Virus record (IMG/VR): IMGVR_UViG_3300027805_000075
Coordinates: 1 to 26,488 of that record
Reading direction: 5' to 3' (one strand)
DNA length: 26,488 nt
DNA from: a virus
In this document: one piece after another, positions 1-26,488 of the stretch
Layout of the letters: every line of letters begins with the position of its first letter
Numbering within the stretch: the stretch's first letter is position 1
Notes under the pieces: generated by a model
Told to the model about the DNA's origin: nothing
The model's input: the letters and a program-made list of their open reading frames with translations, nothing else
Database searches by the model: none
Program-made: the position numbers and the translations under genes

Positions 1-39
1 TTCTTTTTCACACCCGCGAGAAAACAAATTAGACAAAAA

Positions 40-477
40 ATGAGGGGGAGGCCAAAAAAACCAAACGAAATTAAAAAGCTTCAGGGAACTGAGGACAAAC
101 GCTGGCTGCATGAAGAGGTAAAATTCGAAATTGCAAAAATTCCGTTGGAGTTTGGGAAGGATTGGGAAAGCATCAAGGACCTGACGTTTAACCAGCTGCG
201 CGATATTGGCATAGTCGCCAACGTTGACATGGGATTGATTGAAGGCTACGCGAAAGCGTTGGAGCGATATTTCCAAGCAGACGCGCAATTGCGTGCTACG
301 TCGATGGTAACCGAGGAAGGTAAGATATCCCCCTGGTACGATATTGCCGAACGCTCATTGAAGCAAGCCACACAAATCGGCCAACTGTTTGGAATCACAC
401 CAAGCGCACGCGCTAGGATTCCGCAACAACAGCAGCCAGCTAGTAAACTAGAAATTTTAAAGAAAAAAATATCATGA
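40..477 (+). CDS. Terminase small subunit (P27-like)
   Basis: Likely the DNA-recognition subunit of the packaging motor, which binds the packaging site and hands the genome to the large terminase. The first 16 residues read as the GRPKKP...KKLQGT opening typical of the P27 family of phage small terminases, and the 145-residue length fits. A helical middle (about residues 55-120) and a Gln/Lys-rich tail follow. The ATG at 40 overlaps the TGA (41-43) of the HNH gene once the window is closed into a circle, and the gene's own stop overlaps the next ATG at 474. Its place just before the large terminase supports the call. Confidence 0.85.
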   Translation: MRGRPKKPNEIKKLQGTEDKRWLHEEVKFEIAKIPLEFGKDWESIKDLTFNQLRDIGIVANVDMGLIEGYAKALERYFQADAQLRATSMVTEEGKISPWYDIAERSLKQATQIGQLFGITPSARARIPQQQQPASKLEILKKKIS

Positions 478-707
478 AACAATTTGAAATCAAACCGCAG
501 GCAGGCGGTTGGGTAATAACCATCGACGGCTCGGACGTTGACAAGTGGGGCAAGCCAAGCGACACGCCGCACGTGTACCGAAATAAATACCTTGCGCAGT
601 TAGCTGAGCGGTATTTGAAAAATATTACGGTAACGGTTAGCACGGATCACGACAGCACCGACGTGGTGGTAAAATGGAGCAAGCCAAAGCATACGCGGAA
701 AAAGTAA
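474..707 (+). CDS. Small hypothetical protein between the terminase genes
   Basis: A 77-residue protein of unknown function. It starts in an ATGA overlap with the small terminase gene and its last 34 bases overlap the start of the large terminase, so it is translationally embedded in the packaging operon. The sequence is strand-like and polar, with a GGWVITIDGSDVDKWG stretch near the N-terminus and a basic C-terminal end (KPKHTRKK). No signal peptide or membrane segment is visible. The location suggests a packaging accessory role, but that is inference from position only. Confidence 0.6.
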   Translation: MKQFEIKPQAGGWVITIDGSDVDKWGKPSDTPHVYRNKYLAQLAERYLKNITVTVSTDHDSTDVVVKWSKPKHTRKK

Positions 708-2296
708 TAAGCGGCAAGATTGTAGCCGGGCAACTTGTGCGCAATGCGTGCGAGCGGTTTCTTCGCGACCTTAACAGCTGGCAGTTTGAGCAGTCAAATG
801 TTGATCATGCCGTAACGTTTATTCAGGAATTAGAACACACCACAGGCGAGCATGCAGGCCGTAAGTTTATACTTGAGCCATGGCAGTATTTTATTGTGGC
901 CAATCTGTTTGGGTTTGTAAACGACGATGGCACGCGAAGATTTACGCGGGCTTACGTTGAGGTACCGAGAAAAAACGGGAAGTCGACGTTTAGCAGCGCG
1001 CTGATGCTGTATGGATTATTGGCCGACGGCGAACCAGCGGCGCAGGTGTATAGCGCAGCAACGAAGCTCGACCAAGCAATGATGGTATTCGGCGAATCGG
1101 TGCGAGTTTGTCAGAACGTAGATTTTTTGCAGGGCGAAGTCGTTGTAAACAACAGCGTTAACAATCGGCGGATTTTATACGGGCAGAATCTGTATAAGCC
1201 ATTGGAATGGAACCCGAATAAACAGGACGGTTTAAATACTCACTTCGCTTGCATAGACGAATATCACGCTCACCCAAGCGATGACCTATACAACGTAATC
1301 CGTAATAGTATGGGCGCACGCCGTCAGCCGTTGCTGTTCACGATAACGACGGCAGGATTTAATCGCGAATCCCCATGCTACCGTCATCGGCAGTATTGCG
1401 GCAACGTGTTAAACGGCGCGATTCAGGATGATGGCCTGTTTACGATTATTTACAGCTTGGACAGCGGCGACGATTGGACGGACAGGAAAGTTTGGGCAAA
1501 GGCAAATCCGAATTGGGGAATAAGTGTTTACCCGCGGCAATTGGAGCAGGCAGTCAACGAAGCGAGGGAGTTTGTCCACAAGGAGGTTGAGTTTAAAACG
1601 AAGCTGCTTAACGTGTGGACTGATACGGCGGAAACTTGGATTAGCGACAGCGACTGGGCAGCATGTGAGCAGCAGCTTAGTTTATTAGGCGAGCGCTGCT
1701 ATGGTGGATTGGATTTGGCGAGTACGTCGGATTTCTGCGCGTTTAGTTTGTGGTTTCCCGAACACAACGCCGTAAGAACGTGGTATTATTTACCAGAGGC
1801 GGCCATTAAGAAACGGACGGATAACGTAGGCCAGTCATATCAGCAATGGGTGAGGGATGGTTATATCGTGGTAACTGATGGGAACGTAACTGATTACGGA
1901 TTTATAAAGCGGCATATTATGGAGCTGGCCGAAGATTACGACATACAGGATATTAGCTTTGACCGATTTAACGCGTCGCAGTTGGTTATTGAATTGCAAA
2001 ACGAAGGTTTGCCGATGTTTCCATTTGGTCAGGGATTTGTTAGCATGAGCGCGCCGACGAAGGAACTTGAGCGCAAGGTTATGAATCGCGAGTTAAGCCA
2101 TGACGGCAACCCGGTAACGCGGTGGATGTTGGGTAATGTGCTATTGCAATACGATCCTGCTGGCAACGTGAAAGTAAACAAAGCTAAGTCAGGCGACAAA
2201 GTGGACGGCGTGGTTTCGATTATCATGGCGTTGGGCGGGTGCATGATTGAGGCCGCAAAAAATGAGACGCAAGATTTTTGGTTTGTGAAGCTATGA
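674..2296 (+). CDS. Terminase large subunit (ATPase-nuclease)
   Basis: Packaging motor that translocates DNA into the prohead and cuts it. The 540 residues have the layout of the Terminase_1 family. The ATPase half carries Walker A PRKNGKS at 98-104, Walker B FACIDEYH at 191-198 and the coupling motif FTITTAG at 222-228. The nuclease half has an RNase H-like set of acidic residues: D347 in GGLDLAS, D430 in SFDRFN and D511 in DKVDGV. All key residues are present, so it should be active. The start at 674 lies inside the preceding small gene (34-nt overlap); the length and early helical region fit the family. Its stop overlaps the next ATG at 2293. Confidence 0.95.
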   Translation: MEQAKAYAEKVISGKIVAGQLVRNACERFLRDLNSWQFEQSNVDHAVTFIQELEHTTGEHAGRKFILEPWQYFIVANLFGFVNDDGTRRFTRAYVEVPRKNGKSTFSSALMLYGLLADGEPAAQVYSAATKLDQAMMVFGESVRVCQNVDFLQGEVVVNNSVNNRRILYGQNLYKPLEWNPNKQDGLNTHFACIDEYHAHPSDDLYNVIRNSMGARRQPLLFTITTAGFNRESPCYRHRQYCGNVLNGAIQDDGLFTIIYSLDSGDDWTDRKVWAKANPNWGISVYPRQLEQAVNEAREFVHKEVEFKTKLLNVWTDTAETWISDSDWAACEQQLSLLGERCYGGLDLASTSDFCAFSLWFPEHNAVRTWYYLPEAAIKKRTDNVGQSYQQWVRDGYIVVTDGNVTDYGFIKRHIMELAEDYDIQDISFDRFNASQLVIELQNEGLPMFPFGQGFVSMSAPTKELERKVMNRELSHDGNPVTRWMLGNVLLQYDPAGNVKVNKAKSGDKVDGVVSIIMALGGCMIEAAKNETQDFWFVKL

Positions 2297-2490
2297 GGTT
2301 AGAGCTTATATATATCGACGAATACATTAAGCGATATTATGAGCTATTGCCATTACATCCAACCTACGAGAAAGCTTGGGAGGCATTGGAGGCAGAATAT
2401 AAAAACGCCATCGGACGCAACCGATACGCTAACTATGCAACGTTTCGCGTGGTGCTGTGCCGATGGATGAAAATAAATAGACGTTGTTAA
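2293..2490 (+). CDS. Small hypothetical protein after the large terminase
   Basis: A 65-residue protein of unknown function. I start it at the ATG at 2293, which makes an ATGA overlap with the terminase stop, rather than at an upstream in-frame start at 2278 that lies inside the terminase gene. The protein looks helical and aromatic-rich (YIDEYIKRYYELL near the N-terminus), with a basic end. It is the last gene before the gap holding the portal promoter, and its stop codon lies within a GACGTT-GTT-AACGTC hairpin. No family recognised. Confidence 0.55.
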   Translation: MRLELIYIDEYIKRYYELLPLHPTYEKAWEALEAEYKNAIGRNRYANYATFRVVLCRWMKINRRC

Positions 2491-2494
2491 CGTC
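2480..2494 (+). repeat. Perfect inverted repeat overlapping a stop codon
   Basis: GACGTT, three bases, then AACGTC: a perfect 6-bp inverted repeat at the end of the gene stopping at 2490. It overlaps the TTGTTAACG element of the promoter before the portal gene, so it may be an operator or a short RNA hairpin at the gene end. Confidence 0.4.
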
Positions 2495-2520
2495 ATGTAA
2501 GTAATTTAATATTTAATTTG
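2484..2520 (+). promoter_or_regulatory. Candidate Bacteroidota-type promoter for the portal gene
   Basis: TTGTTAACG at 2484-2492, exactly 20 nt, then TTAATTTG at 2513-2520, which differs at one base from the TAnnTTTG -7 consensus. The box ends 4 nt before the ATG at 2525. The same arrangement recurs before the gene at 13234. The gap has no Shine-Dalgarno sequence. Confidence 0.55.
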
Positions 2521-2524
2521 TATT

Positions 2525-3799
2525 ATGCAATTTCGGCTTTGGCCATCTAAGACAGAGAAACGTAGCAGCCTATCAGCGCCGCCTGACTGGTTAGTCAATA
2601 CGCTATCGAATATATTTGGTATTCAAACCAAGTCGGGCGCGGCTGTTAACGAAAATACAGCGCTATCTATTAGCAGTGTTCACGCTTGCGTGAGAGTTAT
2701 AAGCGACGGCATAGCAGGATTGAGCTTGAAGCTTTACAAGGACGACGGAGCAAATAAGACGCAGATAACTAATAATTACGCGGCGGCGTTATTGAACGAT
2801 CCTAACAGTTATCAAACCAAATTTGATTTTATCAAATACATGGTGGGGCAGTTGGTTTTAAAGGGCAACGCATACGCATTTATTAATCGCGACGCGCGGT
2901 TTATAGCATACGAATTGCATCCAATCCGCAGCGAATACGTCGAGCCGATTATTGAAAACGGCCAATTATTTTACCGCGTTACAATGAAAGGTTACCCGCC
3001 AATGGTTCCGTCTACAGACATGCTGCATTTTAAAGGGCTATGTACTGATAACCCATTGAAAGGTAAAAATCCTATACAGGTTCACGCTGAAAGTTTGGGC
3101 ATTGATTTGGCAGCGATTAGCAGCAGCGCAGGCGTTTACAAAAATGGAGTTTTAAAATTTCTGTTAACAAGCGACGCGGTAATTAAGCCAGAGCAAGCGG
3201 CGAATTTAAAAAATAGCTTAGACGATGTTATCCAAGGCCAAGCGCGCAGCACGGTGTTGCCCAATGGTATTAAGATGGAGAAATTAAGTTTAAGCCCAGA
3301 GGAAGCGCAGTATATTGAGCAGCGTAAATTTTCAGCGCAGGAAATAGCGCGCATGTTTGGCGTCCCTGCTTCCATGATTGGAGCAAGCGACGGCGGTATT
3401 AAATCAAGCGTTGAACAGGAGTTTCAGGATTTTTATGCGCGGACGTTGTTAGCGTATGCGATTAACATTGAACAGGAAATGGGGCGCAAGCTGTTGACCG
3501 AGCAGGACAAACAAACAGACTATTTTAAATTTAATTTTAACTCATTGCTAAGAGCAACGGCAAACGATCGCGCCGATTTTTATAACAAAGGCATACGCGG
3601 CGGCTGGTTATCACCAAACGAAGCACGGATGTTCGAGGATATGAATGGCTACGGCGAAGGCGCTGGCTACATGGTTGAATCTAATCTAATCCCAGCGGAG
3701 CAGATGGGTGCATACATGGACGCTAAGATAATTAACTTAACAAATAAGGCATTGAATAACAACAACCCGACAGGGGATAACAACAATACACAAGCGTGA
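2525..3799 (+). CDS. Portal protein (HK97 family)
   Basis: Forms the dodecameric ring at the unique capsid vertex through which DNA enters and to which the tail joins. The 424-residue length and the stretch around residues 42-70 (ENTALSISSVHACVRVISDG, followed by ...GLSLKLYK) are characteristic of the HK97/phage_portal family, as is the central FSAQEIARMFGVPASMIG segment. The C-terminal 20 residues are Asn-rich and low in complexity. The ATG at 2525 follows a promoter-like box by 4 nt and has no SD. The gene ends in a one-base overlap (TGATG) with the protease gene, consistent with coupled expression of the head module. Confidence 0.95.
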   Translation: MQFRLWPSKTEKRSSLSAPPDWLVNTLSNIFGIQTKSGAAVNENTALSISSVHACVRVISDGIAGLSLKLYKDDGANKTQITNNYAAALLNDPNSYQTKFDFIKYMVGQLVLKGNAYAFINRDARFIAYELHPIRSEYVEPIIENGQLFYRVTMKGYPPMVPSTDMLHFKGLCTDNPLKGKNPIQVHAESLGIDLAAISSSAGVYKNGVLKFLLTSDAVIKPEQAANLKNSLDDVIQGQARSTVLPNGIKMEKLSLSPEEAQYIEQRKFSAQEIARMFGVPASMIGASDGGIKSSVEQEFQDFYARTLLAYAINIEQEMGRKLLTEQDKQTDYFKFNFNSLLRATANDRADFYNKGIRGGWLSPNEARMFEDMNGYGEGAGYMVESNLIPAEQMGAYMDAKIINLTNKALNNNNPTGDNNNTQA

Positions 3800-4407
3800 T
3801 GAAAGAAAAACGCACCATAACAGGAACAATAAATTACAGAGCCGAAGGCGAGAACATGCCAACGCAGTTGGGCGGCATTGCTGCGGTGGTAAACAGCGCA
3901 ACCGATTTGGGCTACTTCGAGGAAGTAATAGCACCGGGCGCGTTTGATTATGCGCTTAGTAAGGATTACGATATTCGCTGCTTATTTAACCACGAAAGCG
4001 AACTAATATTAGGCCGCACCAAGGCGAACACTTGCAAGGTGTTTGTAAACGCTCAGGGGAATTTGGAATACACTTGGGTACCTGATTACGAAAACCCCAC
4101 ACACGTAAGCGTAGTGCGTTCAATTATGCGCGGAGATATTACGCAGTCAAGCTTTGCGTTTACAATCCGTGAGCAAGTTTGGACAGAATCCGAAAAGTAC
4201 GGAACAATGGGTAAGCGCGTGGTGAACGTTATCGAAGATTTATTCGACGTTAGCCCTGTGACATATCCAGCCTACGAAGAAACCGAAGCCGATGCGCGCA
4301 GTATTTTGAAAATGCGCGACGAGGAAAGAGAGATAAGCGACGCCGAGCAATCAAAGGCGGACGCGGATATAATTAAATTGATTGCAATAAGATATAAAAA
4401 CTATTAA
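3799..4407 (+). CDS. Prohead protease (HK97 family, U35)
   Basis: Serine protease that removes the scaffold part of the capsid protein during head maturation. The 202-residue sequence has the family core: GYFEEVIAPGAFDYAL, then the histidine in LFNHES (H65), and the QSSFAF motif with the catalytic serine at S117 or S118. The last 40 residues are charged and helical and probably self-cleaved. I chose the ATG at 3799, giving a TGATG junction with the portal stop, over the GTG one codon earlier. It sits between portal and capsid genes as in HK97. Confidence 0.92.
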   Translation: MKEKRTITGTINYRAEGENMPTQLGGIAAVVNSATDLGYFEEVIAPGAFDYALSKDYDIRCLFNHESELILGRTKANTCKVFVNAQGNLEYTWVPDYENPTHVSVVRSIMRGDITQSSFAFTIREQVWTESEKYGTMGKRVVNVIEDLFDVSPVTYPAYEETEADARSILKMRDEEREISDAEQSKADADIIKLIAIRYKNY

Positions 4408-4408
4408 A

Positions 4409-5725
4409 ATGAAAAACATAAAAGCACTTAAAGAAGAGCGCGGCAGCTTGTTAGACGAGTTAGCTGGCTTGCAGAATGTTATCGAGCGTGAAGCTCGCAG
4501 CATGAGCGAAAAAGAAACTTCCAGATTATCTGAAATCGAAGCCCGTTTATCGGCTATCGCTTCCGAGGTTGAGAAGTTGGAAAAATTGCAAACCCTTGCC
4601 GCTCAGGCTGCTGGTAACAGCGCGAGCCGTAGCGAAGAAAAGGAGAAGTCAAAAATGAAGGAGCAGTATAGCTTCAAACGTGCTATGGAGATGGCTATCA
4701 GCGGCCGTCGCGATGGTATCGAAGGCGAGTTTAACGCAATCGCTGCTGAAGAATATCAGCGCAGCGGTGTTTCTGTTTCTGCTCATTCTGTAAAAATTCC
4801 TTCCGAGGTTTTCAAGCGTGACATGACTGCAACCGGTGGAAGCTCAGGCTCTGAGGGTGGAGTAAATATCCAAACTTCAGTAGGTTCAATTATCGACGTG
4901 TTGCTTCCTAAGACCGTATTGCGCGGATTAGGCGTTCAGCAATTGAGCAACTTGGTTGGCAACTTAGACCTTCCAACTGCAAGCACTTTGCCTTCTGCTG
5001 GATGGAACACAGAAAACGGAACAGCTACCGAGAAAAGCCCTGCTTTCTCTAAGGTGACTTTTAGCCCTAAGCGTTTGGCTGCTTACATTCAAGTTTCTAA
5101 CCAGTTAATGTTGCAGTCAAGCAACAGCATCGACGCTTACGTTCGTAACTGGTTATTGCAGGCTATGGCTCAGAGCTTGGAATCTGCTGCTATTAAGGGC
5201 GGTGGTTCTAACGAGCCGACTGGTATTATCGCTAACAGCAGCGTGAACGTAGTTTATGCAGGTGGTGCTACTTCAAATTCAACAAACGCCAACGGTGCTG
5301 CACCTGTGTGGGCTGACGTTGTTAACTTGATGAAAGCAGTTGAAAACGCCAACGGCGATGGAGTTGCTTATTTGACTAACCCATTGGTTAAAGCTAAATT
5401 GCAGACAACCCCACGTCAATCAAGCGGCGTTGAAGGTAATTTCATTTGGCCTGCTGGTGGTTCTGAATTGAACGGTTACCCTGTAGCTACTTCAACTTTG
5501 GTTCCTTCCAACTTAACTAAAGGTTCTTCCTCTACATTAAGCGCTGCTATTTTCGGAGATTTCTCTAAGATGGCTTTGGCTTCATGGGGTGGAATGGAAT
5601 TGACCGTTGACCCATATAGCGGCGCAACTGCTGGTTTGACCAACGTTGTGTTGAACGCTTACATGGATTGCAATTTATTACAGCCTGCGGCTTTCGCAGT
5701 ATGTAAGGACATCGTAGCCCAATAA
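4409..5725 (+). CDS. Major capsid protein (HK97 fold)
   Basis: Builds the icosahedral shell. The 438 residues start with a charged coiled coil (about 1-66), the internal scaffolding delta domain that the upstream protease should remove, then a linker around 67-95 and the HK97-type shell domain with its GGSSGSEGG loop. Length fits a Phage_capsid protein with a built-in scaffold. The start is one base after the protease stop, preceded by an A/T-rich leader without SD, as is usual for strongly expressed Bacteroidota genes. Codon choice differs visibly from the flanking genes (many GCT, CGT, TCT and TTC codons instead of GCG, CGC and AGC), in line with very high expression. Confidence 0.95.
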   Translation: MKNIKALKEERGSLLDELAGLQNVIEREARSMSEKETSRLSEIEARLSAIASEVEKLEKLQTLAAQAAGNSASRSEEKEKSKMKEQYSFKRAMEMAISGRRDGIEGEFNAIAAEEYQRSGVSVSAHSVKIPSEVFKRDMTATGGSSGSEGGVNIQTSVGSIIDVLLPKTVLRGLGVQQLSNLVGNLDLPTASTLPSAGWNTENGTATEKSPAFSKVTFSPKRLAAYIQVSNQLMLQSSNSIDAYVRNWLLQAMAQSLESAAIKGGGSNEPTGIIANSSVNVVYAGGATSNSTNANGAAPVWADVVNLMKAVENANGDGVAYLTNPLVKAKLQTTPRQSSGVEGNFIWPAGGSELNGYPVATSTLVPSNLTKGSSSTLSAAIFGDFSKMALASWGGMELTVDPYSGATAGLTNVVLNAYMDCNLLQPAAFAVCKDIVAQ

Positions 5726-5733
5726 GAACGTGG

Positions 5734-5750
5734 CGCGGCCGTTATCCGCG
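5734..5750 (+). repeat. Short GC hairpin after the capsid gene
   Basis: CGCGG at 5734-5738 and CCGCG at 5746-5750 with a 7-nt loop, 8 nt after the capsid stop codon. No U-run follows, so it is not a standard terminator. It may protect the 3' end of the capsid message. Confidence 0.4.
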
Positions 5751-5752
5751 TG

Positions 5753-5782
5753 CGGTGCTGGTGGTTAATTCTGCCAGCATCG
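5753..5782 (+). repeat. Strong hairpin after the capsid gene
   Basis: A 9-bp stem (5753-5761 with 5774-5782, one G-T pair) and a 12-nt loop, immediately downstream of the smaller hairpin. It ends 7 nt before the ATG at 5790, so it could stabilise capsid mRNA or reduce translation of the next gene. No T-run follows. Confidence 0.45.
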
Positions 5783-5789
5783 GCCAATT

Positions 5790-5969
5790 ATGAAAGTAAG
5801 ATTTTTGACCAACCCAACCGGCAAGTGGAATTTATCCTATAGCCTTGGCGAAGTTGTTGAATTAGAAACGAAACAGGCCGAGCTGCTTATTGAAGCGGGC
5901 GACGCTGTATTGGTGGAAGAGGCCAAGCCGAAAAAAGTAAAGCCAATTAATCCCGAAGAGGGCGACTAA
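5790..5969 (+). CDS. Small head-associated protein downstream of capsid
   Basis: A 59-residue protein. It begins MKVRFLTNPTGKWNLSYSLG and continues with a VVELETKQAELLIEAGDAVLVEE segment, then an acidic/basic tail. Short proteins with this pattern (a beta start, then a helix ending in an EAGDAV-like turn) commonly follow capsid genes in HK97-type phages and prophages, in my recollection, but no function is firmly assigned. Its TAA overlaps the next ATG (TAATG at 5967-5971), which supports it being translated. The two hairpins just upstream may set its level relative to capsid protein. Confidence 0.7.
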   Translation: MKVRFLTNPTGKWNLSYSLGEVVELETKQAELLIEAGDAVLVEEAKPKKVKPINPEEGD

Positions 5970-6622
5970 TGATTACAGGAAAACGCATTATATCCTATAG
6001 CAACGCCGCTACTGATTACGTTTCATTAACGGAAGCGAAGCAGCATTTGCGCGTAACGTCCACAAGCGACGATACATATATCAGTAATTTGATTATGATG
6101 GCTGTAGATGCGTGCAGCCAATACCTTGGCTATAGCGTGCGTAAGGCATCGGTTCAGTATGGGTTCGATAATTTGGTGGGGCAGCCTGCAATTATGAATC
6201 CAGTTAACGGAACGGAGCAGCCTATAGGTAATTTGCTGCGCATACCCGGAAGAGTTTTGAGTTTAACAAACGTACAATATGTTGACGACAATAATACTGC
6301 GCAGGCGTTTACTGATTATATTGTATCGCCTCAGCCGTTGGGTAGCTATGGCCGCACCTTATTTATAACGGATGCACCAAGTTCAACGACCGACGACACT
6401 ACCAAATATTTGGTAACCGTTACAGAAGGATTTGAGCCGCCATCGGCTACGGGTGTAGATGCGAGCGACATCATGCCGCAGTCAATTAAGTTCGCCGCGC
6501 TGTTATTGGTGGGGCAGTACTACGATAATAGGCAGTCGATTGTGGTAGGTACGATTCAGAGTAAAATGGATTTCGGATTGCATTATTTGCTTGATCCTTA
6601 TAAGGCAAATTATTTCATATGA
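5969..6622 (+). CDS. Head-tail connector (gp6-like/phiE125 gp8-like)
   Basis: Adaptor ring that docks beneath the portal. The 217 residues contain the connector signature near residues 20-55, VSLTEAKQHLRV followed by DDTYISNLIMMAVDACSQYLG, which is the helical core of gp6-like connectors; the rest is beta-rich, as in longer phiE125 gp8-type members. The start is in a TAATG overlap with the preceding small gene and the stop overlaps the next gene by 4 nt. The order capsid, connector, closure, tail completion, tail tube is conserved in this phage type. Confidence 0.85.
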   Translation: MITGKRIISYSNAATDYVSLTEAKQHLRVTSTSDDTYISNLIMMAVDACSQYLGYSVRKASVQYGFDNLVGQPAIMNPVNGTEQPIGNLLRIPGRVLSLTNVQYVDDNNTAQAFTDYIVSPQPLGSYGRTLFITDAPSSTTDDTTKYLVTVTEGFEPPSATGVDASDIMPQSIKFAALLLVGQYYDNRQSIVVGTIQSKMDFGLHYLLDPYKANYFI

Positions 6623-6939
6623 ACGCGGGTAAATTTGACGAGCTTATCAGCTTGCAATCCTATACTACGGCAACCGACAGCGCCACAGGTGAAAAGCTAC
6701 AGACGTGGGCGCAGTATGCGACAGAGTGGGCGCAAGTTGTGGAAGCTCCTGCGGGCATTGAGCAAGTCAACGGCGACCGACGCGAACATAAACAAACGGT
6801 GGATTTTACAATCCGCTACAATGGGAGCGTAAGCGTTTACAACCGCATCGAATGGGGTGGGCAATATTTTAATATTATTAATATTCAGGATTTGCAGCGC
6901 CGCATGTATTTAAAGCTTCAAACCGAGTTGACCAAGTGA
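6619..6939 (+). CDS. Head closure / head-tail joining protein
   Basis: A 106-residue beta protein matching the head-tail joining family (SPP1 gp16-like): MNAGKFDELISLQS at the start, ATDSATGEKLQTW in the middle, and a WGGQYFNIINIQDLQRRMYLKL end, all typical of this small beta-barrel. It would seal the connector after packaging. Start overlaps the previous stop by 4 nt (ATGA) and the stop overlaps a GTG start of the next gene. Confidence 0.85.
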   Translation: MNAGKFDELISLQSYTTATDSATGEKLQTWAQYATEWAQVVEAPAGIEQVNGDRREHKQTVDFTIRYNGSVSVYNRIEWGGQYFNIINIQDLQRRMYLKLQTELTK

Positions 6940-7370
6940 ATAAAGTTACTGGCATTGAGGACACAATAAAAGCGCTGAAAGCAGTAGGCGCAAGCATTGA
7001 AGGTAAGGAGTTACAGGACGTTATGCGAGGCGAAGGCCGTAAGGTAATAGCCACGGCAAAAAGTTTGGTTCCCGCTGACAGCGGCGACCTGCGCGATTCG
7101 ATTGGTTTTATTACGAGCAAAGACGATAAATTTAAAAGTTCGGTGTTAATTGGCACGCGCCGAAATTATTACAACCATTATTTGGGGGTAATGTACGAAT
7201 TTGGAACAGCGCCAAGAATACAAAAAAACGGGCGGTATACCGGTACGATTGAGCCGCGGCCATTTATGCGCCCTGCATTGGATAAAAATAAGCAGTCGAT
7301 TGTTAACGGCATATTTAAAGGCGTTTCAAAAATTGTAACTAATTTAGCAAAAAAATATAATTTAGAATAA
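6936..7370 (+). CDS. Tail completion protein (HK97 gp10-like)
   Basis: A 144-residue protein with the HK97 gp10 pattern: a helix of 'GIEDTIKALKAVGASI' type, VIATAKSLVPADSGDLRDSI at about 39-58, then the YGTAP-like region (YEFGTAPRIQKNGRY) and a C-terminal ERPF-like EPRPFMRPALDKNK. It sits at the head-proximal end of the tail. The start is GTG, chosen because it forms a GTGA overlap with the upstream stop and the next in-frame methionine is about 29 residues later, inside the conserved fold. Confidence 0.88.
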   Translation: MNKVTGIEDTIKALKAVGASIEGKELQDVMRGEGRKVIATAKSLVPADSGDLRDSIGFITSKDDKFKSSVLIGTRRNYYNHYLGVMYEFGTAPRIQKNGRYTGTIEPRPFMRPALDKNKQSIVNGIFKGVSKIVTNLAKKYNLE

Positions 7371-7371
7371 C

Positions 7372-7806
7372 ATGGCAACCACAGGACCAGTAAACGGCAC
7401 GCTAATCGCAATTTATAAAGACATCAGCGGCACACTTACCAAAATTGCAAACGCTACTTCAAACAGCTTCGATATTACGGCCGACATGATCGACGTAACT
7501 TCGAAAGATAGCGCAGGCTGGAAAGAATTTATAACCGGTGAAAAAGGTTACACACTATCAATTGAAGGTATTTTTGAAGAGGATGGCAGCGTAGGCGCTG
7601 GCGCATTGTCTTGGAAAGATGTAATAACCGACCTTACCGCAGGTACTTCCGTTACTATTGTAATGACCAGCAACGTAAGCGGCGACCTAAAATTGAGCGG
7701 AGCTGCATTTTTCAGTAACTTGAATTTGTCAGCACCGAACAACGACAAAGCTACCTTCACCGCTACCATTCAAGGAACTGGCGCGTTGACCGTAGGCGTT
7801 ATCTAA
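7372..7806 (+). CDS. Major tail tube protein
   Basis: Polymerises into the tail tube. The 144-residue, beta-rich, Thr/Ser/Gly-rich sequence resembles the TP901-1-type major tail protein: a TLIAIYKDISG start, MIDVTSKDSAGWKEFITGEK at about residues 38-57, and an FTATIQGTGAL end. The spacing after the tail completion gene is one base. A hairpin with a T-rich tail follows the stop at 7838, so the transcript carrying the abundant head and tube proteins probably ends there. Confidence 0.88.
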   Translation: MATTGPVNGTLIAIYKDISGTLTKIANATSNSFDITADMIDVTSKDSAGWKEFITGEKGYTLSIEGIFEEDGSVGAGALSWKDVITDLTAGTSVTIVMTSNVSGDLKLSGAAFFSNLNLSAPNNDKATFTATIQGTGALTVGVI

Positions 7807-7837
7807 TATTTACCATTGGTTGGTTTTCATAATGAAT

Positions 7838-7866
7838 AGCCCCGCTATATGTGGGGCTTTTGTTGT
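7838..7866 (+). terminator. Rho-independent terminator after the tail tube gene
   Basis: AGCCCC at 7838-7843 pairs with GGGGCT at 7853-7858 around a 9-nt loop, followed by TTTGTTGTT. It separates the abundant head and tube genes from the tail chaperone genes. A new -7 box starts one base beyond it at 7867. Confidence 0.75.
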
Positions 7867-7874
7867 TATATTTG
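7867..7874 (+). promoter_or_regulatory. Candidate promoter -7 box before the tail chaperone
   Basis: TATATTTG is an exact match to the Bacteroidota TAnnTTTG -7 element and ends 4 nt before the ATG at 7879, predicting a leaderless or near-leaderless message. No clear -33 TTG is visible because the terminator hairpin occupies that position. Confidence 0.55.
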
Positions 7875-7878
7875 CATC

Positions 7879-8202
7879 ATGGAAATTAAATTTGGTAAAG
7901 AAACTTTTGACATGGTGTTTAACATGAACTCAATTAAAGCAGTTATGTTGGACGCAGGAATGGAAACATTTGCAGATTTGCAAGGCGGTGGCGACATCGC
8001 TAAGCAATTAGATTTCGGATTATTGTGCGCCTATCATGGAATTAATGAGGCAGCTGAGATTGCAGGCAAGCCGAAGCCGTTTATATTATTGGCTGACCTT
8101 GGGCGTAAGATTACAAACTTTCACCAATTGCTGCCAGCAATGGAGGGTTTCAGTAATTCAGTAACGGAATTTTTTAAAGAGATACAGCCCGAGGGAAAGT
8201 AA
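7879..8202 (+). CDS. Tail assembly chaperone, short form (gpG-like)
   Basis: A 107-residue helical protein between the tail tube and the tape measure, where siphophages encode their tail assembly chaperones. I place the start at the ATG at 7879, the second in-frame start (an upstream start at 7849 lies inside the terminator), which gives MEIKFGKETFDMVFNMNSIK. The last codons are GAG GGA AAG TAA: the GGGAAAG slip site lies directly before the stop. Most ribosomes should stop here and give this short form; the rest shift to -1 and make the long form ending at 8540. Confidence 0.8.
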   Translation: MEIKFGKETFDMVFNMNSIKAVMLDAGMETFADLQGGGDIAKQLDFGLLCAYHGINEAAEIAGKPKPFILLADLGRKITNFHQLLPAMEGFSNSVTEFFKEIQPEGK

Positions 8203-8540
8203 AAGCCAAGGGCGATGGCGCGCCGCTAACTTGGCAACAATTGGAGCGCATTGCGTTCGGAGAAATGGGCATGCTTGAAAACGATTTTAAGCGCTGCTCT
8301 ATGCGATATTTTGCGCTTCGCTTGGTAGGTATGCGCAACAAGCAAGATAGGCAATACAGGAACGAATGGGAGCGCACGCGATGGCAAACTGCGGTTATGT
8401 TATCGCCGCATAGCAAGCGGCCTGTAGATCCGTTGAAATTAATTACATTCGACTGGGAGCGCGACGCGTTAACAATATCCGATAAAATCGAAAAATATAA
8501 AACTATCTTTGACAAACTAACGCCAATAGCATCAGCATGA
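7879..8540 (+). CDS. Tail assembly chaperone, frameshifted long form (gpGT-like)
   Basis: Predicted 220-residue product of a -1 ribosomal frameshift at 8193-8199. The first 107 residues match the short form; reading then moves to the frame GTA AAA GCC AAG..., which is open from 8178 to the TGA at 8538. The extension continues KVKAKGDGAPLTWQQLERIA and ends in a basic helical domain rich in Arg and Trp. In lambda and relatives the T extension bridges chaperone and tube subunits around the tape measure. The downstream frame has no ATG-type start of its own near its beginning, which also argues for frameshift expression. Its stop overlaps the next ATG at 8537. Confidence 0.8.
8193..8235 (+). promoter_or_regulatory. 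Programmed -1 frameshift signal
   Basis: The slippery heptamer G GGA AAG (8193-8199), the sequence used by lambda G/GT, is read in the correct phase and followed directly by TAA. Five bases later a stem can form: GCCAAG 8205-8210 with CTTGGC 8230-8235, enclosing GGCG 8211-8214 with CGCC 8221-8224. Spacing and stem are as expected of a stimulatory structure. Confidence 0.85.
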
Positions 8541-8941
8541 ACGCCGTCAAAGTCGCCTATAATATTATGAGTAGCAATGCCGCGCTTACTACATTGGTAA
8601 GCACGCGCATCAATCCGTTGCGAATACCCGAGGGAAGCGCATTTCCCTGCATCAGTTACAACCTAATTAGCATTGTACCTACCCCGACTAAGTCAGGACA
8701 TAGCCGCACAGATTTTGCGCGCGTGCAGGTTTCTATTTTTGGAACGACATATCAGAGCGCGGCTAACGTGGCCACAGCGGTGCGCACGGCATTTGAGGCG
8801 GTCACGCTTCCGGGAACCTTTGCGCAGGTGAAAGTACAGACAATTGAGTTTGACGCGCAGAACGAGCTAACAGATGACGAATCGGCTTTCGCTGGGGTGT
8901 ATCAGATTACGCAGGACTATTTAATTAACTACACACGATGA
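8537..8941 (+). CDS. DUF3168-like tail terminator/completion protein
   Basis: A 134-residue protein with the DUF3168 layout: an N-terminal helix (VKVAYNIMSSNAALTTLV), RINPLRIPEGSAFPCISYNL, then a beta region ending in an ITQDYLINY strand. Members include tail terminator proteins such as SPP1 gp17 that cap the tube at the head end. These usually sit before the tail tube gene; here the gene is placed between the chaperone and the tape measure, which is unusual. ATGA overlaps on both sides tie it to its neighbours. Confidence 0.75.
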   Translation: MNAVKVAYNIMSSNAALTTLVSTRINPLRIPEGSAFPCISYNLISIVPTPTKSGHSRTDFARVQVSIFGTTYQSAANVATAVRTAFEAVTLPGTFAQVKVQTIEFDAQNELTDDESAFAGVYQITQDYLINYTR

Positions 8942-10773
8942 GCAGGTTAAACGTTGTCATTGGAGCGGACATTAAACAGCTTGAAACGAACTTTAATAAG
9001 GCCGTTAAATTAGTACAGGAAAGCGGCGACGGCATGAGCGCAAGCGTTGCAAAAGCTGCTAAGGATATACAGGACAGGCTGCAAGCGTTAGCCAGTGCTA
9101 AGCCCACGGCGCGAGTAGTGCGTCAATTGCAAACTATGGCAATGGAAGCCCGCGCGATGGGACCAGCATTTGCCGAAATGGCTGACGAATTTATCCGCGA
9201 AGCAGGTAGGATGCAGGATGAAATTGGCGACACTCGCGCAGAGATTGGATATTTCGCAAGCGACACGCGGAAACTTGACGCGGTTATCGGTGGAGCCAAT
9301 GCGGTAGCTGGTGCATTCGGAGTTGTTGAGGGAGCTATGGCTGCGGTAGGTGTTGAGAACGAGGACGTTCAAAAAACAATGATGAAGCTGCAGGGTGTTA
9401 TGGCGATGCTAAACGGATTGACTGCGATACAAAACGCGCTGCAATCTGAGAGCGCCGTAGCTATTGGAGCGACTACAGCAATAAGAAAAATAGAAACGTA
9501 TGTAATGGGGCAGGCAACTGTTGCCGCGCGTGCATATTCTGCGGCGTTGGTGGCGACTGGATTCGTTGCGGCCATCGCTGTGATTAGTGGGATAGCCATG
9601 GCGTTTGCCGAGGTAGGGCGCAAAACGCAGAAGGCAAAAAAAGAAACCGAGGATTTTTATAAAGTACAGGAAGAGAAAGCAAAGAAAACAGCGGAGGCGA
9701 TTAGTAAGTTTGATGATGAAGTAATCGGCAAGGCGATAACCAACGCAAAGCGTAAGGGGTTAACCGACCAGCAATTGCGCGACGCTGAATTGAAAGCCGT
9801 TGAAGATGCGATAAAAAGCAGAAACGCGCAGCTTGCGGAGGAGGAAAAATATAGCGCACGTTACATTGAAATATCAAATTATATCATGACGCTGGAAAAG
9901 CGTAAGGAGGATTTGATAACCGAGAACATAGTCGCAGCAAATAAAAAGCGCGAGGATTTAGCCAAACAGGCTGCGGAAAAACAAAAGGAAATAATTGCCA
10001 AGGCATTAGAAAGCTATGCAGCAATATACAATCAATTTGGGTTTAAAGCGGCGCAAAACTATAGCGATTCATTTGGTAAGAAATTTAAAGCCGAGCCAAT
10101 TAACCCAAGTGATTTAAAAGGCGCAGGTCTGAAAATGGTCAGCGCTATGGATGAAGTTGCGAAGCAAGTAAACAAAAATCCCATCCAATTAAAAATCGAC
10201 GTTAAAACCGAATACACGAATTTCATTAAAGATTTAATGCAGATGCGCGACGCAATCGACGCGGCATTTGAGCAGCTAATTGAAAGCACGTTAACTGCCA
10301 TCGGCGAGGCCATCGGCGGAATGATAGCAGGCGAGCAGGGAGCATTTAGGAATTTCGGAAACGTGGCGCTTAAAGCGGTGGCGGATTTTATGAAGGCATT
10401 TGGTGCGGCATTAATTACAACGGCCATAGCTTCGGACGCGTTCCAAAAATTAATATTAGCCAATCCAATTGCGGCAGCGGCAGCGGGTGTTGCATTGGTT
10501 GCTGGTTCTGCGGTAATTACAGCGCAGCTTAAGAAAGGTCCCGAGTTCACAGCATTTGCTGATGGTGGTATTGTTTACGGTCCTACATTAGGCCTTATGG
10601 GTGAATATCCGGGAGCGCGTAGCAATCCCGAAGTGATTGCACCATTGGACAAATTAAAAGACATGATAGGCGGCGCTGGCAATGAAAGCGGATATATAGC
10701 AAGCACGCACATAAGCGGCAGGGATTTAGCGATAGTTTTAAACAGATACAATAACGATTATTCACGCGGATAA
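8938..10773 (+). CDS. Tail tape measure protein
   Basis: Sets tail length and probably helps DNA cross the cell envelope. The 611 residues are mostly helical and Ala/Lys/Glu-rich, with long coiled coils (about 20-110 and 230-350) and hydrophobic stretches, the clearest at about 198-226 and another Ala-rich one near 500-525. The C-terminal part has the FADGGIVYGPTLGLMGEYPG type motif common near the end of tape measures. By the usual rule of about 1.5 angstrom per residue, the tail would be around 90 nm (inference). Starts in an ATGA overlap and ends in a TAATG overlap. Confidence 0.92.
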   Translation: MSRLNVVIGADIKQLETNFNKAVKLVQESGDGMSASVAKAAKDIQDRLQALASAKPTARVVRQLQTMAMEARAMGPAFAEMADEFIREAGRMQDEIGDTRAEIGYFASDTRKLDAVIGGANAVAGAFGVVEGAMAAVGVENEDVQKTMMKLQGVMAMLNGLTAIQNALQSESAVAIGATTAIRKIETYVMGQATVAARAYSAALVATGFVAAIAVISGIAMAFAEVGRKTQKAKKETEDFYKVQEEKAKKTAEAISKFDDEVIGKAITNAKRKGLTDQQLRDAELKAVEDAIKSRNAQLAEEEKYSARYIEISNYIMTLEKRKEDLITENIVAANKKREDLAKQAAEKQKEIIAKALESYAAIYNQFGFKAAQNYSDSFGKKFKAEPINPSDLKGAGLKMVSAMDEVAKQVNKNPIQLKIDVKTEYTNFIKDLMQMRDAIDAAFEQLIESTLTAIGEAIGGMIAGEQGAFRNFGNVALKAVADFMKAFGAALITTAIASDAFQKLILANPIAAAAAGVALVAGSAVITAQLKKGPEFTAFADGGIVYGPTLGLMGEYPGARSNPEVIAPLDKLKDMIGGAGNESGYIASTHISGRDLAIVLNRYNNDYSRG

Positions 10774-13190
10774 TGGCAAGGAAATACTACGGAACATTTA
10801 AGAGCTTCAATAATACCGATTGGAAGGTAGAGATACACGATGCGCCAACGGGCAGCACAACGGCAGGGACTGAACTAAAACTGGCAGGCGAAGGGTTTAC
10901 ACTTGACCGCGACGGCGAGGGCAGCAAATGGCACGAAAACAGGGTTAAGTCAAGCCGAGTAACTGCGCGGTGGGTTATACCTAACAGCACGGTGTTGGAT
11001 GCGTTTGTCGCGATTCAAACCGAAGCCGAAACCTACTGGACGATGGTTGTATGGCGCGGCACAGAACTGTGGTTTGTTGGCCGCGTTTTGGCCGACCAAT
11101 TAAACAGGCTTCGCGAAAGCATCGACGGCAAGCCCGTGATTGAATTAACTGCGGTGGATGGATTGGATTTGTTGGACGGATACAACGTGCAGCCATCGTG
11201 GTTTACTTCCGATTTTATCCAGATAAATGTATTGATTAAAGAGTGCTTAGAAGAGTTAAATCTGTCAGCTTACTGGACATACCTCGGTAAAACAGATTAC
11301 TATTTTTTTGACGCGCAAAGTATGTATGCGGCCGATGCAAGCCGTAAGGGCGTGGACATGTTGCGGCTTAACGTGCGTACATTCTTACAAACTTACGATC
11401 CGTTTCAAGATATTAAATGGATTGATTTAACAGGTTTATACGATGAATTAAACATGGTTACATGCAGGCAAGCATTGGAGCAAGTGTGTGAGATATTTAA
11501 TGTTAGATTTATGCACGCCAACGGCGGCTATTGGATTACTGATGTAACGTCGTATGCAGGTACTACAATCCCATACAGGCGGTATGATAGCAGTATGGTT
11601 TATAAGACAACGGGAACCTACAGCCATAGGCAAGCACTTGGAACTTTGCCAGCGCGTCCACAATGGGCGGCTAAACCTAATTTGTATTATCAGCCTGCAT
11701 CGCGCCAATGTATAATAGACACCGAGAGGTTAAACATAGCGTATACGTCGCGCTACAGGGGTAATGCAAGCATTAACGCTTATGAATTAATTGCGACAGA
11801 AATACCCACGGGTTCAACGCCTAATATTGTGCCGTTTAAATTCAAGATATTAGTAAGGTTTGCATACCCTGCAAACTCTACTAAGAACTACGAACAGGCA
11901 GAAATTATACATCGAACTTGGCTGGAGGATAGCAGCGGCAATAAAAAGCAATTAGATGCAAACGGCTATTGGGTTAGTACTTCGTTCGTTGACGCTACCA
12001 ACGAAAAAATAGATATTAAAAATCAGCAAGGTAATTGGATAACTTACAAATTTGAAAAGCAATGCACCACCGCACCGGTAGGATTTGACAAGCTTAGAAT
12101 TAGTATTGATGAAGTTAACGTAATAGCTCCGATGTTTTCAAAGATTGGGGGATGGCGCACCGGTGGAACAATACGCGACGACGTGGCATTTTGGGGAAGC
12201 ATTGACGTTGCATTTGCAACAACTTCTGACTACCAGAATCCCGACTATGTGTTTGAAGTTACGGAATTATTCAACGCCAGCGCAGCTAATTTAGCGAACA
12301 GCACACAGATTGAGTTGCAGCCGAAGTATTACTACAGCGGAAATAAATACGGCGTAGGGAATATATGGGCTAACGATGGAACGCAATGGGTAATTGCTGA
12401 CGAATTTTTTGGGGGGTGGGATTCCATAACCAAAGGCACACCAACTAAAATGCTGGGCGTTGGGCTGTCGTCATTGTATGCTGATTTCGTGCCGGTAGTG
12501 CGCGGAACTTGGATTGATTCTGGAAGCTTGGATTTAGTGAAGTCATTGTACTTCGATAACTACACATGGGTATTGAATGGGGTTAGCTTTAACCCAAGGC
12601 AAGATCAATGGGAAGGCGAATGGTTGGGAGTTGCCCCGGTATACACTAACACTACAACGACAGGCGAGGGCTTGCGAATTGGCAACACGCAAGACGGGAT
12701 TGTGCGCGACAGATTAAATTTAATTGAAACGCAAGTAAACAATTACCAATCTATGTTAAGCGACATGCCCGATACTATTTTAGGGTATCTAGTAAACGAG
12801 GCAGACGGAGCGCCAACGTCCGAGCCAACATTGAACACCCGGTGGGAGGTAATGTTAAAATACACCGAAAGTACGGGTAATATTGATTGGCATTTGCAGG
12901 AACATGATGCGAGCGTTACCTATACCAATGGCACGCATACCATAACGAATGGTTACGAGCTGATAATTTGCGATAGTACGGACGGCAACGTAACGGTAAA
13001 CCTGCCACCAGCGGACGAGAATAAGGGTAAGAAATACTACTTTGTTAAAATCGCCAACCCGCACACGGTTACTATTGACGGCGGTACGTTTAACATAAAC
13101 GGCAGCACAGCAACTACAATTAATAATTTATACGGAAGTAAGACGGTAATATCCAACGGCACGCAATGGTATATTATCGGAAGCGTGTAA
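10773..13190 (+). CDS. Large distal tail / baseplate-type structural protein
   Basis: An 805-residue protein directly after the tape measure, where siphophages encode distal tail and tail-tip proteins. The N-terminal region (about 1-140) contains strand-rich sequence with WKVEIHDAPTG and VIELTAVDGLDLLDGYNVQ, as in tail-tip proteins of Bacteroidota phages. The last 85 residues form a separate beta module: GNVTVNLPPADENKGKKYYF, then TVTIDGG...INGSTA...YGSKTVISNGTQWYII, a pattern often seen at the end of fibre or tip proteins. The exact role (Dit/Tal-like hub versus side fibre base) cannot be decided from sequence alone. Confidence 0.75.
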   Translation: MARKYYGTFKSFNNTDWKVEIHDAPTGSTTAGTELKLAGEGFTLDRDGEGSKWHENRVKSSRVTARWVIPNSTVLDAFVAIQTEAETYWTMVVWRGTELWFVGRVLADQLNRLRESIDGKPVIELTAVDGLDLLDGYNVQPSWFTSDFIQINVLIKECLEELNLSAYWTYLGKTDYYFFDAQSMYAADASRKGVDMLRLNVRTFLQTYDPFQDIKWIDLTGLYDELNMVTCRQALEQVCEIFNVRFMHANGGYWITDVTSYAGTTIPYRRYDSSMVYKTTGTYSHRQALGTLPARPQWAAKPNLYYQPASRQCIIDTERLNIAYTSRYRGNASINAYELIATEIPTGSTPNIVPFKFKILVRFAYPANSTKNYEQAEIIHRTWLEDSSGNKKQLDANGYWVSTSFVDATNEKIDIKNQQGNWITYKFEKQCTTAPVGFDKLRISIDEVNVIAPMFSKIGGWRTGGTIRDDVAFWGSIDVAFATTSDYQNPDYVFEVTELFNASAANLANSTQIELQPKYYYSGNKYGVGNIWANDGTQWVIADEFFGGWDSITKGTPTKMLGVGLSSLYADFVPVVRGTWIDSGSLDLVKSLYFDNYTWVLNGVSFNPRQDQWEGEWLGVAPVYTNTTTTGEGLRIGNTQDGIVRDRLNLIETQVNNYQSMLSDMPDTILGYLVNEADGAPTSEPTLNTRWEVMLKYTESTGNIDWHLQEHDASVTYTNGTHTITNGYELIICDSTDGNVTVNLPPADENKGKKYYFVKIANPHTVTIDGGTFNINGSTATTINNLYGSKTVISNGTQWYIIGSV

Positions 13191-13191
13191 A

Positions 13192-13228
13192 TTGTTAACG
13201 TAAGCGCGGCGCTGATTCGCTAATTTTG
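13192..13228 (+). promoter_or_regulatory. Candidate Bacteroidota-type promoter for the fibre genes
   Basis: TTGTTAACG at 13192-13200, exactly 20 nt, then TAATTTTG at 13221-13228 (exact TAnnTTTG), ending 5 nt before the ATG at 13234. The upstream element and its spacing are identical to those of the promoter before the portal gene. Confidence 0.6.
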
Positions 13229-13233
13229 AAACT

Positions 13234-13572
13234 ATGAGCGCGGCACTATATACGGGCGAAGACATAACTATTGTTATTGATTTAGTCGACGATGAATTTA
13301 GCCTTATGGCTGATGTAATTGTCGGCGTATTAATTAACGATATTCTGGTTGTTTCATTCAAAAAAACAGCAGGCACGGTTTACGCTGTTGCTGGCGACGT
13401 TAACCAATGCTCGGTAAGATTGACGCGTGCAATTACTAAGACATGGAATCCCGGCACGTTGGCTATGGAAATAACCAAGGTATTTACCGACGGGAATTAT
13501 CCCAGCGGTAAGCACGTTATTTATAAAGATAACATTGTACAATTTGTAAACGCCGTAACTAAATCATTATAA
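13234..13572 (+). CDS. Small beta-rich tail protein
   Basis: A 112-residue protein with alternating hydrophobic strands (DITIVIDLVDDEF, VIVGVLINDILVVSF). The fold pattern recalls the N-terminal domain of baseplate upper proteins that attach receptor-binding modules, but this is only a resemblance. It is the first gene of the fibre block, follows a promoter-like site by 5 nt, and its TAA overlaps the next ATG at 13572. No signal peptide or membrane segment. Confidence 0.6.
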   Translation: MSAALYTGEDITIVIDLVDDEFSLMADVIVGVLINDILVVSFKKTAGTVYAVAGDVNQCSVRLTRAITKTWNPGTLAMEITKVFTDGNYPSGKHVIYKDNIVQFVNAVTKSL

Positions 13573-14441
13573 TGGCTGACGTAATTATAACTATACCCGG
13601 TGCAACCAATGTAACGGTAGACGATGCGCCAGCTACGTCGGTAGTGGTTATATTCCCAGCTTCAAATTATGTAGTTACCACGGTAATAGATCGCGGCATA
13701 TTGTTTGGCGTGGAAGGTCCACAAGGTGCAGCGGGTGGCGTGAATACAATTAACGGCCAAAGCGGTAACGTTACTTTGGACACGTCAGAAATTCCAGAGA
13801 ATCCAAGCGCGTTGTATTTCACGAATACGCGGGTATATACCAAAGTTAAAGCTGCATTAGTTGCAGGGAGTAACGTATCATTTACCTATAATGACACAAA
13901 CCAAACCATAACAATTGCTGCAAGTGGTAATGTATTAAGCGTTAACGGACAAACGGGGGCAGTTGTATTGGGTACGGACAACATTAACGAGGGAACGAGC
14001 AACCTATATTTCACCGCAACACGGGTAAGAGATGCAGTTTTAACGGGATTATCAACCGCAACCAATGCGATTATTTCCGCTACTGATTCAGTATTGAGCG
14101 CATTCGGTAAATTACAGGCGCAAATCACCGCCAATTTATCTACATTAAGCGCACACATAAGCGACACAAGCAATCCTCATAGCGTTACTAAGGCACAAGT
14201 AGGGTTAGATAACGTTCCAAACGTGGACACTACCAACGCAGGGAATATCTCAAGCGGTACGTTATCGGATAGCAGATTGAGCGCAAACGTAACCACGCAA
14301 GGCAACACGTTCAACGGAGCGGACGAATTAGTGCAGTTAGATTCAAGCGGCAAACTTCCTGCGGTGGATGGTAGCAATTTGACAAACTTAAACATACCCC
14401 CAAGCACGGGTGGGGATTTATACTTATTTTATAACTATTAA
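13572..14441 (+). CDS. Tail fibre protein
   Basis: A 289-residue fibre. After a beta N-terminus comes a short collagen-like bit (GVEGPQGAAGG at 46-56), then two copies of one repeat: INGQSGNVTLDTSEIPE...LYFTNTRV (60-88) and VNGQTGAVVLGTDNINE...LYFTATRV (124-152). At 201-220 it has NPHSVTKAQVGLDNVPNVDT, a close match to the phage fibre repeat (Phage_fiber_2 type). The C-terminus is short. This looks like a trimeric shaft linking the tail tip to the next proteins, which probably carry the receptor-binding function. Confidence 0.85.
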   Translation: MADVIITIPGATNVTVDDAPATSVVVIFPASNYVVTTVIDRGILFGVEGPQGAAGGVNTINGQSGNVTLDTSEIPENPSALYFTNTRVYTKVKAALVAGSNVSFTYNDTNQTITIAASGNVLSVNGQTGAVVLGTDNINEGTSNLYFTATRVRDAVLTGLSTATNAIISATDSVLSAFGKLQAQITANLSTLSAHISDTSNPHSVTKAQVGLDNVPNVDTTNAGNISSGTLSDSRLSANVTTQGNTFNGADELVQLDSSGKLPAVDGSNLTNLNIPPSTGGDLYLFYNY

Positions 14442-14444
14442 ACA

Positions 14445-14849
14445 ATGGCAGCAAATACAAGCCCAATATTCGCACTCGTTCCCGAAACTAAAATAGTAAC
14501 GGTTACGGCGGCTACAACAGATAGAACAGGAGCGACAACAACTAATTTAGTGGAATTATTAACTGCTGCAACGGACGGCACTAAAATTACACAGATAGGG
14601 GCTAAGGTTGCAGGGAGTAATTCTGCTACGAGTGTTTTAATTTTTATTACCAACACAAGCGGAACAAGCCCTAAGTTGTACGATGAAATTGCACTACCTA
14701 CTATTACTGCAAGTACAACAACAACTTCGCAAAGACAAGTTACGGCATATAGCGACCTACAATTAAAGAGCGGTCAAAAAGTTTTGGTAGGAATTACGGT
14801 GGCAGTTACAGACGGGGTAAATATTTTCGCAATTAAAGGGGATTATTAA
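14445..14849 (+). CDS. Beta-sandwich tail-associated protein
   Basis: A 134-residue Thr/Ala-rich protein composed of predicted strands, with KIVTVTAATTDRTGATTTNL near the start and QLKSGQKVLVGITVAVTDGV near the end. Similar small proteins are common in tail fibre blocks of diverse phages, in my recollection, but have no agreed function. It starts 3 nt after the fibre stop and ends in a TAATG overlap with the lectin-like gene. A decoration or fibre-tip role is inferred from position. Confidence 0.6.
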   Translation: MAANTSPIFALVPETKIVTVTAATTDRTGATTTNLVELLTAATDGTKITQIGAKVAGSNSATSVLIFITNTSGTSPKLYDEIALPTITASTTTTSQRQVTAYSDLQLKSGQKVLVGITVAVTDGVNIFAIKGDY

Positions 14850-15739
14850 TGCCTGACTTCGGTATTTTTAGGGGATTTAATTCAAAGTTATTTAGCGATA
14901 AGTTATTCGCTGGGCAGTTGCCTACGCAGTTGGGGTTGATTGGAAGTTTAGATTTTGAATATTTATTTTTATTAGATGATTATCCAACGGCAGCCGCAGC
15001 GTATTCATTGCGCAAATTACGCAGTGCATACACGGGAAGTGCGATTCGTGTTCGTAGGTCAAGCGATAACGATGAACAAAATATAGGATTTGTAAATAAT
15101 GTATTAGACACTGCATCTTTAACTTCATTCTGTGGTAGTGGCAATGGATTTGTAACTACTTGGTACGACCAATCGGGTAACGCAAGAAATGCAACACAAA
15201 CAACGGCCTCTAGACAACCGAAAATTTATGATAGTTCAACAGGTTTGATAAATGAAAATGGAAAACCATCTATTAATTTTATTGCGGCAAACTTGTGTAG
15301 ATTAGATTCATCCGCTAACTGGGATTATACCACAACATTTACAGTAACAAGGTTTTATACAAGACCATCATTTGCTTATATTTATACATCTTATAATACA
15401 ACTGGCAAACTAATTTCTGATGTGAATGGTTCAGGCTATCGTATTTATTCTAATGCTTTGTTATACGCAAACGTAAATCCATCATTAACTAATCAAGATT
15501 TAATATATGGATTATTTAATAGTTTTTCTTCACAAATTAAAGTTGATAATAATTCTGTTGTTACAGGAGATAGTGGAATATTTACCGCAAGTGGAGTCAC
15601 TATTGGGATTGCGGGTAATAATATAGCCGATTCAGCATTTAATGGAACAATGCAAGAATTGATTTTTTATCCATCAAACCAATCCTCCAATCGTACAGGC
15701 ATTGAAACCAATATCAACAACTTTTATTCAATTTACTAA
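14849..15739 (+). CDS. Lectin-like (arabinofuranosidase B fold) receptor-binding candidate
   Basis: A 296-residue protein with a concanavalin A-like jelly roll. The signature is AYSLRKL at 51-57, IRVRRSSDN at 66-74 and FVTTWYDQSGNARNATQ at 101-117, the pattern seen in alpha-L-arabinofuranosidase B-like domains of Bacteroidota phage tail proteins. It probably binds (or trims) a surface glycan; I cannot show catalytic residues. From about 15290 to the end the gene becomes noticeably more A/T-rich than its neighbours, which would fit a recently exchanged receptor-binding domain. TAATG overlaps on both sides keep it in the fibre operon. Confidence 0.7.
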   Translation: MPDFGIFRGFNSKLFSDKLFAGQLPTQLGLIGSLDFEYLFLLDDYPTAAAAYSLRKLRSAYTGSAIRVRRSSDNDEQNIGFVNNVLDTASLTSFCGSGNGFVTTWYDQSGNARNATQTTASRQPKIYDSSTGLINENGKPSINFIAANLCRLDSSANWDYTTTFTVTRFYTRPSFAYIYTSYNTTGKLISDVNGSGYRIYSNALLYANVNPSLTNQDLIYGLFNSFSSQIKVDNNSVVTGDSGIFTASGVTIGIAGNNIADSAFNGTMQELIFYPSNQSSNRTGIETNINNFYSIY

Positions 15740-15981
15740 TGCAAGGCTACAAATACACAACCGAAACCGAAGCAATAACCGCCCGTCAACAATGTGACGC
15801 ATTTTACGGCATCCCTAAAAGCCCTACCGATGTAACTCAACATTGGATAGATTACAACTTTGCAGAATTGAATGAGCCACAATTTTGGTATATAATATTT
15901 GACGAATCACTTACCCCAATATTAGGGCAGCCAACAGAATTTGAAGTAATACAACCTAACCCATTCAATGAAAAACTTTAA
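15739..15981 (+). CDS. Small protein after the receptor-binding candidate
   Basis: An 80-residue acidic, aromatic-rich protein of unknown function (MQGYKYTTETEAITARQQCD at the start, WIDYNFAELNEPQFWYIIFD in the middle). It starts in a TAATG overlap with the lectin-like gene and its end overlaps the holin candidate by 14 nt. It may be a fibre assembly or tip accessory protein; that is a guess from position. Confidence 0.55.
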   Translation: MQGYKYTTETEAITARQQCDAFYGIPKSPTDVTQHWIDYNFAELNEPQFWYIIFDESLTPILGQPTEFEVIQPNPFNEKL

Positions 15982-16156
15982 CGATTCCGCAGCCGATAGT
16001 TTAGCCGCAGTTAGCGGTATAAGTGCAGTGGCTCATTTCGCTACCGAAATACAACCTATAATTTCCGCAAGTGCAGGAATAGTTGCGATTGTTTCGGGTT
16101 TACTTGCCTCAATTTATTACATAGTGAAGATATGGCAAAGGTTAAGGCATCAGTAA
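15968..16156 (+). CDS. Single-span membrane protein, holin candidate
   Basis: A 62-residue protein with one strong membrane segment at about residues 32-56 (ISASAGIVAIVSGLLASIYY...) and a basic C-terminal end (KIWQRLRHQ). Size, single span and position just before the endolysin region fit a small holin or antiholin. The first 14 nt overlap the previous gene and the last 25 nt overlap the 41-residue gene starting at 16132. Confidence 0.6.
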   Translation: MKNFNDSAADSLAAVSGISAVAHFATEIQPIISASAGIVAIVSGLLASIYYIVKIWQRLRHQ

Positions 16157-16257
16157 GCACGTTTAAATCCAAGCCAAGGCGCAAGCTTGGCCGTCATAAA
16201 AAACATAAGAACAAACATGAATCAAACAAACCATACCAAGGCCAAGGCAAGCGTTAA
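16132..16257 (+). CDS. 41-residue highly basic protein in the lysis cassette
   Basis: A short gene lying between two holin candidates and overlapping both out of frame (25 nt and 41 nt). The product begins MAKVKASVSTFKSKPRRKLG, is very rich in Lys, Arg and His, and ends GQGKR. Small basic proteins of this style (SVSTFK...PRRK...YRGQG) are a recurring item near lysis genes of Bacteroidota phages, in my recollection; I could not check this. The function is unknown; nucleic acid or membrane-surface binding is possible. Confidence 0.6.
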   Translation: MAKVKASVSTFKSKPRRKLGRHKKHKNKHESNKPYQGQGKR

Positions 16258-16447
16258 GGGTTATGCTAAACCAACGCCAGCAAAGTGGCGTAAGATAGGC
16301 GACGGCCTGTTGTTGTTATCTACTACAATCGCGGCATTGAATTTACAGCATCCAAGTGTTGCTATTGCCGTGCAAGTGAGTGGGGTGATAGGTAAGTTTT
16401 TAACAAACTTCTTCCATGATTCAGACACCGACGCGCATACAAATTGA
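16217..16447 (+). CDS. Two-span membrane protein, probable holin
   Basis: I use the ATG at 16217, giving 76 residues, rather than an upstream TTG at 16187 that would lie deeper inside the overlapping gene. After a basic start it has YAKPTPAKWRKIGDG (about 16-30), then two membrane segments at about 28-43 and 47-66, and a short polar tail. The KPTPxKWRKIGD lead-in followed by two spans is a pattern I associate with holin-like proteins of Bacteroidota phages. It overlaps the endolysin gene by 32 nt, which supports a lysis role. Confidence 0.65.
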   Translation: MNQTNHTKAKASVKGYAKPTPAKWRKIGDGLLLLSTTIAALNLQHPSVAIAVQVSGVIGKFLTNFFHDSDTDAHTN

Positions 16448-17012
16448 GGCCGCAATAAAGCGGTTAGGATATAAGTGGTTTGAAAGCGGCGATTATAATG
16501 TCAACATTGTAGGGATTCGCAATGCTGCCACAGGTGCCAAGGTTACAAATTTATTTGACGATTGGATTTCGATAAGCTGGAAAGAGAAAGGCAAGTGGTG
16601 CTATCAGATTTTTGCAGCCACTACCGAACCCGGTAAGAAAGGAATGCAGGAAGGCAAGGCCAAAGGCGGTGTATTTATTTTAAAGCCCGGCCAATATCGT
16701 GGTTCCCATCAGCTTGGTTTGCATCAAGGCAAATACCAAGCATTGCGCCAATGCGGTGCGCTTCGTGGCTATCGCGACGGCGACAGAGATTTGGAGTTCG
16801 ACTATGTGAACGAGCAGGAAGTTTGGAACGCTGGGGTGAACATCCATAAGGCAGGAACAAATAGCACATACGTTGAAAATTGGAGCGAAGGTTGCCAAGT
16901 GTTTAAAGTGGCGCAGGATTTCGACGAGTTTATGGAGGTGATAAATAAAGCGGCCACACTATACGGCGACCGCTTCACCTATACGCTACTACTTAGCAGC
17001 GATTTGATTTAA
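16416..17012 (+). CDS. Endolysin candidate with an L,D-transpeptidase-like motif
   Basis: A 198-residue soluble protein following two holin candidates. Residues 141-162 hold VNIHKAGTNSTYVENWSEGC, with H144, S157, G159 and C160 arranged like the H...SxGC active site of YkuD-type L,D-transpeptidases; such a fold would act on peptidoglycan cross-links. The N-terminal part (IQIEAAIKRLGYKWFESGDY) may be a binding or lead domain. No signal peptide is seen, so it would need the holin to reach the wall. Its 3' end overlaps, tail to tail, the last 24 nt of the recT-like gene on the other strand. Confidence 0.65.
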   Translation: MIQTPTRIQIEAAIKRLGYKWFESGDYNVNIVGIRNAATGAKVTNLFDDWISISWKEKGKWCYQIFAATTEPGKKGMQEGKAKGGVFILKPGQYRGSHQLGLHQGKYQALRQCGALRGYRDGDRDLEFDYVNEQEVWNAGVNIHKAGTNSTYVENWSEGCQVFKVAQDFDEFMEVINKAATLYGDRFTYTLLLSSDLI

Positions 17013-17567
17013 TTTAGCCACCGCTTCCGGTGCTTCGTTCACGTCGCTGATTTCTTCAACGGCGTGCATACCCATCATAATTTCAGGCGCGTACAACCTG
17101 CCAAAAAAAGCAGCAGCGCGATACATGAGCATAAGCTGCGGCATTGTCTTCCATTTACTGCCCTGCTTAGTCGTCCATCCTTCGGCGGTTGCCATTTCGA
17201 TGGTGATTAACGGGCCTTCCAAAAGTTCGCCAGTGCTGCGCTCGGTTGCATAAGCTTGGCAAGTTGTTGGGGTATTCTTAAATTTCAATGCGGTGAATCG
17301 TCCAGAGCTGTTAAGCGCTGCGATAATAAACGAGCTGCTCCATGACGGGCGGCCGTGAATGATGTGCAAATTCTGCATAACCATCAGCGGACTGGCTCCA
17401 ATCCTGTGCGCCATTTCCAAGGCAACAAGCGTGTTGGGGATGTTGTTTTGATAATCCTTTGGAATCATGGTAGAACTGGATAGGGCTTTTGCCACGCGCT
17501 GGGCGTGTTCAAATGATTGCAAGCTGAAGGTTTCAGCGGTTTCTGTTGTGGTTATTTCGGTTGTCAT
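16989..17567 (-). CDS. RecT-like single-strand annealing protein
   Basis: Recombinase that anneals complementary single strands, working with a 5'-3' exonuclease. The 192 residues carry the RecT family core: SFEHAQRVAKALSSSTMIPK at about 18-37, IGASPLMVMQNLHIIHGRPSW, WSSSFIIAALNSSGRF at 76-91, and SKWKTMPQLMLMYRAAAFF at 137-155. The acidic/Ala C-terminus is short. It is the last gene of the leftward operon, begins in an ATGA overlap with the 64-residue gene, and the RecE-like nuclease lies upstream in the same operon. Its 3' end overlaps the endolysin gene. Confidence 0.85.
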   Translation of the reverse strand: MTTEITTTETAETFSLQSFEHAQRVAKALSSSTMIPKDYQNNIPNTLVALEMAHRIGASPLMVMQNLHIIHGRPSWSSSFIIAALNSSGRFTALKFKNTPTTCQAYATERSTGELLEGPLITIEMATAEGWTTKQGSKWKTMPQLMLMYRAAAFFGRLYAPEIMMGMHAVEEISDVNEAPEAVAKLNQIAAK

Positions 17568-17758
17568 AAATTTTCTATTTCTTTTTTTACTTCATTCCAA
17601 TAGTATAACTCTCCATTGCTTAACATAAATGTAGAATTAGTTAACATTATATTAACCATAATCAATGCACATTCTTTTGTTTTGGTTTTGCTTTCTCGAT
17701 AAGTTAATAACTCATTAAATTTTTCAACTAAATTTTGTGCTTTTTCTTTTGGTGTCAT
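17564..17758 (-). CDS. Small hypothetical protein upstream of recT
   Basis: A 64-residue, helical protein (MTPKEKAQNLVEKFNELLTY at the start; NGELYYWNEVKKEIENL at the end). Proteins with this opening and ending are, to my memory, widespread small genes in Bacteroidota phages and prophages with no known function. Its stop overlaps the start of the recT-like gene by 4 nt. The gene is clearly richer in A/T than recT and the nuclease gene, which suggests a separately acquired insertion in the operon. Confidence 0.6.
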   Translation of the reverse strand: MTPKEKAQNLVEKFNELLTYRESKTKTKECALIMVNIMLTNSTFMLSNGELYYWNEVKKEIENL

Positions 17759-17767
17759 AATTGTTTG

Positions 17768-18016
17768 TTATATGCTATTAATTGGGCTTTCTGTGTTTAT
17801 ATAAATAGGATTCCCTTCAATATCTGTTTCAATTGCTCTTATAGATAAGAATTTTTTGCCGTTTTTTAAATGTACCCAAGCGGACAATTTTAAAAATTTA
17901 TCATCAAATTTTATATACCCATAATAATCTGGAGCTTTTTCAAACTTTTTTACAGGAGCTGGATTTAAATGCCCGCTTCCGTCTAATAATTGTGTAAGAT
18001 ACTTTTTTGTTTTCAT
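17768..18016 (-). CDS. Small hypothetical protein in the recombination operon
   Basis: An 82-residue protein with a Lys-rich N-terminus and a beta-like middle: YYGYIKFDDKFLKLSAWVHL followed by KNGKKFLSIRAIE. The strand pattern recalls small nucleic-acid-associated proteins but I recognise no family. It is A/T-rich like its downstream neighbour. It lies 9 nt upstream of the 64-residue gene and 33 nt downstream of the nuclease gene, in the same direction. Confidence 0.55.
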   Translation of the reverse strand: MKTKKYLTQLLDGSGHLNPAPVKKFEKAPDYYGYIKFDDKFLKLSAWVHLKNGKKFLSIRAIETDIEGNPIYINTESPINSI

Positions 18017-18031
18017 TGTGTTATCATTTCG

Positions 18032-18044
18032 TTGACGTCGTCAA
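18032..18044. repeat. Palindrome between leftward genes
   Basis: TTGACG-T-CGTCAA, a perfect 6+1+6 inverted repeat in the 33-bp gap between the nuclease gene and the 82-residue gene. It could be an operator or a small RNA hairpin setting the level of the distal operon. No T-run follows on either strand. Confidence 0.4.
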
Positions 18045-18049
18045 TATGA

Positions 18050-18799
18050 TTATAAATTTAAATTTAAAGGCATTACTTCGGTTCCGTACTGCGGCCAATC
18101 GTTTAACGACATGCAGCGGCGGTATGTTTCAACGTCGGCTTTGTAGGCTTCGCGGCCTGCTTCAATATCGGAATCAGTTAAATAATAAACAGCGCATAGA
18201 TACGGCGCAGTTTTCTCGATGGCTATTAAAATAAAAGCTTCGGGCATACTACCGGTTGCAGTAACGCCGTCTAAATACATGGCGGCCTGCACATGATATC
18301 GGTATTTACGCACGCTGTAAGCGAATCCGCGCGGGCTTGCGTCATCCGTTGTTTTAATGTCAACAATAAAACCCGAATCGGTAAGCTTATCCAATATGCC
18401 GCGGTAAGGTTGGCCGTCTATTTCCCAATCCAGCTGCCGCTCCGATTCACCAGCGCAAGTTAGCAAGTGGTTAGCCATTGGGTGACGCATTAAACTGCGG
18501 TGCATGGCTTCGATTTGCGCGTCTTGATCGCGTGTTATTATTTCCTTATCAGCATTAGCCTCCGTAAATTCCTGCCATAGTTGTTTCCCTTCCTTGGTTC
18601 GGCGGTCTACCATTGGCGCGATGGTGTAACGCTTTCCCCATTCACTTGGTTCCAATGCACGGCAATGAAACGCTTTACCAAACACAAGCGCTGGCGTGGG
18701 TTCTGGTTCTATATATTCGCCGCTTAAATACTTCCACCAATATAGGTAGGGGCTGCGGTGGATTAGGTCGAGGCGTGATTTACTTAGGTACTGTAACAT
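18050..18799 (-). CDS. RecE-like PD-(D/E)XK exonuclease
   Basis: Probable exonuclease that makes single strands for the RecT-like protein. I start at the ATG at 18799 (249 residues), because the longer frame to 18868 lies inside the upstream gene and adds a sequence unlike the family. The N-terminus reads MLQYLSKSRLDLIHRSPYLY, with ALVFGKAFHCRALEP after it, as in DUF3799/RecE-type nucleases. Catalytic residues are D137 in RGILDKL, D147 and K149 in VDIKTT, followed by YHVQAAMYLDG with Q171. The start overlaps the previous gene by 20 nt. Confidence 0.82.
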   Translation of the reverse strand: MLQYLSKSRLDLIHRSPYLYWWKYLSGEYIEPEPTPALVFGKAFHCRALEPSEWGKRYTIAPMVDRRTKEGKQLWQEFTEANADKEIITRDQDAQIEAMHRSLMRHPMANHLLTCAGESERQLDWEIDGQPYRGILDKLTDSGFIVDIKTTDDASPRGFAYSVRKYRYHVQAAMYLDGVTATGSMPEAFILIAIEKTAPYLCAVYYLTDSDIEAGREAYKADVETYRRCMSLNDWPQYGTEVMPLNLNL

Positions 18800-19127
18800 A
18801 AGTTCTATTATAAAAATCCTTTGCGTCAAGAAAATAATCGGAATCGTTTTTGCCGTAATTAAAAGCATCCTGTAAATGTTCGGCTTCCTGCTGCATTGAT
18901 TCCTGTATAAATTCAGTTATGTAATGCGTAGCGCCAAGGCGTTCAACAGCATACTCAAACACATAATACATGGGAGTTTTAAGTTTCCCAGCGGATAGCT
19001 CACGCTTTAAATGCTCCGCTAAATCGCGCTCGATAAATTTGCCACGCATACGGCCTTCATGCCATACGGTGAACCACCACACGCCATTTATACATGTGCG
19101 GCTTAATACTGCTATTTCGGTTTTCAT
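18780..19127 (-). CDS. First gene of the leftward operon, unknown
   Basis: A 115-residue protein, largely charged and helical, with an aromatic N-terminal beta part (CINGVWWFTVWHEGRMRGKF) and a Glu/Asp-rich C-terminal half (ITEFIQESMQQEAEHLQDAF). No recognised domain. Its ATG follows a TAATATTG box by 4 nt, and it diverges from the HTH gene at 19167. Position ahead of the RecE/RecT-like genes suggests a recombination accessory or early regulatory protein, by inference only. Confidence 0.65.
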   Translation of the reverse strand: MKTEIAVLSRTCINGVWWFTVWHEGRMRGKFIERDLAEHLKRELSAGKLKTPMYYVFEYAVERLGATHYITEFIQESMQQEAEHLQDAFNYGKNDSDYFLDAKDFYNRTYVTVPK

Positions 19128-19128
19128 G

Positions 19129-19159
19129 TTGCAATATTAAAATAAATGTTTTAGATTTG
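19129..19159 (+). promoter_or_regulatory. Rightward promoter of the replication operon
   Basis: TTG at 19129-19131, a 20-nt spacer, then TAGATTTG at 19152-19159 (exact TAnnTTTG), 7 nt before the ATG at 19167. It resembles closely the promoter at 21187-21217. Confidence 0.65.
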
Positions 19160-19162
19160 CAA
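19132..19162 (-). promoter_or_regulatory. Leftward promoter of the recombination operon
   Basis: On the - strand, TTG at 19162-19160, a 20-nt spacer, then TAATATTG at 19139-19132 (one mismatch to TAnnTTTG), ending 4 nt before the ATG at 19127. It overlaps the rightward promoter almost completely. Confidence 0.55.
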
Positions 19163-19166
19163 CAAT

Positions 19167-19349
19167 ATGATTAAGGATTTAAAATTATTAGCAAAACAAA
19201 AAGGCCGAACTTTGAGCAGCATCTGCGACGAATTGAGAATATCACGCTCGATTATACACCGCTGGGAAAAGCGCATGCCGCAGTCATTGGTTATATATAA
19301 TAGATTGAAAGATGCAATTGAGAGATTACCAACAAACCGCCATAACTGA
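19167..19349 (+). CDS. Small helix-turn-helix protein
   Basis: A 60-residue protein with a probable helix-turn-helix: LLAKQKGRTLSSICDELRIS, then RSIIHRWEKR, the pattern of small XRE/Cro-like DNA-binding proteins. It starts 7 nt after an exact TAnnTTTG box and adjoins an inverted repeat in the divergent promoter region, so it may autoregulate and control the leftward operon. Its 3' end overlaps the helicase gene by 38 nt. There is no room for a second domain. Confidence 0.65.
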   Translation: MIKDLKLLAKQKGRTLSSICDELRISRSIIHRWEKRMPQSLVIYNRLKDAIERLPTNRHN

Positions 19350-20664
19350 TATACGGCAGGCGTTCACGCAGCATAGGCGCGTATTATATCAGCTACCCAC
19401 GGGCGCAGGTAAGACAATTATATTTTGCGAGATAGCACGGCAGGCCGTAAGCAAGGGTAAGCGCGTGCTTGTTATCGTGCATAGGCAGGAATTATTACGG
19501 CAAACAATTGCCAAGGTTTCAGCCGCCTGTATTCCTTGGGGGGCAATCGCTCCGGGATATTCGATGCAGTTAGATTGGCCGTTACAGATTGCGATGGTGC
19601 AGACAGCGGCACGTCGAGATATAGGCAGTTACGATTTAATAATATGCGACGAAGCGCATCACGCTGTTGCTGGCAGTTGGCATGCTATAATTGAAACACA
19701 ACCGAAGGCGTATATATTAGGCGTTTCAGCAACTCCGTGCCGTTTGGATGGCAAAGGATTAAGCGAAGCGTTCGATGTGCTGTTAGAAGGCGTTACAATG
19801 CGTGAGTTAATTGAAGCGGGTTATCTATGCGCGCCGAAGGTTTACGCTGCATCGGTGGCCGATGTTTCGGGAGTGCGGAAATTAGGCGGCGATTATAACC
19901 GCGGGGAATTGGACGCGGCCATGGACAAACCGAAGATAACAGGCGACGCGGTGGCTGAATATCGTAAGCTTGCGGATGGGAAACCCGCAATTGTGTTTTG
20001 CGTTTCTGTTCAACATGCCGAGCGCGTGGCTGATATGTTCAGAGCCGAGGGCTACAGAGCCGAGGCCGTAGACGGCAGCCTGCCAGACGACGAACGGAAG
20101 CGCCGCATAAACGGATTAGCAGACGGCAGCGTGCAAGTGTTAACGTCCTGCGATATAGTGAGCGAAGGCACGGATATTCCAGCAGTGGAGTGCGCGATAT
20201 TATTAAGGCCGACACAATCAGAGGCGCTGTATCTGCAGCAGGTGGGGCGTGCATTGAGGCCTGTACCGGGGAAACAGCACGCTGTTATATTAGATCATGC
20301 CGGTAATGTGTTTCGCCATGGGATGCCAACAGCTGCGCGTGAGTGGACATTGGACGGCAGGCCGAAGCAAGCAAAGCAGCAGGCCGTTGAAGCGGTTAGG
20401 CAATGTAAGTTGTGCTATGCGGTGCATCAAGCGGCGTATTGTCCTGAGTGCGGAGCGAAAGCGCCAGAGAAACCGCGGAAGGTAAAGCAAGTTGCTGGGC
20501 AGTTGGTTCCTATTGAGGATGTGGAACGCGCCAAACATCAGGCGAAAGTTGAAGTTTGGGGGGCTAAGTCGTTGGAAGAACTGAAAGCGATTGCATTTAA
20601 ACGCGGTTACAAACCCGGCTGGGCTTGGCATAGATGGCAGATGTATCAGCAGCGGGCAAAATAA
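19312..20664 (+). CDS. SF2 DNA helicase (DEAH) with C-terminal zinc ribbon
   Basis: ATP-driven helicase, probably for replication or recombination. The 450 residues start with the Q-motif-like MQLRDYQQTAITDIRQAF, Walker A PTGAGKT at 29-35, DEAH at 113-116, motif III SATPCR at 139-144, the SEGTDIP region at about 284-290 and motif VI QQVGRALR at 309-316. Cysteines 365, 368, 377 and 380 (CKLC and CPEC) form a likely zinc ribbon. All motifs look intact. It overlaps the HTH gene start-side by 38 nt. RecG/UvsW-type unwinding is a possible role, but the exact substrate is not visible. Confidence 0.88.
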   Translation: MQLRDYQQTAITDIRQAFTQHRRVLYQLPTGAGKTIIFCEIARQAVSKGKRVLVIVHRQELLRQTIAKVSAACIPWGAIAPGYSMQLDWPLQIAMVQTAARRDIGSYDLIICDEAHHAVAGSWHAIIETQPKAYILGVSATPCRLDGKGLSEAFDVLLEGVTMRELIEAGYLCAPKVYAASVADVSGVRKLGGDYNRGELDAAMDKPKITGDAVAEYRKLADGKPAIVFCVSVQHAERVADMFRAEGYRAEAVDGSLPDDERKRRINGLADGSVQVLTSCDIVSEGTDIPAVECAILLRPTQSEALYLQQVGRALRPVPGKQHAVILDHAGNVFRHGMPTAAREWTLDGRPKQAKQQAVEAVRQCKLCYAVHQAAYCPECGAKAPEKPRKVKQVAGQLVPIEDVERAKHQAKVEVWGAKSLEELKAIAFKRGYKPGWAWHRWQMYQQRAK

Positions 20665-20667
20665 AAA

Positions 20668-20687
20668 CAGCCCACGGGGATGGGCTG
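20668..20687 (-). terminator. Hairpin after the helicase gene, better terminator leftward
   Basis: CAGCCCA at 20668-20674 and TGGGCTG at 20681-20687 with a 6-nt loop. Rightward, only a CTTC follows. Read leftward, the stem is followed by TTTTTATTTT, a good terminator tail. It could block antisense transcription into the helicase gene, and may act weakly for the helicase transcript. Confidence 0.5.
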
Positions 20688-20776
20688 CTTCAATAGCCAA
20701 CTCAGTCAATTGGCCTGTTTAATCGTTTACGTTTTTTAGAAGAATAATTTAACGACTGCGCAGCAAATTTAATAAA

Positions 20777-21151
20777 ATGGAACGAGGAAAACAACGCAAC
20801 GAGCCGTTGCCGTCGGTAACGAGCGAAACAAATTTAATGCGCCAAATAATGCTGGCAGTTAGCAAGCTTAAAAACGTGCGAATATTTCGCAACAACACGG
20901 GCTTTGACGCTCAAAACAAGGTGCGCTATGGATTAGTTGTGGGCAGCAGCGATTTAATTGGATGGCAGACCGTTACAATCACGCCAGAGATGGTGGGTAA
21001 ACAGGTGGCCGTATTCGTGGCGCTGGAAGTTAAGACAATTAAAGGCCGCGCAACAGACGAACAGAAAAACTTTGTAAACGTCGTAAACGCCAGCGGCGGC
21101 AAGGCTGCAGTAGTTCGGAGCGTATCTGAAAGCATATCTGTATTGTCATAG
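20777..21151 (+). CDS. VRR-NUC nuclease
   Basis: A 124-residue stand-alone VRR-NUC domain, a structure-specific nuclease of the PD-(D/E)XK superfamily that often acts like a Holliday-junction resolvase. Motif residues are E17 (SETNLMRQ), D59 in GSSDLIG, E84 and K86 in ALEVKT, and Q96 in EQKNF, with GGKAAVVRS near the end. Full length for this family. It follows a 112-bp gap after the helicase gene that holds the hairpin described above and no clear TAnnTTTG box, so it may be read through from 19152. Confidence 0.88.
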   Translation: MERGKQRNEPLPSVTSETNLMRQIMLAVSKLKNVRIFRNNTGFDAQNKVRYGLVVGSSDLIGWQTVTITPEMVGKQVAVFVALEVKTIKGRATDEQKNFVNVVNASGGKAAVVRSVSESISVLS

Positions 21152-21186
21152 AAATGTAATTTGTTTTAAAAATAAAACATTGGGTA

Positions 21187-21217
21187 TTGCAATGTTGAAT
21201 AAATGTGCGTAGGTTTG
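21187..21217 (+). promoter_or_regulatory. Promoter of the small accessory gene run
   Basis: TTG at 21187-21189, a 20-nt spacer, then TAGGTTTG at 21210-21217 (exact TAnnTTTG), 5 nt before the ATG at 21223. The whole stretch from TTGCAAT to TTTGC is close to the rightward promoter at 19129 with about one indel. An A/T hairpin (GTTTTA/TAAAAC) lies just upstream. Confidence 0.6.
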
Positions 21218-21222
21218 CTCGC

Positions 21223-21429
21223 ATGTTACCAATCGAATTTTTACTACTCTACCCAATCAGCCTACCCGTTGCGTTTTTAATGCACAAGGCATGGAACAAA
21301 TTAACCGAGGCAAAGCCTTACGATTACTCAAACCAACCCGACGAGCTGCCAAAGTGGACACCGCAGAATCCTGTGGCCAAACACGCAAGCAAAGAGTTGA
21401 GAAAAATGTACAGAGGGGGGCAGTTATGA
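21223..21429 (+). CDS. Small N-terminally anchored membrane protein
   Basis: 68 residues from the ATG at 21223; an upstream GTG at 21205 is rejected because the -7 box overlaps it. A hydrophobic N-terminal segment at about residues 2-20 (LPIEFLLLYPISLPVAFLM) is followed by a polar, basic cytoplasmic tail ending YRGGQL. No function recognised. It is first in a run of short, overlapping accessory genes and its stop overlaps the next ATG (ATGA at 21426). Confidence 0.55.
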   Translation: MLPIEFLLLYPISLPVAFLMHKAWNKLTEAKPYDYSNQPDELPKWTPQNPVAKHASKELRKMYRGGQL

Positions 21430-21677
21430 GCAACAATAAACAAACTATGAAACTATACACAGAAGAAGAAGTATATAAAGCAATGATGATACGAGAAAAT
21501 CAAAGAATTGGCTTTACAACAATAATGATAGAACATCTAACCCCAATCGAACTACCAAGTGATGAGGAGATAGGAAAGGAATTTAAGCATAGTAGTGAAA
21601 ATTGGGAAGTTAGACAAGCACTTGAAGTAGGTGCAAAATGGATGCGTGATAAAATAGGAGGTAACAATGAGCAATAA
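21426..21677 (+). CDS. Small accessory protein with a GGNNEQ end
   Basis: 83 residues from the ATG at 21426, chosen over an upstream in-frame start at 21291 because it makes an ATGA overlap with the previous stop. Sequence landmarks are MKLYTEEEVYKAMMIRENQR, then ELPSDEEIGKEF and GAKWMRDKIGGNNEQ. Such proteins are, in my recollection, exchanged widely among Bacteroidota phages, with unknown function. The final GGNN codons also form the SD-like GGAGG of the next gene, which overlaps by 11 nt. The gene is A/T-rich. Confidence 0.55.
   Translation: MSNNKQTMKLYTEEEVYKAMMIRENQRIGFTTIMIEHLTPIELPSDEEIGKEFKHSSENWEVRQALEVGAKWMRDKIGGNNEQ
21657..21670 (+). promoter_or_regulatory. SD-start cassette, copy 1
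   Basis: GGAGGTAACAATGA, with a strong Shine-Dalgarno sequence 5 nt before the ATG at 21667. It lies inside the end of the previous gene, where it encodes Gly-Gly-Asn-Asn. The identical 14-mer occurs twice more at 21883 and 22043. Confidence 0.8.
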
Positions 21678-21903
21678 ACAAAGTAGCGTAGAGTGGTTAG
21701 TTGAACAACTATTTGAAAGTGGAGTAGATACAACAAGGTTTATTCCACAAATCCAACAAGCCAAAGCAATGCACAAGGAGGAGATTGAAGAAGCGTTTGC
21801 AAATGGTGTTTATGATGAATATGAATACCACATCAACAATGAGCCAAGAAAAAACACAGAACAATACTACAGCGAAACATTCGGAGGTAACAATGAGAAT
21901 TGA
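21667..21903 (+). CDS. Small accessory protein with a GGNNEN end
   Basis: 78 residues, charged and helical: SSVEWLVEQLFESGVDTTRF at the start, IQQAKAMHKEEIEEAFANGV in the middle and YYSETFGGNNEN at the end. The QAKxMHKEEIEEAF type helix is a recurring feature of unknown Bacteroidota phage proteins. It starts from a strong GGAGG site embedded in the previous gene, and its own last codons carry the same site for the next gene, so the three genes should be translationally coupled. Confidence 0.6.
   Translation: MSNKQSSVEWLVEQLFESGVDTTRFIPQIQQAKAMHKEEIEEAFANGVYDEYEYHINNEPRKNTEQYYSETFGGNNEN
21883..21896 (+). promoter_or_regulatory. SD-start cassette, copy 2
   Basis: Second exact GGAGGTAACAATGA, serving the ATG at 21893. 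It shares an extended flank with copy 3 (AAACATTYGG before and AAT after). Confidence 0.8.
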
Positions 21904-22090
21904 ACTCGTAGATTACGAACACACTTGCGCTGATGGTTGTTGCACAACATACGGATATGACGTGTATGTTAATGGTGAAAAAATTGGAAGCACCAACGGT
22001 TATGATGCCACAGACTTAGTAGAAGTTTTAAACCAAACATTTGGAGGTAACAATGATAATACACTACGACGGGGAACCGATAATAATTAA
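21893..22090 (+). CDS. Small Cys-containing accessory protein
   Basis: 65 residues from the ATG at 21893, the start served by the GGAGG site; longer frames from 21785 lie inside the previous gene. It begins MRIELVDYEHTCADGCCTTY, with three cysteines that could bind a metal, followed by a beta pair (YDVYVNGEKIGSTNGYD) and a helix ending LNQTFGGNNDN. It is a possible small zinc or Fe protein but no family is recognised. The next gene starts within it at 22053, a 38-nt overlap. Confidence 0.6.
   Translation: MRIELVDYEHTCADGCCTTYGYDVYVNGEKIGSTNGYDATDLVEVLNQTFGGNNDNTLRRGTDNN
22043..22056 (+). promoter_or_regulatory. SD-start cassette, copy 3
   Basis: Third exact GGAGGTAACAATGA, serving the ATG at 22053. 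Copies 2 and 3 match over about 26 bp with two differences, so one probably arose from the other. Confidence 0.8.
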
Positions 22091-22244
22091 CGAGCCAGAG
22101 CCGCTGCATTTAAATTTAAAACACCAAGCCAAGGTGGAAGCAATACTAATACTTCGCGAGGATTTCGCCCTAACTTGGAGCGCGATAGCCGAACGCATGG
22201 GAATGAGCGAGGGAGCAATCAGACATTTATTAAACCAAATATGA
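22053..22244 (+). CDS. Small HTH protein (sigma-like or Trp repressor-like)
   Basis: 63 residues from the ATG at 22053. A proline-rich start (GEPIIINEPEPLHLN) leads into a basic helix and a helix-turn-helix: LTWSAIAERMGMSEGAIRHL, the pattern of sigma-region-4-like or MarR-like DNA-reading helices. It may regulate early or late genes, or guide replication proteins. The stop overlaps the ATG of the next gene at 22241. Confidence 0.6.
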   Translation: MIIHYDGEPIIINEPEPLHLNLKHQAKVEAILILREDFALTWSAIAERMGMSEGAIRHLLNQI

Positions 22245-22621
22245 CTATCCAAATAGTTGCGACCTATTTTATAGGAGCTGCCACCGCTTCAATCGTTGCG
22301 GTAATTGTTAACCAACGTTTAGTTGACGCCTTAAAAAAGAAAAAAGCCGAGCTGCGCCACATGGTGCGGCAAGCACATGAGCAGGATATTAAAATCCATG
22401 AGGCCGTAACGCAGTTGGCTTTGATGAAAGACCGTTATATAACGCTTTCAAGCGACTACGACACCGTACACAACAACCGGAAGCACGACGCTCAAGCGTT
22501 GGCAATTTTACAGGAAGATTTTGAGCGATTGAAATTTGAATTTAAAGAGGCCGACGATTTTAGAACCAAGATAAGATTAGCTAAAAAGAAATACATGGAA
22601 AGGAAGCGCAATGCTAACTAA
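22241..22621 (+). CDS. Membrane-anchored coiled-coil protein
   Basis: 126 residues from the ATG at 22241 (an ATGA overlap; upstream in-frame starts lie inside the HTH gene). A membrane segment at about residues 4-22 (IVATYFIGAATASIVAVIV) is followed by a long charged coiled coil to about residue 115 and a basic end. The layout is that of an inner-membrane spanin (Rz-like), but the gene lies in the replication region, far from the lysis cassette, so that role is uncertain. It is followed at once by another membrane protein. Confidence 0.55.
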   Translation: MTIQIVATYFIGAATASIVAVIVNQRLVDALKKKKAELRHMVRQAHEQDIKIHEAVTQLALMKDRYITLSSDYDTVHNNRKHDAQALAILQEDFERLKFEFKEADDFRTKIRLAKKKYMERKRNAN

Positions 22622-22787
22622 GAGAGTTATAGCCAGTTTGGCTGCCGTGTATCTGGCATTTGCGTTTATATTCGGAAATATAAATTCGCAGCAATGGAGC
22701 GAGGAAGGGCGATTTGCATGCGTGCTGCTATTTTGCGCAGCATTCCTAATTGTTATAATAACGAACAATGATAGTTCTAAGCGATAA
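22611..22787 (+). CDS. Small two-span membrane protein
   Basis: 58 residues: MLTKRVIASLAAVYLAFAFI begins the first membrane segment (about 6-21), then a short polar loop (NINSQQWSEEGR) and a second segment at about 35-51, with a Lys/Arg end. The start overlaps the coiled-coil gene by 11 nt and the end overlaps the DnaA-like gene by 20 nt. It may pair with the preceding anchored coiled-coil protein. No family recognised. Confidence 0.5.
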   Translation: MLTKRVIASLAAVYLAFAFIFGNINSQQWSEEGRFACVLLFCAAFLIVIITNNDSSKR

Positions 22788-23190
22788 CGGCGACCGCATC
22801 GACGTCATGGTCAACGACCAATGGTTTGCCAGCTTTAAAGATTGGCCGCAAGCCATACACTACCAGCACTATCTTAAACACGGCGGTTTGGGGACTGAAT
22901 TGGACAGATTGGGGCAAATTGTTTCCAATATCTATGGCCATAGCCCAGAGCGTTTAAAATCAAAATCTAAGCTTTCCGATTTATGCGAGGCGCGTGTAGT
23001 GTTTTCATTGATTGCGCGTTACGATTTGGAAAAAACGTTTAAAACCATTGGCGCTTGGATGAAGCGCGACCATTCAACGATTATGCACCATTTTAAAACA
23101 TACCACGATTGGCTTGCAATGCCGAATTATTACGGGAAGCAGCTTGAGAGATACGAGGCGTGTTTGAAAGTTTGGAAGGGGGGGAAATAG
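22768..23190 (+). CDS. DnaA domain IV-like DNA-binding protein
   Basis: A 140-residue protein whose second half resembles the DNA-binding domain IV of DnaA: SKLSDLCEARVVFSLIARYD at about 67-86, FKTIGAWMKRDHSTIMHHF at 91-109, with RDHST matching the DnaA signature (GxRDHxTVxH). There is no AAA+ ATPase part. The N-terminal 60 residues form a different, beta-rich domain. It is the last gene before the stretch with GGTCAC repeats, so it is a good candidate for an origin-recognition protein that recruits the primase-helicase encoded downstream. Alternatively it could act as a regulator that binds host DnaA boxes. Confidence 0.75.
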   Translation: MIVLSDNGDRIDVMVNDQWFASFKDWPQAIHYQHYLKHGGLGTELDRLGQIVSNIYGHSPERLKSKSKLSDLCEARVVFSLIARYDLEKTFKTIGAWMKRDHSTIMHHFKTYHDWLAMPNYYGKQLERYEACLKVWKGGK

Positions 23191-23191
23191 T

Positions 23192-23358
23192 GTGACCATG
23201 TGACCATTGACATACCCCCCTTATTTCTTATATACTATTATTTAGTTTAGGGGGGGGTGCCAAAAAACGGGTTTCAAAGGTCACAAAGGTCGCGAGGCTT
23301 GATTTTACTGGTGTTCAATGGTCACGCCAAAGGTCACGCATGGTTGCATTATGTTCAC
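23192..23358. other. Candidate replication origin with GGTCAC iterons
   Basis: Non-coding. GTGACC occurs at 23192 and 23200; its reverse complement GGTCAC at 23279, 23320 and 23332, each preceded by AAA or AAT. Degenerate copies are GGTCGC at 23288 and GTTCAC at 23353. Between the two orientations an inverted repeat ACCCCCC 23214-23220 / GGGGGGT 23252-23258 encloses 31 nt of A/T-rich sequence. An A/T-rich stretch with 16 A residues (23388-23403) follows. Repeats, A/T-rich DNA, a DnaA-like gene upstream and a primase-helicase downstream all fit an origin. Confidence 0.6.
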
Positions 23359-23433
23359 AAATCAATCTCTCTCTATTATCTTCGTAGAAAAAAAAAAAAA
23401 AAATTATAGTAAAATAAATAGGGATTCAGAGGT

Positions 23434-23441
23434 TATATTTG
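23434..23441 (+). promoter_or_regulatory. Candidate promoter of the structured leader RNA
   Basis: TATATTTG, an exact TAnnTTTG -7 box after the A/T-rich stretch. No clear -33 element. Transcription would start about 23447, just before the structured leader. Confidence 0.45.
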
Positions 23442-23452
23442 TGACGTTAACT

Positions 23453-23540
23453 GGAGCGTAGGAGGTTCCGAAAGTTAAAAGATATTGCCCTGTTGGATTT
23501 GTGTGCGCTCCTACCGCCGCAAATCTGATGGGGTTTTTTT
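23453..23540 (+). ncRNA. Structured leader RNA: attenuator with pseudoknot, or small RNA
   Basis: A 14-bp stem (23488-23501 with 23520-23533, four G-U pairs) is followed by seven T, the form of an intrinsic terminator, only 11 nt before the ATG at 23545. Its 18-nt loop (23502-23519) contains CGCTCCTAC, which can pair with GGAGCGTAGGAG at 23453-23464 in two competing ways (GGAGCGTA or GTAGGAG). This would make a pseudoknot. It lies 12 nt after a -7 box, so it is either a roughly 90-nt RNA or a switch controlling the genes downstream. Confidence 0.6.
23488..23540 (+). terminator. Intrinsic terminator/attenuator before the primase operon
   Basis: 14 consecutive pairs with an 18-nt loop and a T7 tail at 23534-23540. 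Being directly upstream of genes in the same direction, it would act as an attenuator unless it ends a separate RNA. Confidence 0.65.
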
Positions 23541-23544
23541 ATTT

Positions 23545-23838
23545 ATGACAAAAAAAGAAAAATTAAGAGCAGTAAACAGATTCCGCGAAGCTCTAAACGG
23601 AAACAATCAAAGCAAAATGTATGAGTATTATTTGTTCTATGATGTTGACATGCTAAGAATGTTGACCAATTTGGAGGTTGAACTATGGAAACAAGGTTAT
23701 CATATCAAAGAAAAAATATCTGAATTGATTACTAATTCAAATTTATTGAAATTAAATAATGATTTTTTGATAGAAAGATATAGGCTCACAAAAGAGTTAG
23801 ATTCAATAATAGACAGCGTCGAAAATGAAAACGACTAA
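23545..23838 (+). CDS. Small helical protein upstream of the primase
   Basis: 97 residues from the ATG at 23545. The longer frame from 23485 starts inside the terminator hairpin and is rejected. The protein is helical, Lys/Asn/Leu-rich (MTKKEKLRAVNRFREALNGN at the start, LIERYRLTKELDSIIDSVEN near the end) and A/T-rich relative to the primase gene. It overlaps the primase-helicase by 14 nt. No family recognised; a primase partner or host-directed protein are both possible. Confidence 0.55.
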   Translation: MTKKEKLRAVNRFREALNGNNQSKMYEYYLFYDVDMLRMLTNLEVELWKQGYHIKEKISELITNSNLLKLNNDFLIERYRLTKELDSIIDSVENEND

Positions 23839-26140
23839 AATATCCGTATTCGCTGGCGTGCTTGGAACGACAAAAGCCTTCGACCTGACATTGGAAGAGG
23901 TTGCAGAACGTCTTAAAACGTCATATAAGGCCGATATAGAGCATATTAGGACGCTTCCGAAGGTTGAGTACGACGAAGCGAAGAAAAAGCTTCACGCGGT
24001 CTTATTTGGAGGCATAGCGGTAAATAGAAACGATAACGACATACAGGAAGCCAGCGGGCTAATGATTACCGACTACGACCATTTACCCGAAGAGGATTAT
24101 AAACGCATTTGGGATAAACTGAAAAATGATAGCCACACGGTATTGATGTTTCGCAGCCCATCAGGTGACGGAATTAAAGCCGTTGTAAGTATTCCAAAAT
24201 CGAGTAAGGACGACTACCGCAAGAGATTTAAAGCATACGGCGATTATATAGACGAGCCGATGTTTTTTGATGTGAAAAATAGCAATATTAGCCGTTTGTG
24301 TTTTGTTTCGTACGATCCTGATTTATTCACCAATTATAACGCGCAGCCATTTACAGAAATTAACGAGCTGGAGCCATACAAACGAGCAGAACGCGCTGCC
24401 ATAATTCCGATAACCGACGAAGATAGGTTGATTGATATTGCTTTGAAATGGTTGAATAAAAACCACCCATACGGAAAGGGTAACCGTAATAATTCAGTAT
24501 TTCAGTTTGGCGGCGTTTGTTGCCGGATAGGTGTGAGCAAAGAAACATGTGAATACATAGCAACGACGCATTTGATAAACGACGATTTTGACCATAGCGA
24601 GGCAGCAGCTGCAATTCGTTCGGCATATCGAAGTAATGTGTTTAGCGAAGAGTTTTTTGAGGATGACCGGAAGCGTAAACAGATTGAAAACGCCATTCGT
24701 TCAAAAATACCAGCGCAGGAAATACAGCAGCGTTTTAGCGTTAATGACGAAGTGATAGCCGAAATTATGGGCAACACTACAAACGACATATTCTGGTCAA
24801 TTGATGGGAAGGGTAAAATATCAATAGACAGCCTAAAGTTTAAGAATTTCCTTGAAGATTCAGGATTTTTTAAATATTTCCCTGAAGGCGCTTTGATTCC
24901 AACATTTGTGAAGGTCAAATCAAATATTCTGTCATTCAGTTCGGCGGCGTTAATTAAAGAGTACATTCTGGAATATCTGGAAGAAAAAGAACCGTCTGTA
25001 TTCAATTATTGCACCAAAAACAGCGCATTGTTTACCGACCAGTTTTTAACGCTGCTAAAATCGATTGATGTTAAAATTTTACAGGACACCAAAGACACCG
25101 CGTTTATTCCATTTCTGAATGGGGTTTTAAAGGTTGACAAAGACAATACCAAGTTAATCAGCTACATTGATATTAATGGCTTTATTTGGGAGCGGCAAAT
25201 TATACAGCGCAACTGGAAGCAAACCGAGGTTATTGATAACGATTTTGCCGATTTGTGCTTGAAAGTCAGTGATAGTTACGAGGTGAGAATGCAAGCTCTA
25301 AGCACGGCGCTTGGTTATTTAATCCATAGTTACAAGGATAAGACACACCAAAAAGCCATAATTTTCAACGATCAGGAAATTGACGACAACCCAAACGGCG
25401 GAAGCGGTAAGTCGATAATGATTAACGCATTGAAAGCTTTTAAAAACGTGGTTGTTATTGACGGCAAAAAATACGACAATAAGGGCGATTTTGTTTACCA
25501 GCGAGTTAGTATTGATAGCCAAGTGTTAGCTTTTGATGACGTTCGCAGGAATTTTAATTTTGAGGATTTATTCCCATTGATTACCGAGGGAGTGACGGTT
25601 AACAGAAAAAATAAAGACGAAATATTTATCCCATTTGAGCGCAGCCCAAAGATATTGATTACTACTAACTACGTCATAAAAGGCACAGGGCATAGCCATG
25701 AGCGTAGGCGGCACGAAATAGAGTTTTACCAATATTTCAACGCAAAGCGCACCCCTATTATGGAGTACGGTAAGTTGTTGTTTGACGATTGGAGCGCAGA
25801 CGATTGGAACCGATTTGATAACTTCATGGTGTTTAACCTACAGAATTATTTAAGCTATGGGTTAATAAGCGCACCGCTTGAGAATGCCAGCCGTAAGCGT
25901 TATATACAGGAAACGTGCAGCGAGTTCGTGGAGTTTATAGAAGATTACCACTTTGACACCTATTCGCCGATATACTATAAAACTTTATTGGCTGCATTTG
26001 TGGAATCAAATAAGGAGTTTAGCAAGCTGACAGCTAAGAAATGGGGAACTTGGATGAAAATATTTATTGAGAATGATGGGCGTGACTGGCACGTTGAGAA
26101 AGACCGAGGCGGTCACTACATAAAATTATTAACAAATTAG
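23825..26140 (+). CDS. Primase-helicase: VirE_N domain plus SF3-type helicase
   Basis: Main replication enzyme. The 771 residues begin with a VirE_N/BT4734-like primase region: SGLMITDYDHLPEED with D83 and D85 as probable metal ligands, and SPSGDGIKAVVSIP at 111-124. A PriCT-like middle follows (about 200-290). The helicase part has Walker A NGGSGKS at 524-530, Walker B VLAFDD at 567-572, and the ILITTN sensor at 610-615 with the RRR near 627-629 as a possible arginine finger. Domain order and length suit D5-like replication proteins of Bacteroidota phages. No DNA polymerase gene was found, so host polymerase is presumably recruited. Confidence 0.85.
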   Translation: MKTTKISVFAGVLGTTKAFDLTLEEVAERLKTSYKADIEHIRTLPKVEYDEAKKKLHAVLFGGIAVNRNDNDIQEASGLMITDYDHLPEEDYKRIWDKLKNDSHTVLMFRSPSGDGIKAVVSIPKSSKDDYRKRFKAYGDYIDEPMFFDVKNSNISRLCFVSYDPDLFTNYNAQPFTEINELEPYKRAERAAIIPITDEDRLIDIALKWLNKNHPYGKGNRNNSVFQFGGVCCRIGVSKETCEYIATTHLINDDFDHSEAAAAIRSAYRSNVFSEEFFEDDRKRKQIENAIRSKIPAQEIQQRFSVNDEVIAEIMGNTTNDIFWSIDGKGKISIDSLKFKNFLEDSGFFKYFPEGALIPTFVKVKSNILSFSSAALIKEYILEYLEEKEPSVFNYCTKNSALFTDQFLTLLKSIDVKILQDTKDTAFIPFLNGVLKVDKDNTKLISYIDINGFIWERQIIQRNWKQTEVIDNDFADLCLKVSDSYEVRMQALSTALGYLIHSYKDKTHQKAIIFNDQEIDDNPNGGSGKSIMINALKAFKNVVVIDGKKYDNKGDFVYQRVSIDSQVLAFDDVRRNFNFEDLFPLITEGVTVNRKNKDEIFIPFERSPKILITTNYVIKGTGHSHERRRHEIEFYQYFNAKRTPIMEYGKLLFDDWSADDWNRFDNFMVFNLQNYLSYGLISAPLENASRKRYIQETCSEFVEFIEDYHFDTYSPIYYKTLLAAFVESNKEFSKLTAKKWGTWMKIFIENDGRDWHVEKDRGGHYIKLLTN

Positions 26141-26144
26141 GTTC

Positions 26145-26152
26145 TATATTTG
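26145..26152 (+). promoter_or_regulatory. Candidate promoter before the HNH gene
   Basis: TATATTTG, an exact TAnnTTTG -7 box in the 16-bp gap after the primase stop, ending 4 nt before the ATG at 26157. It probably drives HNH and, across the circular junction, the terminase genes. No clear -33 TTG. Confidence 0.55.
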
Positions 26153-26156
26153 CAAC

Positions 26157-26488
26157 ATGCCAACCATTAACAAGAGAACTACCAAGCCTAAAGGCGAGCA
26201 TCAAGGCCGCCGATTCTATCATGCAGGTTACCAGACGCAAGAATGGCGTGCGATACGTCGGCAAGTTTTGCAGCATGAGCCGTTGTGCCGTGACTGCAAA
26301 GCCAAAGGAATTGTTAAGGTTGCCAACGTCATAGACCATATCAAACCAGTTCGCTTAGGTGGTGAGTTTTGGGAAACAACTAACATGCAGCCGTTATGTA
26401 CGTCGTGCCATAATAGCAAGTCGGCTTACGAATCGAAAGGTATTAACCCGGTAGGGGGTAAATTTTCTACAGAGGTGGACGGCAAAAC
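26157..26488 (+). CDS. HNH endonuclease (continues at 1-43)
   Basis: The first 110 residues are in this window; if the molecule is circular the frame continues into position 1 and stops at 41-43, giving 124 residues. Motif residues: CRDC, then VIDHIKPVRLGG with the HNH histidine in DHI, and MQPLCTSCHNSKSAYE with the CxxCHN part, so the metal-binding cysteines and catalytic histidine are present. HNH proteins beside terminases (as HK97 gp74) assist terminase cleavage at cos sites, so cos packaging is plausible. The ATG follows an exact -7 box by 4 nt. Confidence 0.88.
   Translation, partial: MPTINKRTTKPKGEHQGRRFYHAGYQTQEWRAIRRQVLQHEPLCRDCKAKGIVKVANVIDHIKPVRLGGEFWETTNMQPLCTSCHNSKSAYESKGINPVGGKFSTEVDGK

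Follow-up and report, generated by a model that had tools for sequence, protein, structure and literature searches.

A winged helix at the C-terminus of P4 alpha binds the origin repeats, after which the protein unwinds the DNA and primes synthesis (PMC4234260). SaPI Rep and Cch2 use a C-terminal domain to read short iterons that adjoin their own genes (PMC7581432), and proteins of the pRN1/BIP-1 type have been proposed to use stem-loops, iterons being absent (PMC4234260). The window analysed here, a virus record of 26,488 bases taken at its full length, carries opposed short repeats upstream of a primase-helicase gene. We think it likely that this region is an iteron-type replication origin used by the phage's own primase-helicase, and its best reading is an origin of the P4/SaPI type, here with a different, archaeo-eukaryotic-like type of primase.

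Like P4 alpha, the window protein joins a primase, a DUF5906-type helicase and a predicted C-terminal winged helix in one polypeptide. The SF3-type helicase belongs to one Pfam family, DUF5906, in both proteins (E 9.2e-7 for the window primase, 2.5e-9 for P4 alpha). The primase parts differ, however, with Toprim/zinc-ribbon in P4 alpha and BT4734-like_N/PriCT_1 (AEP-like) here, and the Pox_D5 C-terminus of P4 alpha has no counterpart among matches to the window protein. The P4 ori/crr type-1 repeats, like those of the window, are short, lie in either orientation and have TTCAC as their core, and the annotated P4 type-1 (alpha) repeats, CTGTTCACC, are close to the ATGTTCACA array of a relative of the window, L005; the P4 origin is split into ori and crr, whereas the window has one array. 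As in SaPI Rep and SCCmec Cch2, which are D5-type initiator helicases, the array adjoins the initiator gene, but it lies downstream there and upstream in the window, the downstream position being found only in a VapE-type sister family. The window primase forms one polypeptide with the helicase, as in SaPI5 Rep and unlike Cch2. The order of archaeo-eukaryotic primase, SF3 helicase and winged helix is that of pRN1/BIP-1-type proteins; unlike those systems, iterons flank a spacer here and the stem-loop is not conserved.

The earlier note spoke of a genome; the record has the length given above but lacks terminal repeats and is possibly incomplete. From terminase to HNH, the genes follow the order seen in tailed phages, and the database relatives of the primase come from Flavobacterium, Polaribacter, Bacteroides and Maribacter phages. 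Together with the promoter motif described below, these relatives point to a Bacteroidota host. Genome contigs searched with the primase and with the primase alignment gave no prophage relatives. In a separate part of the window, GGAGGTAACAATGA recurs at three gene junctions (21657, 21883 and 22043), where it codes a C-terminal GGNN motif common to small proteins and the start of the next protein, as if small genes were swapped as cassettes at this repeat.

Iterons in the window and its relatives

The elements listed in the earlier note, namely five exact GGTCAC copies with degenerate ones, a C6/G8 hairpin and a run of 16 A, were all found (Table 1), and the array does lie between a DnaA-like gene, whose product matches Bac_DnaA_C, and the primase-helicase gene. 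The single strand from 23190 to 23300 folds, as DNA, with z = -4.0. GGTCAC occurs seven times in the window, five of them inside 146 bp, against at most three in any cluster from 200 local dinucleotide shuffles. A look-elsewhere test is weaker, with some 6-mer reaching five copies per 146 bp in 13 of 100 shuffles. With any 6-mer allowed, such a cluster turns up in roughly one of eight shuffles, so counts within the window do not settle the matter by themselves; it is the relatives, where the identical layout recurs with different iteron letters, that speak for more than chance. GC skew, proposed earlier as a check, is monotonic across the window with a turning point nowhere, and so is uninformative. 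DnaA boxes (TTATCCACA) are absent from the window, which thus lacks the box cluster of a DnaA/oriC-type origin.

Table 1. Features of the candidate origin and the adjoining genes (positions in the window)
Feature	Position	Strand	Remarks
DnaA-like gene (domain IV HTH)	22768..23190	+	PF08299, E 2.7e-11; 140-aa product; conserved neighbour, probably not the iteron reader
Left iteron pair, TGTGACC-A-TGTGACC	23191..23205	-	8 bp apart; GTGACC at 23192 and 23200
Spacer, 73 bp	23206..23278	.	Inverted repeat C6 23215-23220 / G8 23250-23257 with A/T-rich loop; candidate unwinding element
Right iteron pair, GGTCACAAAGGTCGC	23279..23293	+	GGTCAC at 23279; degenerate GGTCGC at 23288
Two more exact GGTCAC iterons	23320..23337	+	At 23320 and 23332
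Degenerate iteron GTTCACA	23353..23359	+	GTTCAC at 23353
16-A run within A/T-rich DNA	23388..23403	+	Not kept as such in relatives
Bacteroidota-type promoter -7 element, TATATTTG	23434..23441	+	Overlapped by degenerate GTGACG iteron, 23441-23446, - strand
Structured RNA, ~92 nt	23446..23537	+	Hairpin 1, linker, terminator hairpin; T-run 23534-23540
Small ORF, 97 aa	23545..23838	+	Between RNA and primase; no family match
Primase-helicase	23825..26140	+	BT4734-like_N, PriCT_1, DUF5906 SF3-type helicase; proposed initiator
C-terminal winged-helix domain	25892..26137	+	Predicted by AlphaFold2; fast-diverging; proposed iteron reader

With the primase-helicase as query, IMG/VR yielded 80 loci, and more remote loci came from later searches. 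In the first set, two primases are close to that of the window (L005, 79%; L006, 75%) and the others are about 45% identical. As the loci were gathered through the primase, its presence beside iterons is by construction, and our argument rests on natural swaps. Iteron arrays adjoin the primase-helicase gene in dozens of relatives from two primase families. In this shared layout, one or two minus-strand copies are followed by a spacer and then by plus-strand copies, often at 8-bp intervals. Exactly 73 bp of A/T-rich DNA (21-37% G+C) separate the opposed groups in L005, L042, L013 and the window, against 84 bp in L006 and 95-97 bp in the second family. The iteron letters vary between phages, all copies jointly (GGTCAC, GTTCAC, CGTCAC and others). 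Upstream of the primase, L005 has ATGTTCACA, L006 has ATCGTCACA and most others have ATCGTCAC[AG]; other lineages carry GCGGCACG, GCAACACA, AGTACACA, CTCTACA, TCCGACAGAT or ATCTTATGC beside it. The proposal of an iteron-bearing candidate origin thus gains support from a layout kept beside the primase in many phages, and conservation of the repeats in relatives, one of the checks suggested at the outset, takes the form of a kept layout with changed letters.

No array was recognised in two primase relatives, L038 and L041; these also lack the DnaA-like gene. Two elements of the window do not qualify as essential parts of an origin: the C/G hairpin is shared only by L006 and, in weaker form, L005, and the A16 run is not kept beyond close relatives. 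Some records hold other repeats: GGAGGTAACAA is present four times in the L006 record, and L001 (~4147) and the L005 record (~25348) contain ACTGCAAGAAC-type arrays, in which a 7-mer that has no relation to the iterons is repeated 15-18 times.

Candidate readers of the iterons

The DnaA-like protein had been put forward as a binder with a new specificity. Its domain-IV helix-turn-helix might bind GGTCACA and recruit the primase-helicase: the array comes straight after the gene in 47 of the 50 relatives with at least 1.5 kb upstream, the 22768 protein matches DnaA_C, and GGTCACA shares CACA with the DnaA box, the constant TCACA resembling the half-box CCACA. This synteny first favoured the DnaA-like protein as iteron reader, but natural swaps decouple it from the iteron sequence, and we now mostly reject the idea as unlikely. 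Synteny between L001 and the window extends through the whole record (TerS 92%, portal 90%, capsid 98%, HNH 65%). L001 encodes the same DnaA-like protein, 138 of 138 residues, yet it carries a swapped primase (BT4734_N, PriCT_2, VapE, DUF5906), a single GGTCAC in 25,992 bases with no cluster, and an array of its own, AAGTTACCC, downstream of that primase. L002, with a DnaA-like protein 95% like that of the window, has ATCTTACCC in the same place as in L001. In a second background, CGTCAC (L006), CTTACC (L138, L140) and CCTACC (L135) go with DnaA-like proteins that are 91-96% alike. Conversely, across 44 loci with CGTCAC the median identity is 34% for the DnaA-like proteins and 81% for the primases; 488 of 946 DnaA-like pairs fall below 35% under this unchanged iteron, and even the DnaA signature motif varies (RDHAT, LKHCT, MAHCT, RHHAL, RGHAT). 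L005 has six iterons, yet no DnaA-like gene was detected in its 25.9-kb, possibly incomplete record. The DnaA-type protein thus does not determine the sites as it would at a DnaA/oriC-type origin, although the synteny of its gene suggests some role for it. The protein has no match in named phages. In L110 and L133, where no array was recognised, each locus encodes two DnaA-like proteins, the first of which overlaps the start of the primase while the second lies downstream.

Alternatively, the repeats could be operators for a regulator of the TATATTTG promoter, which would drive the RNA and the primase operon, with replication starting elsewhere. The degenerate iteron that overlaps the promoter, and the L006 iteron that directly precedes the -7 element, favour this reading. 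Long opposed arrays that flank an A/T-rich spacer count against it, as do the arrays of the VapE-type family, which lie downstream of the primase and before HNH; we regard it as quite improbable. Autoregulation by an initiator could, moreover, be compatible with origin function. A functionless motif clustered by chance would fit the shuffles in which some 6-mer forms such a cluster, but we give it almost no credence: phages whose primases are 45% identical keep the layout and the spacer while all copies change in concert, and this conservation already refutes chance clustering.

We therefore return to the primase-helicase, which is probably the binder and would recognise its own origin, as the iterons track this protein among the loci compared. 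Its C-terminal 82 residues are predicted by AlphaFold2 to form a winged helix (pLDDT 93.5). Foldseek with this domain lists winged-helix proteins in the PDB, none of them significant, and with the full model finds resemblance to AsfvPrimPol, MPXV E5 and RepB'; because the full-length AlphaFold2 model is unreliable in the helicase part, we keep such statements at the level of the fold. Solved structures gave no credible match by sequence, whether the query was the primase, its alignment or a C-terminal profile, and the C-terminal domain of the window has no sequence match to that of P4 alpha or to any solved domain.

This domain diverges rapidly. The window C-terminus is 62% and 49% alike to those of L005 and L006, against 80% and 78% for the rest of the primase, and the divergent parts of the window primase are two, the C-terminal 71 residues and residues 161-320. 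In the VapE-type family, the helicase cores of L135 and L002 are identical and their C-termini 69% alike, with a one-base difference in each of the nine copies of their arrays (ATCCTACCC and ATCTTACCC, respectively). Between L001 and L143, the core is 100% identical and the C-terminus 65% alike, with AAGTTACCC in one and AAGTGTCCC in the other. Identity over the whole C-terminus does not predict the iteron, however, since L006 and the 45%-identity group have CGTCAC in common with C-termini only ~21% alike. Only some residues can therefore matter, and a shared ancestral specificity must be assumed. Iteron letters and winged helix change together between phages, a correlation that would be explained by an origin specificity private to each lineage.

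A structured RNA beside the array

The promoter next to the array precedes a short RNA that ends in its own terminator (Table 1), and the same -7 element stands before the RNA in L005, L006, L001, L135 and L140. The loop of hairpin 1 (GTAGGAG, 23458-23464) is perfectly complementary to the terminator loop (CTCCTAC, 23508-23514). The element occurs in the window, L005, L006, L001, L135, L138 and L140, with either primase type, and a model of this first group also finds L017, L030 and L036. In an alignment of six sequences, a 31-pair structure has 99.5% of its cells paired; ten pairs have changed on both sides, a number reached by none of 500 shuffles, and these include four of the seven pairs between the two loops. 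When candidates were picked from all loci by promoter and terminator alone, 19 distinct elements resulted. In 16 of them the 5' part and the terminator loop are perfectly complementary over 7 nt or more, which is true of 1.8% of mixed pairs. The covarying loop sequences include GTAGGAG, GTGCAAG, CTTCGAC, AATGCAG, GTCTCAC and others.

Several relatives (L009, L017, L036, L052 and L070) carry the 5' loop sequence once more, in the sense orientation and a few nucleotides upstream of the start codon of whichever gene follows, the primase or the small ORF. The terminator loop could thus mask that translation start. The window has no third loop copy near a start codon. A covariance-model search of Rfam gave no credible match, and the RNA is the part of the region least like anything in the libraries searched. 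Its role is most likely attenuation or antisense control of the primase operon.

The P4 CI immunity RNA is a short RNA with an exposed stretch that pairs with complementary stretches of the leader and so controls the replication operon. The RNA described here is, like CI, a candidate for control of a replication operon by pairing, and we claim no homology. Unlike CI, it has a terminator of its own and kissing loops, and the third copy at a start codon is found only in some relatives. Around P4 cI, only two pairs of inverted repeats were found.

A proposed origin mechanism and its implications

In the scheme that we favour, the opposed TGTGACC/GGTCACA iterons would be bound by the C-terminal winged helix of the primase-helicase, and one protein ring would assemble on each side of the 73-bp A/T-rich spacer. 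By analogy with P4 alpha, SaPI Rep and Cch2, the spacer would then melt, the helicase would load and the fused primase would start synthesis. The DnaA-like gene would be a conserved neighbour in this scheme, and the adjoining RNA would probably govern how the primase operon is expressed, acting through attenuation or antisense pairing.

One could envision the region as a private, plasmid-like replication-control module, in which iterons read by a winged helix and an undescribed RNA supply two fast-changing specificities that act as incompatibility and immunity determinants between phages, a scheme resembling that of P4 but evolved independently in phages of Bacteroidota. We offer this as a tentative idea, possible rather than probable. 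If the primase-helicase does read the iterons, these phages would provide natural pairs of initiator and iteron, in which one-base changes of the iteron are matched by changes in a small domain, and the DNA-reading code of D5-type winged helices would become testable. They would also show that an AEP-like primase-helicase, from a class for which stem-loops have been proposed, can use an iteron origin. The neighbouring RNA covaries strongly and matches no Rfam family; we regard it as a candidate for a new regulator of phage replication.

Follow-up and report, generated by a model that had tools for sequence, protein, structure and literature searches.

A covarying RNA element with matched yet changeable kissing loops recurs in many phage contigs

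We show that a 95-nt element lying upstream of a primase gene in a phage record belongs to a covarying RNA family of Bacteroidota phages with a conserved kissing-loop pairing, that this family recurs in many phage contigs, and that the element is more than a product of chance. What is new is an RNA family, strongly covarying and unmatched in Rfam, whose terminator hairpin has a loop that complements the loop of an upstream hairpin, in sequences that differ between phages. As a leader RNA for which attenuation is probable, it falls within a known kind of regulator, and no description of this architecture was found in the open-access literature that we searched. Our favored interpretation, for which the arguments on either side weigh nearly the same, is that the element is a leader RNA with a terminator of its own at the 3' end and that it controls how much transcription continues into the replication operon, probably through sequence-specific RNA-RNA recognition similar to that of phage P4 CI RNA, with a step that acts in trans.

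The window, i.e., the whole stretch of DNA analyzed, is a phage record 26,488 bases long, in which genes for terminase, portal, RecT-like, exonuclease, helicase and primase proteins were identified. The element occupies positions 23446–23540, between a gene encoding a DnaA C-domain (22768–23190), for which tblastn against phages gave no match, and the primase gene (23825–26140, + strand), whose product has matches to the domains BT4734-like_N, PriCT_1 and DUF5906. From 5' to 3' the parts of this region, all on the + strand, are a TATATTTG box, hairpin 1, a conserved linker, the terminator hairpin 2, a run of seven T residues (T7) and an ATG. The box (23434–23441), a promoter −7 element, matches the Bacteroidota consensus TAnnTTTG (PMC6847099). 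Since the G of the Flavobacterium box is numbered −5 (PMC6847099), the predicted transcription start is 23446, the first base of the conserved block; this start is inferred from sequence alone, by the position of the box. Hairpin 1 (23447–23478; TTAACT/AGTTAA and GGA/TCC with a 3-nt bulge) folds, has covarying pairs in the alignment described below as A1, and presents loop A, GTAGGAG (23458–23464). The unpaired linker AAGATATT (23479–23486), whose columns are invariant in A1, is followed by hairpin 2, the terminator stem (23487–23533), which is supported by folding and pair counts and presents loop B, CTCCTAC (23508–23514), the complement of loop A. The T7 run of the putative intrinsic terminator (23534–23540) has counterparts in the aligned relatives; termination itself is inferred. 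The first gene downstream (23545–23838, + strand, 97 aa from its ATG) had no Pfam or PHROG match when its longer, TTG-started frame was the query. Neither loop has a second copy in the window, where each 7-mer occurs once. Five GGTCAC/GTGACC repeats, possibly iterons or operators, are also present at 23192–23337, between the DnaA C-domain gene and the promoter box.

Folding of the 131 nt at 23430–23560 gave −38.8 kcal/mol, compared to −27.06 ± 3.24 for 200 shuffles (z −3.62), none of which was as low. A first-pass annotation, made from the letters alone, had described a T7-tailed terminator 11 nt before a start codon, whose loop could pair with an upstream GGAGCGTAGGAG segment in two mutually exclusive registers that might switch states. 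The terminator and its pairing partner both held, with the segment located at 23453–23464 and with the clarification that 11 nt is the gap from the stem to the ATG at 23545, the gap from the T-run being 4 nt. Both registers, GGAGCG × CGCTCC and GTAGGAG × CTCCTAC, are present in the window. In 11 distinct relatives, all 77 cells of GTAGGAG × CTCCTAC pair and two of its seven pairs are changed on both sides, whereas only 80% of 65 cells pair in GGAGCG × CGCTCC, which was rejected as a conserved feature as one of its pairs is broken in 9 and another in 4 of the 11 relatives. Only one register being conserved, the proposed two-register switch is unsupported beyond the window sequence. A transient alternative remains possible there, because for prefixes of 66–76 nt the best fold is a version of GGAGCG × CGCTCC. 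Similarly, the test for a conserved, mutually exclusive antiterminator fold was not met for that register, the alternative that we examined. The annotation's peptides VRSYRRKSDGVF and VCAPTAANLMGFF occur in forward frames 0 and 1, and all three forward frames across the element contain a stop.

High levels of pairing were found in A1, an alignment of 11 distinct type I copies collected by pattern scans together with the contig whose primase is 79% identical to that of the window (L004), and not filtered for loop complementarity. In that contig the element is nearly unchanged and the small gene between element and primase is missing. A total of 94.6% of 373 cells pair in A1 and 8 of 34 pairs are changed on both sides, and none of 500 shuffles reached either value. 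Three type I loop pairs were identified: GTAGGAG/CTCCTAC, GTAAGAG/CTCTTAC and GTAGGAT/ATCCTAC. Other measures were less decisive. The "further standard pair types" of A1 were no higher than in shuffles (460 of 500 were at least equal), the count of doubly changed pairs in the kissing helix alone was reached by 24 of 500 shuffles, and one slid version of that helix scored slightly above the real covariation (0.218 vs. 0.208). Four of the loci examined (L137, L142, L145 and L163) have an additional promoter box and an AGAGGG...CCCTCT hairpin with a T-run directly 5' of the element, ~30–80 nt before it, and no box of the element's own just upstream.

Searches beyond the type I copies considerably extended the family. 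Model R1, applied to 98 sources, gave 18 strong matches (two from one contig). A further nine were weak (E 0.03 to 4.6), and each of these is upstream of a primase match and adjoins a TATATTTG box; by eye they have the same plan and other loops. A descriptor that required a promoter box, two hairpins, a T-run and a loop complement, and used no other sequence, had 25 distinct matches in 336 loci and 57 in 458 loci, 54 of the 57 with the family linker, compared to three, two and two matches per pass over shuffled segments. The shuffle control is somewhat low because it considered one T-run per promoter box and the real scan considered every T-run. Two of the three matches without the family linker look real, that in L413 and a second, different element in L373. 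A looser descriptor returned 253 candidates, mostly chance by eye, and was dropped.

Type II elements have the linker AAGGTATTATT where type I has AAGATATT, and its columns are invariant in A2, an alignment of 45 distinct type II elements. These were retained from 54 candidates of a linker pattern scan, a lower bound for the type, by filtering for loop complementarity; L398, L365, L436 and L411 were left out as judged chance, L403 for its cut T-run, and L016, L029, L042 and L035 as other loop types. In A2, 99.3% of 1215 cells pair, 23 of 27 pairs are changed on both sides, doubly changed cells number 296 (80.2 ± 7.6 in shuffles), and the covariation score is 0.716 (0.214 in shuffles), with slid structures pairing at only 31–46%. 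The kissing helix pairs in 98.9% of 360 cells, with six of eight pairs covarying and zero G-U pairs. By "further standard pair types" the kissing helix was not above shuffles (500/500) and A2 as a whole was mildly so (31/500). Model R2, which contains no kissing pairs, had 44 matches in 100 loci, 36 of them distinct, and in every one of the 44 the loops are exactly complementary over 8 or 9 nt and a TA..TTTG box is just upstream. This is supportive, not independent, evidence because the training set of R2 had been filtered for the complement; L040, which is outside that set, was found at E 1.2e-7. More generally, loop pairing in the descriptor sets and in A2 is partly by choice as both were selected for loop complementarity. 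Locus counts should be read with the knowledge that L003 and L004 are one contig and that many loci are near-duplicates. One strong R2 match each was found in 20 of 25 records, and the remaining five have other types or none.

No match at the gathering cut-off was found in Rfam 15 for the window or for eight element-bearing loci, and the best of nine below the cut-off, mir-19 (E 0.03, 22.6 bits vs. 50 required), was judged chance. Named relatives of the window element sought by blastn amounted to one phage and one plasmid match (E 4 and 3), inside coding genes and with 27–28% query cover, and the L442 element had no blastn match. The first-pass annotation had suggested an attenuator or small RNA before the primase operon, and this is supported by the covariation, promoter box, terminator and recurrence, with expression and termination inferred. 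One of its refuting conditions, an absence of covariation in homologs, does not hold, as covariation was found in phage homologs; the comparison to Rfam that it called for yielded no family at the gathering cut-off. Its expectation of a widespread element held for phage records; a single scan of bacterial genomes with the type I linker pattern gave six matches, none with the element structure.

The position of the element relative to genes is highly regular. The first start codon is 0–22 nt past the T-run in 58 of the 61 elements examined, the exceptions being L440 (44 nt), L403 (cut T-run) and L417 (end of the locus). A GC-rich hairpin with a T-run lies between promoter and first gene, which meets one criterion for an intrinsic-terminator attenuator in the general sense. 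First genes include those for primase, DUF6291 proteins, a NUMOD4/HNH_3 endonuclease and a T5orf172 protein, and annotations downstream in some named-phage relatives include a replisome organizer, a DnaD-like helicase loader and a replication protein; where identified, the downstream genes are early or replication genes. HNH-like genes are found between element and primase in L008, L035, L036, L045, L046 and L051, the product in L008 matching NUMOD4 and HNH_3. In L373, two elements with different loops (1588–1682 and 3956–4046) are 2.3 kb apart, before two different genes.

Among 18 named or GenBank phage records of which stretches were scanned, eight have the element and none was found in the scanned part of the other ten. 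The eight are the Flavobacterium phages tooticki6-1, hattifnatt9-1, lillamy9-1, stinky9-1, snork6-1 and elemoA_1-9A, Cellulophaga phage phi18:3, whose annotation includes a tyrosine recombinase and a repressor, and Olleya phage Harreka_1. Elements are shared among the first five, which are closely related. There are three elements, each with a different loop, in hattifnatt9-1, before a helicase gene, a NUMOD4 endonuclease gene and replication genes, and two each in tooticki6-1, stinky9-1 and snork6-1. The annotated start of the hattifnatt9-1 helicase gp034 (L464, position 9441) falls within hairpin 2 of an element, and an ATG past the T-run opens the same frame (MTDYEKF). This is the one case that fits the first-pass suggestion of a widespread RNA mis-annotated as protein, and the element explains at least this false N-terminus in phage annotation. 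Isolated phages that infect Flavobacterium, Cellulophaga and Olleya carry the element, which makes it testable.

At least 27 different matched loop pairs were counted, although for those found by descriptor the match itself was the criterion. L036 and L046 have primases that are 100% identical over 774 residues and loops that differ (GGTTCGAC vs. GGTCTCAC). L051 and L036 are 97% identical in the 128 nt before the element and 94% identical in the 200 nt after it, versus 69% within it, with the structure kept, and L046 has the same pattern against both. This divergence is not general. The element of L443/L381 differs little from its flanks (91% vs. 93% and 99%), that of L362/L342, which have different loops, is 92% identical, above its flanks (86% and 72%), and in several pairs with different loops the element is equally or more alike than the flanks. 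Elements within one genome, of which there may be two or three, differ in their loops. Recognition is read as being of self because A and B are matched within each element, mostly absent elsewhere in the loci examined, and different among the elements of one genome. A copy of loop A directly before the downstream start codon was identified for three loop groups, AATGCAG (3/3 elements), GTTGCAG (1/1) and CCTTCGAC (6/8), and is absent for the window and most loop groups. Across all elements there are 18 own-loop matches near ORF starts, compared to a mean of 5.3 and a maximum of 13 in 50 permuted loop sets; some of the 18 fall inside other genes, and the AATGCAG copies are missing from them because the downstream start is TTG. 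The type I loop A GTAGGAT (L084, 4625–4717) is part of the type II loop B GTAGGATG (L357, 5156–5250), as though the loops had swapped places, which may be chance.

In the model that we favor, the leader would be made from its own promoter and ended by its built-in intrinsic terminator just before the first gene. This should yield both a ~95-nt short RNA and, by read-through, an mRNA carrying the primase genes; the existence of both is inferred. Some 7 to 9 Watson-Crick pairs would join loop A of hairpin 1 to loop B in the terminator hairpin, and the state of that pairing would set how frequently RNA polymerase reads through. Once released, the short RNA would expose its A and B to subsequent transcripts that have identical loops and bias them towards termination, making the operon self-limiting and indifferent to leaders with other loops. 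We likewise infer that the terminator is functional and regulated, which way the effect goes, and that it operates in trans. Partial or regulated read-through is inferred because the terminator immediately precedes replication genes and leaves almost no space downstream for a second promoter. What the model rests on, namely the conservation of the element, its covarying structure, its box and terminator anatomy with the box placing the predicted start at the first base, its early-gene position and its differing yet matched loops, is established by the comparisons. It is also supported by the start codon spacing, the single strong element of most records, the element of L036, L046 and L051 being less alike than its flanks with different loops beside identical primases, the different loops within one genome, the loop A repeats before starts in three loop groups, and the motifs near the primase start in element-less relatives that are described below.

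Several points count against this model. Data on expression and termination are lacking, the element is absent from 42 of the 66 primase relatives whose upstream sequence is long enough, most loops including that of the window have no further A copy before the start codon, unlike P4, and pairs such as L362/L342 are as alike in the element as in the flanks or more so. Pairing of A and B inside one molecule may suffice without any action in trans. Lysogen immunity is not indicated for the 24 records related to the window, as no integrase or resolvase family was found in them. A bolder reading, which we offer as no more than a possibility, is RNA-only self-recognition, with the at least 27 matched loop pairs being specificity groups of Bacteroidota phages. 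The short RNA of a resident or earlier-replicated phage would kiss a nascent leader with the same loop and stop its replication operon, resulting in superinfection exclusion or copy control, and phages would change group by module exchange and may have several independent channels per genome. If the loops do act in trans, they would represent a large natural set of orthogonal RNA regulators and protein-free mutual recognition among related phages; if they act only in cis, they would represent a new way of tuning a terminator.

The strongest rival, to which we give a clearly lower chance than to the favored model, is such a cis-only attenuator, in which no RNA acts in trans and the kissing pair is either a tertiary lock that sets terminator strength or timing or a feature recognized by RNA polymerase itself or by a protein of phage or host. 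Under this view the loops vary because any matched pair works and the several elements of one genome must not cross-pair. In its favor, only the match of A and B within an element is constant throughout, the bases of the linker and internal loop are conserved despite being unpaired, and multiple elements of one genome have different loops. By itself, however, it leaves unexplained both the divergence of the module between near-identical flanks and the A copies before start codons in three groups. Those copies, together with the distance of only 0–22 nt from terminator to start codon and the finding that start-region structure tunes initiation in Flavobacterium johnsoniae (PMC6847099), favor translational or dual control, in which the short RNA or leader acts on the downstream start region, as with Gifsy-1 IsrK, through pairing of B with the A copy or through occlusion of the start site by the terminator hairpin. 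We regard this as unlikely since the A copy is absent from the window and most other loop groups.

Less likely still is a discrete trans-acting or multimerizing phage RNA, either host-directed or assembled through its loops in the manner of packaging RNA, for which the downstream gene would be incidental. Its own promoter box, the hairpins at both ends, loops able to pair between molecules and the great diversity of the first genes downstream are consistent with this; against it are the near-constant distance to downstream start codons, the early or replication genes where identified, and the absence of an Rfam match. Rfam has families for both packaging RNA and phage antisense RNAs. An ordinary terminator with chance loop complementarity can be practically dismissed. 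Intrinsic terminators are common and the descriptor does give two to three matches per shuffled pass, but there are 57 distinct real matches, 54 with the family linker, and covariation far above shuffles and slid controls contradicts a chance reading.

The closest known counterpart may be the CI RNA of phage P4, which pairs with seqA upstream and seqC downstream to cause premature termination before replication genes (PMC4825925). Both are same-strand RNAs in the leader of a replication operon, with complementary stretches on one transcript (PMC4825925), and both involve premature termination before replication genes, which is inferred for the present element. The P4-type test of a loop complementary to an upstream site on the same transcript is met by loop B and loop A in the aligned elements. 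The test of a second complementary site downstream, before replication genes, failed for the window and for most loops, so we do not class the element as a P4 CI member: its upstream partner is always present, whereas a downstream copy exists in three loop groups only. In addition, CI is a processed RNA, whereas the present element seems to be started by a promoter and ended by an intrinsic terminator, and the two have no common sequence family. IsrK of Gifsy-1 is a short, terminator-ended RNA, and its read-through form serves as the mRNA of phage genes (PMC4825925), much like the two products inferred here. It differs in activating translation of its own read-through form (PMC4825925), and self-matching, hypervariable loops are not described for it in the relevant sections of that paper. 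The plasmid attenuators pT181 and ColE1 RNA I/II control replication through loop-loop recognition of changeable specificity; their partner is an antisense RNA from the other strand, whereas both loops of the present element are in one RNA. The put RNA of HK022 consists of two hairpins soon after an early phage promoter and acts on RNA polymerase against later terminators, and it is not known to have a T-run of its own. The present element shares the two hairpins near an early phage promoter and differs in having its own T-run.

Relatives of the primase operon without the element appear to be controlled in another way. Of 80 primase relatives, 14 have <600 nt upstream, and among the other 66 the element is present in 24 and absent in 42. 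The last GTCAC/GTGAC motif is 19–49 nt from the primase start in all 38 element-less loci examined (the 42 without L037, L062, L079 and L080). By comparison, 17 of the 19 element-bearing loci used (18 of the 24 plus the window) have it ≥59 nt upstream of the box, the exceptions being L005 (10 nt) and L004 (none within 400 nt). We infer from this that the operon is controlled by an operator-type promoter in some relatives and by the RNA leader in others. L079, L080 and L062 have, immediately 5' of the primase, a further terminator-like hairpin with a loop complementary to the sequence that follows its T-run; in L079 the loop is GACACTG and its complement, CAGTGTC, is between the T-run and the primase start.
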